Below the pieces are notes generated by a model. The model had not been told where the DNA came from. It made no database searches and saw only the letters and a program-made list of their open reading frames with translations. This document shows, piece after piece, positions 1 to 64,000 of a DNA stretch of 64,000 bases. The DNA lies in assembly GCF_900110855.1 (NCBI RefSeq), contig NZ_FOFA01000003.1, positions 1 to 64,000 of the forward strand, given 5' to 3'. The translations under genes and the position numbers were made by a program. Source of the stretch: Microlunatus flavus. Lineage in GTDB: Bacteria; Actinomycetota; Actinomycetes; Propionibacteriales; Propionibacteriaceae. Position 1 is the stretch's first letter; each line of letters begins with the position of its first letter.

Positions 1-160
1 GTTGCGCGAACCCGACCAGCGCCACGTCGTCCAGGTCGCCGAAACCGCCCTCCTCGACCACCGTCACCAGGTGCTCCAACGCCGTCTCGCAAGCGGCCAG
101 CGCGAGGTCGACCGGCGTCGGCCCCGCCGCCCGTGCCGCACCCACCGCCTCGACCTCCAT
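1..160 (-). CDS. DUF222 (13E12-type) protein, N-terminal part only
   Basis: Only the first 53 codons lie in the window; the gene continues past the left edge. The start is the ATG at 160-158. The translated segment contains ALAACETALEHLVTVVEE followed by GGFGDLDDVALVGFAQ, which resembles the first helices of the DUF222 domain. In that family DUF222 is usually followed by a C-terminal HNH nuclease domain, which cannot be seen here. DUF222/HNH proteins are abundant multicopy genes in actinobacteria and several are DNA-damage inducible. No ribosome binding site precedes the ATG and a promoter motif sits directly upstream, so the transcript is probably leaderless. The family call rests on about 50 residues and is moderate. 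Confidence 0.6.
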   Translation of the reverse strand, partial: MEVEAVGAARAAGPTPVDLALAACETALEHLVTVVEEGGFGDLDDVALVGFAQ

Positions 161-167
161 AGGCACG

Positions 168-190
168 ACGCTACGGGAGACCACCGACAG
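168..190 (-). promoter_or_regulatory. PafBC/RecA-independent DNA-damage promoter motif
   Basis: Read on the minus strand the bases are CTGTCGGTG, eight spacer bases, then TAGCGT. The mycobacterial RecA-independent damage promoter consensus is TTGTCRGTG-N8-TAGNNT, so this matches at all defined positions but the first. The -10 element ends 7 nt before the ATG of the DUF222 gene, which places the transcription start at or next to the start codon. The sequence match is direct; damage induction is inferred from the known motif. Confidence 0.65.
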
Positions 191-267
191 AATCGAACAC
201 AGAAGCGAATCTGTGGACAACTCGTGTCGACGGCTTGTCGAGTGGAGGCCGGCACGCGACGAATCGG

Positions 268-1023
268 CTACCCCGCCGCGCGCAGCACGTCGAACTCGGC
301 GCCGGGCGAGTCCGGGTCGAAGCCGTGCTCGATGAGCCAGCGGGCGGCGACCAGGCTGCGCCAGGACCACCAGCCCCGGACGACGTCGAGGTCGACGGGG
401 GCGCCGTAGCCGGCCACCACCTCCTCCAGGCGCTCCTCGTGGCCGAGGGTCAGCGTGGCGAGGTCGGACAGCGCGTCGCCGGGCCCGGCCTCGGACCAGT
501 CGAGGATCCCGGTGACCGCGTCGTCGTCCACGAAGACGTGGGTGATCTGCAGGTCGCCGTGCGCGAACACCGGCGTCCACGGGCGCAGCGCCGCCTGGGC
601 GACGTCCCGGTTGCGCTCGACGAGCTCGCGGGGCAGGACGTCGTGCACGACGAGCCAGTCGCACTCGCGCTCGAGCCGCTCCGCCAGCGTGTCGAGCGGT
701 CGGCCGGGCCACGCCGGCAGCGGCGCCTCGTGCAACGTCCGTACGGCCGCTCCGGTCGCGACCCAGGCCTCCGAGGAGACCGTCGACGGCGACCCCAACC
801 GGCCCAGCGCCTCGCCGCGGAGCGCCCGCAGGGCCAGCACGGGCGGCCGGCGCCACAGCACCTCCGGCGTCGGGACCGGCGCCAGCGCCATCGCCTCGAC
901 CTCGACGTCGGTCAGCGACTGGTCGGAGTCGATCTTGAGGAACACGTCCCCGACCCGGAGCGTCGCCCGCTGCCGGTGCGCGACGACGACCTCGACCGCG
1001 ACGTCCTCACCCGCGCCGTCCAC
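268..1023 (-). CDS. Aminoglycoside-phosphotransferase-fold (APH) kinase
   Basis: A 251-residue protein of the APH/choline kinase fold, predicted to phosphorylate an unknown small molecule. The catalytic loop is HGDLQITH (H155, D157) and the metal-binding aspartate is D175 in ILDWSEAG. The usual asparagine after the catalytic Asp (HGDxxxxN) is a histidine here (H162). The N-lobe lysine is probably K30 (FLKID). The GTG start at 1023 lies 11 bp after the stop of the epoxide hydrolase gene, so the two are probably co-transcribed. The same open frame continues far upstream, but that part is antisense to the hydrolase and other genes. The substrate cannot be predicted and antibiotic resistance should not be assumed. 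Confidence 0.8.
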   Translation of the reverse strand: MDGAGEDVAVEVVVAHRQRATLRVGDVFLKIDSDQSLTDVEVEAMALAPVPTPEVLWRRPPVLALRALRGEALGRLGSPSTVSSEAWVATGAAVRTLHEAPLPAWPGRPLDTLAERLERECDWLVVHDVLPRELVERNRDVAQAALRPWTPVFAHGDLQITHVFVDDDAVTGILDWSEAGPGDALSDLATLTLGHEERLEEVVAGYGAPVDLDVVRGWWSWRSLVAARWLIEHGFDPDSPGAEFDVLRAAG

Positions 1024-1034
1024 GTCAGCCTGCG

Positions 1035-2225
1035 TCAGCCCACGAGGGCCCGGTACGGCCGGAAGAACGTCCGCAGCTCCTCGGCGTAGAGCTCGGGCTG
1101 CTCGAACGCCGCGAAGTGCCCGCCGCGCGCCGGCTCGGTGAGGCTCACGAGGTTCGTCGTCCGCTCCAGCCACGCCCGCGGCGGCGTGAGGATGTCGCCG
1201 GGGAACAGGGAGAAGCCCGACGGGACCTCCACCCGGCGGGTCAGCTGGGACGCCGGGAGAGCGCCGTTCGCCGCGTACATGCGCATCGACGAGCCGATCG
1301 TCTCGGTGAACCAGTAGATGGAGAGGTTCAGCAGGATCTCGTCGGGCGTGTAGACCGACCCGAGGTCGCCGCCGCAGTCGCTCCACGAGCGCAGCTTCTC
1401 GACGATCCAGGCGGCCAGCCCGGCGGGGGAGTCGTTCAGCCCGGCGGCGGCGGTCTGGGGCTTCGTGCGGTGGACGGCCGCGTACGCGCCCTCGCTCGCG
1501 CCCCACGCGCCGGCGCTGCGCACCCACTCCTGCTCCTCCGGCGTCAGGTCGTCCGGCAGGGCCGCCGGGCTCGGGAGCCCGCCGTCGGTGCGGTGGACCG
1601 CGACCACCCGGTCGGGGTGGTCGAGCGCGAGGTAGCGGCTGACGTGGCTGCCGAGGTCGCCGCCCGCCGCGCCGAACCGCTCGTACCCGAGCGTGGTCAT
1701 CAGCTCGGCCCAGAGACCGGCGACCTGCACCGAGTCGAGCGGGGTGGCGGGCCGCTCGCTCCAGCCGAACCCGGGCAGGTCCGGCACGACGACGTCGAAG
1801 GCGTCGGCCGGGTCCCCGCCGTGCGCCGCCGGGTCGACGAGCAGCGGCAGCACCTTGAGGTAGCGCCAGCAGGAGTCCGGCCAGCCGTGCGACAGCACCA
1901 GCGGCATCGCGCGCCCTGCGCTCGCGCCGCCCGAGCCGCCCGAGCCGCCCGACGGGACGGCCCGCGCGTGGATCACGTGGACGTCCAGCCCGCCGACCTG
2001 CACCCGGAACCGCGGCAGCGCGTCGAGCGCCGCCTCCTGCGCCGCCCAGTCGAACCCGTCGGCCCAGTACGCGCAGAGCTCGCGCAGGTAGGCGACGTCG
2101 GTCCCGAGCGACCAGCCCGCGGCGGCGGGCTCGTCCGGCCAGCGCGTGCTGCGGAGGCGTCGGCGCAGGTCGTCGACCGCCTGCGCCGGCGTCGCGGACC
2201 GGAAGGGTGCCGGTTCGGTGGCCAC
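1035..2225 (-). CDS. Epoxide hydrolase, alpha/beta fold with EHN domain
   Basis: A 396-residue microsomal-type epoxide hydrolase. The N-terminal EHN segment (about residues 5-95) is followed by the alpha/beta-hydrolase core. The oxyanion motif HGWPD is at 113-117, the nucleophile is D190 in GGDLGS, and the general base is H370 in RGGHFAAF. A Gly/Ser-rich linker (residues 92-104, repeats of GGS) sits between the EHN arm and the first core strand. The family hydrolyses epoxides to diols through a covalent ester on the Asp; the physiological substrate is unknown. The start is GTG at 2225 with TAAGGT six bases upstream, suggesting a leaderless transcript that continues into the kinase gene. Confidence 0.9.
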   Translation of the reverse strand: MATEPAPFRSATPAQAVDDLRRRLRSTRWPDEPAAAGWSLGTDVAYLRELCAYWADGFDWAAQEAALDALPRFRVQVGGLDVHVIHARAVPSGGSGGSGGASAGRAMPLVLSHGWPDSCWRYLKVLPLLVDPAAHGGDPADAFDVVVPDLPGFGWSERPATPLDSVQVAGLWAELMTTLGYERFGAAGGDLGSHVSRYLALDHPDRVVAVHRTDGGLPSPAALPDDLTPEEQEWVRSAGAWGASEGAYAAVHRTKPQTAAAGLNDSPAGLAAWIVEKLRSWSDCGGDLGSVYTPDEILLNLSIYWFTETIGSSMRMYAANGALPASQLTRRVEVPSGFSLFPGDILTPPRAWLERTTNLVSLTEPARGGHFAAFEQPELYAEELRTFFRPYRALVG

Positions 2226-2231
2226 GTCCTG

Positions 2232-2237
2232 ACCTTA
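2232..2237 (-). promoter_or_regulatory. -10 element of a leaderless promoter for the epoxide hydrolase
   Basis: TAAGGT on the minus strand lies 6 nt before the GTG start and no purine-rich ribosome binding site is present. The spacing matches the recurrent leaderless pattern in this window. Assigned by position and sequence only. Confidence 0.45.
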
Positions 2238-2355
2238 CGAAGCCGGGACCCGTCCCGACCAGCACAATTCCCTGGGCGTCCCTTGTCCCTGGGGCACCCG
2301 GGCGCTCGAGAAGGCTGGGAGCCAGGAGAGCCGACGCAGGACAGGAGCAGCCGAC

Positions 2356-3663
2356 GTGACCGACGGTTCCTCCGCCACCGCGCGCACGCGGGCCGCGGGC
2401 TGGTCGCCGTGGCGGGCGGTCGTCGGCTTCGGCGTCGTCAGCCTCACCGCCGACATGGTCTACGAGGGCGCGCGGTCGGTGACCGGACCGCTGCTCGCCA
2501 CCCTCGGTGCGTCCGCCCTCCTCGTCGGCCTGGTGACCGGCGCCGGGGAGGCGGTCGCCCTCGTGCTCCGCCTGTTCACGGGCACCTGGGCCGACCGCAG
2601 CGGCCGCTACTGGACGCTCACCCTGGCCGGCTACGCGCTCACCGCCGTCTGCGTGCCGCTGCTCGCCGTCACCCCGTTCCTCGCCGGCGCGGGCCTGGCC
2701 AGCGCCTGCGTGCTCGTCCTCGCCGAACGCACCGGGAAGGCCGTGCGCAGCCCGGCCAAGAGCACGCTGCTCGCCGCGGCGGCGGGTCAGGTCGGCATGG
2801 GCCGGGGCATGGCCGTCCACAAGGCGCTCGACCAGCTCGGTGCCGTCGCAGGTCCTCTGCTCGTCGCCGGGGTCGCCGCGCTGGCCGGGACGCTGTGGCC
2901 CGCCTTCGCCGTGCTCGTCGTGCCCGGGGCCGTCGCGATCGTCGTGCTCCTCGTGCTCCGGCGCCGCCTCGAGCCACCCGCGCCGAAGCCGCCCGCGCCG
3001 AAGCCGCCCGCGCCCAGCGCCACCGTCGACGCGGCCGCGACCCCCGTGACCCCCGCCCTGACCGGTGCGGCAGCGCGTCGCCTGCCGCAGGTCTTCTGGC
3101 TCTTCGCCGCGTCGGCCGGGGCCGCGACGGCGGGACTGGTCACGTTCGGCGTCATCTCCTTCCACCTCACCGAGGACCGCGTCGTCCCCGTCGCCGCCGT
3201 GCCCCTCGTGTACGCCGCGGCGATGGCCGCCGAGGCCGTGGCCGCGCTGGCGACCGGGTGGGTCTACGACCACGTCGGCGGCCGGGTGCTGGTCGTGCTC
3301 CCGTTCCTGGTCGCGCTGGTCCCGCCGCTGGCGTTCACGCGCTCGGTCCCGCTGGTCCTGGTGGGCGTGCTGGTCTGGGGCGCGGCGATGGGCGTGCAGG
3401 ACTCGACGGTCAAGGCGCTCGTCGCCGACCTCGTGCCGAGCGGACGCCGCGCGACCGCGTACGGCGTGTTCGCGGCGGTCCAGGGCGCGGCCGCCGTGGC
3501 GGGCGGTGCGGCCGCCGGAGCACTCTACGAACGCTCGCTGCCCGGCCTCGTGATCGTCGTCGCGGCCACGCAGGTCGTCACGCTCGTGCTGTTGGTCACA
3601 ACGCTGCGAAAGGTCGCCCGACCGGCGTCCGCGGGGGACTACGGCGCCGAACACCGACGTTGA
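2356..3663 (+). CDS. Major facilitator superfamily (MFS) transporter
   Basis: A 435-residue membrane protein with about 12 predicted helices. It is a secondary transporter of the MFS; substrate unknown. The helix 2-3 loop carries the MFS signature as GTWADRSGRYW (residues 76-86), and the second half carries ATGWVYDHVGGR as its counterpart. The central cytoplasmic loop contains a short proline repeat, three copies of PPAP separated by lysine (residues 207-220). The GTG start at 2356 follows GGAG 11 bases upstream. It is divergent from the epoxide hydrolase. A short GC palindrome at 3671-3684 follows the stop and may terminate transcription. Confidence 0.85.
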   Translation: MTDGSSATARTRAAGWSPWRAVVGFGVVSLTADMVYEGARSVTGPLLATLGASALLVGLVTGAGEAVALVLRLFTGTWADRSGRYWTLTLAGYALTAVCVPLLAVTPFLAGAGLASACVLVLAERTGKAVRSPAKSTLLAAAAGQVGMGRGMAVHKALDQLGAVAGPLLVAGVAALAGTLWPAFAVLVVPGAVAIVVLLVLRRRLEPPAPKPPAPKPPAPSATVDAAATPVTPALTGAAARRLPQVFWLFAASAGAATAGLVTFGVISFHLTEDRVVPVAAVPLVYAAAMAAEAVAALATGWVYDHVGGRVLVVLPFLVALVPPLAFTRSVPLVLVGVLVWGAAMGVQDSTVKALVADLVPSGRRATAYGVFAAVQGAAAVAGGAAAGALYERSLPGLVIVVAATQVVTLVLLVTTLRKVARPASAGDYGAEHRR

Positions 3664-3795
3664 CAAAGATGCCCTGACCAGGGCGGACACCACCGAGGAG
3701 GCTGGCGCCGAGGCGTCGGCCGCACCGGGTGGCCCCGCACCGGGCCATCGCACCGAAGCGAGCTCCCGACTCCTGCGAAGAAGGTCGTCCCACCC

Positions 3796-4140
3796 GTGCC
3801 CACCACCAGCACCCCGAGCATCACCTCCGCCCGCGCCGGCGCCAGCGTCGACACCTCCCAGCGCGTGCGCCGCTACGCGATCACGATGGCATTCCGCACC
3901 GCCTGCTTCCTGCTCGCCGTCACCGTCGCGCACGGCTGGCTGCAGTGGGCGCTGTTCGCCGGCGCCGTGTTCCTGCCCTACATGGGCGTCCTGCTGGCCA
4001 ACCAGGCCGACGAGAAGGGCCTGCGCAAGCCCGTCCCCGCGGCCGCCGACGACGCTCCCCAGCTGACCACCGGCCCCGAGCCGGAGTACGTCGAGGGCGT
4101 CGTCCTCGACGACGAGGAGGCGGTCGGCACCGTCCGCTGA
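3796..4140 (+). CDS. DUF3099 family membrane protein
   Basis: A 114-residue protein matching the actinobacterial DUF3099 family, whose function is unknown. The features are the ITSA motif near residue 9, the RVRRYAITMAFRTACF segment (residues 23-38), two hydrophobic helices (about 28-45 and 48-67) and an acidic C-terminus. The start is GTG at 3796. A strong hairpin (4174-4201) follows the stop, so it is probably a single-gene transcript. Confidence 0.8.
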   Translation: MPTTSTPSITSARAGASVDTSQRVRRYAITMAFRTACFLLAVTVAHGWLQWALFAGAVFLPYMGVLLANQADEKGLRKPVPAAADDAPQLTTGPEPEYVEGVVLDDEEAVGTVR

Positions 4141-4173
4141 CCCACGCGGGACGCCCGTCCCGCCGTTCCACCC

Positions 4174-4201
4174 GGCCCTCGCAGCAGCCGCTGCGGGGGC
4201 C
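4174..4201 (+). terminator. Hairpin terminator after the DUF3099 gene
   Basis: An 11-bp stem with one G-T pair (GGCCCTCGCAG pairing with CTGCGGGGGCC) around a 6-nt loop, followed by CTTGTCGT. The GC-rich stem with a weak T tract is usual for actinobacterial terminators. Confidence 0.6.
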
Positions 4202-4361
4202 TTGTCGTCCCTGGCTGACCCGGGGTCCCCGCGTCGGCGTCGCGATGCCGGGTAGGAAGAGGTGCCGGCCGCGCGAGCGGCCGGTCCACGCGCACGCCCC
4301 GCAGCAGCGGGAGCGGCAGGCCGTGGCCGAGACCTGCCGCCCACCCTCAGAAGGAGACGAC

Positions 4362-5108
4362 GTGACCGCCGCCGAGCTCGTGCTGGTCCGCCACGGGGAG
4401 AGCATGGGCAACGTCGCCGCCGCGCGGGCCCACGAGGCCGACGCGGAGGTGATCGAGGTCGGCCAGCGCGACGCCGACGTGCCGCTCTCGGAGACCGGCC
4501 AGGAGCAGGCCCGCGCCCTCGGGGCCGGCCTGCGGAACCTCCTGGCGGACGACCGCCCGACGCTCGTGTGGTCGTCGAACTACGTGCGCGCCCGGCAGAC
4601 CGCCGAGATCTCCCTCGCCGAGGCCGGTTCCCGGCTGCCCGTCGCGGTGGACGAGCGGCTGCGCGACCGGGAGCTCGGCGTCCTCGACCTGCTCACGACG
4701 AAGGGCGTGCAGGCCCGCTTCCCGCTCGAGGCGGAGCGGCGGCGCTGGCTGGGCAAGTTCTTCCACCGGCCGCCGGGCGGCGAGTCGTGGGCCGACGTCG
4801 TGCTCCGCGTTCGGAGCTTCCTGCGCGACCTCGACGACGTGCCGGACGGCACGCGGGCGCTGGTGGTCTGCCACGACGCCCTGGTCCTGTCGTTCCGCTA
4901 CGTCTGCGAACGCCTCCTCGAGGCCGACGTCCTCGACATCGGGGCCGCGACCCCGGTGCTCAACGTCTCGATCACCCAGCTCGTCCGCGAGCCCGACCGC
5001 ACCTGGCGGCTCGCCCGGTTCAACGACGTCAGCCACCTCGAGGACGCCGACGTCCCCGTCACCCGCCACGGAAGCGAGACCGATGCCCCCCACCAGCCCC
5101 GTCCGTGA
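4362..5108 (+). CDS. Histidine phosphatase family protein
   Basis: A 248-residue member of the phosphoglycerate-mutase-like histidine phosphatase superfamily. The phospho-accepting motif is RHGES (R10, H11). The second-half motifs are the acid/base region RDRELG and a second active-site histidine in VVCHDAL. The family covers phosphoglycerate mutases, broad phosphatases and others, and the substrate here is unknown. The start is GTG at 4362 with AAGGAG six bases upstream. Its 3' end overlaps the next gene by 26 bp, indicating translational coupling to the metabolite-repair enzyme NnrD. Confidence 0.85.
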   Translation: MTAAELVLVRHGESMGNVAAARAHEADAEVIEVGQRDADVPLSETGQEQARALGAGLRNLLADDRPTLVWSSNYVRARQTAEISLAEAGSRLPVAVDERLRDRELGVLDLLTTKGVQARFPLEAERRRWLGKFFHRPPGGESWADVVLRVRSFLRDLDDVPDGTRALVVCHDALVLSFRYVCERLLEADVLDIGAATPVLNVSITQLVREPDRTWRLARFNDVSHLEDADVPVTRHGSETDAPHQPRP

Positions 5109-5955
5109 CCTCACGCCGACCCTGCTGCGGGAGTGGTCGCTGCCGTCGGTCGGCGACTCGAAGTACTCGCGCGGGCAGGTGCTGGTCGTGGGCGGAGCCG
5201 CCCGTACGCCCGGGGCCGCCCAGCTCGCCGGGCTGGCGGCGCTGCGCGTCGGCGCCGGGCACCTGACGCTCGCCGTCGCGGACGCCGTGGCGACCGCGAT
5301 GGCGGTGGCGACGCCCGAGGCCGGGGTGATCGGCCTGCCGCAGGACGGCAAGGGCTCGGTGACCGGCGAGGGCGTCGGGCTCCTCGAGGACGACCTCGGC
5401 TCCGCCGACGTGGTGGTGATCGGCCCTGGCCTCGACGACGCGGAGCTGACGGCCGACCTGCTGAAGGGCGCGCTGCCGCTGCTGGGCGACGACACCTGGC
5501 TGGTGCTCGACGCGTACGCGCTCGGCGTGCTGCCCGGCATGAAGGACGCTGTCGCCCCGTTCGCGGGCCGGCTGGTCCTCACGCCGAACTCCTCCGAGGG
5601 CGGCCGGCTGCTGGGGCGCGACCTGGACGACCTCGAGGCCGACGTGCCCGAGATCGCGCGCACCTACGGTGCCGTCGTCTCCTGCCAGACCCTCGTCGCC
5701 GACCCCGACGGAGCGTGCTGGCGCACCGGTGCCGGGCAGATCGGCCTCGCGACCTCGGGCAGCGGCGACGTCCTCGCCGGCGCGGTCGCCGGCCTCCTCG
5801 CCCGCGGCACCGAACCCCTGCAGGCGGTCTGCTGGGCCAGCCACACGCACGCGGCGGCGGGCGACCGGCTGGCCGCCGCCGTGGGACGGCTCGGCTTCCT
5901 CGCCAGCGAGCTGCTCGCCGAGCTGCCGCGGGTGCTGGTCGAGCTCGGCGCCTGA
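5083..5955 (+). CDS. nnrD: ADP-dependent (S)-NAD(P)H-hydrate dehydratase
   Basis: A 290-residue YjeF C-terminal domain (ribokinase-like) enzyme. It repairs damaged nicotinamide cofactors by dehydrating the S form of NADHX/NADPHX with ADP. Visible motifs are KYSRGQVLVVGG near the N-terminus, VVIGPGL in the middle, LTPNSSEGGRLLG, and the nucleotide-binding TSGSGDVLAGAVAGLLARG with the catalytic Asp. There is no fused YjeF N-terminal epimerase domain, so the epimerase must be encoded elsewhere. The ATG at 5083 lies inside the phosphatase gene. A conserved housekeeping role is likely. Confidence 0.92.
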   Translation: MPPTSPVRDLTPTLLREWSLPSVGDSKYSRGQVLVVGGAARTPGAAQLAGLAALRVGAGHLTLAVADAVATAMAVATPEAGVIGLPQDGKGSVTGEGVGLLEDDLGSADVVVIGPGLDDAELTADLLKGALPLLGDDTWLVLDAYALGVLPGMKDAVAPFAGRLVLTPNSSEGGRLLGRDLDDLEADVPEIARTYGAVVSCQTLVADPDGACWRTGAGQIGLATSGSGDVLAGAVAGLLARGTEPLQAVCWASHTHAAAGDRLAAAVGRLGFLASELLAELPRVLVELGA

Positions 5956-5991
5956 GTACGCCCAGCCCGTTCCAGCCCCGCGGTCGCGACG

Positions 5992-7452
5992 TCAGCGCAC
6001 GTAGGCCATGCCCTTGACCCGGGTGGTCTTGGACTTCTTGCCGGTGCTGGGGGTGTAGACGGCCGTGTCGAGGCGCCCCCGCTGGGTGTCGACCGAGATC
6101 CGGCGGAAGGGGTTCGCCGTGCGGCTGTGGAAGCACTGCAGGTAGGACACGATCTTGTTGCCGTACACCCCCGTGTCGACGCGGACCTTGTCCTTGCCGG
6201 TGTGGCCGGAGAGGACGATCTTGACGTTCGGGTAGCGCTTGACCACGTGGTCGAAGAGGTACTTCGGCGACATCGAGCCGTAGCCGCCGTTGTCGCCGAG
6301 GATCTTGCCCCGCTTGGTGAGGTAGGAGTGCGTGACCACGATGACGTTGCGGTGCGGGTTCGCCGCGACGACGGCGGCGGCCCAGTCGACAACCTGCTCG
6401 CGGGGCCACAGCTCGAGGTTGAGCACGAGCCAGCTGACGCCCCCGGCGCGGAACGTGTGGTACGCGTTGTCGGTCTTGCCGGGCTCGTACTGCCCCTGCA
6501 GCAGGCTGAAGCGCGCCGCCGGGAAGTAGGTGTTGTAGACGGTCGTGTCGCGCACGGTCGTCCTGGCCTTGAGGCCGGTGCAGGCGCTGCCGCCGGGGCA
6601 GACCGCCTGCGTGTCGTGGTTGCCGGGCACGGCGACGAAGGGCACCTTGGCCACGAGCGGCTGCAGCTGCTGCGCGGCCCGCGCGTACTGCGCGTGGTCG
6701 TCGGTGTCCCAGTCGGCGATGTCGCCGACGCTCACCGCGAGGCGGACGTCCCAGCTCCCGGCGTGCGCGGCGATGTACTCGCTGCGCTGCAGCAGCCGGT
6801 GGTCGTCCTCGGAGTGGACCTCCTCCTGGGTGTCGGGCAGCACGGCGATGCGGAAGACGGGGTCGTCGTCGGCGGCCGGGAGCGCGCGCGCCACGGGTCC
6901 GGTCGGCAGCGGCCGGGCGTGACCGGGCGGGTCGGCGGCGTAGAGGAGCGGGCCCTGGACGACCCACCCCTTCTTGGCCAGCGCGGACACCTGCGCGCCG
7001 CCGACGGCGAGCTGGTGGCTACGGCCCTTGACGAGCTGGTAGACGGCGCGGGTGCAGCCCGGCGCCGGGGTGGCGGCACCGTGCAGCGTCTCCCCGTCGG
7101 CCGTGTAGCCGGCGGCCACCGCCGCCTTCCGGCCCGCCGCGTCACGGGCGTAGACGTAGTCCGTCGAGCCGCTCGCGGTGAGGCGGTAGCGGGTGACGGA
7201 CGCCCGGCCGGGACCGGCGCCGGCCGCGACCAGGGCGACCACGCCCTTGTCGGCGGCGCCGGAGGACACCGCCTGGGTCGCGCGCGACGGCGAGGTGGTG
7301 AGGACCGCGGAGGTGGAGCTCGCCGCGAGCCGCAGCGGGACCGTGTCGTTGCGGCAGGTGGCGGTGGCCGCGGCCGAGGCCGTGGGCACCAGGGACGACG
7401 TCGTGAGCGCCAGGGCGGCGACGACCAGGAAGAGCGCGCGGGTGCGCGGCAC
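5992..7452 (-). CDS. Secreted calcineurin-like metallophosphoesterase
   Basis: A 486-residue exported protein: an N-terminal signal peptide (about 1-27, ending PTASA) precedes a roughly 160-residue region without a recognised fold and then a metallophosphoesterase domain. Metal-ligand motifs occur in order: LPDTQ, GDIADWD, PGNHDTQ, VVTHSY and LSGHTGK. The last motif is usually GHxH; here the second His is replaced by Gly (GHTG). The enzyme probably acts outside the membrane on an unknown phosphoester. The start is ATG at 7452. It is divergent from nhaA across a spacer that contains a perfect palindrome. Confidence 0.83.
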   Translation of the reverse strand: MPRTRALFLVVAALALTTSSLVPTASAAATATCRNDTVPLRLAASSTSAVLTTSPSRATQAVSSGAADKGVVALVAAGAGPGRASVTRYRLTASGSTDYVYARDAAGRKAAVAAGYTADGETLHGAATPAPGCTRAVYQLVKGRSHQLAVGGAQVSALAKKGWVVQGPLLYAADPPGHARPLPTGPVARALPAADDDPVFRIAVLPDTQEEVHSEDDHRLLQRSEYIAAHAGSWDVRLAVSVGDIADWDTDDHAQYARAAQQLQPLVAKVPFVAVPGNHDTQAVCPGGSACTGLKARTTVRDTTVYNTYFPAARFSLLQGQYEPGKTDNAYHTFRAGGVSWLVLNLELWPREQVVDWAAAVVAANPHRNVIVVTHSYLTKRGKILGDNGGYGSMSPKYLFDHVVKRYPNVKIVLSGHTGKDKVRVDTGVYGNKIVSYLQCFHSRTANPFRRISVDTQRGRLDTAVYTPSTGKKSKTTRVKGMAYVR

Positions 7453-7562
7453 AAGACCCCCCTCGTGGGCTTTCGGGCCGGTCGCCGCGACGGTGCGGGC
7501 GGGACCGGTCGAGCCGGAAGGAGGGGGGCGCTTCGACGGCTCTGGTGGGTGATCATTGTCGA

Positions 7563-7578
7563 CCGGGAACGTTCCCGG
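7563..7578. promoter_or_regulatory. Perfect 16-bp palindrome, candidate operator
   Basis: CCGGGAACGTTCCCGG is a perfect inverted repeat in the divergent spacer between the phosphoesterase gene and nhaA. No regulator gene is adjacent. It could serve either gene. Confidence 0.4.
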
Positions 7579-7718
7579 GCGCAGGCGAAGTGTGCCTCTG
7601 AGACCGACGTCACCGCAACGGGTCGACGGTTTCGCGCTGAGGCGTCGGCCTGCCTAGGCTGGGCCGCGGTGTGCCGGGAAGTCTGGTCGGCGACGACTCA
7701 GACGACCCCGGAGGCCCC

Positions 7719-9047
7719 GTGAGCCCGAACGACCCGCTCCCCCCGCTGGCCCGCAGCGTCTTCCCCCGCGGCTCCTGGAGCGAGGCCACCCGGATCGCCG
7801 ACGTGCTGCGGCGCGAGACCGTGGGCGGCGCGCTCCTGCTCGCCGCCACCGTGGTCGCGCTCGTCTGGGCGAACTCACCGTGGGCGAGCGCGTACGCGGC
7901 CCTGCGCGACCTGCGCGTCGGGCCGGCCGCCCTGCACCTCGACCTCAGCCTCGGGGCGTGGGCCGCCGACGGGCTGCTCGCGATCTTCTTCTTCGTCGCG
8001 GGGCTCGAGCTCAAGCGCGAGTTCGTCGCCGGCGACCTGCGCGACCCGCGCCGGGCCGCGCTGCCCGTCGTGGCCGCGGTGGGCGGCATGGCCGTCCCGG
8101 CGCTGGTGTTCGTCCTGGTCAACCTGCGCACGGGGTCCGGCGCCCTGCAGGGCTGGGCGATCCCGACCGCGACCGACATCGCGTTCGCGCTGGCCGTGCT
8201 GGCGGTCGTGAGCACGCACCTGCCGAGCGGGCTGCGCACGTTCCTGCTGACCCTCGCGGTCGTCGACGACCTGCTGGCCATCACGATCATCGCGGTCTTC
8301 TACACCCGCGAGCTGCACCCGCTCCTGCTGCTCGCGGCTCTCGTGCCGCTCGGGCTGTTCGGGCTGCTCGTGCAGCGCCGGGTGCGGTCGTGGTGGCTGC
8401 TCGTCCCGCTCGCCGTCGTGGCCTGGGCACTGGTCCACGCCTCCGGGGTGCACGCCACGGTGGCCGGCGTGCTGCTCGCCTTCACCGTGCCGGTCGTGCG
8501 CAGCCAGGCCGCCGGCGGGCCGGGTGCCGGGCCCGGCATGGCGGAGCACCTCGAGCACCGGGTGCGCCCGCTCTCGACGGGGTTCGCCGTGCCGGTTTTC
8601 GCCTTCTTCGCCGCCGGCGTCACGGTCGGCGGGTTCTCCGGGCTCACGGCGTCCCTGCAGGACACCGTCGCGCTCGGCATCACGCTCGGCCTCCTGGTGG
8701 GCAAGGCCGTCGGCGTCTTCGGCGCCACCTTCCTGATGGCCCGCTTCACGCGGGCCTCCCTCGACGAGGACCTGACCTGGGTCGACGTCGCCGGCCTGGC
8801 GGTGCTGGCCGGCATCGGCTTCACCGTGTCGCTGCTCATCGGCGAGCTCGCGTACGGCGCCGGCAGCGAGCGCGACGAGCACGTCAAGGTCGGCGTGCTG
8901 CTGGGCTCGCTGCTGTCGGCGCTGGTGGCGGCGACCGTGCTCCGGCTGCGGAACCGCACCTACCGCCGCCTGTGCGAGGCCGAGGCCCGCGACGACGACG
9001 GCGACGGGACGCCGGACGTCTACCAGGTCCCTCCCGCCCAGGGCTGA
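7719..9047 (+). CDS. nhaA: Na+/H+ antiporter NhaA
   Basis: A 442-residue membrane antiporter that exports sodium in exchange for protons. The NhaA signature is intact: [13 protein letters not shown], and VVDDLLAI with the paired aspartates needed for ion binding and transport. About 11-12 hydrophobic segments are visible. The chosen start is GTG at 7719 with GGAGG five bases upstream. An in-frame GTG at 7671 lies 10 nt after TAGGCT and could be an alternative leaderless start adding 16 residues. The acidic C-terminal tail ([11 protein letters not shown]) resembles a short EF-like stretch, without proof of calcium binding. Confidence 0.93.
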
Positions 9048-9075
9048 GCGGGAGGCACCTGGAGCCGGGCAGGGG

Positions 9076-9603
9076 TCAGGCGACGGCGGCGAGGAGGACA
9101 GAGGGGTCGCCCTCCATCCACCGGCAGTCCATGACGAACCGCTCGACCCGGGGCCCGTCGGACGTGCTGCGGACCTCGAACGTCCAGGTGTTGCCCATCA
9201 GCGCGTGGCGCGTCCTGGTGACGTCGGGGCCCTCGCCGGGCAGGAAGTGCTGCGCGAGCGCGTACGCCTCGACGACCCAGCCCTCACCCCGGGTCCGGGC
9301 GGTGACGTTACTGACCAGGTGCTGGGTGTCCAGCGGGCCGACAGCGCCGATCATGGTCGGCACCACCGTGTCCCGCCCGCTGAGCACCGGGAACTCGAGC
9401 CCGATCCTCGTGGTGGCGGGCGTCAGGTCGACGACGACGTCCTCGGTGAGCAGGCGCTCGAGGACCGATGCGTCGCCCTCGTCGAGCGCCTTCGCCCACA
9501 GCAGGGGCAGGCGCGCGAGGGTGCGCTCGGTCTCGGGCGTGACCTCGGTGCCGGGTCCGCCGGCGGGGGTGGTGGCGGTGGGGGTGGTGGACGTGACGGT
9601 CAT
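9076..9603 (-). CDS. SnoaL-like / NTF2-fold protein
   Basis: A 175-residue protein with a Thr/Pro-rich N-terminus (residues 1-22) and an NTF2-like domain after it. The pattern WAKALDEGDASVLERLLTEDVVVDL is interrupted here only for description; it is the typical opening of the SnoaL-like group, which includes hydroxylases, isomerases and non-enzymatic binders. The reaction cannot be assigned. The gene lies 51 bp downstream of an SDR dehydrogenase on the same strand. Both are probably controlled by the divergent TetR regulator, so it may act on the same substrate. Confidence 0.7.
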   Translation of the reverse strand: MTVTSTTPTATTPAGGPGTEVTPETERTLARLPLLWAKALDEGDASVLERLLTEDVVVDLTPATTRIGLEFPVLSGRDTVVPTMIGAVGPLDTQHLVSNVTARTRGEGWVVEAYALAQHFLPGEGPDVTRTRHALMGNTWTFEVRSTSDGPRVERFVMDCRWMEGDPSVLLAAVA

Positions 9604-9654
9604 GGTCGGGGCTCCTCGGGTGGTGCGGCGTGGGGGTCGGCTGGGAGGACGCGG

Positions 9655-10401
9655 TCAGGCGATGGTGCTGCCGCCGTCGACGAAGAGCTCGCTGCCGGTC
9701 ATGCCGGAGCTCTCGGAGGAGACCAGGAACAGCACGGCGGCGGCGACCTCCTCGGGGCGCAGGAGCCGGCCCAGCGGCATGCCGGCCGCGATCGTCTGCA
9801 GCAGCGCGTCGGGGTCGGCGGGAGCCAGGCCCTTCAGCCCCGGCGTCTCGGTCGGGCCGGGCACGACGGTGTTGATCCGTACGCCCCGCGGCGCCAGCTC
9901 GCGCGCCCAGGTCCGCGTCATCGCGACGACGGCCGCCTTGCTCGCGCCGTAGACGCCGAAGCCGCGCTCGGTGCCGGTGGCGGAGGTGGAACCGGTGACG
10001 ACGATCGCCGCACCCGGGTTGAGGAACCGCACCGCGCCCTGCACGGTCAGCGCCGTGCCGCGCACGTTCGTCGCGAACGTGGTGTCGATGTCGGCCGCGG
10101 TGACTTCGGTGAGCGCCCCGAGCTCGCCCACGCCGGCGTTGGCGTGGACCGCGTCGAGCCCGGCTCCCCGGGCCTCGACGGCCGCGAAGAGCGCGGCCAC
10201 GCCGGCCGGGTCGGTCGCGTCCGCCTGCACCGCGGTGACGCGGTCGCCGAGCTCGGAGGCGACCTCGTCGAGCGCCGACTGCCGGCGGCCGCTGACGACG
10301 ACGTGCGCGCCCTCCTCGACGAACCGGCGGACGACCGCCAGCCCGATCCCCGACGTCCCGCCGGTCACGAGCGCCGTCTTGCCGGCCAGTGCCTGAGCCA
10401 T
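9655..10401 (-). CDS. Short-chain dehydrogenase/reductase (SDR)
   Basis: A 248-residue classical SDR. The cofactor motif is TGGTSGIG (residues 14-21), NAGVGELG follows the fourth strand, and the active site is the YGASK pattern (Tyr and Lys) with an upstream Ser in the TGSTSATG loop. The substrate is unknown. The ATG at 10401 has CGGAGGATC in front of it. It is divergent from a TetR-family repressor with a palindromic site between them, so induction by a ligand of that repressor is likely. Confidence 0.88.
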   Translation of the reverse strand: MAQALAGKTALVTGGTSGIGLAVVRRFVEEGAHVVVSGRRQSALDEVASELGDRVTAVQADATDPAGVAALFAAVEARGAGLDAVHANAGVGELGALTEVTAADIDTTFATNVRGTALTVQGAVRFLNPGAAIVVTGSTSATGTERGFGVYGASKAAVVAMTRTWARELAPRGVRINTVVPGPTETPGLKGLAPADPDALLQTIAAGMPLGRLLRPEEVAAAVLFLVSSESSGMTGSELFVDGGSTIA

Positions 10402-10457
10402 GATGATCCTCCGTGTAGGTTGTTGACTGCTTGGTCTCGAACACTACACCCGTAGCA

Positions 10458-10469
10458 GACCAATTGGTC
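10458..10469. promoter_or_regulatory. Palindromic operator between SDR and TetR genes
   Basis: GACCAATTGGTC is a perfect 12-bp palindrome located 25 bp before the TetR start codon and 57 bp before the SDR start. A second partial half, TTGGTCTC, lies at 10431-10438. The layout is typical of TetR-family autoregulatory operators. Confidence 0.6.
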
Positions 10470-10493
10470 AAGAACTCGGACAGGAGGCTCCCG

Positions 10494-11123
10494 GTGCCAC
10501 GACCCCGCACGTTCGACGAGGCCGACGTCGTCGCCCGCGCCCGCGAGGCCTTCGCCGAGACGGGCTTCGCCGGCACGTCGCTCGACACGCTCCTCGAGGC
10601 CACCGGCCTCGCCCGCCAGAGCCTCTACAACGCCTTCGGCGGCAAGAAGGAGCTGTTCATGCGGGCGTTCCTCAGCGGGACCGCGGAGGCGGTGGAGGCG
10701 GTGGAGGCGATCCGGCACGGTTCGGACAGCCCGATCAGCCGCATCCGTACGCAGCTGGTCAAGATGGCCGTCCTGCACGGCGGGGGGCAGGCGCCGCCGT
10801 CGCTGTTCATGAAGGCCGCGGTCGAGCTCTCGGCGCGCGAGCCCGAGGTCGCCACGACGGCCGCGGCGGCCTTCGACGCCATCCGCACGCACTACGCGGC
10901 GTGCATCGCCGAGGCCCAGGAGGCCGGCGAGGTCGACCCGGCCGCCGACGCCGACTCGCTGGGCGCGTTCTTCTGCGCGGTGATCGAGGGCATGGCCCTC
11001 CTCGGCGGCACGGGCGTGCCCCGCGCCCGGCTGCTCGACATCGGGCTCACGAGCCTGGCCGCGCTGCCGGCCACCGAGCTCGGCCGCGCGCACCTGGGCA
11101 CGGACGACGGCGACTGGTCCTGA
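10494..11123 (+). CDS. TetR/AcrR family transcriptional regulator
   Basis: A 209-residue one-component regulator. The N-terminal helix-turn-helix spans roughly residues 8-54 (FAETGFAGTSLDTLLEATG then RQSLYNAFGGKKEL), and the remainder is the helical ligand-binding domain. The start is GTG at 10494 with AGGAGG six bases upstream; an earlier in-frame start at 10431 would place the operator inside the coding region and lacks such a site. It probably represses the divergent SDR and SnoaL-like pair and itself. The inducer is unknown. Confidence 0.88.
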   Translation: MPRPRTFDEADVVARAREAFAETGFAGTSLDTLLEATGLARQSLYNAFGGKKELFMRAFLSGTAEAVEAVEAIRHGSDSPISRIRTQLVKMAVLHGGGQAPPSLFMKAAVELSAREPEVATTAAAAFDAIRTHYAACIAEAQEAGEVDPAADADSLGAFFCAVIEGMALLGGTGVPRARLLDIGLTSLAALPATELGRAHLGTDDGDWS

Positions 11124-11166
11124 CGCGGGCGTAGCGGGCTCCGGCGCGTCGAGGGCTCGCCGTTCC

Positions 11167-11814
11167 TCAGCCGACGACGACGGCGCTGCCGCGGTCGCCG
11201 CTACCCGCAGCGGCCGGGCAGCGGGCGCGGGTGGTTCCGCTGGTCGCGGTGGCGCTCCAGTGCCACTGGTCGCCGACGGTCACCAGGAGGCTGCGGGGGA
11301 CGCCCACGTGCACCTGGTTGCCCATCACGTGGAGGTGGTCCTCGGGCGCGCGGGCCGATCCTGAGCCGGTCGAGGTCGTGATTCGCAGCGCGACGGGGAC
11401 GGACCCGCGGACCGTGGCGGTGACGACCAGGGCGGGCTGCTCGTCCCCGGCGACGGCGGTGCCCGGGCCGGCGGTGAGGCGGACGACCAGCTCGTCTCGG
11501 ACCGTCTGCTCCAGGGTGAAGGCGATGACGAGCTGGTCGCCCTGAGCCGTCAGCTCCACCGCTAAGAGGGCGGCCGGCCCTCCGCCGGGGGAGGGCCGGG
11601 TGCAGGAGCTCGTGAGGTCGCCGGCGGCGGGCAGCGCGGTCGGGGCTGCGTGCGCCTGCGCCGCGTTCCCCTCGGCCGCGGGTGCGGCTGCGCTCGTCGG
11701 GCCGAGGGCACAGCCGGTCGCCGCCAGGCTCAGCACCACCGCGGCGGACGCGCCCCGCAGGCCCCGGAGGGCGGGCCTGCGGGGGCGCCTCGCTGGGGTG
11801 GTGGTGCTGGTCAC
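11167..11814 (-). CDS. Lipoprotein of unknown function, cupredoxin partner
   Basis: A 215-residue predicted lipoprotein: a basic N-terminus, a hydrophobic segment and the lipobox LAATGC with C35 as the lipidated residue. An Ala-rich linker follows, then a beta-rich domain. The stretch DHLHVMGNQVH (H160, H162, M164, H169) groups His and Met residues in a way that could bind copper, which is only a suggestion. No family is recognised. The GTG start overlaps the stop of the upstream cupredoxin gene by 4 bp, so the two are translationally coupled and probably work together at the cell surface. Confidence 0.7.
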   Translation of the reverse strand: MTSTTTPARRPRRPALRGLRGASAAVVLSLAATGCALGPTSAAAPAAEGNAAQAHAAPTALPAAGDLTSSCTRPSPGGGPAALLAVELTAQGDQLVIAFTLEQTVRDELVVRLTAGPGTAVAGDEQPALVVTATVRGSVPVALRITTSTGSGSARAPEDHLHVMGNQVHVGVPRSLLVTVGDQWHWSATATSGTTRARCPAAAGSGDRGSAVVVG

Positions 11815-12332
11815 GACGGCTTGACGGTGACCGTCGTGCGCATCCACGGGTGGATCAGGCACTGGAACCTGTGCACACCGACCGTCGGCTGCTGGGCCGC
11901 CGAGGACGTGCCCGGCGCTACCAGCGTCTGGAGGAACCTGCCGAAGTCGCAGTTGTCGACCGTGTCCTGGACGGCCTGGTTCCACTCGGGCACGCACCCC
12001 TTGCCGAACTGGTCCACCTCGGTGAAGGTGTGGACGATCCCACCGACGTTGGTGGCGGCGACCGAGTCGCCCTGGTCCAGCCCGATGCTCCGCTGCCGGA
12101 TCCACCAGGCGCCGCTGCCGCCGTCGGCCAGCTCCTCACGGAACTCGGGAAGGCTCACGCTCCCGGCCGACCGGGTGCACAGACCCGGGAACTCGACGTC
12201 CCAGCTGGCCTTGTCGCAGGCGTCCCGCAGCTCCAGCACCCGGTCGTGCGGGGCGTCGGCCTGCGCGGTGGCCGGGGCGAGCAGGGGCAGGGTCGCCAGC
12301 GCGAACGCGGCGAGCACGGCTTTCTTGATCAT
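11811..12332 (-). CDS. Secreted cupredoxin (plastocyanin/azurin-like)
   Basis: A 173-residue exported protein with a signal peptide (about 1-26, ending TAQADA). The C-terminal half has the type-1 copper pattern: H101 in GGIVHTF, then C158, H161 and M164 in FQCLIHPWM, followed by TTVTV. This is the ligand set of blue copper electron carriers. About 70 residues between the signal peptide and the copper domain have four cysteines and no recognised fold. The ATG at 12332 is preceded by GGAG at a six-base spacing; an upstream ATG (12344) would put that site inside the gene. The partner lipoprotein gene follows with a 4-bp overlap. Electron-transfer partners are not encoded nearby. Confidence 0.78.
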   Translation of the reverse strand: MIKKAVLAAFALATLPLLAPATAQADAPHDRVLELRDACDKASWDVEFPGLCTRSAGSVSLPEFREELADGGSGAWWIRQRSIGLDQGDSVAATNVGGIVHTFTEVDQFGKGCVPEWNQAVQDTVDNCDFGRFLQTLVAPGTSSAAQQPTVGVHRFQCLIHPWMRTTVTVKPS

Positions 12333-12509
12333 GGTGGTCTCCATCGTGGGAGTGCTCGGCCTCGGACGGCTCGTGGATGAACGGTCGACTTCGAGGTTCG
12401 CAGCCCGCGCAGAGCCCGGCCATCCCACCATTTGAGGGGGTGCCGCCGGCGCAGGCGCCGGTCCACGCCGGACCGGGGCGAGCACGCCGGGGCCGGGGGC
12501 GCACACGCT

Positions 12510-12547
12510 GCCGGTCACGAGCGGGGACCGTCCCGCTCGTGACCGGC
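12510..12547 (-). terminator. Strong hairpin terminator after the SDR operon
   Basis: A perfect 16-bp stem (arms 12510-12525 and 12532-12547) with a 6-nt loop, 20 bp beyond the stop of the minus-strand SDR gene. It would end the four-gene operon that begins at 16254. Confidence 0.65.
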
Positions 12548-12567
12548 TCGGCGACCACCGGGAGGGA

Positions 12568-13470
12568 CTACGAGGCTCGCGCGGCGGGCGGCAGCAGGTC
12601 CTCCAGCCCGAGGCGGCGGTAGAAGTCGGCCCGGACGCGGTCGCCGACCCGGTTGACCTCCTCGGCGCCGTCGTCCGCCGGGTCGATGTGCACCCGGTAG
12701 GGGCGCGTCCCGCGCGGGGCGTCGACGACGGTCACGATGGCGCGCGCCACGTCCTCGGGGTCGGCGTCGGGCGGCGACAGCGCCGCCAACCGCTGGCCGA
12801 CCTGGTCCACCAGCCCGGCGTAGCGGGCCTCGTACGCCTGCTCGACGGCCGCGTCGTCGGCGTGCCCCGCGTGCGCGAAGTGGTTCGTCCCGGTGGTGAA
12901 CGAGCCCGGGACGACGATCGTCGTCTCGATCCCGAACCGGGACAGCTCCGCGGCGTAGCTCACGGCGAGCGAGTCCTCCGCCGCCTTCGCGGCGAAGTAG
13001 GGGGCGAGGTACGGGGGAGTGCCGCCACGGGTGCTGGTCGAGCCCACCCAGACCACCAGCCCCTGCCCGCGCTCGCGCAGGTGCGGCAGGACCGCCCGGT
13101 TGACGCGCTGCGTCGAGAGCACGTTGACGTCGTAGACGGCCGCGAGCTGCTCGGGCGTGAAGGCCTCCGTCGGACCGAGGACCATGTGGCCCGCGTTGTG
13201 CACCACGACGTCGACCCCCCGACCCGCGGCGAGCACCTGCGCGACGGCCGCGTCGACCGGACCCTGGTCGGACACGTCCATCTCGACCGCCCTCGCCGTG
13301 ACGTGGTGCTCCGCCGCGAAGGCGTCGAGGTCGGACACCGCGGCAGCGTTGCGGCCCTCGGTGTCCCGCATCCCGGCCCACACGTCGTGGCCGGCGCGGG
13401 CCAGGTGGCGCACGGTCATGGCGCCGAAGCCGGACGAGGCACCGGTGACGAGGACGACCTGGGCGCTCAT
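12568..13470 (-). CDS. SDR family oxidoreductase
   Basis: A 300-residue SDR. Cofactor motif TGASSGFG near residue 10, HNAGH in place of NNAG, a serine in WVGSTSTRG and the catalytic YFAAK. The C-terminal extension (after about residue 240) resembles the longer SDRs that act on bulky substrates. The ATG at 13470 overlaps the stop of the upstream SDR gene by 4 bp, making it the last gene of a coupled operon with an amino-acid dehydrogenase, an AraC regulator and another SDR. Substrate unknown. Confidence 0.87.
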   Translation of the reverse strand: MSAQVVLVTGASSGFGAMTVRHLARAGHDVWAGMRDTEGRNAAAVSDLDAFAAEHHVTARAVEMDVSDQGPVDAAVAQVLAAGRGVDVVVHNAGHMVLGPTEAFTPEQLAAVYDVNVLSTQRVNRAVLPHLRERGQGLVVWVGSTSTRGGTPPYLAPYFAAKAAEDSLAVSYAAELSRFGIETTIVVPGSFTTGTNHFAHAGHADDAAVEQAYEARYAGLVDQVGQRLAALSPPDADPEDVARAIVTVVDAPRGTRPYRVHIDPADDGAEEVNRVGDRVRADFYRRLGLEDLLPPAARAS

Positions 13471-14213
13471 CGGGCCACACCGCCGTTGACGGGCAGGACC
13501 TGGCCGTTGACCCACCGGCCGGGGCCGGCGAGGAAGGCGACGAGCTCGGCCACGTCGTCGGGGCGGCCCAGACGTTCGAGCGGTGGCGCCGAGGCGAGCC
13601 GGTCGACGGTCTCCTGGTCCTTGCCCTCGAGGAAGAGCGGCGTCGCGGTCGGCCCCGGGGCCACGGCGTTGACGGTGACGTCCCGGCCGCGCAGCTCCCG
13701 CGCGAGGATCAGGGTCATGGCGTCGACCGCGCCCTTGCTGGCGGCGTACGCGCTGTAGGTCGGTAGCGCGAGGGCGACCACCGAGGTCGAGAAGTTGATC
13801 AGCGCGCCCCCGGGTCGCAGCCGGCGGACGGCCTGCTGGTCGACGACGAAGGTGCCGCGGACGTTCGTCCGGTGCATCCGGTCGAGGTCGTCGAGGTCGA
13901 GCTCGGCGAGCGGGGCCAGCAGCATGACGCCGGCCGTGTGGACGACGACGTCGACACCGCCGTGGGCCTGCTCGACGCGGTCGAAGAGGGCGGCGACCTC
14001 GGTCTCGTCGGCGACGTCGGCCTGCTCGGCCACCGCCGTGCCGCCCGCGGCGACGATGTCGGTCACGACGGCGCGGGCGCGGTCCTCCCGGCCGGCGTGG
14101 TGGACGACGACGGTCATGCCGTCGGCGGCCAGGCGGCGCGACACCGCGGTCCCGATCCCTCCGGACCCGCCGGTGACGACGGCCACCCGGGGCTGTGCTG
14201 ATGGTTCGCTCAT
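13467..14213 (-). CDS. SDR family oxidoreductase
   Basis: A 248-residue classical SDR with TGGSGGIG for cofactor binding, HTAGV replacing the usual NNAG, and YAASK at the active site. The NNAG change removes the asparagine that normally stabilises the central sheet, although similar variants are known in active SDRs. The ATG at 14213 overlaps the end of the AraC gene by 4 bp. It is part of the operon 16254 to 12568 and may act in series with the neighbouring SDR. Confidence 0.87.
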   Translation of the reverse strand: MSEPSAQPRVAVVTGGSGGIGTAVSRRLAADGMTVVVHHAGREDRARAVVTDIVAAGGTAVAEQADVADETEVAALFDRVEQAHGGVDVVVHTAGVMLLAPLAELDLDDLDRMHRTNVRGTFVVDQQAVRRLRPGGALINFSTSVVALALPTYSAYAASKGAVDAMTLILARELRGRDVTVNAVAPGPTATPLFLEGKDQETVDRLASAPPLERLGRPDDVAELVAFLAGPGRWVNGQVLPVNGGVAR

Positions 14214-15121
14214 GACGGCGACCCTTCCAGCGGCACGGCCCCCGCGCTTCCACGCGGTTGCGCTGGTGGTTCGCCTGCTTGCTGCCGGCCCAGCTCCTGC
14301 CGGTAGCGGCTCGGGGTCGTGCCCAGCGCCCGCTGGAAGGCGGTCGTCAGGTGGCCCGGGCTGCTGAACCCGCACGCGTACGCGACCTCCGTCACCGACG
14401 CCGTGGTCGAGGCGAGCATCTCCTGCGCGGTCCGCAGGCGCAGGGCGGCGAGGTAGCGCACCGGCGTCGTGCGGTGCTCGGCCTTGAAGACGCGCAGGAA
14501 GTGCCAGGGCGACAGGCCGGCCACCGTCGCCAGGTCGACGAGGGTGAGCGGCTCCGCCAGGTGCTCCCGCATGTGGGCGCGCACCCGCGCGGTCCGCCGC
14601 TGCTCGCGCGGGACCGGGGCCGGCGCGGGCAGGGCGGCGTAGCGGGTGAGCAGGTGGACCACCAGGAAGCGGACGGCGGTCTCGGCGTAGAGCTCCGGCG
14701 CGCGAGCGGCCTCGGCCGCCGCCAGGCCCTTGAGGAGCTGCACCGTGGTCGGGTCGTCGAAGCCGAGGCTGTCCAGGACCGGTGCCGTCCGCCGCCCCCA
14801 CAGCTCGTGCGCGGCCTCCCGCACGAGGGTCCCGGGCAGCACCGCCTGGAGCGTCACGACGGTCTGGGGCGAGGTCGCCCGCCAGCGCAGCTGCGTCGCA
14901 CGGCCCGGCGCGGTCAGGCTCACCGTGCCCGGTCGGTGCTCGGCCCGCCGCCACGAGCGCCCCGACGCCGACTCGATCGTCTTGGTGCCGCCGAGCAGCA
15001 GCACCAGCCGCTGCACGTCGGCCGGCGGGATCCGCAGGTCGTCGGTCTGCGCCGGCTCCTGCACGCGGCGCAGCGACCAGGCGGGCTCGGCCGGACGGCC
15101 GCCGCTCGCGGGCGAGGTCAC
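14210..15121 (-). CDS. AraC family transcriptional regulator
   Basis: A 303-residue regulator. The N-terminal half looks like the cupin-type AraC ligand domain (RLVLLLGGTKTIESASG, about 41-57). The C-terminal third has two helix-turn-helix units: LTLVDLATVAGLSPWHFLRVF and, 40 residues on, VTEVAYACGFSSPGHLTTAF with the typical CGF/S-F recognition signature. The GTG at 15121 overlaps the dehydrogenase stop by 4 bp, and its own stop overlaps the next SDR start by 4 bp. A regulator sitting inside the operon it may control is unusual but not rare. Confidence 0.87.
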   Translation of the reverse strand: MTSPASGGRPAEPAWSLRRVQEPAQTDDLRIPPADVQRLVLLLGGTKTIESASGRSWRRAEHRPGTVSLTAPGRATQLRWRATSPQTVVTLQAVLPGTLVREAAHELWGRRTAPVLDSLGFDDPTTVQLLKGLAAAEAARAPELYAETAVRFLVVHLLTRYAALPAPAPVPREQRRTARVRAHMREHLAEPLTLVDLATVAGLSPWHFLRVFKAEHRTTPVRYLAALRLRTAQEMLASTTASVTEVAYACGFSSPGHLTTAFQRALGTTPSRYRQELGRQQAGEPPAQPRGSAGAVPLEGSPS

Positions 15122-16254
15122 CCGGCGACCGCCGACCCGGCCCCGGCTCCGGCTCCGGCCCCGGCCCCGGCCCCGGCGACGATCGCGCGGGCGCGCGTCA
15201 AGGCGGCCTGGTGGGGTGGGACGTCCGCCGCGGCCGCGTCGCGGAGGACCGCCGCGAGCGTGGTGCCGATGCCCGCCACCCGTTCCGCCGCGACGGACTC
15301 CGGCTGGGCGTCCAGCTCGCGCGCGACGGCCCGGACGATGCCGCCCGCGCTGACGACGTAGTCCGGGGCCCAGACCACCCCGCGGCGGTGCAGCGTGGTC
15401 GCCACCTCCTCGCCGGCGAGCTGGTTGTTCGCCGGGCCGACGACGCCGGCGCACCGGAGCCTCCCCGCGAGCTCGGGCGTGAGCAGCCCGCCGACGGCGG
15501 CGGGGACGAGCAGGTCGAGGTCGGTGACGGGCAGCAGGTCGGGGGCGACCCATCGGGCTCCGACCTCGCCGGCCAGGACGCGACGGCCGGGGTCGGCGTC
15601 GGCGACGACCAGGTCGGCGCCCGCTGCGGCGAGCGTCCGTACGAGGCGGCCGCCGACGCTGCCCAGGCCGAGCACCCCGATCCGCAGCCCGGCCACGTCG
15701 TCGGTGCCGAACAGGTGCGCGGCGAGCGCCCGGACCGCGGCGACGGTCCCGTCCGCGGTCGCCGGCCCCGAGTCGCCGCTGCCGCCGGCCGCGCTGGTGC
15801 GGCAGAACACGTGGTCGGTGCGGCGACCGACCACGTCCATGTCGGCCGGGCCGGTGCCGACGTCGGGGCCGGTCCAGTAGGCGCCCCGCAGGTCCGCCAC
15901 GGCGTCGCCCACGTCGAGCATGAGCGCCTCGCGGTCGGCGCCCGCGGGGGCGGCCGCACCGGGTGGCAGCACGACCACGGCCTTGCCGCCGCCCCGGGCC
16001 AGACCCGCGAGAGCGGCCTTCCAGGTCATGGCCTGCGACAGCCGCAGGGCGTCGGCGACCCCGGCGCGCCAGCCGGCGTACGGACGGACGCGGCAGCCGC
16101 CGAGGGCAGGACCGAGCGCGGTGCTGTGCACCGCGACCACCACCGTCCTGCCGCTGCGGCGGCCGCGCGTCACGACCACCCGCTCGTGCTCGAGCGCTGC
16201 TGCCTCGACCATCGCGTCCGGGGTGGGTCCCAGGGTCGAGCTCGGGTCCGGCAC
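15118..16254 (-). CDS. Leucine/phenylalanine dehydrogenase family amino-acid dehydrogenase
   Basis: A 378-residue Glu/Leu/Phe/Val dehydrogenase-type enzyme, predicted to deaminate a branched or aromatic L-amino acid oxidatively with NAD. The catalytic region is intact: GGCRVRPY, MTWKAALAG with K79 and GGGKAVV with K91. The Rossmann motif GVLGLGSVGG and the DAD acidic end of the second strand indicate NAD preference. The C-terminus carries an odd Ala-Gly repeat encoded by a hexanucleotide repeat. The GTG at 16254 has AAGGAGGAG upstream. It is divergent from an Lrp/AsnC regulator, the usual controller of such genes. Confidence 0.88.
   Translation of the reverse strand: MPDPSSTLGPTPDAMVEAAALEHERVVVTRGRRSGRTVVVAVHSTALGPALGGCRVRPYAGWRAGVADALRLSQAMTWKAALAGLARGGGKAVVVLPPGAAAPAGADREALMLDVGDAVADLRGAYWTGPDVGTGPADMDVVGRRTDHVFCRTSAAGGSGDSGPATADGTVAAVRALAAHLFGTDDVAGLRIGVLGLGSVGGRLVRTLAAAGADLVVADADPGRRVLAGEVGARWVAPDLLPVTDLDLLVPAAVGGLLTPELAGRLRCAGVVGPANNQLAGEEVATTLHRRGVVWAPDYVVSAGGIVRAVARELDAQPESVAAERVAGIGTTLAAVLRDAAAADVPPHQAALTRARAIVAGAGAGAGAGAGAGSAVAG
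15135..15176 (+). repeat. Hexanucleotide tandem repeat in the dehydrogenase C-terminus
   Basis: Seven consecutive 6-bp units of the form CCCCGG or CTCCGG (first unit ACCCGG). On the coding (minus) strand they give an alternating Ala-Gly tail close to the stop codon. The repeat number could vary by slippage without changing frame. Confidence 0.85.
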
Positions 16255-16325
16255 GGTCTCCTCCTTCGTCGCGCGCCGGTCGGCGCGCCGGTGCTGTTCG
16301 GGTTGCGTGACGTAGCGTGGTCGAA

Positions 16326-16367
16326 GGTTCCGGTTCTTGAGCCGTGAACCGAAGCATCTTCGGAACC
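16326..16367. promoter_or_regulatory. Nested inverted repeats, candidate Lrp/AsnC operator
   Basis: GGTTCCG (16326-16332) is matched by CGGAACC (16361-16367), and inside it CGGTTC (16331-16336) is matched by GAACCG (16346-16351). They lie in the divergent spacer, 19 bp before the Lrp start. Nested dyads of this kind suit a multimeric Lrp-type regulator. Confidence 0.45.
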
Positions 16368-16385
16368 AGGCGTCAGGAGCAGCAC

Positions 16386-16850
16386 GTGGACGAAGTCGAT
16401 GCGGTGATCCTGCAGGAGCTGCAGCGCGATGCACGGCTGTCGAACAAGGACCTGGCCGAGCGGCTCTCCATCGCCGCCTCCACCTGCCTCGAGCGCACCC
16501 GGCGGCTGCAGCGGCAGGGAGCGATCACCGGCTACCACGCCGACGTCGCCCTGGAGGCGCTCGGCCGGCACGTGCAGGCGCTCGTCGCGGTGAGCGTGCG
16601 GCCGCTGCGGCGCGAGACGATCGACGCCTTCCAGGACGCGGTCTCCCGGCTGCCCGAGGTGATGTCGACCTTCGTGCTCGCCGGGGGCGACGACTTCCTG
16701 GTGCACGTCGGGGTGCCGTCGAACGACCACCTGCACGCGTTCCTCATCGACAAGCTCAGCGCTCGGCGCGACGTGGTCAGCTTCCGGACCTCGACGATCT
16801 TCCGGCACACCCGCAAGACCGTGCTGGAGGCCCTGCCCGAGGGCCGCTGA
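16386..16850 (+). CDS. Lrp/AsnC family transcriptional regulator
   Basis: A 154-residue feast/famine regulator. The N-terminal winged helix-turn-helix (about 5-50; DLAERLSIAASTCLERTRRL) is followed by an AsnC/RAM ligand-binding domain. The GTG at 16386 with AGGAG six bases upstream gives the usual VDEVDAVIL beginning; an ATG at 16344 would extend it by 14 untypical residues through the inverted repeats. It probably senses an amino acid and controls the divergent amino-acid dehydrogenase operon. Confidence 0.88.
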   Translation: MDEVDAVILQELQRDARLSNKDLAERLSIAASTCLERTRRLQRQGAITGYHADVALEALGRHVQALVAVSVRPLRRETIDAFQDAVSRLPEVMSTFVLAGGDDFLVHVGVPSNDHLHAFLIDKLSARRDVVSFRTSTIFRHTRKTVLEALPEGR

Positions 16851-16884
16851 GGACGACCTGGTCCGCACCCGAGCCGTCCCGGCG

Positions 16885-17739
16885 TCAGAACGCCGCGAGG
16901 GCGACCGGCTGCCACTCCTGCCAGGTCCGCAGCCGCTCGGCGTAGAGGGCGGCCAGGTCGTCGTACGAGCGTCCGAGCAGGAGGCGGTGGGGCGGCCGCT
17001 CGGCGTCGACCAGCCGCAGGACCGCGGCCCTGGTGTGCCGCGGGTCGCCGACCTCCCACGTCTGGTCGCTGCGCTCGCGCACCGCGCGGTAGGCGTCGGA
17101 CTCCGCGCTGCGCCGGGCGCCGCGCGCGAGCCAGTCCGTGGCGTACGGCCCCGGCTCCACGTTGGTGACGTGAATGCCGAAGCCCTCGACCTCCTGCCAG
17201 AGCGACTCGGACAGACCCTCGAGCGCCCACTTCGACGCGTGGTAGGCGCCGATGCCCGGGTAGGCCCGGACGCCGCCCTCGCTGGTGACCTGGAGGATCC
17301 GGCCCGAACCCTGCGCCCGCATCACCGGCAGCGCGGCCTGGGTGACCCACAGCGCGCCGAAGAAGTTGGTCTCGAGCTGGTCGCGGACCTCGCGCTCGGT
17401 CAGCTCCTCGACCATGCCGAAGTGGCCGTACCCGGCGTTGTTCACCACCACGTCGAGCGATCCGAACCGGTCGGCGCCCTGCTGCACGGCGGCGAGGACG
17501 GCCGCCCGGTCGGTGACGTCCAGGCGCAGCGGCAGCACCGCGTCGCCGTGGCGCCGCACCAGCGGCTCCAGCCGCTCGACCTCGCGGGCCGTCGCGACGA
17601 CCCGGTCCCCGCGCTCGAGGGCGGCGTCGGCCCACTCGCGCCCGAACCCGCGGGAGCTGCCGGTCACGAACCAGGTCAGGGGACGGCGGGTGGTGGTCGT
17701 GCGGTGGTCGGCGGGACCGGCGGCGGTCGAGGTGCTCAT
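16885..17739 (-). CDS. SDR family oxidoreductase
   Basis: A 284-residue SDR. TGSSRGFG binds the cofactor, NNAGYGHFG is canonical, and YHASK is the active site. A Thr/Ala-rich N-terminal extension of about 20 residues precedes the first strand. The length and the C-terminal LLLGRSYDDL segment fit the group with larger substrate lids. It is divergent from a LysR regulator, 88 bp apart, which probably controls it. Substrate unknown. Confidence 0.87.
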   Translation of the reverse strand: MSTSTAAGPADHRTTTTRRPLTWFVTGSSRGFGREWADAALERGDRVVATAREVERLEPLVRRHGDAVLPLRLDVTDRAAVLAAVQQGADRFGSLDVVVNNAGYGHFGMVEELTEREVRDQLETNFFGALWVTQAALPVMRAQGSGRILQVTSEGGVRAYPGIGAYHASKWALEGLSESLWQEVEGFGIHVTNVEPGPYATDWLARGARRSAESDAYRAVRERSDQTWEVGDPRHTRAAVLRLVDAERPPHRLLLGRSYDDLAALYAERLRTWQEWQPVALAAF

Positions 17740-17827
17740 GCAGCCAGGCTGCGGCGAGCGGAGCCATTCCTCAAACGACAGTTCGCGATGTCTTCCATGC
17801 GTAAGCAGAATGTGTCAGCCTCAGCCG

Positions 17828-18745
17828 GTGGGGGAGTTCAGCCTGACCGGGCTGCGGGTGGTGCGCGCGGTCGCCGACAGCGGGTCGTTCACCGCGGCGG
17901 CCGAGCTGCTGGGCTACACGCAGTCCGCGGTCTCGCGCCAGGTCGCGGCGACGGAGTCGGCCGCGGGCACGAGCCTGTTCCGGCGCGAGTCGCGGGGCGT
18001 GGTCCTCACCCCGGCCGGCGCCGTCGTGGCCCGGCGGGCGGGCGCGGCGCTGGAGCAGCTCTCCGGAGCGCGTCGCGACCTGGCGGCCCTGGCCGACGGC
18101 GTGAGCGGGCGGGTCGTGATCGGGGCGTTCCCGACGGCGGCCGCGGTCCTCGTCCCGCGGACGATGGCCCGGCTGCTCCAGGCCCATCCGGGTCTGGAGG
18201 TCGAGCTGCGCGAGGGGTCGACGCCGACGAACCTGCGGCGGTTGCGGGCCGGACGGGTCGACGTCGCGCTTGCGGCGATCGGGGACGGGCTGGGGGAGCA
18301 CGACCTCGAGCACCTGGTCACGCAGGTCCTTCCCGGGGCCGGGATGTGGCTCGCCGTGCCCGCCGACCACCGCCTCGCCCGCCGGGACGACGTCACCGCC
18401 GCGGACCTGGTGGCTGAACGCTGGATCGTCGGCGAGGGCCTGCGGTCCGACCCCCACTTCGGGGCCTGGCCGACGCTGACCGACCCGGTCGTGGCCCACT
18501 CGGCCCCGAGCCTGTCGACCCGGCTCGGGCTCGTCGCCGCCGGCCTCGGCGTGGCGCTGGTCCCGTCCCTCGCGGCGGGCTCGGCCCCGGCCGGCGTCGA
18601 GGTCGTCGCGGTGGCCGACGCCACGTGGTCCGGGCGACGCACGGTGGCGGTCGTGCGCGAGGGCGAGGAGAGCGCGACCCGCGTCGTCGTCGAGGGGCTC
18701 GCCGGCTGCGCCGACGAGCTGTTGGGGAAGCCGGCCTCGGCCTGA
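17828..18745 (+). CDS. LysR family transcriptional regulator
   Basis: A 305-residue LysR-type regulator. The N-terminal winged helix-turn-helix (about 4-62; GSFTAAAELLGYTQSAVSRQ) is clear, and the periplasmic-binding-protein-like effector domain follows. The GTG at 17828 gives the typical FSLTGLRVVRAVADSGS opening; its ribosome site is weak. It is divergent from the SDR gene, the standard LysR arrangement for activation of the neighbour. Confidence 0.88.
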   Translation: MGEFSLTGLRVVRAVADSGSFTAAAELLGYTQSAVSRQVAATESAAGTSLFRRESRGVVLTPAGAVVARRAGAALEQLSGARRDLAALADGVSGRVVIGAFPTAAAVLVPRTMARLLQAHPGLEVELREGSTPTNLRRLRAGRVDVALAAIGDGLGEHDLEHLVTQVLPGAGMWLAVPADHRLARRDDVTAADLVAERWIVGEGLRSDPHFGAWPTLTDPVVAHSAPSLSTRLGLVAAGLGVALVPSLAAGSAPAGVEVVAVADATWSGRRTVAVVREGEESATRVVVEGLAGCADELLGKPASA

Positions 18746-18796
18746 GGGTCCCCGGTCGTGGATCCCGGCGACCCCGGTGCTGGCTCTCGGGACGAC

Positions 18797-19498
18797 TCAG
18801 CCGCCCGAGCGGGTGCGCGTGATCGAGGACGCGTCGGTCGTGGGGCCGTCGGCCAGCCGCGCGAGCAGCCGGGCGGAACCGGCGACGGAGTCGAGCAGCG
18901 CCGTACCGGGAACGCGTCGCCGGATGAACACGGAGTCGAACGAGCTCCCCGCGTAGTAGAGCGCCAGACCTGCGGCGTCGACGGCGTGCAGGCTCGCGGT
19001 CGCGCTGGTCGCGCCCGGCCCGAGGTGCGAGCAGACCACCACCGCCGCCGCGTCCACGGCGGTGGCGGCCGCGACCAGGGCGTCGGCCGGGACGTGGGCA
19101 CCCAGGTTGCACACCCGGACACCGCGGGTGACGAGCAGCAGCTCCAGGCAGTCCAGCCCGATCACGTGCAGGTCGCCGGGTCCGGCGGCCAGCAGGACGG
19201 GTCGTCCGTGCCCGGCGGCCGTGGCCGGCCGGGGCTGGACGGCGAGGCGGGCGTAGACCCAGCGGGTGGCCGCGGCGCTGAAGAGGTGCTCGTGGGTGAC
19301 GCTGAGGAAGCCGTGCTCCCAGTAGGTCCCGACGACGCGCAGGGCGGGGAACACGACGTCGTCGACGACGGCGTCGAGCCCGTGCCGGTCGGCCTCGTCG
19401 TCGAGGATGGCGAGCACCTGCTCGGTGTCGAACCCCTGCACCGCGAGGAGGAGCGCAGGGAGCGCGGTGGGGGAGACGGGTCTGTCGGAGGCGTTCAT
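18797..19498 (-). CDS. Stand-alone CarH-type cobalamin-binding protein
   Basis: A 233-residue protein with both halves of a B12 sensory module. The helical cap (about 10-85) has WEHGFLSVTHEH, matching the W-x9-EH motif (W60, E70, H71) that shields the upper face of adenosylcobalamin in CarH-type light sensors. The Rossmann half has GDLHVIG, the D-x-H-x-x-G motif with H111 as the lower axial ligand. The MerR-type DNA-binding domain usual in CarH/LitR is absent and residues 1-20 are too short to hold one. It may be a light- or B12-responsive protein acting through a partner. No partner is evident next to it. Confidence 0.82.
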   Translation of the reverse strand: MNASDRPVSPTALPALLLAVQGFDTEQVLAILDDEADRHGLDAVVDDVVFPALRVVGTYWEHGFLSVTHEHLFSAAATRWVYARLAVQPRPATAAGHGRPVLLAAGPGDLHVIGLDCLELLLVTRGVRVCNLGAHVPADALVAAATAVDAAAVVVCSHLGPGATSATASLHAVDAAGLALYYAGSSFDSVFIRRRVPGTALLDSVAGSARLLARLADGPTTDASSITRTRSGG

Positions 19499-19516
19499 GG
19501 GGCGGGTGCCTTCACT

Positions 19517-19534
19517 GTCGGCGCGAAAGCCGAC
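19517..19534 (-). promoter_or_regulatory. Small hairpin in the leader of the B12-binding protein gene
   Basis: GTCGGC, a 6-nt loop, and GCCGAC, ending 19 bp before the ATG at 19498. It would lie in the 5' untranslated region if transcription starts farther upstream. Confidence 0.3.
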
Positions 19535-19578
19535 CCCCGCCAGCTACTGCGTTCAGAGTCCGCTCTTGGGCGAGGTCA

Positions 19579-19612
19579 GGCAAGCGTTTGCCCTGCGTGT
19601 GAGCGCTCTCAC
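19579..19612. promoter_or_regulatory. Two adjacent inverted repeats, candidate operators
   Basis: GGCAAGCGTTTGCC (19579-19592, 5-bp arms, 4-nt centre) is followed after 6 bp by GTGAGCGCTCTCAC (19599-19612, same geometry). Their centres are 20 bp apart, about two helical turns. They are 80-115 bp upstream of the B12-binding protein start and downstream-facing to no plus-strand gene. Confidence 0.45.
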
Positions 19613-19687
19613 AGGAGGACGCGGGGGTCAGCCCCTCGGCGGCCACGTCCCGGCCCGAGGGGCGGCGTCGCGCGGCCGCCGGTGCGG

Positions 19688-20107
19688 TCAGCCCGCCGGC
19701 TGGTCGCGCAGCGAGCCCCACACGTGCCAGCGCTCGATCTCCAGCCGTGTCGCCACCCGCGGGTGCTCGCGGTCCGGGTACGGCCGGCCGGTGTAGTGCG
19801 TGGACAGGGCGTCGATCTCGCGCAGCCCGACGTCCTCGGTGATCTCGCCGACGCGCCCCTGCACGCTCACCTGGGTGTACCAGTCCGCGCTGTCGAGGAC
19901 CGTGAGCGAGACCCGGGGATCGCGGTGCAGGTGCTTGAGGCGTGCTCGGGTCGCGTCCAGGCCCAGGAGGATGCGGCCGTCGTCCTCGAGGAGGTACCAC
20001 GTCGCGACGGTCACGGGCCGTCCGTCGGCCGCGACCGTGGCCATGACGGCGGGGTTGGGGCGGCGGAGCAGGTCGAGCACGCGCTCGGGGATCGGGCTGT
20101 CGGGCAT
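19688..20107 (-). CDS. PPOX-class (F420-dependent type) split-barrel protein
   Basis: A 139-residue flavin-reductase-like split barrel of the pyridoxamine-phosphate-oxidase superfamily. The opening LLRRPNPAVMATVAADGRP and the middle DATRARLKHLHRDPRVSLTV are typical of the actinobacterial group that uses coenzyme F420 (Rv1155-like). The substrate is unknown; heme- or biliverdin-binding relatives exist, so F420 use is an inference. The ATG at 20107 defines the conserved N-terminus. It is divergent from the CE7 esterase. Confidence 0.8.
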   Translation of the reverse strand: MPDSPIPERVLDLLRRPNPAVMATVAADGRPVTVATWYLLEDDGRILLGLDATRARLKHLHRDPRVSLTVLDSADWYTQVSVQGRVGEITEDVGLREIDALSTHYTGRPYPDREHPRVATRLEIERWHVWGSLRDQPAG

Positions 20108-20327
20108 GGGCTCAACGTACGTCCGTGGCGCCTCGGCGCTCCGCGGAGGACGCGGCGGTGGAGACGGCGACGCCCCCGCACCCCGAGGACCCGGGTCCGC
20201 TCGGCCTCGACGACCCGTCCGGAAGACGGTGGGAGCGCCGTCGGCGTCGTGCGGTCGCCGTGTCCCCGTCGACCTGGCGCAGAATGCTGCCGCGCCACCT
20301 GTTCCCACCCCTGCGAGAGGCCCCGCG

Positions 20328-21308
20328 ATGCCGTGGTTCGACCTGCCCGAAGACCAGCTCCGCACCTACCGCACGGCGACCCCCGAGCCCGAGGGTCTCG
20401 ACCAGTGGTGGGCCGCGCGGATCGAGGAGGCGCGCTCGACGGCGCGGGAGACGACGCTGCGCCGGCACCAGCCGGAGACGTACGGCGACCTCGGGGTCTG
20501 GGACGTCGAGTTCTCCGGGGGGCGCGGCGACCGCATCCGCGGGTGGTACCTGAGGCCGCCCGGAGCTGGGGACGAACCCCTCCCGGTGGTCGTGACCTAC
20601 ATCGGCTACGGCGGCGGGCGCAGCGTGCCCAGCGACCACCTGGGCCTCGCCGCCCTCGGCTTCGCCAACCTCGTGATGGACACCCGGGGACAAGGAGGCC
20701 GGTGGTCGACCGGCGCCACGCCCGACGGGCAGGGCTCGGGAACGTTCGCCGAGCGCTCCGAGGTCATGACCCGGGGGATCACCCGCCCCGAGGACTACTA
20801 CTTCACGCGGCTCTACGTCGACGCCGTGCGCGCGGTCGAGGTCGCGGCCGAGCTCCCCGGCGTCGACCCCGACCGGCTCGCCGTGACGGGCGGCAGCCAG
20901 GGCGGAGCGCTGTCGCTGGCCGCCGCCGCACTGGCTCCGAGCCGGGTGAGGGCGTGCGCGGCGGACGTGCCGTTCCTGTGCGACATCCGGCGCGCCATCA
21001 CCCTGACCGCGGCGTACCCGTACGCCGAGGTGGCCGACTTCCTCGCGAACCACCTCGACCTGGTCGACACCGCGCTGGAGACCCTGCGCTACGTCGACAA
21101 CGCCCTGCTCGCCAGCCGCATCACCGCGGAGACCTCGGTCGTGGTCGGGCTGATGGACGAGATCTGCCCGCCGTCGACCGTGTTCGCGGCCTACAACGCC
21201 ATCGACGCCCCGAAGCGGATCGAGGTCAACCCGTTCGGCGTCCACGCCCAGAGCCGGCAGCACGACGAGCGCAAGCTGCGCTTCCTGCGCGAGCTCCTGA
21301 TGCCCTGA
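20328..21308 (+). CDS. CE7 family acetyl esterase (acetylxylan esterase-like)
   Basis: A 326-residue alpha/beta hydrolase of carbohydrate esterase family 7, deacetylating acetylated sugars or cephalosporin C-like substrates. The RGQGG motif (120-124), nucleophile S190 in GGSQGG, D277 in GLMDEICPP and H306 reproduce the CE7 spacing. No signal peptide is seen, consistent with the cytoplasmic location of this family and action on imported short oligosaccharides. The ATG at 20328 follows GAGAGG. It is transcribed alone. Confidence 0.88.
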   Translation: MPWFDLPEDQLRTYRTATPEPEGLDQWWAARIEEARSTARETTLRRHQPETYGDLGVWDVEFSGGRGDRIRGWYLRPPGAGDEPLPVVVTYIGYGGGRSVPSDHLGLAALGFANLVMDTRGQGGRWSTGATPDGQGSGTFAERSEVMTRGITRPEDYYFTRLYVDAVRAVEVAAELPGVDPDRLAVTGGSQGGALSLAAAALAPSRVRACAADVPFLCDIRRAITLTAAYPYAEVADFLANHLDLVDTALETLRYVDNALLASRITAETSVVVGLMDEICPPSTVFAAYNAIDAPKRIEVNPFGVHAQSRQHDERKLRFLRELLMP

Positions 21309-21351
21309 GCACGCCAGGACGCCACGCCCACCGACGCCGGTGCGCCGACCG

Positions 21352-21999
21352 TCAGCGGGGCGACGCGGTGCCCGGGCGGGGAACCAGCCCGAGGTCGACG
21401 GCCAGGGCCAGAAGCGCGGCCTGGCCGCCGTTGTCGAAGCCGGACAGGTAGGTGATGGCCTCGTCCGGCTCGAGCAGCCGGACGTCGACCACGGTCTCCC
21501 CGTCAGGCGGGTTGGTCGGCGGGCAGGCCCGTCGCACCGGGACGACGCCGACCAGCCACGCGGACACCGGGAACGGGTGCCACTCCTTCCACGGCCTGGT
21601 CTGCGTGGTGACGACGTGGCCGGCGAACCAGCGCACGGGCCCGACGACGACGCAGCCCGCCTCCTCCATCAGCTCGCGAGCGGCGGTGGCGTCGATCGGC
21701 TCGCCTCGTTCCCGGCTCCCGCCCGGAAGGGTGCGCCAGCCCTCGGCGGTCGTGCAGACCACGACCGCGCCGTCGTCGACCGCGATCAGGCGGGCGTTGA
21801 CCACCAGGTCGTCGCTGGGCAGCGTCAACGTCAGCCGGACGGTGGACTCCCTGACGACTCCGCCCCAGGAGTGCGGGCGGGCTCGGAACAGCTCCGGGTA
21901 CCGCACCGACCACGCCGCGTCGCCCTCGAACGCCACCGGGGCACCCTCGCACGCGCCTCCCACCGACGCTTCGGCACGCCGCCCGCCCTCCGGACTCAT
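21352..21999 (-). CDS. Nudix hydrolase domain protein
   Basis: A 215-residue protein with a complete Nudix box in the middle: G-x5-E-x7-REL-x-EE-x-G, visible as GSRERGE, then ARELMEEAGC. The fold hydrolyses nucleoside diphosphates linked to another group; the substrate is not predictable. About 60 residues precede the Nudix fold. The ATG at 21999 overlaps the upstream gene stop by 4 bp. It is coupled to a gene of unknown function and may be specialised rather than housekeeping. Confidence 0.8.
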   Translation of the reverse strand: MSPEGGRRAEASVGGACEGAPVAFEGDAAWSVRYPELFRARPHSWGGVVRESTVRLTLTLPSDDLVVNARLIAVDDGAVVVCTTAEGWRTLPGGSRERGEPIDATAARELMEEAGCVVVGPVRWFAGHVVTTQTRPWKEWHPFPVSAWLVGVVPVRRACPPTNPPDGETVVDVRLLEPDEAITYLSGFDNGGQAALLALAVDLGLVPRPGTASPR

Positions 22000-22631
22000 C
22001 CGGGCGTGGGCCGGAGGCGGGGGACGAGCCTCACGCCGTCGTCGGCACGGGGCCAGCGCACGACCGAGCCGGCGAGGACGCGGACCCGGTAGCGGGGGCC
22101 GGAGCGGTCGCGACCGCCGTCGGCCCGGAGACGGAGCGACACGTCCGTGGCGAACGTCGTGCTGACCACCTCGTGGTTCCCGTGGGCGTCGGGTTCCAGC
22201 TCCAGGGTCAGCGCGCCGGCCTCCTTGAGCTTGGTCGCCGTCGTCGGAGTGCCGTCGGTGTCGAACCACTCCCAGCAGAAGGTGTCCTCGCCGTCGCGCG
22301 TCGCCTGGAGCGCCATCCCCAGCGGAAGGGTCGGCCCGGGGTGCTGCTGGAGCACCAGCCAGAAGCCGTCGTCGAGGCGGAGACGTCTCGTCGACCGCGC
22401 TCGACCCCGCCAGACGACCCAGCTGAGCAGGTCGCCGGCGACCTCCTTCGGCCCCAGGCGGAGACGGCTGAGCCGGGGCACGGGCCGCGCCTGGGTGATC
22501 ATGACCTCGAACTCGGTCGGACGGACGACTCGCTCGCCGTGGGCGAGGACCTCACCCGTCGGGGTCGTCGCCTCCCAGCTGATCCACCCGCTGCCCGGTG
22601 GAACCCGGGCATCCTCCGAAGCACTGACCAC
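21996..22631 (-). CDS. Uncharacterised protein coupled to a Nudix gene
   Basis: A 211-residue protein that I do not recognise. It looks soluble and beta-rich, with no signal peptide or membrane segment. Notable segments are DGFWLVLQQHPGPTLPLG and CWEWFDTDGTP, rich in tryptophan and acidic residues, and several positively charged patches (LSRLRLGPKEV; RARSTRRLRLDDG). The start is GTG at 22631 preceded by GAGGAGG. It overlaps the Nudix gene by 4 bp, so the two are almost certainly made together. Confidence 0.6.
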   Translation of the reverse strand: MVSASEDARVPPGSGWISWEATTPTGEVLAHGERVVRPTEFEVMITQARPVPRLSRLRLGPKEVAGDLLSWVVWRGRARSTRRLRLDDGFWLVLQQHPGPTLPLGMALQATRDGEDTFCWEWFDTDGTPTTATKLKEAGALTLELEPDAHGNHEVVSTTFATDVSLRLRADGGRDRSGPRYRVRVLAGSVVRWPRADDGVRLVPRLRPTPG

Positions 22632-22829
22632 CGGTGGTCCTCCTCTGTGACGTCCACGCGAGCCGACCGCCCGACCATCGTCAGCCCAGGCCGTCGACTG
22701 CTGCGCACTCGGCCCTCGTCAGGCGGCTCCGGTGCGCTCGAGGGCGCTGAGGTCGGGGGCGGGTGAAGCTGCGGGGGCTGCGTCGGTGGGCGGCGGACAG
22801 CCGACCCGACGACCGGCCGCGCGGGGTGG

Positions 22830-24302
22830 TCAGGACGCAGAAGCGTAGTCACCGAGCGACGCGCCCGCCCGGGTCCTGGTCGTCGAGGTGGTCGTCCAGA
22901 AGTAGGTCCCGGGGCCGGTGACGGTGACCTTTGTCGACAGCCTGCCCCTGCTGTCGGCGGTGTCGCTGCCGATCCTGGCGGCCGGTCCGCCAGCCTTGGT
23001 CTGGAAGTACAGGGTCGCGTCCTTGCGCTTGTAGGCCTTGCCGTCGCGCTTCACCGTGCCCTTGACGGTGATCTTCGAGCCGGGCCTGGTCGACTCCGGC
23101 GTGGCGTTGACCGTGACCGCGACCTCCGCCCGGATGTCGGGGAGCTGGTCGGCGCCGATGATCGCGTGCTCGAACGTCGGGGTCACGGTCGGACGTGCGC
23201 CGACCTCGATCAGGCCGACCTCGATGTTGCCGTGGTGGAACCCGTCGCCCGCCTGCTCCTCGAGGACGACCTCGGTGACGTGCTGCCCGCCGTCGCACGT
23301 GAAGGTCGGGAAGTCGCCCGCAGGGGTGTCCTCCACGTCGATGAACGCGGCTGCGCTCTGGTCGGCGTAGACGGTCTGGAAGGCGGCCGGGTCGTACTGC
23401 ACGCCCTTCGGTACAGCCTGGGTGCCGCAGGTGTACAGGAACGGCACCAGGACCTCGTGGGGCGTCGTGGCGATGATCTTGTGGTCCAGGACCGTCCAGC
23501 TGATGTCGTCGCCGGGGTCGGCGACGGGGGAGGCCGGCCCCGACCCGTGCGTGGTCGACCAGGAGGAGTGGGGTCGTCCTTCCGCCCCGCTGCTGCTGGA
23601 GAACTTCTTCACGTCCGCGACGAACCGACGCGCCATCAGCTCGTGGCCGGCGTCGTTGGGGTGGCCGTTCTCCAGGTTGGCGTACTGCTGGCCGTCACCC
23701 GGGACGAACCACTGCTCGCCGATCGGGTCGATGGAGAGGATCCCGTTAGCTGCGGCAGCCGTCGTGAGCTTGTCGTTGACCATGGCGTACTCCGCGACGT
23801 TGGCCCACGGGTTGATCGGTCCCATCAGGATGATCTGGGCCTGCGGCCAGAGCCTCCTGCTCGTGCGGATGGTCAGGTTGATCCTTCCGGCCACCTCGGC
23901 CTGGGTGTACTTCCGGTCGTTCGAGCCGCCCTGGATCACGACGAGGTCGTACGGGACGTCGGCGGCGCCGTGCGGGTGGTTCCACATCCGTTCGGCGAAG
24001 GTGTCCGCGCCGTCGGCCGAGGGGTCGATGTACCCGGTCCCTGACTTGCCGTCGACCGTCAGGTCCCAGCCGAGTGGTTCGGCGACCTGGTAGGCGTACC
24101 CCTTCGTCCTGGTCGACGCCCCGATCCCCTTCGTGTAGGAGTCGCCGAGCAGCAGGACCTTCGGGCGGTCCGGTAGCACGAGAACGGGCGTGGCCGCCCG
24201 TGCCGTCGTGGAGCCCAGCAGCGCCAGCAGCAGACTCAGCGCGAGAGCGGACGTTGCTCTCGTCAGCCTGCTTCGCGCCTGCGAGAGGAGATGATCGGGC
24301 AC
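22830..24302 (-). CDS. Secreted SGNH/GDSL hydrolase
   Basis: A 490-residue exported esterase-type enzyme. The signal peptide (about 1-37) ends near STTARAA. The SGNH blocks are present: GDSYTKG with S55, GGSND with N128, and HPNDAGH with D217 and H220. A second region (about 250-400) has no recognised fold. The C-terminus resembles an Ig-like surface domain (RPGSKITVKGTVKRDGK and VTGPGTYFWTT). The GTG at 24302 is chosen because the signal peptide begins there; the open frame extends 76 codons upstream without a leader-like sequence. It may remove acyl groups from cell-wall or environmental polysaccharides. Confidence 0.8.
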   Translation of the reverse strand: MPDHLLSQARSRLTRATSALALSLLLALLGSTTARAATPVLVLPDRPKVLLLGDSYTKGIGASTRTKGYAYQVAEPLGWDLTVDGKSGTGYIDPSADGADTFAERMWNHPHGAADVPYDLVVIQGGSNDRKYTQAEVAGRINLTIRTSRRLWPQAQIILMGPINPWANVAEYAMVNDKLTTAAAANGILSIDPIGEQWFVPGDGQQYANLENGHPNDAGHELMARRFVADVKKFSSSSGAEGRPHSSWSTTHGSGPASPVADPGDDISWTVLDHKIIATTPHEVLVPFLYTCGTQAVPKGVQYDPAAFQTVYADQSAAAFIDVEDTPAGDFPTFTCDGGQHVTEVVLEEQAGDGFHHGNIEVGLIEVGARPTVTPTFEHAIIGADQLPDIRAEVAVTVNATPESTRPGSKITVKGTVKRDGKAYKRKDATLYFQTKAGGPAARIGSDTADSRGRLSTKVTVTGPGTYFWTTTSTTRTRAGASLGDYASAS

Positions 24303-24631
24303 AGCATCCACCTCGAGTTGTGCCAGTGGCCGCCCGCCGGCGAGTTCGGTGAAAGTAGCAGCGCGACACCGGCTGCGTGCCCGGTTCGAGCGGATTGGTG
24401 TTCCTCCTCCGCCCTCCTCGGTCGGCGGCACGAGCGCAGCGGCGTCCGGAAGGTGCGATCTCGGATCGCCCGCAACTCGAGTCCGGACCGCGCTCGCGAG
24501 GCGGGCTGACGCTGCTTGCCGAGGTGTCACGGGCGCCCTGGGCGGCGAGCTCGTCTGCCGAACGTCTGACGAGAACCAGTCAGGGCCACGCCCTCCGGAG
24601 AGGAACGTGGCCCTGACTGCTTACTGATCTG
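24303..24631. other. Intergenic region between SGNH hydrolase and tRNA-fMet
   Basis: No convincing gene. It should hold the promoter of the SGNH hydrolase (minus strand), a GCGATC-TCG-GATCGC inverted repeat at 24455-24469, and the tRNA terminator hairpin at 24577-24619. Base composition is lower in GC around 24340-24420 than in the flanking genes. Confidence 0.6.
24577..24619 (-). terminator. Terminator downstream of tRNA-fMet
   Basis: A perfect 14-bp stem (arms 24577-24590 and 24606-24619, the left arm reading CAGTCAGGGCCACG) with a 15-nt loop. It lies 12 bp beyond the 3' end of the minus-strand tRNA gene and is followed on that strand by GTTCTC. Confidence 0.75.
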
Positions 24632-24705
24632 TAGCGGGGACAGGATTTGAACCTGTGACCTCTGGGTTATGAGCCCAGCGAGCTACCGAGCTGCTCCACC
24701 CCGCG
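24632..24705 (-). tRNA. Initiator tRNA-fMet (CAT)
   Basis: A 74-nt cloverleaf on the minus strand: acceptor CGCGGGG pairing with CCCCGC, anticodon CAT in the loop CTCATAA, and T arm ACAGG-TTCAAAT-CCTGT. Two initiator hallmarks are present: the first base C1 is unpaired (opposite U72) and the anticodon stem has three consecutive G-C pairs (GGG/CCC). The 3' CCA is not encoded; the bases after A73 are CAG. Confidence 0.95.
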
Positions 24706-25049
24706 TCGGTGAATACCAAGTTACGCGAGTTCTCCGCCGCCTTCAAATCGAGAGGCCCGGATGTGCGCCACCCCACACCCGGCGGAGATCTGACCGCTCG
24801 ATGCAGGCCGGCCGCCGTGCTGAGCGTGCCTCGGTGAGCCGTGGCGGATCGAGCGGTCAGATCTCCGCGCCGCGCCGAGAGCGCTGAGCGGCGGGGCGAA
24901 CAGGGCCCTCCAGTCTCGACCCTCGCGCGAGCCTCCACACCAAACACCCCAGGAACCTCAACTTTTTCTTCTTTAACCCTGGCGTGTCGCCCTTGACAAC
25001 GTGAAACCTTTGCCGCGCCACAGTCCCCACCCCCCAAGGACGGCTCCCG
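24706..25049. other. Intergenic region between tRNA-fMet and the SpoIID gene
   Basis: No gene recognised. It holds a long perfect inverted repeat (24782-24868) and an AT-rich tract near 24958-24977 (ACTTTTTCTTCTTTAA). A TTGACA at 24993-24998 may be a -35 element for the SpoIID gene, without a convincing -10. The tRNA promoter must lie next to position 24706 on the minus strand. Confidence 0.6.
24782..24868. repeat. Perfect 21-bp inverted repeat with a 45-bp centre
   Basis: Arms 24782-24802 and 24848-24868 are exact reverse complements (core GATCTGACCGCTCGAT on the left). The centre is 45 bp and partly self-complementary (CCGCC near 24812, GGCGG near 24843). There is no reading frame inside. 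It could be a cruciform, a bidirectional terminator or a dispersed palindromic element. Confidence 0.8.
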
Positions 25050-26297
25050 ATGACGCGACCCCTGCTCCTCCGACCCCGCAGCCTCACCCGAGCGGCGACC
25101 TCGCTCGCCGCCGCGGGCTCGCTCCTGCTGACCGGCGCCCTGAGCGCACCGACCGCGGACGCGGCGGACTCCGTCAAGCCGTCCGGCGGCGCCTTCGTGA
25201 TCAAGGGCGCGGGCTACGGCCACGGGCACGGGATGTCGCAGTACGGCGCCTACGGCGCGGCGAAGAAGGGCCTGTCGTGGGAGGAGATCCTCGACTTCTA
25301 CTACCCGGGCACGACGCTGAAGACGATGAGCTCCAAGACGACGATCAAGGTCTGGGTGACCGCCGACGACGACAACAACGTGCGCGTGATGCCGGCCGCG
25401 GGGCTCAAGGTCTACGACTCCAACGACCACGTCCTCACGCTGCCGACCGGCACGCAGTACCGCTCGTGGCGGATCAAGCGCTCCGGCTCGGGCTACCGCC
25501 TGTCCTGGAAGAACGCGGACGGCGTCTACACCACCTACAGGACCTCGCTCGACACCACCACCTGGCACGTCGCGACCAAGGGCAAGCTCGTCAAGCTGCG
25601 GATGCCCGACGGCTCCACGCGGGAGTACCGCGGCACGATCCAGGCCGTGAAGCGCGGCGCCGGCGTGCGCAGCGTCAACAAGGTCAAGCTCGAGGACTAC
25701 GTGCGTGGGGTCGTGCCGTCGGAGATGCCCACCTCGTGGGCCGCGGACGCGGTCCGGGCGCAGGCCGTGGCTGCCCGGTCGTACGCCATCCGGACCCGCG
25801 ACTTCACCAGCTACAGCGGCTACGACATCTGCGACACCACGGCCTGCCAGGTGTACCGCGGCAAGGCGAGCACGTCCTCGGGCGGTACGCGGACGGTGCG
25901 CGAGACGTCGGGCGGCAACGCGGCGACCAAGGCCACGGCCGGCACGATCGTCACCTACGGCGGGCAGGTCGCGCTCACGCAGTTCGCCTCGTCGAACGGC
26001 GGCGCGATGTCGAACGGCGGCTACCCGTACCTGGCGCAGAAGGACGACCCCTACGACGGCGTCGTCAAGTCCCAGGCGTGGAGCCGCAAGATCACGGCCA
26101 AGGCCGTGGCCCGTGCGTACCCCTCGGTCGGCACGGTGAAGGAGCTCAAGATCACCAAGCGCGACGGCTCGGGTCGCTGGGGCGGCCGCGTGATCACGAT
26201 CAAGATCGTCGGCAGCAAGAAGACGCTGTCGGTGACCGGTTCGGGCTTCCAGAGCAAGTTCGGCATGCGCTCGTCGCTCTACACGGTGACGTCCTGA
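25050..26297 (+). CDS. Secreted SpoIID/LytB domain protein
   Basis: A 415-residue exported protein with a signal peptide (about 1-38, ending PTADAAD). The N-terminal GAGYGHGHGMSQYGAYGA and the central VPSEMPTSWAADAVRAQAVAARSYA are the signature segments of the SpoIID/LytB family. SpoIID is a lytic transglycosylase acting on denuded peptidoglycan, and the presumed catalytic Glu is in PSEMP. This organism type is not expected to form endospores, so the protein more likely remodels cell wall. The ATG at 25050 follows AAGGAC. It stands alone behind a long intergenic region. Confidence 0.85.
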   Translation: MTRPLLLRPRSLTRAATSLAAAGSLLLTGALSAPTADAADSVKPSGGAFVIKGAGYGHGHGMSQYGAYGAAKKGLSWEEILDFYYPGTTLKTMSSKTTIKVWVTADDDNNVRVMPAAGLKVYDSNDHVLTLPTGTQYRSWRIKRSGSGYRLSWKNADGVYTTYRTSLDTTTWHVATKGKLVKLRMPDGSTREYRGTIQAVKRGAGVRSVNKVKLEDYVRGVVPSEMPTSWAADAVRAQAVAARSYAIRTRDFTSYSGYDICDTTACQVYRGKASTSSGGTRTVRETSGGNAATKATAGTIVTYGGQVALTQFASSNGGAMSNGGYPYLAQKDDPYDGVVKSQAWSRKITAKAVARAYPSVGTVKELKITKRDGSGRWGGRVITIKIVGSKKTLSVTGSGFQSKFGMRSSLYTVTS

Positions 26298-26322
26298 TCA
26301 TGCCTGCGCACAGGCCGCGTCC

Positions 26323-27342
26323 GTGATCGACGGCTTCGAGGTCGGGCACCGCACCGCCGACGGCGACGGCTGGCTGACCGGCACGACGGTGGTCGTCGCC
26401 CGCGAGGGCGCGGTGGGCGGCGTGGACGTGCGCGGCGGCGGCCCGGGCACCCGGGAGACCGACCTGCTCGACCCGTCGGCCCTGGTCGAGCGGGTGCACG
26501 CGGTCGTCCTCACGGGCGGCAGCGCGTACGGGCTCGCGGCGGCCGACGGCGTGATGGCCGGGCTGGAGGCGCGGGGCGTCGGGCTGCAGGTGGGGCCGGG
26601 GCCGGGCGAGCTCGTCCCGGTCGTGCCGGCGGCGGTGATCTTCGACCTCGGGCGTGGGGGAGCGTTCGCCCACCGTCCGGACGCCTCCTTCGGGAGCGAC
26701 GCGCTCGAGGCCGCCGCTGCGGAGGACCCGGCCCGCGGCTGCGTGGGCGCGGGCACCGGCGCGAAGTGCGGCAGCCTCAAGGGCGGCGTCGGCTGGGCCG
26801 AGCGGCCCGTCGACGGGTCGACGACCGGGGTGCGGGTCGCGGCACTGGTGGTGCTCAACGCGGCGGGCTCGGCGCTCGACCCGCGGACGGGTCGGCTGTG
26901 GGCGGACCGTACGGGCACGCTGCGCACCCCGACCGACGAGGAGCGCGAGGCGCTGCTGTCGGCGACGGGAACCGCGCCGCCGCCGCTCAACACGACGATC
27001 GGGGTCGTGCTCACCGACGCGACCCTGACGAAGGCGCAGGCGCGCAAGGTCGCCGCGGTGGCGCACGACGGGCTGGCCCGGGCCGTCGCGCCGGTGCACT
27101 CCATGGTCGACGGCGACACGGTCTTCTGCCTCGCCTCGGGGCGCCGGCCGCTCGCCGAGGACGAGGGCGGCGGCTGGGCGGGCAGCGTGCCGGCCTTCGA
27201 CGCGCTGCTGCGCGAGGCCGCCGACGTCTTCACGGCCGCCTGCCTGGACGCGCTCCTGCAGGCGGAGGGCCGCGCGGCCTGGCGCGGCTACGCCGAGCTG
27301 GCCCCGTCGGTGCTCGACGGCGAGATTCCGGCGGAGGCCTAG
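26323..27342 (+). CDS. NylC/DmpA-type (P1 family) self-processing peptidase
   Basis: A 339-residue N-terminal-nucleophile hydrolase of the DmpA/NylC superfamily. VVLTGGSAYGLAAADGV (61-77), GAGTGAKCG (142-150) and ALVVLNAAG match the family. The predicted self-cleavage site is N223/T224 in PLNTTIGVV, as in NylC, which would release a small subunit with Thr as the nucleophile. Members cleave D- or beta-aminopeptides or nylon oligomers; the natural substrate here is unknown. The GTG at 26323 lies 25 bp after the SpoIID gene, so a cell-wall peptide substrate is possible. Confidence 0.83.
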   Translation: MIDGFEVGHRTADGDGWLTGTTVVVAREGAVGGVDVRGGGPGTRETDLLDPSALVERVHAVVLTGGSAYGLAAADGVMAGLEARGVGLQVGPGPGELVPVVPAAVIFDLGRGGAFAHRPDASFGSDALEAAAAEDPARGCVGAGTGAKCGSLKGGVGWAERPVDGSTTGVRVAALVVLNAAGSALDPRTGRLWADRTGTLRTPTDEEREALLSATGTAPPPLNTTIGVVLTDATLTKAQARKVAAVAHDGLARAVAPVHSMVDGDTVFCLASGRRPLAEDEGGGWAGSVPAFDALLREAADVFTAACLDALLQAEGRAAWRGYAELAPSVLDGEIPAEA

Positions 27343-27353
27343 CCAGGGGTTCC

Positions 27354-27359
27354 TAGACT
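27354..27359 (+). promoter_or_regulatory. -10 element of a leaderless promoter for serA
   Basis: TAGACT is 8 nt before the GTG start of serA, with no ribosome binding site between. Confidence 0.5.
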
Positions 27360-27367
27360 CCACTGGC

Positions 27368-28579
27368 GTGAAGGCTCTGCTGCTCGAGAACATCCACCCC
27401 GAGGGCATCCGCCTGCTCACCGAGCGGGGGATCGAGGTCGAGACGGTCCGCGGAGCGCTGGACGAGGACGAGCTGGCCGCCCGGATGGCAGGCGTGCAGC
27501 TCCTCGGCATCCGCTCCAAGACGAACGTCACGCGCCGCGTGCTCGACGCGGCCCCCGACCTGCTGGCCGTCGGCGCGTTCTGCATCGGGACCAACCAGGT
27601 CGACGTGAGCGGGGCCGCCGAGCGCGGCGTGGCCGTGTTCAACGCGCCGTTCTCGAACACCCGCAGCGTCGTCGAGCTCGTGGTCGCCGAGATCATCTCG
27701 CTCGCGCGCCACCTCACCGACAAGAACGCGGCCATGCACGCGGGGGTCTGGGACAAGTCGGCCAAGGGCGCGCACGAGGTGCGCGGCCGCACGCTCGGGA
27801 TCGTCGGCTACGGCAACATCGGCAGCCAGCTCTCCGTCGTCGCCGAGGCCCTCGGCATGCAGGTGTACTTCTACGACGTCGCCGACAAGCTGGCGCTCGG
27901 CAACGCGCGCCGCTGCGAGACCCTCGACGAGCTGCTCGAGGTCGCCGAGACGGTCACCCTGCACGTGGACGGCCGCCCCGGCAACGCCGGCCTCTTCGGC
28001 GCCGAGCAGTTCGCGAAGATGCGGCACCGCAGCCTCTTCCTCAACCTGTGCAGGGGCATCGTCGTGGACCACGAGGCCCTGCGCGAGAACCTGCTGTCGG
28101 GCCACATCGCCGGCGCGGCGCTCGACGTCTTCGCCGCCGAGCCCAAGACGGCGGGGGACCCCTTCGTCTCCAGCCTGCAGGGCATCCCGAACGTGATCCT
28201 GACCCCGCACGTGGGCGGCTCCACCGAGGAGGCGCAGTCCGACATCGGCCGCTTCGTGGCGATCAAGCTGGGCGACTACGCGACCGCCGGCGCGACCACG
28301 ATGTCGGTGAACCTTCCCCAGGTCGTCGCCGCCCCGGAGCTCGGCGAGCCCGGTCGCGGTCGCATCCTCCACGTCCACCGCAACGTCCCCGGCGTGCTGG
28401 CCCGGGTCAACACCGTGCTGGGCGACGCGGGGGTCAACATCGAGGGCCAGACCCTCTCGACGCGCGGCGAGCTCGGCTACGTCATCACCGACACGGTGGG
28501 CGTCGTCGGCCCCGAGCTCGTGGAGCGGCTGCGCGCCCTGCCCGAGACCGTACGGCTGCGCGTCCTCGACGCGGGCTGA
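27368..28579 (+). CDS. serA: D-3-phosphoglycerate dehydrogenase
   Basis: A 403-residue enzyme that oxidises 3-phosphoglycerate to phosphohydroxypyruvate, the first step of serine synthesis. The substrate domain contains IRSKTNVT, the NAD domain contains TLGIVGYGNIGSQL, and the catalytic Arg, Glu and His are in NLCRGIVVD, FAAEPK and LTPHVGGSTEE. A C-terminal ACT domain (about 325-400, GVLARVNTVLGDAGVNIEG) suggests serine feedback. The length fits the E. coli type, not the longer mycobacterial type with an extra ASB domain. Start GTG at 27368, probably leaderless. Confidence 0.9.
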   Translation: MKALLLENIHPEGIRLLTERGIEVETVRGALDEDELAARMAGVQLLGIRSKTNVTRRVLDAAPDLLAVGAFCIGTNQVDVSGAAERGVAVFNAPFSNTRSVVELVVAEIISLARHLTDKNAAMHAGVWDKSAKGAHEVRGRTLGIVGYGNIGSQLSVVAEALGMQVYFYDVADKLALGNARRCETLDELLEVAETVTLHVDGRPGNAGLFGAEQFAKMRHRSLFLNLCRGIVVDHEALRENLLSGHIAGAALDVFAAEPKTAGDPFVSSLQGIPNVILTPHVGGSTEEAQSDIGRFVAIKLGDYATAGATTMSVNLPQVVAAPELGEPGRGRILHVHRNVPGVLARVNTVLGDAGVNIEGQTLSTRGELGYVITDTVGVVGPELVERLRALPETVRLRVLDAG

Positions 28580-28582
28580 CGC

Positions 28583-29248
28583 TCACGCCTCCCGCGTGAG
28601 GAGCGGGAGCCAGAGGTCGTCGACGATCTCCAGGATCCGCCACTCGGGCACGCGCGCCAGCGTCATGGTCAGGTCGTGACGGAAGAGGTCGAAGGGCATC
28701 GTGGCCAGCCCGGGCGGGTAGGGCCGGTCGGGCACCTCGCCGCGCCGGACGGCCCGCTCGAGCAGGAGCGTGCCTCCCGCCACCCGGTCGCCGAGGAGCC
28801 GCGCGCGCAGGTCCGCCGGTGACAGGCCCGTGTCGGAGGCGATGTTGGCCATGTACAGGCCGATCGCGGTGATGAAGTCGGCGCGGGACTCGTTGAAGTT
28901 CCGGAGGCTGGTGAGCACGTCCTCGCGCAACGAGCCCGTGTCGGGCAGCGCGCGCCGCTCGAACAGCCCGGCGTGCTTCATGGCCGCGACGACGAGGTCG
29001 GCCTTCGTCGGCCAGCGGCGGTAGAGCACCGGCTTCGAGGTCTGGGCCCGGGCGGCGACCGCGTCGAAGGTGAGCCCGGCGTACCCGTTGGCCTGCAGCT
29101 CCTGCCACGCGGCGTCGAGCAGGGCGCCCTCCAGCTCCTCCCCGCGGCGACGCCGGCCGCCGGCCAGGGCCGTACCCGCCCCCGTTCCCGTCGACGGTTC
29201 GTCGACAAGATCCGCTTGCGTATCTTCGGGTTGAGGCTTACGGTTCAA
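28583..29248 (-). CDS. TetR family regulator
   Basis: A 221-residue regulator. The helix-turn-helix lies around residues 45-85 (YAGLTFDAVAARAQTSKPVLYRRWPTKADL in two parts), followed by a TetR_C-type helical domain. The longest start is TTG at 29248, giving a 35-residue leader before the fold; no better ATG or GTG is present in frame near the fold. It is divergent from an MFS transporter with only 27 bp between the starts, the standard arrangement of an efflux repressor and its pump. Ends 3 bp from serA, convergent. Confidence 0.87.
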   Translation of the reverse strand: MNRKPQPEDTQADLVDEPSTGTGAGTALAGGRRRRGEELEGALLDAAWQELQANGYAGLTFDAVAARAQTSKPVLYRRWPTKADLVVAAMKHAGLFERRALPDTGSLREDVLTSLRNFNESRADFITAIGLYMANIASDTGLSPADLRARLLGDRVAGGTLLLERAVRRGEVPDRPYPPGLATMPFDLFRHDLTMTLARVPEWRILEIVDDLWLPLLTREA

Positions 29249-29265
29249 GAAACAACTCCGTATCT
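29219..29265. promoter_or_regulatory. Repeated CGTATCT in the TetR/MFS divergent control region
   Basis: CGTATCT occurs at 29219-29225 and 29259-29265, exactly 40 bp apart, and TACGG (29240-29244) is mirrored by CCGTA (29258-29262). These are candidate repressor half sites. The first copy falls inside the TetR open frame if the TTG start is used. Confidence 0.35.
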
Positions 29266-29275
29266 AAGGCAGACC

Positions 29276-30682
29276 ATGGATCGATCCCTCACCCGGCTCG
29301 CCGTCGCGCTCGTCGTCGGCGCGATGGCCCCTCTCTTCGACTCCACGATCGTGAGCGTGGCACTGCACAGCCTCGCGCACGACCTGCACGCGCCCGTGGC
29401 GACCATCCAGTGGGTCAGCACGGCCTACCTGCTGGCTGCGGGTGTGACGGTGCCCGTCGTCGGCTGGCTGCAGCGCCGCGTCGGCGGCAAGCGGCTGTGG
29501 ATGTCGGCCCTCGTCGTCTTCCTCGTCGGCTCCGTGCTCTGCAGCCTGGCCTGGAGCGCCGGGGCGCTGATCGCGGCCCGCGTGGTCCAGGGGGTCGGGG
29601 CCGGCGCGATGCTGCCGCTGCTGACCACGCTGCTGATGCAGGCCGCGGGCGGCAAGAACCTCGGACGGCTGATGGGCGTGGTCTCCCTGCCGACGGCGCT
29701 CGGCCCGATCCTGGGACCGGTCGTGGGTGGACTGATCCTCGGCGCGGCGAGCTGGCGCTGGCTCTTCTGGGTGAACGTGCCCTTCGCGGTCGCGGGCCTC
29801 GTGCTCGCCGCCCTGCTGGTGCCCGCCGACGGGCCGACGTCGCGGCCGCGCCTCGACGTGGTGGGGCTGCTGCTGCTCTCACCCGCCGTGGTCGCCCTGC
29901 TGCTCGGCCTCAGCGGTGCGAGCGAGGGCGGAGGCTTCGCCCGGGCGGCCGTCTGGGGGCCGCTCGCCGCCGGTCTCGTGCTGCTTACCGGCTTCGTGCT
30001 CTGGGCGCTGCGGCGTCGGGGCGCTGCGCTCGTCGACCTCCGGCTGCTGCGCCACCGGCCCCTCGCCGCGTCGGCGACGCTGCTGTTCCTGACCGGCGCC
30101 TCCCTCTACGGCGTGATGCTGCTCCTGCCGCTGTCCTTCCAGGAGCTCCGTGGCACCGACGCCCTGGGCGCCGGGCTGCTGCTGGTGCCGCAGGGGGTGG
30201 GCGCGCTGGTCAGCCGGACGCTGGCCGGTCGGCTGAACGACCGCCTCGGCCCGAGGCCGGTCGCCCTCGCCGGGTTCGCGGTCCTCGGCCTCGCCACGCT
30301 GCCCTTCGCCTTCGCGGGCCCGGGCACCGGGGTCTGGTGGCTCGTCCTGCTGCTGCTGGTGCGCGGCGTCGGGCTGGGTGCGGTGACCATCCCCCTGATG
30401 GCCGTGGGGTTCGTCGGGCTCGCGCGCGACGAGGTGCCGCACGCGAGCATCATCACCCGCATCACCATGCAGGTGGGCGGGGCGGTAGGCGTCGCGGTGC
30501 TCGCGGTGGTCCTGCAGGACGCGCTCGCGACGCTGCCGCCGGTGGAGGCGTTCCAGCACTCCTTCGCGTGGGCCGCGGGCCTGACCGCCGTGTCGGTGCT
30601 CCTGGCCCTCCTGCTGCCGGGCCGGCCGCGACCGGTCGCCCCCGCCGCCGCCGAGGCTCAGCTGGAGGAGGTCGGCGCCTGA
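29276..30682 (+). CDS. DHA2-type MFS drug/efflux transporter
   Basis: A 468-residue transporter with about 14 hydrophobic helices, the DHA2 group of proton-coupled exporters. The helix 1 motif PLFDSTIVSVAL matches the conserved D-x-T-I-V-N/S-V-A-L. Motif C appears as LGPILGPVVGGLI. The ATG at 29276 is separated by only 27 bp from the divergent TetR regulator, which probably represses it. Substrate unknown. Its last 25 bp overlap the end of the convergent MerR-type gene. Confidence 0.87.
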   Translation: MDRSLTRLAVALVVGAMAPLFDSTIVSVALHSLAHDLHAPVATIQWVSTAYLLAAGVTVPVVGWLQRRVGGKRLWMSALVVFLVGSVLCSLAWSAGALIAARVVQGVGAGAMLPLLTTLLMQAAGGKNLGRLMGVVSLPTALGPILGPVVGGLILGAASWRWLFWVNVPFAVAGLVLAALLVPADGPTSRPRLDVVGLLLLSPAVVALLLGLSGASEGGGFARAAVWGPLAAGLVLLTGFVLWALRRRGAALVDLRLLRHRPLAASATLLFLTGASLYGVMLLLPLSFQELRGTDALGAGLLLVPQGVGALVSRTLAGRLNDRLGPRPVALAGFAVLGLATLPFAFAGPGTGVWWLVLLLLVRGVGLGAVTIPLMAVGFVGLARDEVPHASIITRITMQVGGAVGVAVLAVVLQDALATLPPVEAFQHSFAWAAGLTAVSVLLALLLPGRPRPVAPAAAEAQLEEVGA

Positions 30683-30993
30683 GCGTCGAGCGCCCGGTCC
30701 AGCTGCTCGCGCAGGTCGGTGTTGTCGTCCTCGAGGTCGAGGACCCGGGCGACCCCGGCCAGGTTGAGCCCGTCGGCGAGGAGCCGCTGGATCCGGCGCA
30801 GCCGCGCCACGTCGTCGGGGCTGTAGAGCCGGGTGCCCCCGGACGTCCGGTCGGGGGTGAGCAGGCCGGCCCGCTCGTACGCCCGCAGGTTCTGCACGCC
30901 GGTGCCCACGAGGTCGGAGGCGACGGAGATGCCGAACACGCCGCGGGCCGGGTCGGCGTCGTCGGTCCGGTCGTCGGTCCGGTCGTCGGTCAT
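30658..30993 (-). CDS. HspR-like MerR family regulator
   Basis: A 111-residue MerR-fold regulator close to HspR, the repressor of heat-shock genes in actinobacteria. The N-terminal repeat DDRTDDRTDD is unusual. The winged helix has GVFGISVASDLVGTGVQNLRAYER in two parts and GGTRLYSPDDVARLRRIQRL, and a short C-terminal coiled segment follows. The ATG at 30993 follows GGAGG. It is divergent from an hsp20 gene, which it probably controls; the DnaK-operon location usual for the main HspR is not seen, so this may be a second, dedicated copy. Confidence 0.82.
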   Translation of the reverse strand: MTDDRTDDRTDDADPARGVFGISVASDLVGTGVQNLRAYERAGLLTPDRTSGGTRLYSPDDVARLRRIQRLLADGLNLAGVARVLDLEDDNTDLREQLDRALDAQAPTSSS

Positions 30994-31030
30994 CACCTTT
31001 TCCTCCCATCCCGGGTTGCGCGTCGCTCTG

Positions 31031-31092
31031 TCATGAGTACCATGAGATCTGTGGTGATCGCTAGAGATTACCTCTCGAGTGCGACACCACAG
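31031..31092. promoter_or_regulatory. Cluster of inverted repeats upstream of hsp20
   Basis: TCATG-N5-CATGA (31031-31045), AGAG-N5-CTCT (31063-31075) and CTGTGGTG with CACCACAG (31049-31056 and 31085-31092). They fill the divergent spacer between the HspR-like gene and hsp20. None is a perfect copy of the HAIR element (CTTGAGT-N7-ACTCAAG). Confidence 0.45.
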
Positions 31093-31126
31093 GACCACCC
31101 AGTGTTCCGACCGCAGGAGGTGTCTC

Positions 31127-31579
31127 ATGGTCCTGATGCGTACCGACCCGTTCCGTGAGCTGGACCGGCTCAGCCAGCAGCTGCTGGGCACCGCAGCCCG
31201 GCCCACCCTGATGCCGATGGACGCCTGGCGCGAGGGCGACTCCTTCCACGTGGAGTTCGACCTGCCCGGCGTGGACGCCGACTCCATCGACCTCGACGTC
31301 GAGCGCAACGTCCTCACCGTGCGGGCCGACCGGCCCTTCCGCGAGGGTCCGAGCGAGCTGCTCGCCGCCGAGCGGCCGCGCGGCGTCTTCAGCCGGCAGC
31401 TGATCCTCGGCGACAACCTCGACCTCGACCGCATCCAGGCGAGCTACAGCGACGGTGTCCTGCGCCTGGTCATCCCGGTCGCGGAGAAGGCCAAGCCACG
31501 CAAGATCAGCATCGACGTCAGCGGTGGCGGCGAGCGCACGATCAAGGGCGAGACCGAGCAGCACTCGATCGACGCCTGA
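31127..31579 (+). CDS. Small heat-shock protein, Hsp20/alpha-crystallin
   Basis: A 150-residue holdase chaperone that keeps unfolding proteins soluble. The alpha-crystallin domain spans about 45-135 and includes [20 protein letters not shown] in two strands and the conserved DGVLRLVIP near its end. The start at 31127 follows AGGAGG at six bases. The upstream inverted repeats and divergent HspR-like gene indicate heat-responsive control. Confidence 0.93.
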
Positions 31580-31660
31580 CCCGTCGACGGCGGGCCGACC
31601 TCGCCGGTCCTCCAGGGCCGGCCCGGTCGGCGCGCCGTCGTCGTGGCGGGGCCGACCCGG

Positions 31661-32101
31661 TCAGCGCTCCAGGCGCAGGGCTGCCCGGCCCAGCAGGCCC
31701 GGCAGCCAGTCGGGGCAGCGCGGGTCCGCCGCCGCCTCCTCCGGGCTCCACCAGCCCACGGCGGCGACCTCGCGGGCGTCGGCCGCGCGCGGCTCGGCGT
31801 CGGCGGGCGCCCGGCCCACGAAGGCGACCGTGACCTGCCCGGCGCCCGCGTCGGTCGTGAACAGCTCCGACTCCAGGTAGGTCAGCTCCACGTCCGTCAG
31901 GTCGAGGCCGACCTCCTCGCCCGCCTCCCGCCGCGCGGTGGCCTCGAGCACGCCACGGCCGTCGGCCGCGTCCTCGACGTGCCCCCCGACGAGGCCGAGC
32001 TGGCCGGGCGCGTCGTCCACCTCGGCCCCGCGGAGGGTGAGGAGCCAGCGGCCGCCGCGGTGCAGCAGGACGGTGGCCGTGACCGTCCAGAGCGCTCTCA
32101 G
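31661..32101 (-). CDS. Nudix hydrolase, apparently with a CTG start
   Basis: A 146-residue Nudix protein. The first strand VTATVLLHRGGRWLLTLRG begins almost immediately, and the box reads GGHVED, an insertion, then ARREAGEEVGL, a slightly expanded version of the usual motif. No ATG, GTG or TTG is available in frame before the fold. The only plausible start is CTG at 32101, overlapping the stop of the CoxG-like gene as CTGA, which would suit translation by re-initiation. A sequencing change or a start farther upstream cannot be excluded. Substrate unknown. Confidence 0.72.
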   Translation of the reverse strand: MRALWTVTATVLLHRGGRWLLTLRGAEVDDAPGQLGLVGGHVEDAADGRGVLEATARREAGEEVGLDLTDVELTYLESELFTTDAGAGQVTVAFVGRAPADAEPRAADAREVAAVGWWSPEEAAADPRCPDWLPGLLGRAALRLER

Positions 32102-32904
32102 CGGCGGATGCGGCGCACGGCGCCGGCGAGGGCGAAGACGCCGAGCGCGGCCAGCCCCGCGTACGGGACGAGGCGCCTGACCACCACGCGCGAGAACGTG
32201 CGCACCGCCTCCAGGTGCGGTTCGGCGGCGTTGTCGTAGGGCCGGTAGACGTACGCCTCCGGCTGGGCCGGGCGCGGGGGCCGCGGCGCGGGGCTGGGCG
32301 ACGGCGACGGCGCCGGAACCGCGGCCGCCGGGCGCGACGGGTCGGGGGCGTCCAGGTCGCCCAGGTCGTCGCCCAGCTCCACGGGGTGGTCGACGACCGC
32401 CTCGGCCGTGGTCGCCCCACGGGCGTCCGGGGTCGACGGAGCCCAGGGCAACCCCTCGGCGACGCGGGCCGTGATCCGCTCGCCGACGTGCTCGACCACG
32501 CGCTGCACGGCGTCGGCCACCACGCCCTCGCCGAGCCGCGCGGGCCGTCCCGTCCAGCTCGAGGTGGTCGTCACGGTCACCTCGGTCTCCGCGGGGCTGC
32601 CCGCGGCGGGCGCGAGGCTGATCGTGTGCCGGGCCTCGACGCCGGCGTCGCCGCGCCGGTCGGCACCCTCGGTGGTCACCACCGCGCCGCGGGCGCCGTC
32701 GTCGGTGGAGACGTAGCGCCCGGAACCCGCGAGCACCAGCAGGCTCGAGGCGAGCTTGATCTTCATGGTGCCCGTGAACGAGTCCCCGGCGACGGAGTCG
32801 ACGACCGTCCCGGGCAGCAGCTCCGCCAGCCGGCGAGGGTCGAGGACGACGGTCCACACCTCGTCCGGACGGGCCGGGACACGCAGACGGTGCGTCAGCT
32901 CCAT
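32098..32904 (-). CDS. CoxG-like SRPBCC protein with a C-terminal membrane anchor
   Basis: A 268-residue protein. Residues 1-150 match the CoxG (carbon monoxide dehydrogenase subunit G) branch of the SRPBCC/START fold: PDEVWTVVLDPRRLAELLPG and GDSFTGTMKIKL. A Pro/Ser-rich linker (about 195-220, PAPSPSPSPAPRPP) leads to a single C-terminal helix (YAGLAALGVFALAGAV) followed by RRIRR. This suggests a tail-anchored protein with its lipid/ligand-binding domain in the cytoplasm. No CO dehydrogenase genes are nearby. Coupled to the Nudix gene. Confidence 0.78.
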   Translation of the reverse strand: MELTHRLRVPARPDEVWTVVLDPRRLAELLPGTVVDSVAGDSFTGTMKIKLASSLLVLAGSGRYVSTDDGARGAVVTTEGADRRGDAGVEARHTISLAPAAGSPAETEVTVTTTSSWTGRPARLGEGVVADAVQRVVEHVGERITARVAEGLPWAPSTPDARGATTAEAVVDHPVELGDDLGDLDAPDPSRPAAAVPAPSPSPSPAPRPPRPAQPEAYVYRPYDNAAEPHLEAVRTFSRVVVRRLVPYAGLAALGVFALAGAVRRIRR

Positions 32905-32993
32905 GGCGACATCATGGCGGTCCCCGGCTCTGTGACGCCGGGCACCTCCCACGCGTCGCGGCACTACTCTTCCTGCATGACGAGAGGGTCGTC

Positions 32994-34277
32994 GTGAGGG
33001 GCGCCGACGCCCCGGCCGTGCCGCCCGGTGCGGACGCCGCCACGCTCGCGCGCGCCCTCGCCGGCTTCCACGACGACTTCCTGGCCACCGGCCGCATCGC
33101 ACCCACCGTCCGTCGCGTCGTCGCCGACTCCTGGCGCCGCAGCCTGACCGGCGGGCTCGACCCGGAGACCGTGGGGATCGGGGTGCGCACGGGCGAGGCG
33201 CTCGAGGACCTGCGGCGGCGCTCGCCGCTGCGTCGCAGCATGCCCGTCGTCCGGCGGCTCCTGGTCGAGGCCGCGACCGACGCCGGGCTCGTGGTCGCGG
33301 TCAGCGACGCGAGCGGGCAGCTGCTGTGGGTCGAGGGCGACCACGGGCTGCGGTCGCGGGCCGAGGCCATGCGCTTCGTCGCCGGGGCGGACTGGAGCGA
33401 GCCGAGCGCGGGCACCAACGCGCCCGGGACCGCGCTCCGCACGGGTCGCCCGGTCCAGATCCTCGGCCCCGAGCACCTGATGCGGCCGGTCACCCCCTGG
33501 AGCTGCACCGCCGTCCCGATCCACGACCCCGACACCCGCGAGCTCCTCGGGGCCCTCGACGTCACCGGCCGGGCCGAGGTGGCGCAGCCGCAGACCCTCG
33601 CCCTCGTCCGGGCGACGGTGGCTGCCGTCGAGGCCGAGCTGCGGATCGACCGGCTCCGCGGCCGGCGTCCCGTGCGCACGGCGCGTCCGGCCGAGCGCCC
33701 CGCGCGCCTGGAGGTGCTGGGCCGCGCGACCGCGGTCCTCGAGCACGGCGGTCGCCGGCTGACCCTCGGCCTGCGCCACAGCGAGATCCTGCTGCTGCTG
33801 AGCGAGCGACCGGGCGGGCTCAGCGGCGCCGAGCTGGCCGTGGCGCTGTCCGAGCGCGAGCAGTCCGAGGTCACCGTGCGCGCCGAGATCTCCCGGCTGC
33901 GGGCCGTACTGCCGCCCGGGGCCCTGACCTCGCGCCCGTACGCCCTGCGGACGCCGGTCGCGAGCGACCTCGCCACGGTGCGCTCGGCGCTGGGCGAGCA
34001 CCGCGTCGGCGAGGCGGTGCGCGCGTACGGCGGGCCGGTGCTGCCCGCGTCGGGCGCGCCCGGGGTCGTCGAGCTGCGCGACGACCTGAGCCTGGCCCTG
34101 CGCGAACGCCTGCTGGCCGCCGACGACCTCGACGCCCTGATCACCTACGCAGAGGGCCCGTCGGGCCGCGACGACGCCGCGCTCTGGACGGCCGTCGCCC
34201 GCCGGCTGCCGGCCGGCTCGGACCGGCGGACCGTCGTCGAGCAGCACCTGCGGGCGCTCGACGCCCGGCTCGCCTGA
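32994..34277 (+). CDS. GAF-domain transcriptional regulator of the aldehyde dehydrogenase
   Basis: A 427-residue regulator. The N-terminal region (about 20-210) resembles the sensory part of AcoR-type activators: VVADSWRRSLTGGLDPE, then a GAF domain ending with GTNAPGTALRTGRPVQILGPEH in two parts. No sigma54 AAA domain is present. The C-terminal half has a winged-helix-like segment (HSEILLLLSERPGGLSGAEL; VTVRAEISRLRAVL). It is immediately upstream of and co-oriented with an aldehyde dehydrogenase, the usual actinobacterial pairing. Start GTG at 32994. Confidence 0.8.
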   Translation: MRGADAPAVPPGADAATLARALAGFHDDFLATGRIAPTVRRVVADSWRRSLTGGLDPETVGIGVRTGEALEDLRRRSPLRRSMPVVRRLLVEAATDAGLVVAVSDASGQLLWVEGDHGLRSRAEAMRFVAGADWSEPSAGTNAPGTALRTGRPVQILGPEHLMRPVTPWSCTAVPIHDPDTRELLGALDVTGRAEVAQPQTLALVRATVAAVEAELRIDRLRGRRPVRTARPAERPARLEVLGRATAVLEHGGRRLTLGLRHSEILLLLSERPGGLSGAELAVALSEREQSEVTVRAEISRLRAVLPPGALTSRPYALRTPVASDLATVRSALGEHRVGEAVRAYGGPVLPASGAPGVVELRDDLSLALRERLLAADDLDALITYAEGPSGRDDAALWTAVARRLPAGSDRRTVVEQHLRALDARLA

Positions 34278-34297
34278 CGCAACGTCGCCGCAACGTC
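34278..34297 (+). promoter_or_regulatory. Direct repeat upstream of the aldehyde dehydrogenase
   Basis: CGCAACGTC occurs twice (34278-34286 and 34289-34297), one helical turn apart, about 90 bp before the ALDH start. Candidate binding site for the GAF regulator. Confidence 0.5.
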
Positions 34298-34383
34298 ACT
34301 CGTCCTAGCGTCAGGACCAGGGCGCAGTCCGCCGCGCGTCCGGCACGGCCCGCCCGTCACCGACGAAGGAGTCGCGACACCTC

Positions 34384-35906
<1,523 letters not shown>

Positions 35907-35907
<1 letters not shown>

Positions 35908-36323
35908 TGGCGGCGGGTGCTTCTCGCGTGGCCGTGACCGAGAAGGCCGCGGCCATGCTCCGCGAGCTGCGCGAGGAGCACGGCCCGCTCATGTTCCACC
36001 AGTCCGGCGGCTGCTGCGACGGGTCGTCGCCCATGTGCTTCGCGCAGGGCGACTTCCTCACCGGCGACGCCGACGTCCTGCTCGGCCAGATCGAGCCGGG
36101 CACACCGGAACCCGTGGACGTCTGGATGAGCCGCGAGCAGTTCGCGCTGTGGAAGCACACCCACCTCACCATCGACCTGGTGCCGGGTCGCGGTGCGGGC
36201 TTCTCCCTGGAGAGCCCGAACGGGGTGCGCTTCCTCATCCGCTCTCGCCTGCTCACCGACGAGGAGGACGCCGCGCTCCACGGCACCGACACGCCGGACG
36301 TCCGGGCGCAGGTCCTGCCCTAG
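35907..36323 (+). CDS. DUF779 protein coupled to the aldehyde dehydrogenase
   Basis: A 138-residue protein of the DUF779 family. The conserved segment MFHQSGGCCDGSSPMC has three cysteines and could hold a metal or respond to aldehyde, but no function is established. The ATG at 35907 overlaps the ALDH stop, so it is made together with that enzyme. A terminator follows at 36370-36404. Confidence 0.87.
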
Positions 36324-36369
36324 ACCGGCGCCTCCTGCCCACCGACCCTCGAGCGGACCCCCCGATCGG

Positions 36370-36404
36370 CGAAGTCCCCGGAGACTCGTGCTCCGGGGGC
36401 TTCG
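36370..36404 (+). terminator. Terminator after the ALDH-DUF779 operon
   Basis: A 14-bp stem with one G-T pair (left arm 36370-36383 containing GAAGTCCCCGGAG) around the loop ACTCGTG. Confidence 0.72.
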
Positions 36405-36555
36405 TCGTGCCTGCGGGGAACCCTCCGGACGTGGTCCGCGCGACCGACGTGCGCACGACCAATCGGCGAGCGACCGCAACCGAACCGACCGATCGCGAGA
36501 ACTGGAGGTGTCACCCCGTCTACGCGGCCACGAGGGCCGCGCCAGGAGAACTCCC

Positions 36556-37224
36556 ATGACCGCCGTCCTGTTCGGTTCCATCAGCACCGTCGCCGACACC
36601 TCCGAGCTCCAGCGCGCCGCCTTCAACCAGGCCTTCGCCGAGCACGGGCTCGACTGGCGCTGGGACCGCGACGAGTACGCCACCCTGCTGACCGGCAGCG
36701 GCGGGCGCGACCGGATCGCCGCGTACGCGGCCGAGCACGGCACCGACGTCGACGCCGAAGCGGTGCACGCGACGAAGTCGGCGCTGTTCCAGCGCTCGCT
36801 CGCCACGGCCGACCTGGCGCTGCGTCCCGGGGTGCTCGAGACCGTGCGCGAGGCCAAGGACGCGGGCCTCAAGGTCGGCTTCGTGACCTCGACGTCGGCC
36901 GACAACGTCGCCGCCCTGCTGTCCGCGCTCGGCCCGGAGCTGAGCGCCGACGACTTCGACGTGGTGACCGACTCCTCGACAGTTTCCGCGACCAAGCCCG
37001 ACCCCGCTCCGTACCTGACCGCGCTGTCGGCGCTGGGCGAGAGCCCCGAGGCGTGCGTCGCGATCGAGGACAACGTCGACGGGGTCGCCTCCGCCCGGGC
37101 GGCGGGCGTCGCGGTGGTGGCCTTCCCCAACGGCAACACCGCCGAGCACGACTTCTCCGCGGCGGGCGACCGGGTCGACCACCTCGAGCTCGCGCGGCTC
37201 CGCTCGCTCGTGGCGCAGTCCTGA
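36556..37224 (+). CDS. HAD-fold protein lacking the motif I aspartates
   Basis: A 222-residue protein with the cap and core layout of CbbY/phosphoglycolate-phosphatase-type HAD enzymes. Motif II (VTSTS), motif III (K in ATKPDPAPY) and motif IV (IEDNVDGVASARAAG) are in place. Motif I, normally FDxDGT, reads FGSIST: the nucleophile Asp is Gly7 and the second Asp is Ile9. Ordinary phosphoaspartate chemistry should therefore be impossible. It may be a binding or regulatory protein, or use another mechanism. The ATG at 36556 follows AGGAG. It sits 40 bp before the dioxygenase gene, so it may belong to the MysC/MysD-like operon. Confidence 0.82.
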   Translation: MTAVLFGSISTVADTSELQRAAFNQAFAEHGLDWRWDRDEYATLLTGSGGRDRIAAYAAEHGTDVDAEAVHATKSALFQRSLATADLALRPGVLETVREAKDAGLKVGFVTSTSADNVAALLSALGPELSADDFDVVTDSSTVSATKPDPAPYLTALSALGESPEACVAIEDNVDGVASARAAGVAVVAFPNGNTAEHDFSAAGDRVDHLELARLRSLVAQS

Positions 37225-37264
37225 GCGGACGCGGACCGGCGAGCGGCGGAGCAGGAGGACGAGC

Positions 37265-38062
37265 ATGATCATCACGAGGACGGAACCGCTCGGCGCCCGC
37301 GTCGAGGACGTCGACCTGGCGCACCTCGCCGAGGAGGACGTCCCGGCGCTGGTCGAGCTGCTGGCCGAGCAGGGAGTCGTGGTCTTCAGCGGCCAGCGCC
37401 TGGACGACGCCGCGTTCACCGCGTTCCTGCGGCGGTTCGGCCGCCTGGTCTTCACCGTCGGCGAGACGCCGGTGCCGGGCCACCCGGACCTCAACGTCAT
37501 CAGCAACGTGGGCCGCACGACCGCCCCGCGCAGCACGTTCCACGTCGACTCCAGCTACTTCGCCGCGCCGCCTGCCTACACCGCCCTGCGGACCGTGAGC
37601 ATCCCCACCCAGGGCGGCCAGACCGAGTTCACGAACCAGTACCGCGCGTACGAGTCCCTCGAGCCGGCGCTGCGCGACCGGCTCGAGGGACTGACCCTGA
37701 CGCACGTGGTCACCGGCGTCGAGCTGTCGGAGGGCGACGAGTCCGCCGCCGTGCACCCGCTGCTGCGCCGCCACCCCGTCTCGGGCCGGGTGGCGCTCTA
37801 CCTGACCACCCCGGCCCGGTGCGCGCGCATCAGCGGCCTCGACGAGGACGAGACGCGCGCGCTCGTCGCGCAGCTGTACGCCCACTCGACGCGGCCCGAC
37901 AACGTCCACCGCCACACCTGGGCCGCCGGTGACGTCGTCATGTGGGACAACGGCTGCGTGCTGCACCGGGCCGACCACTCCGGCGTCGTCGGGGACCGCG
38001 TCATGCACCGCGGCATGGCGACCGGGTACGCGGCGGCGGGGGACGCCGGGCTCGCCGCGTGA
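37265..38062 (+). CDS. TauD/TfdA family Fe(II)/2-oxoglutarate dioxygenase
   Basis: A 265-residue non-heme iron oxygenase. The iron triad is H93 and D95 (FHVDSSY) with H234 (VLHRAD); Arg in DRVMHRG probably binds 2-oxoglutarate. The segment AVHPLLRRHPVSGRVALYL is typical of the TauD group. It probably hydroxylates or oxidatively modifies a small molecule. The stop overlaps the MysC-like ligase start by 4 bp, so its substrate is likely the ligase substrate or product. MysH, the known oxygenase of palythine synthesis, belongs to a different (PhyH-like) group, so this would be a different tailoring step. Confidence 0.87.
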   Translation: MIITRTEPLGARVEDVDLAHLAEEDVPALVELLAEQGVVVFSGQRLDDAAFTAFLRRFGRLVFTVGETPVPGHPDLNVISNVGRTTAPRSTFHVDSSYFAAPPAYTALRTVSIPTQGGQTEFTNQYRAYESLEPALRDRLEGLTLTHVVTGVELSEGDESAAVHPLLRRHPVSGRVALYLTTPARCARISGLDEDETRALVAQLYAHSTRPDNVHRHTWAAGDVVMWDNGCVLHRADHSGVVGDRVMHRGMATGYAAAGDAGLAA

Positions 38063-39441
38063 CCAGCACCGCCTCGCTCCGGGTCGCCCCCGGAACCGTC
38101 GCGGCGCCGCGTCCGACCCGGGCCCGCCGGGCGGCCGACGCCGCCAGGACCGTCGGTGCGCTGGGGCTGCTCTCGCTCGCCCTGCCGCTCAACGCCGCGG
38201 TCAGCACCGTCGCGCTGGGGTACGCGGCGGTCGTCCCGCTGCGCCGGGCACAGGCGGCGCGCCCGCGGACCGTCCTGGTGAGCGGCGGCAAGATGACCAA
38301 GTCGCTGCACCTGGCGCGGGCGTTCCACCAGGCCGGCCACCGGGTCGTCATGGTGGAGTCGGCCAAGTACCGCTGGACGGGCCACCGCTTCTCGCGGGCC
38401 GTCGACGTCTTCCGCACGGTGCCGGACGCGCGCTCGCCGGACTACGCCGCAGCGCTGGCCGCGGTCGTCCGGGCCGAGGGCGTGGACGTCTACGTCCCGG
38501 TCTGCAGCCCCGCCGCGAGCTACCACGACGCGGCGGCGAAGACGGCGCTGGAGGGGCTGTGCGAGGTCGTCCACCTCGACCCGGACGTCGTGGCCACCCT
38601 CGACGACAAGCACACGTTCGCCGAGCTGGCCGCGTCCCTGGGGCTGCCCGTGCCCGACTCGCACCTCGTCACCGGCCCCGACGAGGTCGAGGGGGCCCTG
38701 GACCGCGCCCGCGAGGCCGGGCGCGGGCCGTACGTGCTCAAGAGCATCGCGTACGACCCCGTGCACCGGCTCGACCTGACGCCGCTGCCGCGCCCGACGG
38801 CTGGCGAGACGGCGGCGTTCGCCGCGGCGCGGCCCATCCGGCCCGACAACCCCTGGCTGCTCCAGGAGCTCGTGACCGGCGCCGAGTTCTGCGCCCACGC
38901 CACGGCCCGGAACGGCGTCGTGCAGGTCTACGCCTGCTCGCCGTCCTCGGCGTTCCAGGTGAACTACGCCTCCGTCGACGAACCCGCGATCGAGACCTGG
39001 GTGCGACGGTTCGTCGGCGCGCTCGGCCTCACCGGGCAGGTGTCGTTCGACTTCCTCGCCGACGCCGACGGCCAGGTCCTCGCGATCGAGTGCAACCCGC
39101 GCACGCACTCCGCGATCACGATGCTCGACGACCCGGTCGCGCTCGCCCGGGCCTACCTGGAGGACGACGTCTCCGTGGTGCGGCCCCGGCCGGCCAGCCG
39201 GCCGACGTACTGGCTCTACCACGAGGCCTGGCGGCTGCTGGCCGAGCCGAACCGCCGCCAGCGGCTCCGCACGGTCCTCGAGGGGCGGGACGCGGTCTTC
39301 GCCTGGTCGGACCCGCTGCCGTTCCTGCTCGAGCACCACCTGCAGATCCCGCTGCTGCTGCTCTCCAGCCTGCACCGCGGCAAGGGCTGGCTCCGGATCG
39401 ACTTCAACATCGGCAAGCTCGTCGAGGCGGACGGTGACTGA
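38059..39441 (+). CDS. mysC: MysC-like ATP-grasp ligase
   Basis: A 460-residue ATP-grasp enzyme. In cyanobacteria MysC joins glycine to 4-deoxygadusol to give mycosporine-glycine. Recognisable segments from memory of that family are VSGGKMTKSLHLARAFHQAG (74-93), KYRWTGHRFSRAVD (103-116), YVLKSIAYD, FCAHATARNG, SSAFQVNY and ECNPRTHSAITM, the last giving the metal-binding Glu and Asn. The N-terminus (about 31-60) is hydrophobic and could touch the membrane. The GTG at 38059 overlaps the dioxygenase stop. Its amino acid and core substrates here are inferred, because mysA and mysB are not nearby. Confidence 0.8.
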   Translation: MTSTASLRVAPGTVAAPRPTRARRAADAARTVGALGLLSLALPLNAAVSTVALGYAAVVPLRRAQAARPRTVLVSGGKMTKSLHLARAFHQAGHRVVMVESAKYRWTGHRFSRAVDVFRTVPDARSPDYAAALAAVVRAEGVDVYVPVCSPAASYHDAAAKTALEGLCEVVHLDPDVVATLDDKHTFAELAASLGLPVPDSHLVTGPDEVEGALDRAREAGRGPYVLKSIAYDPVHRLDLTPLPRPTAGETAAFAAARPIRPDNPWLLQELVTGAEFCAHATARNGVVQVYACSPSSAFQVNYASVDEPAIETWVRRFVGALGLTGQVSFDFLADADGQVLAIECNPRTHSAITMLDDPVALARAYLEDDVSVVRPRPASRPTYWLYHEAWRLLAEPNRRQRLRTVLEGRDAVFAWSDPLPFLLEHHLQIPLLLLSSLHRGKGWLRIDFNIGKLVEADGD

Positions 39442-40498
39442 ACCGCTGCGGGTGCTGCACCTGGCCGGCTCCGCCGTCGACGCGTTCCACGCCGACCTGT
39501 CGCGGCTGTACGCCGCCGACTGCCTGGAGGCGACCGCCGACCCGCGGCACCACACCGACCACGTGGCCTGGGTCGAGCCGGACGGCTCGTGGCGCTTCCC
39601 GGCCGACCTCGGCCGGGAGGCGGTCGCCGCCGCGCCCGCGCGGACGCTGCCGCAGGCGCTCGACCACCTCGCCGGGCTGGCGCCGGACGTGGTCGTGCCG
39701 CAGATGTTCTGCCGGCCGGGGATGACGACCTACCGCGCGCTGATCGAGCTGCTCGGGATCGCGCTCGTCGGCAGCCCCGCGGACGTCATGGCGCTCGCGA
39801 CCGACAAGGCGCGGACGCGGGCGGTGGTGGCCGCAGCGGGTGTGGCGGTTCCCGAGGGCCAGGTCGTCCGGGCGGGGGAGCGGCCGACGGTCCCGCTGCC
39901 CGTCGTCGTGAAGCCGGTCGACGCCGACAACTCCGACGGCGTGACGCTCGTGCGCGACGCGGCCGAGCTGGAGCCGGCCCTCGCGGCCGCCTTCCGCCAC
40001 GGCCGCGAGGTGCTCGTCGAGGCATACGTGCCGCTCGGGCGCGAGGTGCGCTGCGGCGTCCTCGAGCGTGGCGGCGAGCTGGTCTGCCTGCCGCTGGAGG
40101 AGTACGCGGTCGACGAGGCGACGAAGCCGGTGCGCCTCGCGGACGACAAGCTGCGCCGGGAGGACGACGGCGAGCTCGCCCTGGTGGCCAAGACCGCGAC
40201 CCACGCGTGGATCCTCGACCGCGCAGACCCGGCCGACCCGGTCGTCGCCGCGGTCCACGCGGCCGCCCGGACGGCGCACCGGGCGCTGGGGTGCCGCGAC
40301 TACAGCCTCTTCGACTTCCGGGTCGACCCGGAGGGCGGCGTGTGGTTCCTGGAGGCCGGGCTCTACTGCTCCTTCGCCCGGCAGAGCGTCATCCCGATGA
40401 TGGCCGCGGCCGCCGGCCTCGGCGTGCGGGACCTCTTCGCGCAGGCCCTGCGGACCGCCACCGCGGACGGCCGCTCAGGCGTGGCGCTCGCGCGCTGA
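39434..40498 (+). CDS. mysD: MysD-like D-Ala-D-Ala ligase homologue
   Basis: A 354-residue ATP-grasp ligase resembling MysD, which attaches serine or threonine to mycosporine-glycine to make shinorine or porphyra-334. Diagnostic segments are LHLAGSAVDAFHADLSRLYA (8-27), PQMFCRPGMTTYRALIELLG, VVKPVDADNSDGVTLV, GREVRCGVLE and LEAGLYCSFARQSVIPMMA near the C-terminus. A cell-wall D-Ala-D-Ala ligase would have different ends. The GTG at 39434 overlaps the MysC-like gene by 8 bp. The 3' end overlaps the convergent LacI gene by 24 bp. Confidence 0.82.
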   Translation: MTEPLRVLHLAGSAVDAFHADLSRLYAADCLEATADPRHHTDHVAWVEPDGSWRFPADLGREAVAAAPARTLPQALDHLAGLAPDVVVPQMFCRPGMTTYRALIELLGIALVGSPADVMALATDKARTRAVVAAAGVAVPEGQVVRAGERPTVPLPVVVKPVDADNSDGVTLVRDAAELEPALAAAFRHGREVLVEAYVPLGREVRCGVLERGGELVCLPLEEYAVDEATKPVRLADDKLRREDDGELALVAKTATHAWILDRADPADPVVAAVHAAARTAHRALGCRDYSLFDFRVDPEGGVWFLEAGLYCSFARQSVIPMMAAAAGLGVRDLFAQALRTATADGRSGVALAR

Positions 40499-41518
40499 GC
40501 CGCCGCCGGGCGCCGGTCCGGTCGAGCTGCCGGGCACGAGCGTGCCGGGCAGCAGGGCCGGCGGCGGCGCGGCCTCGCCCTCGAGCACCCGGAGCAGGGC
40601 CCGGACGCCCAGGCGGCCCAGCTCGGCCCCGGGGGACGAGAAGGCGGTCAGGGGCGGGTCGACGGAGGTGCTCATCTCGGTCGAGGTGAGCACCGACAGC
40701 ACCGACACGTCCTGCGGGACGCAGACGCCGCGACGCAGCAGGCCCGACAGCAGGCCCGGCGCCGCGAACTCGTTGAAGACCAGGACGGCCGTCGTCCCCG
40801 GCCAGGAGGCGAGGATCTGCTCCGCCGCCGCGCGGCCCGACTGCGTCGTCTGCTCGCACTCGAGCACCACGGGCTCGAAGCCCTGCTCGGCCGCGATGCG
40901 GCGGAAGGCCGCCTCCGCGCGGACGTAGGGGCCGTAGGCGCGGAAGCTGGCGTCGGCCTGGCTGCCAGTGACCATCACCATGCTCCGGTGCCCGAGCCCC
41001 CGCAGGTGGTCCACCGCGTCCTGCATCGTGGCGTCGAAGTCGATGTCGACGTAGACGAGGTCGCGCAGGTCGCCCGAGCGGCCGATCAGGGCGAACGGCG
41101 TGCGGGTCGCGCGCAGCACCTCGACGCGCGCGTCCTCGAGCTGGACCTCCATCAGCAGCACCCCGTCGACGAGGCCCTGGCCCACGAGCTGGGTGAGCTC
41201 GGCGGCGTCGTTGCTGATCGGCCAGAGCACCAGGTGGTAGCCCGCGGCGCTCGCCGTCCGTGCGGCGCTGGTCACGAACTCCATGCCGGAGGCGCCCAGC
41301 TTGTGCTCGATCGCGGGGTAGACCAGCGCGACCACGCGCGTCCGCCGGCTCGCCAGCGCCCGCCCGACCATGTTGCGGCGGAACTGCAGCCGCACCATCG
41401 CCTCCTCGATGCGACGCCGCGTCTCCGGCGCGACCGGCTTGGAGTTGTTGACGACGAAGGACACGGTGGCGATCGACACCCCGGCCGCCTCCGCCACCTC
41501 GCGCATCGTCGCCGCCAT
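40475..41518 (-). CDS. LacI family transcriptional regulator
   Basis: A 347-residue repressor. The N-terminal helix-turn-helix (MREVAEAAGVSIATVSFVVN, starting at residue 5) and hinge are followed by a periplasmic-binding-like sugar domain. The ATG at 41518 is the conserved start. It is divergent from the ABC sugar-importer genes, with a LacI-type dyad in the spacer, and probably represses that cluster until a sugar ligand appears. Confidence 0.9.
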   Translation of the reverse strand: MAATMREVAEAAGVSIATVSFVVNNSKPVAPETRRRIEEAMVRLQFRRNMVGRALASRRTRVVALVYPAIEHKLGASGMEFVTSAARTASAAGYHLVLWPISNDAAELTQLVGQGLVDGVLLMEVQLEDARVEVLRATRTPFALIGRSGDLRDLVYVDIDFDATMQDAVDHLRGLGHRSMVMVTGSQADASFRAYGPYVRAEAAFRRIAAEQGFEPVVLECEQTTQSGRAAAEQILASWPGTTAVLVFNEFAAPGLLSGLLRRGVCVPQDVSVLSVLTSTEMSTSVDPPLTAFSSPGAELGRLGVRALLRVLEGEAAPPPALLPGTLVPGSSTGPAPGGGSARERHA

Positions 41519-41658
41519 CCCACCCCGTCCTCGCGCGCCTGTGACCCCGACCGTACGGCCTCGGCCGGGCCCTCGGCCCCGCTCGCCGGAGAAGTCCTGC
41601 GCGTCGGCCCTTGACAGGAGCATGACGTCGATCACAGACTCCTCGCAAGGCGCAGTAA

Positions 41659-41666
41659 AGCGCTTA
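41659..41666. promoter_or_regulatory. LacI-type operator core AAGCGCTT
   Basis: AAGCGCTT is an 8-bp palindrome with the central CG typical of LacI/GalR operators, inside GTAAAGCGCTTAAC, about 95 bp before the ABC binding protein start. Confidence 0.5.
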
Positions 41667-41761
41667 ACCGCAGGCTGACCAGCCGTTCGACCGGGTCCAC
41701 CGACCGGGTCGCACGGCCATCGGGTCACGCCCGCGGACGAGTCGGCAAAGGAGCACGACCC

Positions 41762-43030
41762 ATGACCACGAACAAGATCACCACGATGCTCACCCGGCGG
41801 CGGACCACGCGCTGGGCAGCCGTGGCCGCGCTGGCCGCGCTCGCGCCGCTGTCGCTCGCGGCGTGCGGCGGGGGCGGCTCGGCGGGCTCCTCGGGCGGGG
41901 ACGCCGGGGCCACCGTGTCGAGCCTCAAGGTCCTCGACTACTACACCGACGAGCCCGGCAAGACCCAGATCGGCGACATGCTGAACGCCTGCGGCACGTC
42001 GATCGGGGTGGGGAGCATCGAGCGCGAGGCCGTGCCCGGCCCGACGCTCATCCAGAAGGTGCTGCAGCAGGCGTCCTCGAAGTCCCTGCCCGACGTGCTG
42101 ATGCTCGACAACCCCGACATCCAGCAGATCGCGGACACGGGTGCGCTCGCGCCGCTCGGCGACTTCGGGCTCACCGCGGACGGCTACGCGCCGGGCCCGG
42201 TGGCCGCGGCCACGGCCGACGGCAAGCTCTACGGGCTCCAGCCCGGCGCCAACACGATCGCCATCTTCTACCGCAAGGACGTGCTCGAGAAGGCCGGCGT
42301 CAAGCCGCCGACCACCTGGGACGAGCTGCGGACGGCCGCCAAGAAGCTGACCGTCGGCAAGCAGTACGGCTTCGCGTTCAACGCCACCGCCGACTACGAG
42401 GGCGCGTGGCAGTTCCTGCCCCCGATGTGGACCAACGGCGGCGACGAGACCGACCTGAAGTCCCCGCAGGTCGCGCAGGCCCTGCAGCTGTGGAAGGACC
42501 TCGTCGACGACGGTTCCGCGTCCAAGAGCGTCGTGAACTGGAAGCAGTCCGACGTCAACGACCAGTTCATCGCCGGCAAGGCCGCGATGATGCTCAACGG
42601 CCCGTGGCAGGAGCCCGCGCTGGACAAGGCGAAGGTCGACTACGGCGTCGTCCCCTTCCCGGTGAACACCGCCGGCCAGACCTCCGTCGCCCCCCTGGGC
42701 GGCGAGGCGTGGACGGTGCCGATGACCGGCGACAAGGCGCGGATGGCCAAGGCCGCGGAGCTGGTCAAGTGCATGAACTCCGACGACAACCAGATGCTGC
42801 GCGCCAAGCAGGGCGGTCTGGTGCCCACCAAGCTCGCCCTGGCTTCCCAGTTCAAGTCCGAGGTCCCGGCCATGGCCGGGTTCACCGACGCGGTCGGCCA
42901 GGCCCGCGCCCGGACCGGCAAGCTCGGCGCGAAGTGGCCGGACACCGCCAAGACGATCTACACCGGCGTCCAGCTCGTCCTGACCGGCCAGGCCGCGCCG
43001 GCCGACGCCATGGCCAAGGCGGGTGCCTAG
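41762..43030 (+). CDS. ABC transporter sugar-binding lipoprotein
   Basis: A 422-residue extracellular solute-binding protein (family 1). The lipobox LSLAAC places the lipidated cysteine at C35, followed by a Gly/Ser linker. Typical segments are PDVLMLDNPDIQQIADTGAL and IFYRKDVLEKAGVKPPTTWDEL in two parts. It captures a carbohydrate for the two permeases downstream. The ATG at 41762 follows AAAGGAG. The ligand is unknown; the ThuA/MocA neighbours suggest a disaccharide or modified sugar. Confidence 0.9.
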   Translation: MTTNKITTMLTRRRTTRWAAVAALAALAPLSLAACGGGGSAGSSGGDAGATVSSLKVLDYYTDEPGKTQIGDMLNACGTSIGVGSIEREAVPGPTLIQKVLQQASSKSLPDVLMLDNPDIQQIADTGALAPLGDFGLTADGYAPGPVAAATADGKLYGLQPGANTIAIFYRKDVLEKAGVKPPTTWDELRTAAKKLTVGKQYGFAFNATADYEGAWQFLPPMWTNGGDETDLKSPQVAQALQLWKDLVDDGSASKSVVNWKQSDVNDQFIAGKAAMMLNGPWQEPALDKAKVDYGVVPFPVNTAGQTSVAPLGGEAWTVPMTGDKARMAKAAELVKCMNSDDNQMLRAKQGGLVPTKLALASQFKSEVPAMAGFTDAVGQARARTGKLGAKWPDTAKTIYTGVQLVLTGQAAPADAMAKAGA

Positions 43031-43055
43031 GGGCCGGGCGAGCAGGAGCCGACGC

Positions 43056-44021
43056 ATGTCGGCCACCCGCACCCTGGCCCCCGGCTCGGTCGCCCCGGCG
43101 ACCGGGCCGGCCCCGGCCGCCCGGCGTCGCAGCGGGAGCCGGCGCCTCGAGGAGCTCAGCAAGGTGCTCTTCGTCGTGCCGGCCGCGCTGGCCATCGTCG
43201 CCCTCTTCGGCTACCCGGTCGTCAAGAACGTCACGATGAGCTTCCAGGACTACGGGCTCAAGACGTTCTTCACCGGGGAGGCCCCGTTCGTCGGGCTCGA
43301 CAACTACGTGACGGTGGTGAGCGATGCCGTCTTCAGCAAGGCGGTCGTCAACACCGCGCTGTTCACGCTGGGCTCGATCGCCGGGCAGTTCGTCCTCGGC
43401 ATGCTGCTCGCGCTGTTCTTCCACCGGAGCTTCCCGCTCAGCGGGGTGCTGCGCGCGCTGTTCCTGCTGCCGTGGCTGCTGCCGCTGATCGTCGGCAGCG
43501 CCGCCTGGCGGGCGATCATGGAGCAGGACAGCGGCATCCTCAACCTGACCCTGGAGCGCCTGGGCGTCGTCGACACCCCGGTGCCGTGGCTCACCTCGCC
43601 GAACGTCGCGCTGCTCGCGGTCGTCCTGGTCAACATCTGGCTGGGCATCCCGTTCAACCTGACGCTGCTCTACAGCGGCCTGCAGGACATCCCCGACGAG
43701 CTGTACGAGGCGGGGGCGCTCGACGGGGCCACTGGGTGGCGGGCCTTCTGGCAGATCACCTGGCCCAACCTGCGCCCGGTGGTGAGCGTCGTGCTGATGC
43801 TCGGGGTGATCTACACCCTCAAGGTCCTCGACATCATCCTCGGGCTCACCCAGGGCGGGCCGGCGAACGCCACCCAGACCATCGCGATCCAGTCCTACCA
43901 GCGCTCCTTCGTCGAGTTCACGTTCGGCGAGGGCGCGGCCCTGAGCAACATCCTGATCGTCATCTCGCTGGTCTTCGCCGTGATCTACCTGCGGGCCAAC
44001 CGGCGTCAGGTCGACGAGTGA
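43056..44021 (+). CDS. ABC sugar permease, MalF/UgpA type
   Basis: A 321-residue inner-membrane permease with six or more helices. The ATPase-coupling EAA loop reads [20 protein letters not shown]. The N-terminal 35 residues are Arg/Ala-rich. The ATG at 43056 has AGGAG seven bases before. It follows the binding protein by 25 bp and pairs with the next permease. No ATPase gene is present; a shared MsiK-type ATPase elsewhere is the usual solution in actinobacteria. Confidence 0.9.
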
Positions 44022-44044
44022 GCACCCGGGAGAGGGAGGCAGCC

Positions 44045-44929
44045 GTGCCCACCACGACGACGAGCACCGCCGAGACGTCCGCCCGGGAGACGACCGCCCG
44101 ACCCCGGACCAGGGCGTCCCGGCGCCGCGCCCGCGGGCCGGTCCGGACGGCCATCGCGATCGTCCTGCTCGCCCTGCTGCTCTTCCCGGTCTACTGGATG
44201 CTGAACATCTCGCTGCAGCCCAGCGGCAACGCGCTGTCCGGGACGTTCTTCCCCGCCCACCCGAGCCTCGACGGCTACCGCTCCGCGGTGGCCGACCAGG
44301 GCGGCCACCTGCTGATCAGCCTGCTGGTCGCGTCCGGGACCGTCGTGGTGACGCTGGTCGTCGCGGCCCCCTGCGCGTACGCCCTGGCGCAGTTCCGGTT
44401 CCGCTGGATCAGCTGGGCGCTGCTCGCCATCCTGATCTCGCAGATGATCCCGGGCATCGTCATCGCCAACGCGCTCTACACCGCGTACGAGCGGCTCGGG
44501 CTGCTCGACTCGGTCCCGGGCCTGATCATCGCCAACTCGGCGAACGCCATCCCGTTCGGCATCCTGATCATGCGCTCCTTCATGCTCGGGGTGCCGCCGT
44601 CGATCGTCGAGGCCGCCCGCGTCGACGGGGCCGGCCTGGTGCGGGCGTTCCTGTCGATCGTCGTCCCGATCAGCCGGAACTCGCTGATCACCGTCGGGCT
44701 GTTCGCCTTCCTCTTCGCCTGGAGCGACTTCGTCTTCGCGCTCACCCTGACGACGAAGGGACAGGTCGTGCCCGTCACCCTGGGCATCTACACCTACCTG
44801 GGCGCGCACATCGCCAACTGGAGCGCGGTGATGGCCACCGCCGTGCTCGCCTCGATCCCGGCGATCGTCCTGCTCGTCGTCGCCCAGCGCTACATCGCCG
44901 CCGGCGCCACCGGCGGTGCGGTCAAGTGA
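44045..44929 (+). CDS. ABC sugar permease, MalG/UgpE type
   Basis: A 294-residue permease. The EAA loop reads [21 protein letters not shown] Thr/Arg-rich N-terminus of about 35 residues precedes helix 1. The GTG at 44045 with GGGAGG five bases upstream is preferred; an in-frame GTG at 44018 overlapping the previous stop by 4 bp is also possible and adds nine residues. It overlaps the longest form of the ThuA gene by 4 bp. Confidence 0.88.
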
Positions 44930-44985
44930 GCACCGCGCCCTCCCCAGCACCCTCGTCCGCAGCACCCTCCTCGAGAGAGACACCC

Positions 44986-45831
44986 ATGCCGTCCAGCAGC
45001 ACCGCCCAGCCCCTCCGCGTCGTCGTCTGGGGGGAGAACCGTCACGAGCAGGTCGAGCCGCACGTCGCCGCGATCTACCCCGACGGCATGCACACCACCA
45101 TCGCGGAGGGGATCCGCGAGAACCTCGGCGACGGCGCCACCGTCACCACCGTCACCCTCGACGACCCCGAGCACGGCCTGACCGAGGAGCGCCTGGCGGC
45201 CACCGACGTCCTCGTCTGGTGGGGCCACGCGGCCCACGCCGAGGTCGCCGACGAGGTCGTCGACCGCGTGCACCGCCACGTGCTGTCGGGCATGGGCCTG
45301 CTGGTGCTGCACTCCGGGCACTGGTCCAAGATCTTCGGCAAGCTCATGGGCACCACCTGCACGCTGCGCTGGCGCAGCGAGCAGGACCGCGAGCTCGTCT
45401 GGACCGTCGACGCCACCCACCCGATCACCCAGGGCGTGCCGAACCCGATCGTCATCGACGCCCAGGAGATGTACGGCGAGACGTTCGACATCCCGGCACC
45501 CGACGAGCTGGTCTTCATCAGCTCGTTCAGCGGCGGGGAGGTGTTCCGCAGCGGCTGCACGTTCCGCCGCGGGCACGGCAAGATCTTCTTCTTCTCCCCG
45601 GGCGACCAGGACTTCCCCGTCTACCACCACAAGGACGTCCGCCGCGTGATCGCGAACGGCGTCGGCTGGGCGGCGAGCGACTTCCCGCGGGCGCTGCCGA
45701 CGCTGCTGCGCTACGAGACCGGCGACTTCTTCAACGGCCGCGGCTACCAGGGCGCGATCGCCGATCCGGAGCCGCAGGAGGCGTCGGCCCCGGAGGCGGC
45801 GGACCAGACGCCGGAGCCCGCGCGTGCCTGA
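44986..45831 (+). CDS. ThuA-like (trehalose utilisation) protein
   Basis: A 281-residue glutamine-amidotransferase-like fold protein of the ThuA family, associated with use of trehalose and related disaccharides; its exact reaction is not settled. Segments [31 protein letters not shown] and [12 protein letters not shown] are characteristic. The ATG at 44986 follows GAGAGAGA; a GTG at 44926, overlapping the permease stop by 4 bp, would add a 20-residue Ser/Pro/Ala leader. It overlaps the next gene by 8 bp. Confidence 0.85.
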
Positions 45832-46930
45832 GCCCCTGCGCCTGGTCCAGGTCGGCGCCGGCGGCATGGGCCGCACCTGGTTGCGCACGATCGCCGCCGA
45901 CCCCGACGTGCGCCTGGTCGGGCTGGTCGACCTCGACGCGGACGCGGCCCGCCGCGCGGCGGACGAGGAGGGCCACCCCGGGGTCGCCGTGGCGACGTCG
46001 CTCGAGGGGCTCGCCACCCGCGACCAGGCCGAGGCGCTCGTCAACGTCACCGTCCCGGTCGCCCACCACGCGGTGACCACGGGCGCGCTGCGCGCCGGCC
46101 TGCCGGTGCTCAGCGAGAAGCCGCTGGCCGAGACGGTCGCGGAGGGCCTGTCGATGGTCGCCGCCGCCGAGGTCGCCGACCGGCTGGTGATGGTGTCGCA
46201 GTCGCGGCGCTACTGGCGGAACCTGTCGGCGTTCCGCGCCCAGGTCGCCCGGCTGGGGGAGCTCGGGTCGGTCTCCTGCGAGTTCTTCAAGGCCCCGCAC
46301 TTCGGCGGGTTCCGCGAGGAGATGGCCCACCCGCTGCTCGTGGACATGGCCATCCACCAGTTCGACCTGGCTCGCGACCTGGTCGGGGCCGAGCCGGTGT
46401 CGGTCTACTGCGAGAGCTTCAACCCGCCGTGGAGCTGGTTCGGCGGCGACGCCGCCGCGGACGTGGTCTTCGCGTTCGAGGGCGGGGTGCGGTTCTCCTT
46501 CACGGGCAGCTGGTGCTCGCCCGGCCTCGAGACCTCCTGGAACGGCCGCTGGCGGGTGAGCGGCGCCGGCGGCACCGCGGTCTGGGACGGCGACGGCGTG
46601 CCGGTCGCCGAGGACGCCGACGGCGCCGCGCTGCCGGCCGTCGTGCCCGACGAGCCCGAGCAGATCGCGGGGTCGCTGGCGGAGTTCGTGCGCGTGCTGC
46701 GCGACGGCGGGGTGCCCTCGGGCGAGGTGCACGCCAACGTCCTCAGCCTCGCGATGGTCGAGGCGGCGACGACCTCGGCCGCCGCCGGGCGGCGGGTGAG
46801 CATCGCCGAGGTGCTCAAGGCGGCGTACGCGCAGGCGATCGAGGCCGAGGCCGACGACGCCGTCCGTGACCGGCTGCGTTCCTGGACCTCGGTGCACGAG
46901 GCCGTCGGGCAACGTTCCGTCGAGGTCTAG
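45824..46930 (+). CDS. Gfo/Idh/MocA family sugar oxidoreductase
   Basis: A 368-residue NAD(P)-dependent sugar dehydrogenase. The Rossmann motif VGAGGMG is at 10-16 and the catalytic lysine is in SEKPLAE. It presumably oxidises the sugar delivered by the upstream ABC importer, working with ThuA. The GTG at 45824 overlaps ThuA by 8 bp. It is the last gene of the cluster and converges on hisN with a 4-bp overlap. Confidence 0.88.
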
Positions 46931-47775
46931 CCTCGGTCGTCCTCGTCCGGCTGCTGCGGGCGCAGCTGGGTGAGGACGGCCTCGTGCAGCAGCCCGTTCG
47001 TCGCGTACGCGCCGGCGCCGAGCGGGCCCGGCCGGCCGTCGAGGTCGGTGAAGGAGCCGCCGGCCTCGGTGACGACGATCGAGCAGGCGGCCATGTCGTA
47101 GAGCTCGAGCTCGGGCTCGCAGGCGATGTCGACGGCGCCCTCGGCGAGCAGGACGTAGGACCAGAAGTCCCCGTAGGCCCGGGTGCGCCAGCAGCTGCGC
47201 ATGAGGTCGACGAACTCCTGGCCCTGCCCGGCGTCGACCCACTCGCCGATCTCGGCGTAGCTCAGCGACGCGTCCTCGACGCGCGCGACCTGCGACACGT
47301 GGCACTCGGTGGGCGACATCAGCGACTTGCCGGCGTACGCGCCGCCGCCGAGGCTCGCCCACCAGCGGCGGCCGAGCGCCGGCGCGCTGACCACGCCGAC
47401 GGCGACCTCGTCGTTGATCATCAGCGCGATGAGCGTGGCCCAGACGGGGACGCCGCGCACGAAGTTCTTGGTGCCGTCGATCGGGTCGACCACCCAGCGC
47501 CGCGGGCCCCAGCCGGTGTCGGCCATCTCCTCGCCGTGCACCGCGTCGCGCGGGCGGGCCCGCGAGAGCGTGCGCCGCACCGACTCCTCGACCGCGGTGT
47601 CGGCGTCGGTCACCGGCGTCAGGTCGGGCTTGGCGTCGATCTTGAGGTCGAGGGCGCGGAAGCGGCTCATGGTGATCGAGTCGGCGTCGTCGGCGAGCAG
47701 GTGCGCGAGGCGCAGGTCGTCGGTCAGGCCGCGCAGCAGCGGGTCGTCGGCGCGCGTGGCCGGTCGGGCAGGCAT
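46927..47775 (-). CDS. hisN: Histidinol-phosphatase (inositol-monophosphatase type)
   Basis: A 282-residue metal-dependent phosphatase of the IMPase fold. The metal-binding signature WVVDPIDGTKNFVRGVPVWA and the upstream GEE in AVHGEEMAD are present, and the second motif is LELYDMAAC. This subtype carries out the penultimate step of histidine synthesis in actinobacteria; a general inositol-phosphatase is the alternative. The ATG at 47775 is 7 nt after TAGCGT, implying a leaderless transcript. Confidence 0.87.
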   Translation of the reverse strand: MPARPATRADDPLLRGLTDDLRLAHLLADDADSITMSRFRALDLKIDAKPDLTPVTDADTAVEESVRRTLSRARPRDAVHGEEMADTGWGPRRWVVDPIDGTKNFVRGVPVWATLIALMINDEVAVGVVSAPALGRRWWASLGGGAYAGKSLMSPTECHVSQVARVEDASLSYAEIGEWVDAGQGQEFVDLMRSCWRTRAYGDFWSYVLLAEGAVDIACEPELELYDMAACSIVVTEAGGSFTDLDGRPGPLGAGAYATNGLLHEAVLTQLRPQQPDEDDRG

Positions 47776-47782
47776 GGCCCGA

Positions 47783-47788
47783 ACGCTA
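47783..47788 (-). promoter_or_regulatory. -10 element of a leaderless promoter for hisN
   Basis: TAGCGT on the minus strand, 7 nt before the ATG. Confidence 0.5.
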
Positions 47789-48814
47789 CTGGCCGGAGCC
47801 GAGCATCCGTCGGAACGACTCCAACCGCGCCGGGGCGAGCTCGCCGCGCTCGACGGCGAGGTCGAGCGCGCACTCCGGCGCGCCCGTCTCGTGGCTGCAG
47901 CCGCGCGGGCAGCCGGCGGTGATCTCCTCCAGGTCGCCGAAGGCGGCCACGATGTTCTCCCGCGTGACGTGGCTCAGGCCGAAGGACCGCACGCCCGGGG
48001 TGTCGATCACCCAGCTGCGTTCCGCGTCGGCGGGGGCGTCCGCGGGGTAGGGCGGCAGCTCGAGCACGACCGCCGACGTGGACGTCTGGCGCCCGCGCCC
48101 GGTGACGTCGTTGACGACCCCGGTGGTGCGGCCGGCGCCAGGGATGAGGGCGTTGACCAGCGTCGACTTCCCGACGCCCGAGTGCCCGACGAACACCGTC
48201 CGGTGGCCGGCGAGCCAGGACCGCAGCGCGTCGAGGTCGGCGCCGGGCTGCGTGGTGAGCACCGGGACCCCGAGCGGGGTGTACGCCGCCTCGAGCTCGG
48301 CGGGGGAGGCCAGGTCGGCCTTGGTGAGCAGCAGCAGCGGCTCGATGTGCGCGTCGAAGGCGGCGACCATGATCCGGTCGATCATCCCGACCCGGGGCGG
48401 CGGGTCGGCGAGGGCGGTGACGATGACCAGCTGGTCGGCGTTCGCGACGATGGCCCGCTCGTACGGGTCGTCGTCGTCGGCGGTCCGGCGCAGCACGGTG
48501 TCACGCGGGAGCACCTCGACGATCCGGGCGAGCGTGCCCTCCTCGCCGGAGACGTCGCCGTGCAGCCGCACCCGGTCGCCGACGATCACGCCCATCCGGC
48601 CGAGCTGGCGCGCCTTGGCGGCGCTCACCTCGCGCCCCTCGTCGTCGCCGGTCAGCACGACCCGGTAGCGGCCGCGGTCGATGGTGCGGACCAGTCCGAC
48701 GGGGTCGTCGGAGTAGTCGGGCCGGTCCTTGGTGCGGGGACGGGTGCGGCGTGGCCGGTCGAAGCCGGCGTGGTCGTCGAACGACACCCCGGAGCCACCG
48801 CCGCGTGGGCTCAC
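47786..48814 (-). CDS. rsgA: Ribosome small-subunit-dependent GTPase RsgA
   Basis: A 342-residue circularly permuted GTPase that helps mature the 30S ribosomal subunit. Order of motifs is G4 (LTKAD), G1 (GHSGVGKST) and G3 (DTPGVRSFG), preceded by an OB-fold region. The C-terminal zinc knuckle is CPRGCSHETGAPECAL. The GTG at 48814 overlaps the aroA stop by 4 bp; a second GTG nine codons later is possible. The aroA-rsgA pair followed by hisN is a familiar actinobacterial order. Confidence 0.93.
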   Translation of the reverse strand: MSPRGGGSGVSFDDHAGFDRPRRTRPRTKDRPDYSDDPVGLVRTIDRGRYRVVLTGDDEGREVSAAKARQLGRMGVIVGDRVRLHGDVSGEEGTLARIVEVLPRDTVLRRTADDDDPYERAIVANADQLVIVTALADPPPRVGMIDRIMVAAFDAHIEPLLLLTKADLASPAELEAAYTPLGVPVLTTQPGADLDALRSWLAGHRTVFVGHSGVGKSTLVNALIPGAGRTTGVVNDVTGRGRQTSTSAVVLELPPYPADAPADAERSWVIDTPGVRSFGLSHVTRENIVAAFGDLEEITAGCPRGCSHETGAPECALDLAVERGELAPARLESFRRMLGSGQ

Positions 48815-50253
48815 GGGCGGCTGCGGCTCTCGTCGGAGGACACGGGCAGCAGCCCGTCGAGCACGCTCGGCGGGTCGTCCACCTCGGGGTCCACGTCCTC
48901 CTCGGTCGCGAGCTCCTCGTCGACCTCCGTCACCGAGTCGGCCAGCATCTGCTGCCAGGCCTCGACGAAGGTCGGCATGGTCTTGCTCGTGCAGGCGACG
49001 TCGTCGAGCACGACGTCGGGCACGACCAGCCCGAGGACCGCACCCGCCTGCGCCATCCGGTGGTCGGCGTAGGTGTGGAACTCGCCCCCGGCGAGCAGCC
49101 GCGGGTGGATCGTCAGCCCGTCGTGGGTCTCGTGGACGCGTGCGCCCATGGCCTCGAGCTCGGTGCGCAGGGCGGCGAGGCGGTCGGTCTCGTGGCCGCG
49201 CACGTGCGCGACCCCGCTGATCCGGCTCGTGTCGCGGGCCAGCGCGGCGAGCGCGGCGACGACGGGCGTGAGCTCGCTGGCCCCGCCGAGGTCGAGGTCG
49301 GTGCCGAGCAGCTGGTCGGTCCCGCGCACGGTGAGGCCGTCCTCGCCGAGCTCCACCTCGGCGCCGAACACCGCGAGGATGTCGCGGAGCTGGTCGCCGG
49401 GCTGCAGCGTCCCGGTCGGCCAGTGCGGCACCGTGACCGCGCCGCCGGTGACGGCGGCCGCGGCCAGGAAGGGCGCGGCGTTGGAGAGGTCGGGCTCGAC
49501 GGCCACGTCGCGCGCGGCGATGGGTCCCTCGGCCACGACCCAGCGGTCGGCGCGGCTGTCGTCGACGTCGACGCCGCGCTCGCGGAGCATGGCGACGGTC
49601 ATGGCGATGTGGGGGAGCGAGGGGACCTGGCCGCCCTCGTGCACCACCTCGAGGCCGCCGCGCAGCCGCGCACCGACGAGCAGCAGCGCGCTCACGAACT
49701 GCGACGACGAGGACGCGTCGATGCTGACGCGGCCGCCGGCCTGGTTCTGCGCCGGCGTGACGGTGAAGGGCAGCGCGTCGGCAGCGCGCGTGGTGGTGAC
49801 GTCCGCGCCGAGGTCGCGCAGGGCGCCGAGCAGCGGCGCCATCGGGCGGGCGTACGCCTGCTCGTCGCCGTCGAAGGAGACCGGGCCGTCGGCGAGCAGC
49901 GCGAGCGGGGGCACGAAGCGCATGACGGTGCCGGCGAGCCCGCAGGCGACGCTGCCGCCGCCGACGAACGACGCGGGCGGGGTCACGTGCCACCCGTCCG
50001 GCCGCTCGTCGATCGTCGCCCCGAGGGCGCGCAGCGCGTCCCGCATGAGCGCGGTGTCGCGGGCGTCGAGACCGTTGACGATGCTCGAGGGACCGTCGGC
50101 CAGCACGGCGAGGACCAGCGCGCGGTTGGTCTCGGACTTGGAGCCCGGGACGACGACGGTGGCGGTGACCGGCACCGGGGCCTGCGGGGCGGGCCAGGGC
50201 TGCGGCTCCGCGGGGCGGGTCTGGTCGGGCTGCGTCACGTCGGGCTCTGGCAC
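48811..50253 (-). CDS. aroA: 3-phosphoshikimate 1-carboxyvinyltransferase (EPSP synthase)
   Basis: A 480-residue enzyme that joins phosphoenolpyruvate to shikimate 3-phosphate, the sixth step of the shikimate pathway. VPGSKSETNRALVLA, GLAGTVMRF, YARPMAPLL, the SSSSQFVSALLL region and YADHRMAQAG are conserved. The C-terminus has about 40 extra acidic residues (EELATEEDVDPEVDD). The start is GTG at 50253, 6 nt after TAGACT, so the transcript is probably leaderless. Confidence 0.94.
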   Translation of the reverse strand: MPEPDVTQPDQTRPAEPQPWPAPQAPVPVTATVVVPGSKSETNRALVLAVLADGPSSIVNGLDARDTALMRDALRALGATIDERPDGWHVTPPASFVGGGSVACGLAGTVMRFVPPLALLADGPVSFDGDEQAYARPMAPLLGALRDLGADVTTTRAADALPFTVTPAQNQAGGRVSIDASSSSQFVSALLLVGARLRGGLEVVHEGGQVPSLPHIAMTVAMLRERGVDVDDSRADRWVVAEGPIAARDVAVEPDLSNAAPFLAAAAVTGGAVTVPHWPTGTLQPGDQLRDILAVFGAEVELGEDGLTVRGTDQLLGTDLDLGGASELTPVVAALAALARDTSRISGVAHVRGHETDRLAALRTELEAMGARVHETHDGLTIHPRLLAGGEFHTYADHRMAQAGAVLGLVVPDVVLDDVACTSKTMPTFVEAWQQMLADSVTEVDEELATEEDVDPEVDDPPSVLDGLLPVSSDESRSRP

Positions 50254-50259
50254 CCCGCG

Positions 50260-50265
50260 AGTCTA
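50260..50265 (-). promoter_or_regulatory. -10 element of a leaderless promoter for aroA
   Basis: TAGACT on the minus strand, 6 nt before the GTG. Confidence 0.5.
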
Positions 50266-50292
50266 GTGAGGACGCCCCCCGCCGTGACGCAG

Positions 50293-50328
50293 CGGACCGC
50301 CCGCCCCCGGGTGGGGGCGGGCGGTCCG
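50293..50328 (-). terminator. Strong GC-rich terminator after the DoxX gene
   Basis: A perfect 16-bp stem (50293-50308 with 50313-50328) with a 4-nt loop, located 60 bp beyond the stop of the minus-strand DoxX gene and 28 bp upstream of the aroA promoter. It insulates the two genes. Confidence 0.75.
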
Positions 50329-50387
50329 AGGTGCTGGGTCGCGCCGGGCTCGTGCCGAGCCGAGCGGGTGCGCCGGGCCGGTACGGC

Positions 50388-51335
50388 TCAGTTCTCGCCG
50401 AGCTTGATGTTCTTGCCGACCTTGGAGGCGCGCTTCGAGAGCTTCTTGTTGCGCTTCTTGGCGTCCTTGCGGGCCTGCTTGGCGGCCTCCTCGGCCGACT
50501 TGCGGGCCTCGGCGGCGCGCTGAGCGGCCACCTTCTGCGCCTCCTTGGCCTGCACGGCCAGACGCGCGCCGGTCTCCTTGGCCTGCTTGACCGCCGCGGC
50601 GCGGGCGACCTTGCCCTGCTCGACAGCGACCTTCTGCGCGCTCTTGAACTGCTTGCGCGCCTTCTTGCGCGTGCCGCGGGTCTTGAGCGCCGCCGCACCG
50701 AGCAGCGCGGCGCCGCCGGCCACGGCCGCCTCGGCCAGGTCGGAGGTCTTCTCGACGACGTCGCCGGCCACGTCGCTCACCGCGTCGCCGACCACGCTCG
50801 CCTGCTTGGCCAGCTTGTCGCCGGTCCCGCTGTGGGTGATCTTCTTGGTGGCCTTGCTGGTGCTCTTGGCGAGGGCCTGGCCACCGGCCTGGGCGCGCCA
50901 GGCGATGCCCGGGCGGCCCTCGGTGTCGCGGGAGGCGAGCAGCACGCCGCCGAGCAGGCTCACGTTCTTGGCGAAGTGGCTGCGCGAGGCGGCCTTCTCC
51001 TCGCCGGTCTGGTCCCAGAAGGGGTACTTGGCCAGGGTGCTGGGGATGATCGAGCCGGCGAGCAGCAGGGCGCCGACGCGGCGGCCGCGCCCGGTGGCCA
51101 GCGCGAGGCCGCCGATGATCTGCACCGCGCCGTTGATCCGGACCAGCGTGGTCGGGTCCTCGGGCACGAAGCCCGCCACCTCGTTGGGTGCGTACTGCTT
51201 GACCACCGGGACGATCTTCTCGGCCAGCGGCTGGGCCAGCGGGGCGAGGGGCGCCGGGTTGCGGACCGCCTTGACCCCCGAGGAGATGAAGTAGGAGGCC
51301 AGCATCGTGCGGTAGGCCGCGCGTAACAACGTCAT
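50388..51335 (-). CDS. DoxX-domain membrane protein with a Lys/Ala-rich tail
   Basis: A 315-residue protein. Residues 1-135 form a DoxX-like membrane domain with about four hydrophobic segments (YFISSGVKAVRNP; VRINGAVQIIGGLALATG; VSLLGGVLLAS). Residues from about 150 onward are a long cytoplasmic-type tail rich in Lys and Ala, predicted helical, resembling histone H1-like or coiled segments (KKARKQFKSAQKVAVEQ; EARKSAEEAAKQARKDAKKR). DoxX proteins are loosely linked to thiol/redox membrane functions. The ATG at 51335 follows TAAGAA by 6 nt. Confidence 0.83.
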   Translation of the reverse strand: MTLLRAAYRTMLASYFISSGVKAVRNPAPLAPLAQPLAEKIVPVVKQYAPNEVAGFVPEDPTTLVRINGAVQIIGGLALATGRGRRVGALLLAGSIIPSTLAKYPFWDQTGEEKAASRSHFAKNVSLLGGVLLASRDTEGRPGIAWRAQAGGQALAKSTSKATKKITHSGTGDKLAKQASVVGDAVSDVAGDVVEKTSDLAEAAVAGGAALLGAAALKTRGTRKKARKQFKSAQKVAVEQGKVARAAAVKQAKETGARLAVQAKEAQKVAAQRAAEARKSAEEAAKQARKDAKKRNKKLSKRASKVGKNIKLGEN

Positions 51336-51341
51336 GCCCCA

Positions 51342-51347
51342 TTCTTA
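51342..51347 (-). promoter_or_regulatory. -10 element of a leaderless promoter for the DoxX gene
   Basis: TAAGAA (followed by T) on the minus strand, 6 nt before the ATG. Confidence 0.45.
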
Positions 51348-51390
51348 CCGGCTGGCCCGGCGTCTGTCGCCCCGGGCAGGGCCGCGCCGG

Positions 51391-51396
51391 TACCGT
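51391..51396 (+). promoter_or_regulatory. -10 element of a leaderless promoter for the SRAP gene
   Basis: TACCGT on the plus strand, 7 nt before the GTG at 51404; divergent from the DoxX promoter. Confidence 0.45.
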
Positions 51397-51403
51397 CACC
51401 AGG

Positions 51404-52246
51404 GTGTGCGGACGCTACGCGGTCTCGGCCCGTCCCGAGCGGCTGGCCGACCAGTTCGACGTCGTCGACATCTTCGACGGGCTGCCCGAGCCGGACTACA
51501 ACGTCGCCCCGACGGTGGCGGTGCCGGCGGTGCTCGAGCGCGCCGTCCGTGACGGCGCGGACGCCGGGCAGGTGCGGCGCCGGCTCGCCCCGCTGACGTG
51601 GGGCCTGGTCCCGTCGTGGGCCAAGGACCGCTCGATCGGCGCCCGGCTGATCAACGCCCGGGTCGAGACGGTCGCGGAGAAGCCGGCCTTCCGCAAGGCC
51701 TTCGCCGCCCGCCGCTGCCTGCTCCCGGCCGACGGGTTCTACGAGTGGTACACCCCCGACGGCCACTCGGCCGACGGCCCGCGGGGCAAGGGGCGCGCCA
51801 AGAAGCAGCCGTTCTTCCTGCACCGCCGCGACGGCGGCCTGCTGGTGATGGCCGGGCTGTACGAGATCTGGCGCGACCCGGCCAAGGACCGCGACGACGA
51901 GACCGCCTGGCTGCGCACCTGCACGGTCATCACCACGGAGGCGACCGACGCCGCGGGCCACATCCACGACCGGATGCCGATGGTCGTGCGGCCCGACGCC
52001 GTCGACGCCTGGCTCGACCCGCACCTGACCGACCCCGACCGGGTGCTCGACCTGCTCGTCACCGACGCGGCCGAGCTCGAGGCGTACGCGGTCTCCACCG
52101 AGGTCAACAACGTGAGGAACAACGGTCCCGAGCTGCTCGAGCCGCTGGCCGAGGAGGACGAGGCCGCCGCGGGCGCGCCTGCGGCGGTCGCCGCCGACGG
52201 AGCCGTCGAGGGCCACGACGGCGCCGTCCAGGAACCGCTGGTCTGA
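51404..52246 (+). CDS. SOS response-associated peptidase (SRAP, YedK/HMCES-like)
   Basis: A 280-residue SRAP protein. The family forms a covalent thiazolidine bond through Cys2 with abasic sites in single-stranded DNA, protecting them during replication. MCGRY at the start gives Cys2 after Met removal, so the GTG at 51404 is certain. Other conserved parts are YNVAPT (N), WGLVPSW, INARVETV, RCLLPADGFYEW (E) and HDRMPMV (H). The last 30 residues are Ala/Glu-rich and extra. Confidence 0.93.
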   Translation: MCGRYAVSARPERLADQFDVVDIFDGLPEPDYNVAPTVAVPAVLERAVRDGADAGQVRRRLAPLTWGLVPSWAKDRSIGARLINARVETVAEKPAFRKAFAARRCLLPADGFYEWYTPDGHSADGPRGKGRAKKQPFFLHRRDGGLLVMAGLYEIWRDPAKDRDDETAWLRTCTVITTEATDAAGHIHDRMPMVVRPDAVDAWLDPHLTDPDRVLDLLVTDAAELEAYAVSTEVNNVRNNGPELLEPLAEEDEAAAGAPAAVAADGAVEGHDGAVQEPLV

Positions 52247-52289
52247 GCGTGGCTCCTCGTCCGGCGCCCGTCCGCACGGCTGCTCGCCT

Positions 52290-52331
52290 TTCTCGAGGCT
52301 GCGCGCTTCGCGGAGCGCGCAGGCTCGAGAA
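52290..52331. terminator. Long hairpin between SRAP and hydrolase genes
   Basis: Arms TTCTCGAG-G-CTGCGCGC and GCGCGCAG-G-CTCGAGAA form two 8-bp stems with one internal G-G mismatch and an 8-nt loop. It could terminate the SRAP transcript or be a dispersed palindromic element. Confidence 0.55.
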
Positions 52332-52364
52332 GATCGAGCAGACGTCGTCGGGTGGGGGCGGAAG

Positions 52365-53054
52365 GTGCCCGTGAGCGACCGTGTGGTCGAGGTCAGCACC
52401 CCGCAGGGGCCGGGCCGCTTCCACGTGCGGGAGGCCCACGAGCCGGTGGCGCTGCTGGTGCTCGGCCACGGCGCCGGGGGCGGGGTCGACGCCCCGGACC
52501 TGGCGGCACTGGCCCGGCAGCTGCCGGACGAGGGGGTCACCGTGCTGCGCTTCGAGCAGCCCTGGCGGGTCGCCGGGCGCAAGGTCGCCGTGCGTCCGCC
52601 GCTGCTCGACGAGGCCTGGCTCGCCGGCCTCGGGGTGGTCCTGGCGGCGCTGGGCCCGGGGCTGCCGCTGGTCCTCGGCGGGCGCAGCGCCGGCGCCCGC
52701 GTCGCCTGCCGGACCGCGACGGCCCTGGACGCGGTCGGCGTGGTCGGCCTGAGCTTTCCCCTCCACCTCCCGGGACGGCCCGAGCGCTCCCGCCTCGACG
52801 AGCTGCTGGCCCCGGTCGTGCCTCGGCTGGTGCTGCAGGGCACGCGGGACACGTTCGGCTCGGCCGACGAGCTGCGCGTCGCGCTCGGCCCGGACGCGCC
52901 GGGTGTCCGGGTCGTCGACCTGCCCGGCGCCGACCACGGGGGCCGGGTGCCGAAGGCGGCGGTGCCGACGGCGTCGGAACTGCGGGGCCGGGTCGTCGCG
53001 GAGATCGGTGCGTTCGTGCGCGAGCGGGCGGCCGACCGACCCCCGAGCCCCTGA
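52365..53054 (+). CDS. Alpha/beta hydrolase (Tex30/KANL3-type)
   Basis: A 229-residue small alpha/beta hydrolase resembling the dienelactone-hydrolase/Tex30 group. HGAGGGVDAPD near residue 34 and the nucleophile elbow GGRSAGARVA are clear, Asp is in GTRDTFGS and His is in GADHGG. The substrate is unknown. The GTG at 52365 has GGAAGG just upstream. It is 50 bp from the sigma-factor control region. Confidence 0.82.
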   Translation: MPVSDRVVEVSTPQGPGRFHVREAHEPVALLVLGHGAGGGVDAPDLAALARQLPDEGVTVLRFEQPWRVAGRKVAVRPPLLDEAWLAGLGVVLAALGPGLPLVLGGRSAGARVACRTATALDAVGVVGLSFPLHLPGRPERSRLDELLAPVVPRLVLQGTRDTFGSADELRVALGPDAPGVRVVDLPGADHGGRVPKAAVPTASELRGRVVAEIGAFVRERAADRPPSP

Positions 53055-53077
53055 GCCTCGAGCCCCTGAGCCGGGGC

Positions 53078-53102
53078 GGAATACCTCTTCGCCGTCGGCG
53101 TT
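53078..53102 (+). promoter_or_regulatory. SigR/SigH-type promoter of the sigma factor gene
   Basis: GGAATA (53078-53083), 16 bp, then GTT (53100-53102), matching the consensus GGAAYA-N16-17-GTT of the oxidative-stress sigma factors SigR and SigH. It lies just before their own gene, indicating positive autoregulation. Confidence 0.75.
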
Positions 53103-53183
53103 GCACTCGACATGCCGATGTTCGTGACCCCGCTCCCGCGGGACGCCGCACGGGCCGAGGCGCCGCCGGTACTCTCGTACGTG

Positions 53184-53873
53184 ATGAGCATCCCTGCGAC
53201 GCCCGCGTCAGCCCCGTCCTCCAGCGAGCTCGACAGTCAGGCCGACGCGCTGCTGGCCACCGTCGAGCAGCCGCCGGTCGACCTGGCCACGGAGACCCAG
53301 GCCGAGCGCGACGCGCGGTTCGAGCACGACGCGCTGCAGTATCTCGACCAGCTCTACGCCGCCGCGCTGCGCATGACGCGCAACCCGAGCGACGCGGAGG
53401 ACGTGGTGCAGGAGACGTTCGCCAAGGCGTACTCGTCCTTCCACCAGTTCACGCCGGGCACGAACCTCAAGGCGTGGCTGTACCGGATCCTCACGAACAC
53501 CTACATCAACACCTACCGGAAGAAGCAGCGCCAGCCGCAGCTCTCGGACGGGGAGAACGTCGAGGACTGGCAGATCGCCCGTGCGGCCTCGCACACCTCG
53601 AGCGGGCTCAAGTCCGCCGAGACCGAGGCGCTGGAGAACCTGCCGGACTCCGACGTCAAGGACGCGCTGGGCCAGCTGAGCCCGGACTTCCGCCTGGCGG
53701 TGTTCCTCGCCGACGTCGAGGGCTTCGCCTACAAGGAGATCGCCGAGATCATGGGCACCCCGATCGGGACCGTGATGTCGCGCCTCAACCGTGGGCGCAC
53801 GCAGCTGCGGCGCCTGCTGTCCGACTACGCGCGCGAGCGCGGCATGCGGGTGAAGGAGGACACGCGAGCATGA
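53184..53873 (+). CDS. sigR: Redox-stress RNA polymerase sigma factor (SigR/SigH type)
   Basis: A 229-residue ECF sigma factor. Region 2 is [31 protein letters not shown] in two parts with [24 protein letters not shown]; region 4 is [33 protein letters not shown] in pieces. It controls the thiol-oxidative-stress regulon. The start ATG at 53184 is the conserved one; an in-frame ATG at 53112 adds 24 residues and lies right where the SigR-type promoter would start transcription. The stop overlaps the anti-sigma gene by 4 bp. Confidence 0.93.
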
Positions 53874-54178
53874 GCACCGACGCCAGCCGCGAGACGGCTC
53901 CCGGGGGCGCGGCCGACGAGGTCGACGCCAAGCCGACCGACGCGCAGTGCGAGCACGTGCTCGCGCGGGTCCACGAGTTCCTCGACCACGAGGTCGACAC
54001 GGCGACCGGCGACGAGATCAGGGCCCACCTGACCGAGTGCGAGCCGTGCCTCGACCGCTACGACGTCGAGCAGGCGGTGAAGTCGCTGGTGAAGCGCTGC
54101 TGCGGCGGCGACAGGGCTCCGGCGCACCTCCGTGTCAGCATCATGAGCTCGATCTCGGTGACCCGCCGGTCCCTCTGA
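53870..54178 (+). CDS. rsrA: Zinc-binding anti-sigma factor RsrA
   Basis: A 102-residue anti-sigma factor of the ZAS family. The zinc/redox motif H53-x3-C57-x2-C60 (HLTECEPC) is present, with C27 and the C77-C78 pair as further thiols. In the reduced zinc form it holds SigR; disulphide formation releases SigR. The start overlaps the sigR stop by 4 bp, keeping the two proteins balanced. A hairpin follows at 54213-54247. Confidence 0.93.
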
Positions 54179-54212
54179 GGACGCCCGGCCCGGGCACCGG
54201 GCCGTGAACGAC

Positions 54213-54247
54213 GAAGGACCCCGCAGCGTGGTGCTGCGGGGTCCTTC
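54213..54247. terminator. Bidirectional terminator between rsrA and the bL37 gene
   Basis: A perfect 15-bp stem (54213-54227 with 54233-54247) around GTGGT, ending in TTC on the plus strand and beginning with GAAGG. It lies between two convergent genes and can end both. Confidence 0.82.
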
Positions 54248-54264
54248 TCGTCTCGAGCTCGCGC

Positions 54265-54339
54265 TCAGGCGTTGGGGCGCTTGCCGTGGTTGGCGCCCTT
54301 CTTGCGACGCGCGCGACGCTTGCGGCCGGTCTTGCCCAT
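54265..54339 (-). CDS. 50S ribosomal protein bL37 (24 residues)
   Basis: A 24-residue, extremely basic protein reading MGKTGRKRRARRKKG and ending ANHGKRPNA. The ANHGKRPNA tail is the hallmark of bL37, a small actinobacterial ribosomal protein first seen in mycobacterial 50S structures. The ATG at 54339-54337 has AAGGAG nearby on the minus strand. The gene is short enough to be missed by standard gene callers. It converges on rsrA across a shared terminator. Confidence 0.9.
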   Translation of the reverse strand: MGKTGRKRRARRKKGANHGKRPNA

Positions 54340-54477
54340 GGTGATCACTCCTTGCTACGACGACCCTGCCCCGGCTCGCGCCGGGCACGGCCACCAAGTC
54401 TCCCACATCCGCCGATGAGTCCGGGCCGTCCGCCAGGTCTGGGTGGGGTGACGGCAGGCGGACGAGAGGTGGGGCGG

Positions 54478-55014
54478 GTGCGGGACGTGGTGGCGTACGA
54501 GCTGGTGTCGGTGGACGGCGTCGCGGAGGGGCCGGACCGGTTCTTCGCGGGCTGGGACGCGGTGATGGACGCCAACCTCGCCCGGGTGATCGTCACCCAG
54601 GACGCGGTGGTCCTCGGCCGGCGCAGCCACGACGACTGGGCGGGCTACTGGCCCACGAGCGACGTCGAGCCGTTCGCGACGTCCATCAACGAGGTCCCCA
54701 AGCACGTGGCGACGAGCCGGCCGCTGGACGCCACGTGGTCGGGCGCGAGCGCGATCGAGGGTGATCTGGTCGCCTTCGTCCGTGACCTCAAGCAGCGTTC
54801 CGGCGGCGACGTCGGCGTGCACGCCAGCCTGTCGGTGGTGCAGGCGCTGCTCGCCGCCGGGCTCGTGGACGAGCTCCGCCTGGTCGTGGCCCCGGCCGTC
54901 GCCGGCAGCGGGCGCCGGCTCCTCGACGGCGTGCCGCCCCTGGCGCTCGAGACCGTCCGGAGCACGACCTCCCCGACCGGTGCGCTGCTGGTCGACTACC
55001 GCGTCCTCGGGTAG
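54478..55014 (+). CDS. Dihydrofolate-reductase-like (RibD C-terminal) protein
   Basis: A 178-residue protein of the RibD C-terminal/DHFR fold. YELVSVDGVAEGPDRF near the N-terminus, VVLGRRSHDDWAGYWP and VHASLSVVQALLAAGLVDELRL are typical. Such proteins bind NADPH; true DHFR activity is unproven. The GTG at 54478 with GAGGTGG upstream is chosen, though other in-frame GTGs at 54448, 54469 and 54487 are possible. Confidence 0.83.
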   Translation: MRDVVAYELVSVDGVAEGPDRFFAGWDAVMDANLARVIVTQDAVVLGRRSHDDWAGYWPTSDVEPFATSINEVPKHVATSRPLDATWSGASAIEGDLVAFVRDLKQRSGGDVGVHASLSVVQALLAAGLVDELRLVVAPAVAGSGRRLLDGVPPLALETVRSTTSPTGALLVDYRVLG

Positions 55015-55033
55015 CCGACCGGCAGCCCGCGCG

Positions 55034-56668
55034 TCAGTGGATGGGGCGGTGGGCGTCGACGACCGACTCCACCTTGGGGTCGCCGAGGTCGGCGAAGTAG
55101 TCGGACTGAACCGTGATGTCGGTGCCGTTGCTGACCCGGGCCGCGTTGAGCAGGGCGCTCAGCACGACCGCGACGACGACGTTCAGCGCCAGCGCGGTCA
55201 GGCCGATGTAGCCGACGTCGCCCAGCAGCGGGACCTTCGCCAGGGAGTTGCCGAACGGGCGCGTGGTGCACGCCGTGCAGCCCCCGTACGCGACGACGGT
55301 GCCGTAGATCATCCCGACCGCCCAGCCGGCGAGCAGCGCCCAGCGGTGGAACCAGCGGGTGAACAGCCCGAACACGATGGCCGGCAGCGTCTGCAGGATC
55401 CACAGCCCGCCCAGCAGCTGGAAGTTCAGCGCGTTCTGCTTGTCGAGCGTCAGCACGAACAGCAGGGCCCCGACCTTGGTCACCAGCGAGACGATCTTGG
55501 AGACCTTGGCCTCCTGGGCGTCGGACGCGTCCGGCTTCAGGTAGGCCTTGTAGATGTTGCGCGTGAAGAGGTTGGCGGCGGCGATCGACATGATCGCGGC
55601 GGGCACCAGCGCACCGATCGCGATGGCGCCGAAGGCCACACCCGCGAACCAGCCCGGGAACTGGTCCTCGAACAGCTGTGGGATGACCAGCTGCGGGTTG
55701 ACCTTGCCGTCGAGCCCGATCGGCTTGGTGCCCGCCTTGATCGCCACGTAGCCGAGCAGGGCCAGCAGGCCGAGCAGGAGCGAGTAGGCCGGCAGGATCG
55801 CGGCGTTGCGGCGGCCGGTGGTCCGGGTCTTCGACGAGAGCGTCGCGGTCACCGAGTGCGGGTACATGAACAGCGCCAGCGCCGAGCCCAGGGCGAGCGA
55901 GGCGTACGCCCAGTGCTGGGCCGCGCCCGGGATGAAGACGCCGGTCGGCACCGCCGGGTTGGCCGCCGAGGGCGCAGCCATCTTCGTCTGCGCGGCGTCG
56001 AAGATGCTGCCCCAGCCGCCGAGCTTGGCGGGCAGGTAGACCACCGCGACGATGATCACGATGTAGATCAGGATGTCCTTGACGAACGCGATCATCGCCG
56101 GCGCGCGCAGGCCCGAGGAGTAGGTGTACGCGGCCAGCACGGCGAAGGCGATCAGCAGCGGCAGGTCGCGGGCGAGCAGGCTGCTGCCGCCCAGGCCGAC
56201 GACCTCGAGCACGGCCTGGATGCCGACCAGCTGCAGGGCGATGTAGGGCATCGTCGCGAGGATGCCCGTGACGGCGACCGCGAGGCTCAGCGAGCGGGTG
56301 CCGTAGCGGCCCTGGACGATGTCGGCGGTCGTGACGTAGCCGTGCCGGTGCGCGACGGACCACATGCGGCCCAGGAAGTAGAAGATCACCGGGTAGAGCA
56401 CGATCGTGTACGGCACGGCGAAGAAGCCGGACACCGCGCCGGTGGCCCACATGGCCGCCGGGACCGCGATGAAGGTGTAGGCGGTGTAGAGGTCGCCGCC
56501 CAGCAGGAACCACGTCGTCCAGGTGCCGAAGCTCTTGCCGCCGAGGCCCCACTCGTGCAGGGACGCCATGTCGTCGGCCCGGCGCCAGCGCGCGGCCTGG
56601 AAGCCGATCACGGTGACGGCGAGGAAGAGGACGACGAGGACGACCAGGGCGGCCACGTTGATGTTCAT
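55034..56668 (-). CDS. Sodium:solute symporter (monocarboxylate/MctC-like)
   Basis: A 544-residue SSS-family permease with about 13 helices. Characteristic segments are FLLGGDLYTAYTFIAVPA, VTTADIVQGRYGTRSL and AAIMSIAAANLFTRNIYK. It probably imports a monocarboxylate such as acetate, propionate or pyruvate; the exact solute is inferred. The ATG at 56668 overlaps the DUF3311 stop by 4 bp. The two-gene unit is divergent from pdtaS. Confidence 0.88.
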   Translation of the reverse strand: MNINVAALVVLVVLFLAVTVIGFQAARWRRADDMASLHEWGLGGKSFGTWTTWFLLGGDLYTAYTFIAVPAAMWATGAVSGFFAVPYTIVLYPVIFYFLGRMWSVAHRHGYVTTADIVQGRYGTRSLSLAVAVTGILATMPYIALQLVGIQAVLEVVGLGGSSLLARDLPLLIAFAVLAAYTYSSGLRAPAMIAFVKDILIYIVIIVAVVYLPAKLGGWGSIFDAAQTKMAAPSAANPAVPTGVFIPGAAQHWAYASLALGSALALFMYPHSVTATLSSKTRTTGRRNAAILPAYSLLLGLLALLGYVAIKAGTKPIGLDGKVNPQLVIPQLFEDQFPGWFAGVAFGAIAIGALVPAAIMSIAAANLFTRNIYKAYLKPDASDAQEAKVSKIVSLVTKVGALLFVLTLDKQNALNFQLLGGLWILQTLPAIVFGLFTRWFHRWALLAGWAVGMIYGTVVAYGGCTACTTRPFGNSLAKVPLLGDVGYIGLTALALNVVVAVVLSALLNAARVSNGTDITVQSDYFADLGDPKVESVVDAHRPIH

Positions 56669-56964
56669 CGGGCGTCTCCGGAGGTCGTCGAGCGGTGCTG
56701 GCGCTCGAAGGTGGCGCGCTCCCGCTTCAGCAGCACGTAGGAAAGCCCGCACAGGCCGGCCGCGATGAAGACCCACAGCAGCTGGTACCAGTAGAAGAAC
56801 GGGAACCCGAGGAACCTCGGCTCGACCCGCGCGTAGGTGCCGACCAGCAGCGGCACGACGATGCCGATCAGGAGCAGGACCGCGACCACGATCTTGGTCG
56901 GGCTCAGCCGCCAGCGCGGGTCCGACCCGCCCGTGCGGGCGCGGTCGTGCGGTTGTTGCGTCAT
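56665..56964 (-). CDS. DUF3311 small membrane subunit of the symporter
   Basis: A 99-residue protein with two hydrophobic helices (KIVVAVLLLIGIVVPLLVG and FYWYQLLWVFIAAGLCGLSY). DUF3311 proteins are encoded directly before SSS symporters and are presumed accessory subunits. The ATG at 56964 excludes an upstream in-frame stretch without membrane character. Overlaps the symporter gene by 4 bp. Confidence 0.87.
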   Translation of the reverse strand: MTQQPHDRARTGGSDPRWRLSPTKIVVAVLLLIGIVVPLLVGTYARVEPRFLGFPFFYWYQLLWVFIAAGLCGLSYVLLKRERATFERQHRSTTSGDAR

Positions 56965-57172
56965 GCGGGGCTCCTCTGCCACCTCGGCGTGACCGACCGG
57001 ACCGGACGGTGCCCGGTCTGGTCCACAGAAGTACGCCCGCACGGTCGGCCCGGTCAAGCACCTCGGGCGGCGTGCCGGGCACGCGTACGCCCGAGGGGTG
57101 AGGAAAGTTCCCGGGGCGGCACCGGGCCCGGTCACCGCCGCTCGCACGGCGGCCGGCGTCGGGTCTCCCGGC

Positions 57173-57178
57173 TAGAGT
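57173..57178 (+). promoter_or_regulatory. -10 element of a leaderless promoter for pdtaS
   Basis: TAGAGT, 6 nt before the ATG at 57185, no ribosome binding site. Confidence 0.55.
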
Positions 57179-57184
57179 GCGCGC

Positions 57185-58639
57185 ATGCCGTCGATGTCGG
57201 AGATCGTCGCCGAGCACACCGACCTCGACGACGCCGAGCAGCGCTGGCTCAAGCTGCTCGTCTCGGAGTGGCAGCTGCTCGCCGACCTCAGCTTCTCCGA
57301 CCTGGTGCTCTGGGTCCCCGACCACGACCCGAACGTCTTCTGGGCGGCGGCCCAGGTGCGTCCCACGACCGGCGCGACGTCCCTCTTCGACGACGTCGTC
57401 GGCGACCTCATCGCGTACTCCCCGGAGCACCTGGTCTCCGACGCCTTCGTCAGCGGCGGCACGACCTCGACCAGCGACGGCAAGCTGATGGCCGGCATGC
57501 CGGTCGACACCCACGCGATCCCGGTCAAGCTGGGGGAGCGGGTCATCGCGGTCGTGGAGCAGCACACGAGCGTGCTCGGGGTCCGCGCCCCGAGCGTCCT
57601 GGAGCAGGCCTACCTCGACACCGGCGCCCAGCTCGCGCGGATGGTGTCGACGGGCACCTTCCCGACCCCCGGCGAGACGAACCTGGCCATGAACCCGCGC
57701 GTGGGCGACGGGTTCATCAAGATCGACGCGCAGGGCGACGTCGAGTACGCCAGCCCGAACGCGCTCAGCGCGTACCGGCGCCTCGGCCTGATCGGCGACC
57801 TCGTCGACGAGCACCTGCCGACGCTCACCGCGACGTTCTTCCCGGCGTCCGACGGCCCGGTCGACTACTCCGTGGAGTCCGTCCTGTCGGGGCGGGCCGC
57901 CCGGCGCGGCGAGCTCGTCTCGGGCGACGCCCACCTGATGCTGCGCGTGATCCCGCTCGTCGAGGACGGCGAGCGGGTCGGGGCGATCGTGCTGTGCCGC
58001 GACGTCAGCGACCTGCGCAGCAAGGAGCGCCAGCTCGTCACCAAGGACGCGACGATCCGCGAGATCCACCACCGGGTCAAGAACAACCTGCAGACCGTGG
58101 CGGCGCTGCTGCGCATGCAGGCGCGGCGGATGACGTCGGACGAGGCCCGGGTCGCCCTGGAGGACGCGACGTCGCGCGTCTCGGCGATCGCCATCGTGCA
58201 CGAGACGCTCTCGCAGGCCTTCGACGAGATCGTCGACTTCGACAAGGTCGCCGACGGGCTGCTGCGCATGGTGGGCGACGTGTCCGCCAGCTGGGGCGGG
58301 GTGACGGCACGCCGGGAGGGCAGCTTCGGCGCCGTGTCGGCCGACATGGCCACGAGCCTGGCGATGGTCGTCACCGAGCTCTGCCAGAACGCCGTCGAGC
58401 ACGGCCTGGCCGACTCCTCCGGCGAGGTGCGCGTCGTGCCGAGCACCGCCCACGGGCACCTGCGGGTCGAGATCATCGACGACGGCCGCGGCCTGCCGCC
58501 CGACTTCGACGCCCGCAAGTCGCGCAGCCTCGGGCTGCAGATCGTCAGCACCCTCATCGCGGAGATGAAGGGCACCTTCGAGCTCGGCAACCGCGCCGAC
58601 GGCCCGGGCACCCTCGCGGTCGTCGACATCCCGCGCTGA
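57185..58639 (+). CDS. pdtaS: Sensor histidine kinase PdtaS
   Basis: A 484-residue soluble HisKA_2-type kinase. The N-terminal half holds GAF and PAS regions (about 1-150 and 172-275). The phosphorylation motif is REIHHRVKNNLQTVAALLRMQ (H295/H296) in two parts. The ATP-binding region has VVTELCQNAVEHGL, DDGRGLPP and SLGLQIVSTL. In mycobacteria PdtaS signals to PdtaR, an ANTAR RNA-binding regulator of copper/NO responses; no pdtaR is in the window. Start ATG at 57185. Confidence 0.9.
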   Translation: MPSMSEIVAEHTDLDDAEQRWLKLLVSEWQLLADLSFSDLVLWVPDHDPNVFWAAAQVRPTTGATSLFDDVVGDLIAYSPEHLVSDAFVSGGTTSTSDGKLMAGMPVDTHAIPVKLGERVIAVVEQHTSVLGVRAPSVLEQAYLDTGAQLARMVSTGTFPTPGETNLAMNPRVGDGFIKIDAQGDVEYASPNALSAYRRLGLIGDLVDEHLPTLTATFFPASDGPVDYSVESVLSGRAARRGELVSGDAHLMLRVIPLVEDGERVGAIVLCRDVSDLRSKERQLVTKDATIREIHHRVKNNLQTVAALLRMQARRMTSDEARVALEDATSRVSAIAIVHETLSQAFDEIVDFDKVADGLLRMVGDVSASWGGVTARREGSFGAVSADMATSLAMVVTELCQNAVEHGLADSSGEVRVVPSTAHGHLRVEIIDDGRGLPPDFDARKSRSLGLQIVSTLIAEMKGTFELGNRADGPGTLAVVDIPR

Positions 58640-58764
58640 CCCGCGCCGTCCCCCGCCCCGGGTGATTCCACGTGGGCCGCGGCTGCTAGGAAGGCCCCCC
58701 GGCCGCGCCCCCCGCAGCCGCTGCTCGCAGCGCGAGCACCGCACCACAGCCCAAAGGAGGGCTC

Positions 58765-60381
58765 ATGGTTCGACCTCCCCTGCTCCGGTCGTCGGTGGTC
58801 GGCGTCGCCGCGCTGGCCGCGGCGCTCACCACCGCGCTGACCGGCGCGACGACCACGGCCGTCGCCGCTCCGGCCGCGCCCAACGCCCCAGCCGCGCCCG
58901 CTGTGCCTGCCAGCCAGGCCGTCTCGCAGGTCGGCGCGAAGAAGGCGTCCGGCAAGGTCCAGGAACCCGGCGTCACGGTCAGCCTGTGGGAGTGGAGCTG
59001 GCGCTCCATCGCCTCGGAGTGCCCGCGGCTCGCGACGATCGGCTACGACGGCGTGCAGGTCGCGCCGCCGCAGGACTCGGTCAAGCGCACCGCCAAGGGC
59101 AACGGCTCCGACGCCTACCTGCACCCGTGGTGGGAGGTCTACCAGGCGGTCGACTACTCGCTGACCAGCCGCATGGGCGACGAGCAGCAGTTCCGCGACA
59201 TGGTCTCCGCCTGCCGCAAGGTGGGCGTCAAGGTCTACGTCGACGCCGTCATCAACCACACGACGGGTCAGGGGAGCACCTCGTACGGCGGCGTGGACTA
59301 CACGCCGTACACCTACGCCAAGGCCGGCTACGTCCCCGACGACTTCCACTACAACGTCGGCGCGTGCCCCTCCACCGACGGCGGCGTCCAGGACTACAAC
59401 AGCAAGACCCAGGTCTGGAACTGCAACCTCGTCGGGCTCGAGGACCTGCGCACGGAGACCCCGAAGGTGCAGGGCACGCTCGCCGCCTATCTCAACAAGC
59501 TGATCCGCTACGGCGTCTCCGGCTTCCGCGTGGACGCGGGCAAGCACGTCCCGCAGGCCGACCTGGACGCCATCTACGCCCAGCTGACCAAGACCAAGGA
59601 CGGCGTCCGCCCCTACTGGGTGCTGGAGATCGGCCCGGGCAGCCCGGGCGTCCTCAGCCCGCAGGCGTACACGTCCTCCGGTGACGTCCTCGGCCTCGAC
59701 GGCGTGCAGCAGATCTTCAAGGCGTTCAAGAGCTACCAGGGCAGCGGCAACGTGGGCGACATCTCCGGACTCGCGACCTTCGGGGCGGGCTCGGGACTCA
59801 CGAGGTCGAGCAAGACCCTCTCCTTCGTGACCAACCACGACACCAACCACGACCCGGCCAACGCGCTGACCTACAAGGACGGCGCGCAGTACCAGCTCGC
59901 CACCGAGTGGCTGCTCGCCGACGGGTACGGCTCGCCCCAGGTGTTCTCGAGCTTCGCCTTCGGCGCCGACACCAACCAGGGCCCGCCGGCGGACGCCGAG
60001 GGGATCATCGACCGCGCGAGCTGCGCGAACGGTCGCTGGACCTGCGACCACGCCCGCCCCGAGATCGCCGGGATGGTGAAGTTCCACCAGTACGTCGGCA
60101 CGGCGAGGAAGAAGCACGTCTACGACGACGAGCTGAACGTGCTCGCCTTCGGCCGCGGCAGCAAGGGCTGGGCGGCGTTCAACAACAGCACGGGTGACCG
60201 GCGGATCGTCGTCAAGACGGGGCTGAAGGAGGGGCGCTACTGCGACCTCGTCACGGGGCGCAAGGTCGACGGTTCCTGCTCCGGCGTGACCGTCGAGGTC
60301 CGCGAGGGTGGCCGGGTGAACCTGACCGTGCCGCCGCGGCGCGCCGTGGCGATCACCAGGCAGACGCGCCTCAAGGTCTAA
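58765..60381 (+). CDS. Secreted alpha-amylase (GH13)
   Basis: A 538-residue starch-degrading enzyme. A signal peptide (about 1-35) and an Ala/Pro-rich linker precede the catalytic barrel. The four GH13 regions are DAVINH (160-165), GFRVDAGKH with nucleophile D257, E288 in VLEIG, and VTNHD with D359. Region IV is followed by a second NHD. The C-terminal beta domain (about 445-538) matches the usual amylase C domain. The ATG at 58765 has AAAGGAGGG upstream. A terminator follows. Confidence 0.92.
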   Translation: MVRPPLLRSSVVGVAALAAALTTALTGATTTAVAAPAAPNAPAAPAVPASQAVSQVGAKKASGKVQEPGVTVSLWEWSWRSIASECPRLATIGYDGVQVAPPQDSVKRTAKGNGSDAYLHPWWEVYQAVDYSLTSRMGDEQQFRDMVSACRKVGVKVYVDAVINHTTGQGSTSYGGVDYTPYTYAKAGYVPDDFHYNVGACPSTDGGVQDYNSKTQVWNCNLVGLEDLRTETPKVQGTLAAYLNKLIRYGVSGFRVDAGKHVPQADLDAIYAQLTKTKDGVRPYWVLEIGPGSPGVLSPQAYTSSGDVLGLDGVQQIFKAFKSYQGSGNVGDISGLATFGAGSGLTRSSKTLSFVTNHDTNHDPANALTYKDGAQYQLATEWLLADGYGSPQVFSSFAFGADTNQGPPADAEGIIDRASCANGRWTCDHARPEIAGMVKFHQYVGTARKKHVYDDELNVLAFGRGSKGWAAFNNSTGDRRIVVKTGLKEGRYCDLVTGRKVDGSCSGVTVEVREGGRVNLTVPPRRAVAITRQTRLKV

Positions 60382-60404
60382 GGCCGGCGCCCGCGAGCCC
60401 CGGG

Positions 60405-60452
60405 CGCACCACGGAGACCGCACCCGTCCTGGGTCCGGTCGCCCGTGGTGCG
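60405..60452 (+). terminator. Terminator after the alpha-amylase gene
   Basis: A three-part stem: CGCACCACGG with CCGTGGTGCG, GACCG with CGGTC, and ACCC with GGGT, closing a 5-nt loop, 24 bp after the amylase stop. Confidence 0.72.
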
Positions 60453-60492
60453 TCCGCCGCCGGGGTGGCGGGCGAACAGATCACGACAACTC

Positions 60493-60527
60493 AAAAAGAA
60501 GAACGCCGGGGAGCAGCTCCCCGGCGT
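60493..60527 (-). terminator. Intrinsic terminator of whiB1
   Basis: On the minus strand an 11-bp stem (ACGCCGGGGAG pairing with CTCCCCGGCGT, plus-strand 60503-60527) is followed by TTCTTCTTTTT. This is the clearest stem-plus-T-tract terminator in the window. Confidence 0.85.
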
Positions 60528-60567
60528 CCGTCGCTGGAGCAGCGGTGTGCTCCTCAGGCATGGCGGC

Positions 60568-60819
60568 TCAGGCGGTGCGGATCCTGGCTCGCGCGGCGCG
60601 GCGCTTGAGAGCGCGACGCTCGTCCTCGCTCAGGCCGCCCCACACACCGTGGTCCTGGCCCGCTTCGAGTGCCCACTGGAGGCAGGCGTCCCGCACGTCG
60701 CAGCGACGGCAGACCTGCTTGGCCTCCTCGATCTGGAGAAGAGCCGGGCCCGTGTTCCCGATCGGGAAGAACAGCTCCGGGTCCTCGTCCAGGCAGGCGG
60801 CCTTGTGGCGCCAATCCAT
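60568..60819 (-). CDS. whiB1: WhiB1-type iron-sulphur regulator
   Basis: An 83-residue WhiB protein carrying a [4Fe-4S] cluster on C9, C37, C40 and C46. The GVWGG turn and basic tail (KRRAARARIR) are the contact and DNA-binding parts, and EDPELFFPIGNTG marks the WhiB1 group. WhiB1 binds SigA region 4 and its cluster reacts with nitric oxide; it is essential in mycobacteria. The ATG at 60819 follows GGAG; an upstream in-frame start would cover the leader hairpin. Confidence 0.92.
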   Translation of the reverse strand: MDWRHKAACLDEDPELFFPIGNTGPALLQIEEAKQVCRRCDVRDACLQWALEAGQDHGVWGGLSEDERRALKRRAARARIRTA

Positions 60820-60844
60820 GGCTTGCACTCTCCTCACTTGTCTC

Positions 60845-60870
60845 CACCGGTCCCCGAGGGGGACCCGGTG
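60845..60870 (-). promoter_or_regulatory. Hairpin in the whiB1 leader
   Basis: CACCGG and TCCCC pair with GGGGA and CCGGTG around a GAG loop, with a single bulged C: 11 base pairs in all. It lies between the predicted transcription start (about 60884) and the ATG. Confidence 0.5.
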
Positions 60871-60890
60871 CACGCACGGAACCACCACGA

Positions 60891-60919
60891 CCTACACTGG
60901 CCTTTTCCGTCGGGTGCAA
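60891..60919 (-). promoter_or_regulatory. Candidate whiB1 promoter
   Basis: On the minus strand TTGCAC (60919-60914), 17 bp, then TGTAGG (60896-60891), about 72 bp before the ATG. The -35 and spacing are good, the -10 is weak. Confidence 0.45.
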
Positions 60920-61148
60920 GCCTTTCAACTAACGCCGACCTGCACAAGGGGACCTGGCGTAGGTTCGCTCACATTTCGGACTTGTTACGGCCCACTTTCC
61001 TGCTGGTCTGGTGATCGACGCGTCCTCGTGACCTTCTGAGCACCGTCCTGACGTTGTCGAGGTTGTCACTCTTCGGGCCCGCGTCACGGTGGGCGACCGC
61101 CACGATGGCCCGGTCGTACGGTTCCGCCAGCCCCCGCGCGTGCGCGCC

Positions 61149-61154
61149 TAGAGT
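61149..61154 (+). promoter_or_regulatory. -10 element of a leaderless promoter
   Basis: TAGAGT, 6 nt before the GTG at 61161. Confidence 0.5.
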
Positions 61155-61160
61155 GATCGT

Positions 61161-61562
61161 GTGCCCGAGCTCGAGAACCGTGCGCGTCCGACCCAGCTGA
61201 CGCTGGCCGCGGCGCTGGTCGCCCTCGAGGGCCTGGTGGCGCTGGGCTTCGGCGTCCTGGAGATCGGGCAGGTGCGGCTGTTCCGCGCCGTGGTCGGCGT
61301 CGGCGTCGCGCTGCTGATGATCGGCTTCGCGGTGCTCCTGCTCGCGGCCGCCCGCGCGTTGCTCCGGGTGCGGCGCTGGGCCCGCGCCCCCGTCGTCGTC
61401 GTGCAGCTGATCTTGCTCGGCGTGGGCTGGAGCTTTCGCGCCGCCCCCACCACCGCGGTCGCCGTCGTCATGATCGTCGGCGCGCTGGCGACGCTCGTGG
61501 CGATCTTTCACCCCCGCTCCACGCGGGCCCTGGTGGAGGACGGCGCGACGCCGCTGGCGTGA
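61161..61562 (+). CDS. Small integral membrane protein of unknown function
   Basis: A 133-residue protein with four predicted membrane helices (about 13-33, 43-66, 75-93 and 98-116) and short basic loops between helices 2 and 3 (RALLRVRRWARAP). No domain recognised; similar small four-helix proteins are common in actinobacteria. The start is GTG at 61161, probably leaderless. Confidence 0.75.
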   Translation: MPELENRARPTQLTLAAALVALEGLVALGFGVLEIGQVRLFRAVVGVGVALLMIGFAVLLLAAARALLRVRRWARAPVVVVQLILLGVGWSFRAAPTTAVAVVMIVGALATLVAIFHPRSTRALVEDGATPLA

Positions 61563-61588
61563 TCACCGGCGGTGATCACCGGTCGTGA

Positions 61589-62115
61589 TCACCGCGGCTC
61601 GGCGGGCGTCTCCTCCGGGGCTCCCTCACCGAGGGCCAGCTCGAGCAGCGCCACGTCGTGCCAGCGCCCGGCCTTCCAGCCGACCGCGTGCAGCACCCCG
61701 GCCGGGGTGAAGCCGAGCGCCTCGTGCAGCGCGAGGCTGGCCGGGTTCGGCAGCGTCGTGCCGGCGACGGCGGTGCGGTAGCCCCGCTGGACCAGGCGGG
61801 CCAGCAGCGCTTGGTAGAGGGCGCGGCCCACGCCCCGGCCGTGCGCGCCCGCGGCGACGTAGACGCTCACCTCGGCCGTCCACCGGTAGGCGGGTCGGGA
61901 CCGGTAGGGGCCGGCGTACGCGTATCCGAGCAGCACGCCGTCGTCCTCGGCCACCAGCCACGCGTGCGACGCCTGCGCGGCCTCGATCCGCCCCGCCATC
62001 GCCGCCGGGTCCGGGGGCTCGGTCTCGAACGAGACCGCCGTGCCGAGCACGTACGGGGCGTAGACCTCGGCGCACCCTGCGGCGTCGCGCACCGTGGCCG
62101 GGCGGACGTGCAGGC

Positions 62116-62119
<4 letters not shown>
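61589..62119 (-). CDS. GNAT N-acetyltransferase (phosphinothricin-acetyltransferase-like)
   Basis: A 176-residue acetyltransferase of the GNAT fold. The AEVSVYVAAGAHGRGVGRALY region holds the acetyl-CoA loop (R/Q-G-x-G-x-A as HGRGVGRA), and the N-terminus RPATVRDAAGCAEVYAPYV matches the PAT/bar-like subgroup. The natural substrate is unknown; amino-acid analogues such as methionine sulfone are typical. The GTG at 62119 overlaps the galK stop by 4 bp. Confidence 0.87.
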
Positions 62120-63309
<1,190 letters not shown>

Positions 63310-63315
63310 CCCGGC

Positions 63316-63321
63316 AGCCTA
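63316..63321 (-). promoter_or_regulatory. -10 element of a leaderless promoter for galK
   Basis: TAGGCT on the minus strand, 6 nt before the GTG. Confidence 0.5.
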
Positions 63322-63334
63322 GTGGGCGCCTTCC

Positions 63335-63340
63335 TAGAGT
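63335..63340 (+). promoter_or_regulatory. -10 element of a leaderless promoter for the aldo/keto reductase
   Basis: TAGAGT, 6 nt before the GTG at 63347; divergent from the galK promoter within 37 bp. Confidence 0.5.
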
Positions 63341-63346
63341 GGGCTC

Positions 63347-64000
63347 GTGGAGCATCGCAGCCTCGGACGTACCGGAATGATGGTCAGCCCCCTCTGCCTG
63401 GGGGCGATGATGTTCGGCCCCTGGGGGGAGCCGGACCACGCGGAGAGCACGCGGATCATCCACCGCGCCCTCGACGCGGGCATCAACTTCATCGACACCG
63501 CCGACGTCTACTCCGCCGGGGAGTCGGAGGTCATCGTCGGGGAGGCGCTGGCCGGCGGCCGTCGCGACGACGTCGTCCTGGCCACCAAGTTCCACGGGCA
63601 GATGGACGCCGGACCCGACGGCTCCGGCGACGTGAACCACAAGGGCAACTCACGGCGCTGGATCGTCCGGGAGGTCGAGAACAGCCTGCGCCGGCTGCAG
63701 ACCGACTGGATCGACCTCTACCAGGTGCACCGGCCCGAGACCGAGGCCTCGCTGGAGGAGACGCTGTCGGCGCTGACCGACCTGCAGCGCCAGGGCAAGA
63801 TCCGGGCGTTCGGCTCCTCGACCTTCCCGGCGCACCTCACCGTCGAGGCGCAGTGGGTGGCCGAGCGGCGGGGGCTGGGCCGCTTCGTCACCGAGCAGCC
63901 GCCGTACTCGATCCTCGTCCGCGGCATCGAGGCCGACCTGCTGCCCGTCGCCGAGCAGTTCGGGATGGGCGTCATCCCGTGGAGCCCGCTGGCCGGCGGC
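63347..64000 (+). CDS. Aldo/keto reductase, 3' end missing
   Basis: The first 218 codons of an NADPH-dependent aldo/keto reductase; the reading frame is open to the window edge. The start is GTG at 63347 giving MEHRSLGRTGMMVSPLCLG, typical for the family. The catalytic residues are in FIDTADVYSAGESE (Asp, Tyr) and LATKFHG (Lys), with His in LYQVHRPE. The remaining cofactor-binding C-terminus lies beyond the window. It belongs to the YghZ/Tas-like group; the substrate is unknown. Confidence 0.9.
   Translation, partial: MEHRSLGRTGMMVSPLCLGAMMFGPWGEPDHAESTRIIHRALDAGINFIDTADVYSAGESEVIVGEALAGGRRDDVVLATKFHGQMDAGPDGSGDVNHKGNSRRWIVREVENSLRRLQTDWIDLYQVHRPETEASLEETLSALTDLQRQGKIRAFGSSTFPAHLTVEAQWVAERRGLGRFVTEQPPYSILVRGIEADLLPVAEQFGMGVIPWSPLAGG

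Follow-up and report, generated by a model that had tools for sequence, protein, structure and literature searches.

A mycosporine-like amino acid operon without mysA and mysB in Microlunatus flavus and a relative, possibly finishing an imported core

Actinobacterial gene clusters for mycosporine-like amino acids (MAAs) that contain a HAD-fold gene and a TauD gene have already been reported (GATOR-GC preprint, PMC11888242); the preprint proposes TauD as the palythine maker, citing unpublished expression work on Rhodococcus fascians D188. Its survey requires DHQS, O-MT and ATP-grasp genes, so operons without the core genes fall outside it. Among other oxygenases, MysH is a phytanoyl-CoA-dioxygenase-type protein, and MysI, a TauD/TfdA enzyme, is the proposed palythine former in Nostoc (PMC10510106). 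MysA-free synthesis of the core is under debate because shinorine in Anabaena variabilis stayed almost the same after its cyclase gene had been deleted, and inhibitors implicate the shikimate pathway in MAA synthesis (both according to PMC9918943 and PMC10384724).

The locus described here lies in a 64-kb stretch of Microlunatus flavus DNA (the window) and is a cassette of four genes, HAD-TauD-MysC-MysD (Table 1), which corresponds to the actinobacterial MAA operon HAD-MysA-MysB-TauD-MysC-MysD minus mysA and mysB; apart from these two, the kinds of genes and their order are the same. Neither the sugar-phosphate cyclase MysA nor the O-methyltransferase MysB, by which an MAA operon is recognized, is encoded in the cassette, and the gap between the HAD and TauD genes matches neither mysA nor mysB. 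An earlier note on this DNA had described the last three genes, whose coordinates and overlaps are confirmed, and had overlooked the HAD gene immediately upstream. No promoter or terminator was detected in a scan of positions 36200-41800, a scan that is uninformative in a genome of 74% GC.

Table 1. Features of the cassette in the window
Feature	Coordinates	Strand	Remarks
HAD-fold gene, 222 aa, CbbY-like	36556..37224	+	first in cassette
HAD-TauD gap, 40 bp	37225..37264	+	site of mysA/mysB in the HAD-A-B-TauD-C-D form
TauD/TfdA-family oxygenase, 265 aa	37265..38062	+	Pfam TauD PF02668, 3e-57
MysC-type ATP-grasp ligase, 460 aa	38059..39441	+	4-bp overlap with TauD gene; no Pfam match
MysD-type ligase, 354 aa	39434..40498	+	GTG start; 8-bp overlap; Dala_Dala_lig_C 1e-21

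A survey of gene co-occurrence, which the earlier note had proposed, bears out the association of these genes. Counting the window, 39 uncut operons were examined: every one of them has the HAD gene and 37 have TauD, the oxygenase that MAA operons of actinobacteria usually carry. Both core genes occur in 36 of the 39; one operon (L061) lacks mysB, and two lack both, namely the window and a genome of the same genus (G003). Genome contigs were scanned for further loci (at least two loci), and most homologue searches of genomes scored the best four candidates per genome, so second copies may be missed. ATP-grasp proteins of two other genomes (G688 and G954; 31-33% identical) were kept out of the counts, the stretches fetched around them being without other MAA genes.

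The absence of the core genes, noted earlier for the surroundings of the operon, holds in the 64-kb window (no MysA or MysB match at E 1e-10) and extends to the whole genome, where searches by family (PF01761) and by protein found neither above the level of AroB or of generic methyltransferases. The MysA query retrieved only AroB from the two core-less genomes (29% and 31% identity; E 3.2e-21 and 7.7e-24) and recovered the gene in all 13 MAA genomes searched, each at E <= 2.5e-67. The best MysB match in the window genome (4.4e-11) is like that in a non-MAA congener, G018 (6.3e-11), and the MysB query found none in G003. With only AroB and one generic methyltransferase-level match in hand, the split pathway envisaged in the earlier note, if it is taken to mean core genes elsewhere in the genome, is unsupported, since neither this genome nor its one-contig relative yields MysA or MysB above that level. 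An assembly artefact, in which the assembly has missed mysA and mysB or the two sit unseen elsewhere, could be entertained because that of the window's genome has 26 contigs; it is very improbable given that HAD and TauD are directly adjacent, that they are likewise adjacent, across 114 bp, in G003, a single contig rated 100% complete, and that the MysA query was positive in 13/13 MAA genomes and in 0/2 core-less ones.

Phylogenies of the two ligases, also proposed earlier, place them in the MysC and MysD clades, over long branches, in agreement with the identities first assigned to them. Residues 62-460 of the MysC-like protein share 52.5% identity with the gene in the MysC position of the Nostoc HK-01 plasmid cluster, and in the MysC tree a 100/100 branch unites 29 rows, including Nostoc HK-01 MysC, to the exclusion of five other ATP-grasp proteins, with long branches meeting at the join. 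The MysD-type ligase belongs to the D-Ala-D-Ala-ligase superfamily; a tree built by a quick method sets it apart, with SH-aLRT 100 and on a very long branch, from the two best Ddl-like proteins of the genome. A long N-terminal helix is predicted for MysC at residues 21-58; the fold prediction (pLDDT 80.6) adds no information on the substrate.

The alignment of the TauD protein shows the HxD, distal H and R to which iron and 2-oxoglutarate bind in TauD. TauD PF02668 is its sole Pfam match, with no match of the MysH type (phytanoyl-CoA dioxygenase), and the earlier statement that the oxygenase does not resemble MysH stands; it is probably a palythine-type tailoring enzyme. The HAD protein reads LFGSIST where CbbY has LFDVDGT. 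The two motif-I aspartates of CbbY are its nucleophile and acid/base. Because both are gone, the protein is, judged by its sequence, a pseudo-phosphatase. Both are missing in the HAD of 39/39 operons, and none of 159 aligned proteins (39 operon HADs plus 120 listed relatives, the window's protein among the relatives) has Asp at either DxD column. CbbY itself, a xylulose-1,5-bisphosphate phosphatase (PDB 4uar, 4uau), has a similar fold (TM 0.89, 37% identity), with Gly and Ile replacing its nucleophile and acid/base in the HAD protein. The conserved loss argues against a phosphatase step in such operons.

All four genes are under purifying selection in both core-less species: dN/dS between the window and G003 is 0.22-0.27 (another alignment gives 0.21-0.25, values that core-containing pairs also span), and the cassette has been under selection since the species split. 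It is improbable that the cassette is a decaying, now functionless relic of an MAA operon, as might be read from the loss of two genes and from its rarity (its MysD is found in just 2/198 family genomes, with up to 10 best candidates per genome scored). Against decay stand four intact reading frames in both species, the dN/dS values and a cassette dS (0.35-0.56) like that of seven genes around aroB (0.27-0.58), together with additional HAD and TauD proteins from the environment that are 74-89% identical. That recent horizontal gain alone explains the cassette is disfavoured because it matches those seven genes in dS and the window's genes in GC, although its flanking DNA differs between the two genomes. 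By parsimony, mysA and mysB would have been lost from HAD-mysA-mysB-tauD-mysC-mysD before the species split; two separate losses are possible. The environmental HAD/TauD pairs, matched by size alone, share a longest-contig size (6537, 6295, 3031 and 5377 bases). A third core-less lineage is hinted at if the two proteins paired at 3031 bases share a contig, since complete HAD and TauD genes would then not leave enough space between them for mysA plus mysB, which take up about 3.5 kb.

Otherwise-invariant residues are also retained. In both core-less species 251 of 255 are unchanged (MysC 84/85, MysD 64/65, TauD 55/55, HAD 48/50), which argues, indirectly, that the type of substrate is the same. 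This test left out G281, the duplicate L010, two distant proteins and three plasmid ATP-grasp outgroups, as well as, for TauD, the split L038 gene, and it predates, and so omits, 13 loci fetched later. The four changes (HAD T112S and G175D, MysC C294S, MysD P303V), shared by both core-less species, and the loss of the core genes would fit repurposed ligases, with MysC and MysD coupling amino acids to some other cyclic enol or acid that the cell produces, to give something other than a canonical MAA. We regard this as rather unlikely: single core-containing operons vary in the same way (0-3 changes in HAD, MysC and MysD, 0-4 in TauD), the cassette has gained no new enzyme and its flanks differ between the two genomes.

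Taken together, the failure to find MysA or MysB, the clades of the ligases, the purifying selection and the retained residues suggest, with a probability of about one half, a maintained core-less 'finishing' operon that acts on an imported 4-deoxygadusol-type core. Neighbours would release such a cyclohexenone, or a different precursor of mycosporines, and the cell would take it up. Ligation of glycine by MysC would yield mycosporine-glycine, a further amino acid attached by MysD would turn this into an imine of the shinorine type, and TauD may then oxidize one of the amino-acid arms, so that an MAA of the palythine type results. Together with the ligases, the HAD pseudo-enzyme may have a non-catalytic role, because it is retained after the loss of mysA and mysB and also where tauD is absent. 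Against import, no importer linked to the operon was found: the sugar-type ABC genes (41762-44929, read from the sequence) are separated from the cassette by a LacI-like gene in convergent orientation, and nothing corresponding to them lies near the cassette of G003. A conserved operon-side transporter was also sought among the 41 loci compared, and none recurs; no neighbouring gene other than the six is shared by more than 7 of these loci. We know of no importer for a gadusol-type core. The rarity of the cassette in the family likewise speaks against this reading.

The main rival to salvage is an endogenous route without MysA, which would explain the same sequence facts. Here 4-deoxygadusol or a demethyl analogue would come from a shikimate-pathway intermediate (3-dehydroquinate, AroB) and the operon would finish it. 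The AroB gene in the genome, the operon L061 and the Anabaena variabilis deletion and inhibitor data, as given in PMC9918943 and PMC10384724, speak for this route, which we nevertheless consider unlikely. TauD occurs in core-containing operons too, and thus gives no sign of taking over core synthesis. The O-methyltransferase, which Pope in 2015 reportedly called essential and common to both routes, has no homologue here above the generic level, and no enzyme converting 3-dehydroquinate to the core is known to us. It is quite doubtful that the cell, without MysA and MysB, builds MAAs from carbon of its own through a novel route to the core, with the HAD pseudo-phosphatase as a partner that holds a phosphorylated ligase intermediate; if true, nature would offer no cleaner test of a MysA-independent route than the relative with its single contig.

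A complete heterotroph genome with MysC, MysD and TauD under selection, in which no MysA or MysB was found, offers a direct handle on the question of MysA independence. Salvage of the core would make sunscreen precursors a shared good within microbial communities, and users of this kind would be overlooked wherever a search demands mysA and mysB.

A search of an open-access library turned up no description of a core-less operon from Actinomycetota. A parallel, as an MAA locus without mysA, is that of Tolypothrix sp. PCC 7910, with mysCD plus a truncated mysB only (PMC10510106); that is one cyanobacterial case with a pseudogene remnant, whereas the cassette occurs in two species, with no remnant found and selection tested. 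MysI of Nostoc sp. UHCC 0926 is likened to the cassette's TauD by superfamily and proposed palythine role alone and, unlike it, is encoded next to mysF and mysE on a plasmid (PMC10510106). The canonical mysABCD cluster of the Nostoc sp. HK-01 plasmid (AP018319.1) shares the MysC and MysD clades; the cassette differs in lacking mysA and mysB and in carrying HAD and TauD. The earlier note is supported on the ligases, the missing core and the non-MysH oxygenase, and unsupported in its split pathway, if that means a core encoded elsewhere in the genome, and in offering the locus as a candidate for an undescribed system. The accessible part of PMC11888242 leaves unmentioned the missing catalytic aspartates of HAD, seen in the present analysis. 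As TauD is usual in actinobacterial MAA operons and is reported there with HAD, the cassette is a variant of the described operon, in which the HAD, TauD, MysC and MysD kinds stand, as here, in a single cluster.

With a probability of about 0.93, the cassette in the window is an operon for mycosporine-like amino acids (MAAs) from which mysA and mysB, the core genes of ring synthesis, are missing. The earlier note had described genes for a TauD-type oxygenase, a MysC-like and a MysD-like ligase, and their positions and overlaps are confirmed on the window; a HAD-fold gene is a fourth member.

Features of the cassette, its neighbours and related loci
Feature	Location	Strand	Remark
HAD-fold gene, 222 aa	window 36556-37224	+	fourth gene; ends 40 bp before TauD
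TauD	window 37265-38062	+	
MysC	window 38059-39441	+	
MysC residues 21-58	window 38119-38232	+	predicted N-terminal helix
MysD	window 39434-40498	+	24-bp convergent overlap of 3' end with LacI-like gene
LacI-like regulator	window 40475-41518	-	named from reading of sequence
Aldehyde-dehydrogenase-like gene and small gene	upstream of cassette		named from reading of sequences
mysA directly followed by mysC (G1062)	L061:5011-10137		no mysB in stretch
MysD and TauD in one frame (G291)	L048:8325-10184		619 aa
TauD match in two pieces (G098)	L038:8347-9056		
MysD frame with extension (G003)	L007:14762-16279		150-odd extra residues

The naming of both ligases is borne out by trees. In a 34-row tree, 29 rows, among them the first ligase and the MysC-position protein of Nostoc HK-01, form a branch with 100/100 support, with a program warning that long branches meet where this branch joins; this ligase has no match in a Pfam search and scores 402.5 bits against NCBIfam PRK06849 ('hypothetical protein'), slightly under the cut-off of 406. 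The plasmid cluster of Nostoc HK-01 is annotated as 3-dehydroquinate synthase, O-methyltransferase, hypothetical protein and then D-Ala-D-Ala ligase, the last preceded by one opposite-strand gene. The second ligase clusters with the MysD of Nostoc, again over a very long branch, and separately from the two top Ddl-like proteins of the genome; it contains a D-Ala-D-Ala-ligase C-terminal domain (Pfam, 1e-21) and scores under the curated cut-off of every NCBIfam family among the 25 of 40 matches listed. The oxygenase matches Pfam TauD (3e-57); among solved structures, (R)-phenoxypropionate dioxygenases and further enzymes of the TauD/TfdA type come closest to it in sequence. The long predicted helix of MysC contains many hydrophobic residues and is perhaps a membrane anchor.

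The absence of MysA and MysB, claimed in the earlier note for the surroundings of the cassette, extends to the whole genome (4.79 Mb in 26 contigs, of which C9 holds the window; rated 100% complete). The single PF01761 match in this genome is AroB, judging by its locus, where the frames read as the end of chorismate synthase, then shikimate kinase, 3-dehydroquinate synthase and the elongation factor P gene. Across 16 genomes, a MysA query gives E <= 2.5e-67 in 13/13 MAA genomes and only AroB-level matches in the window's genome (29%, 3.2e-21), in the core-less genome G003 of the same genus (31%, 7.7e-24) and in a non-MAA congener (5.4e-22). Searched with MysB, 12 of the 13 MAA genomes yield the gene of their operon; the query gives only a generic-level match in the window's genome (4.4e-11), as in the non-MAA congener (6.3e-11), and no match at 0.001 in G003, whose genome is a single contig. 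The exception is G1062, whose operon has no mysB and where this query finds only generic-level methyltransferase matches elsewhere in the genome.

MysC searches hit 5 of 40 genomes, the window's own included, at E <= 0.001 (three nearly full length), 17 of 391 in the order, 12 of 394 in the class (two distant), 8 of 396 in the phylum (one distant) and 27 of 341 in the family of genome G025; these sets share genomes, and each of the larger ones is a sample. A MysD search hit 2 of 198 genomes in the window's family. In total, 41 separate true MysC operons emerge: 39 genomes, one of which holds two, contribute 40 of them, and a MAG contributes one (L010, a duplicate of the G359 operon, is counted once). 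Two operons (L039 and L092) are cut by a contig end, and gene counts refer to the 39 uncut ones. HAD is present in all 39, TauD in 37 (including the split gene of L038 and the fusion to MysD in L048), MysA and MysB together in 36, MysA without MysB in one (L061), and neither in two, the window and G003. TauD lies in the mysB-mysC interval in some operons (including L009, L042, L040 and L097) and 3' of mysD in others; the core-less layout is the former arrangement minus mysAB. A four-protein tree, built by a quick method without bootstrap, unites the core-less pair (SH-aLRT 100) with four sets of environmental HAD and TauD proteins, which were paired solely on the identical length of their contigs.

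Several operons display variations of their own. The L048 frame is a possible fusion, which would tie TauD to the MysD product, and the L038 TauD is perhaps a broken gene or one with a divergent middle part. The extension of MysD in G003 resembles a separate repeat protein and is either a fusion or another gene's start without an intervening stop. In L053 and L054 (G499 and G637), MysA stands before HAD in longer frames, of 638 and 600 aa (gene finder), and, at just 37-39% identity to the queries, appears to be a divergent cyclase type. G1167 carries two MAA operons, L092 and L096; the latter is 57-63% identical to L044 over HAD-MysA-MysB and 80-87% over TauD-MysC-MysD, a pattern that the exchange of one module would give.

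Between the window's genome and G003, dN/dS is 0.27 for HAD, 0.22 for TauD, 0.23 for MysC and 0.23 for MysD (0.248, 0.210, 0.228 and 0.235 by a second alignment), rates that reflect only the period after the species diverged; the same genes in 11 core-containing pairs give 0.10-0.34, except HAD (0.10-0.64). Cassette dS (0.35-0.56) is similar to that of seven genes around aroB (0.27-0.58; two partly covered). The two cassettes sit among unlike genes, with no match between their flanks, so either the cassette has moved or its surroundings have been rearranged. Among positions invariant in 22-26 other operon sequences per gene, both core-less species keep 84/85 in MysC, 64/65 in MysD, 55/55 in TauD and 48/50 in HAD. 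Judged from their sequences, the cassette proteins look like normal MAA enzymes, and not like enzymes drifting to death or to a new substrate; that the ligases act on a new core is quite doubtful.

Among solved structures, the one most closely related to the HAD protein is Rhodobacter sphaeroides CbbY (E 4.5e-41), and the predicted model of the HAD protein (pLDDT 94.5) matches CbbY at TM 0.89; the sequence alignment is gapless across motif I, with LFGSIST in HAD and LFDVDGT in CbbY (4uar). None of 159 proteins (39 operon HADs and 120 best database relatives) has an aspartate at either motif-I column. The usual HAD phosphoryl transfer requires both aspartates, and a catalytic phosphatase role is unlikely because they are gone; the HAD of MAA operons would thus be a CbbY-type pseudo-phosphatase. 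It is retained where mysAB is lost (the window and G003) and where TauD is absent (L008 and L094); its role is therefore most likely tied to MysC and MysD.

For the core-less cassette, there is about an even chance that the core is obtained by salvage, that is, that a 4-deoxygadusol-type core is taken up from outside and finished by the cassette. Endogenous synthesis of the core by an unknown route is unlikely. PMC9918943 and PMC10384724 report that Anabaena variabilis still produces MAAs once its cyclase gene is deleted; PMC9918943 also reports MAA production without mysA in Synechocystis PCC 6803.

Core-less MAA operons in Actinomycetota were not found as a subject in the titles and abstract openings of the papers listed by searches of an open-access library, a scope outside which most subscription papers lie. 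The candidate 'undescribed system' of the earlier note is a variant of a known operon: real, selected and core-less. According to PMC11888242, conserved genes of the MAA clusters found in Actinomycetota, Pseudomonadata (spelling as printed) and Bacillota include HAD and TauD; the paper also cites unpublished work in which the expressed R. fascians operon yields shinorine, palythine and palythine-serine. In PMC10510106, the TauD-type enzyme of Nostoc is named MysI, and Tolypothrix PCC 7910 carries mysCD and a truncated mysB only.
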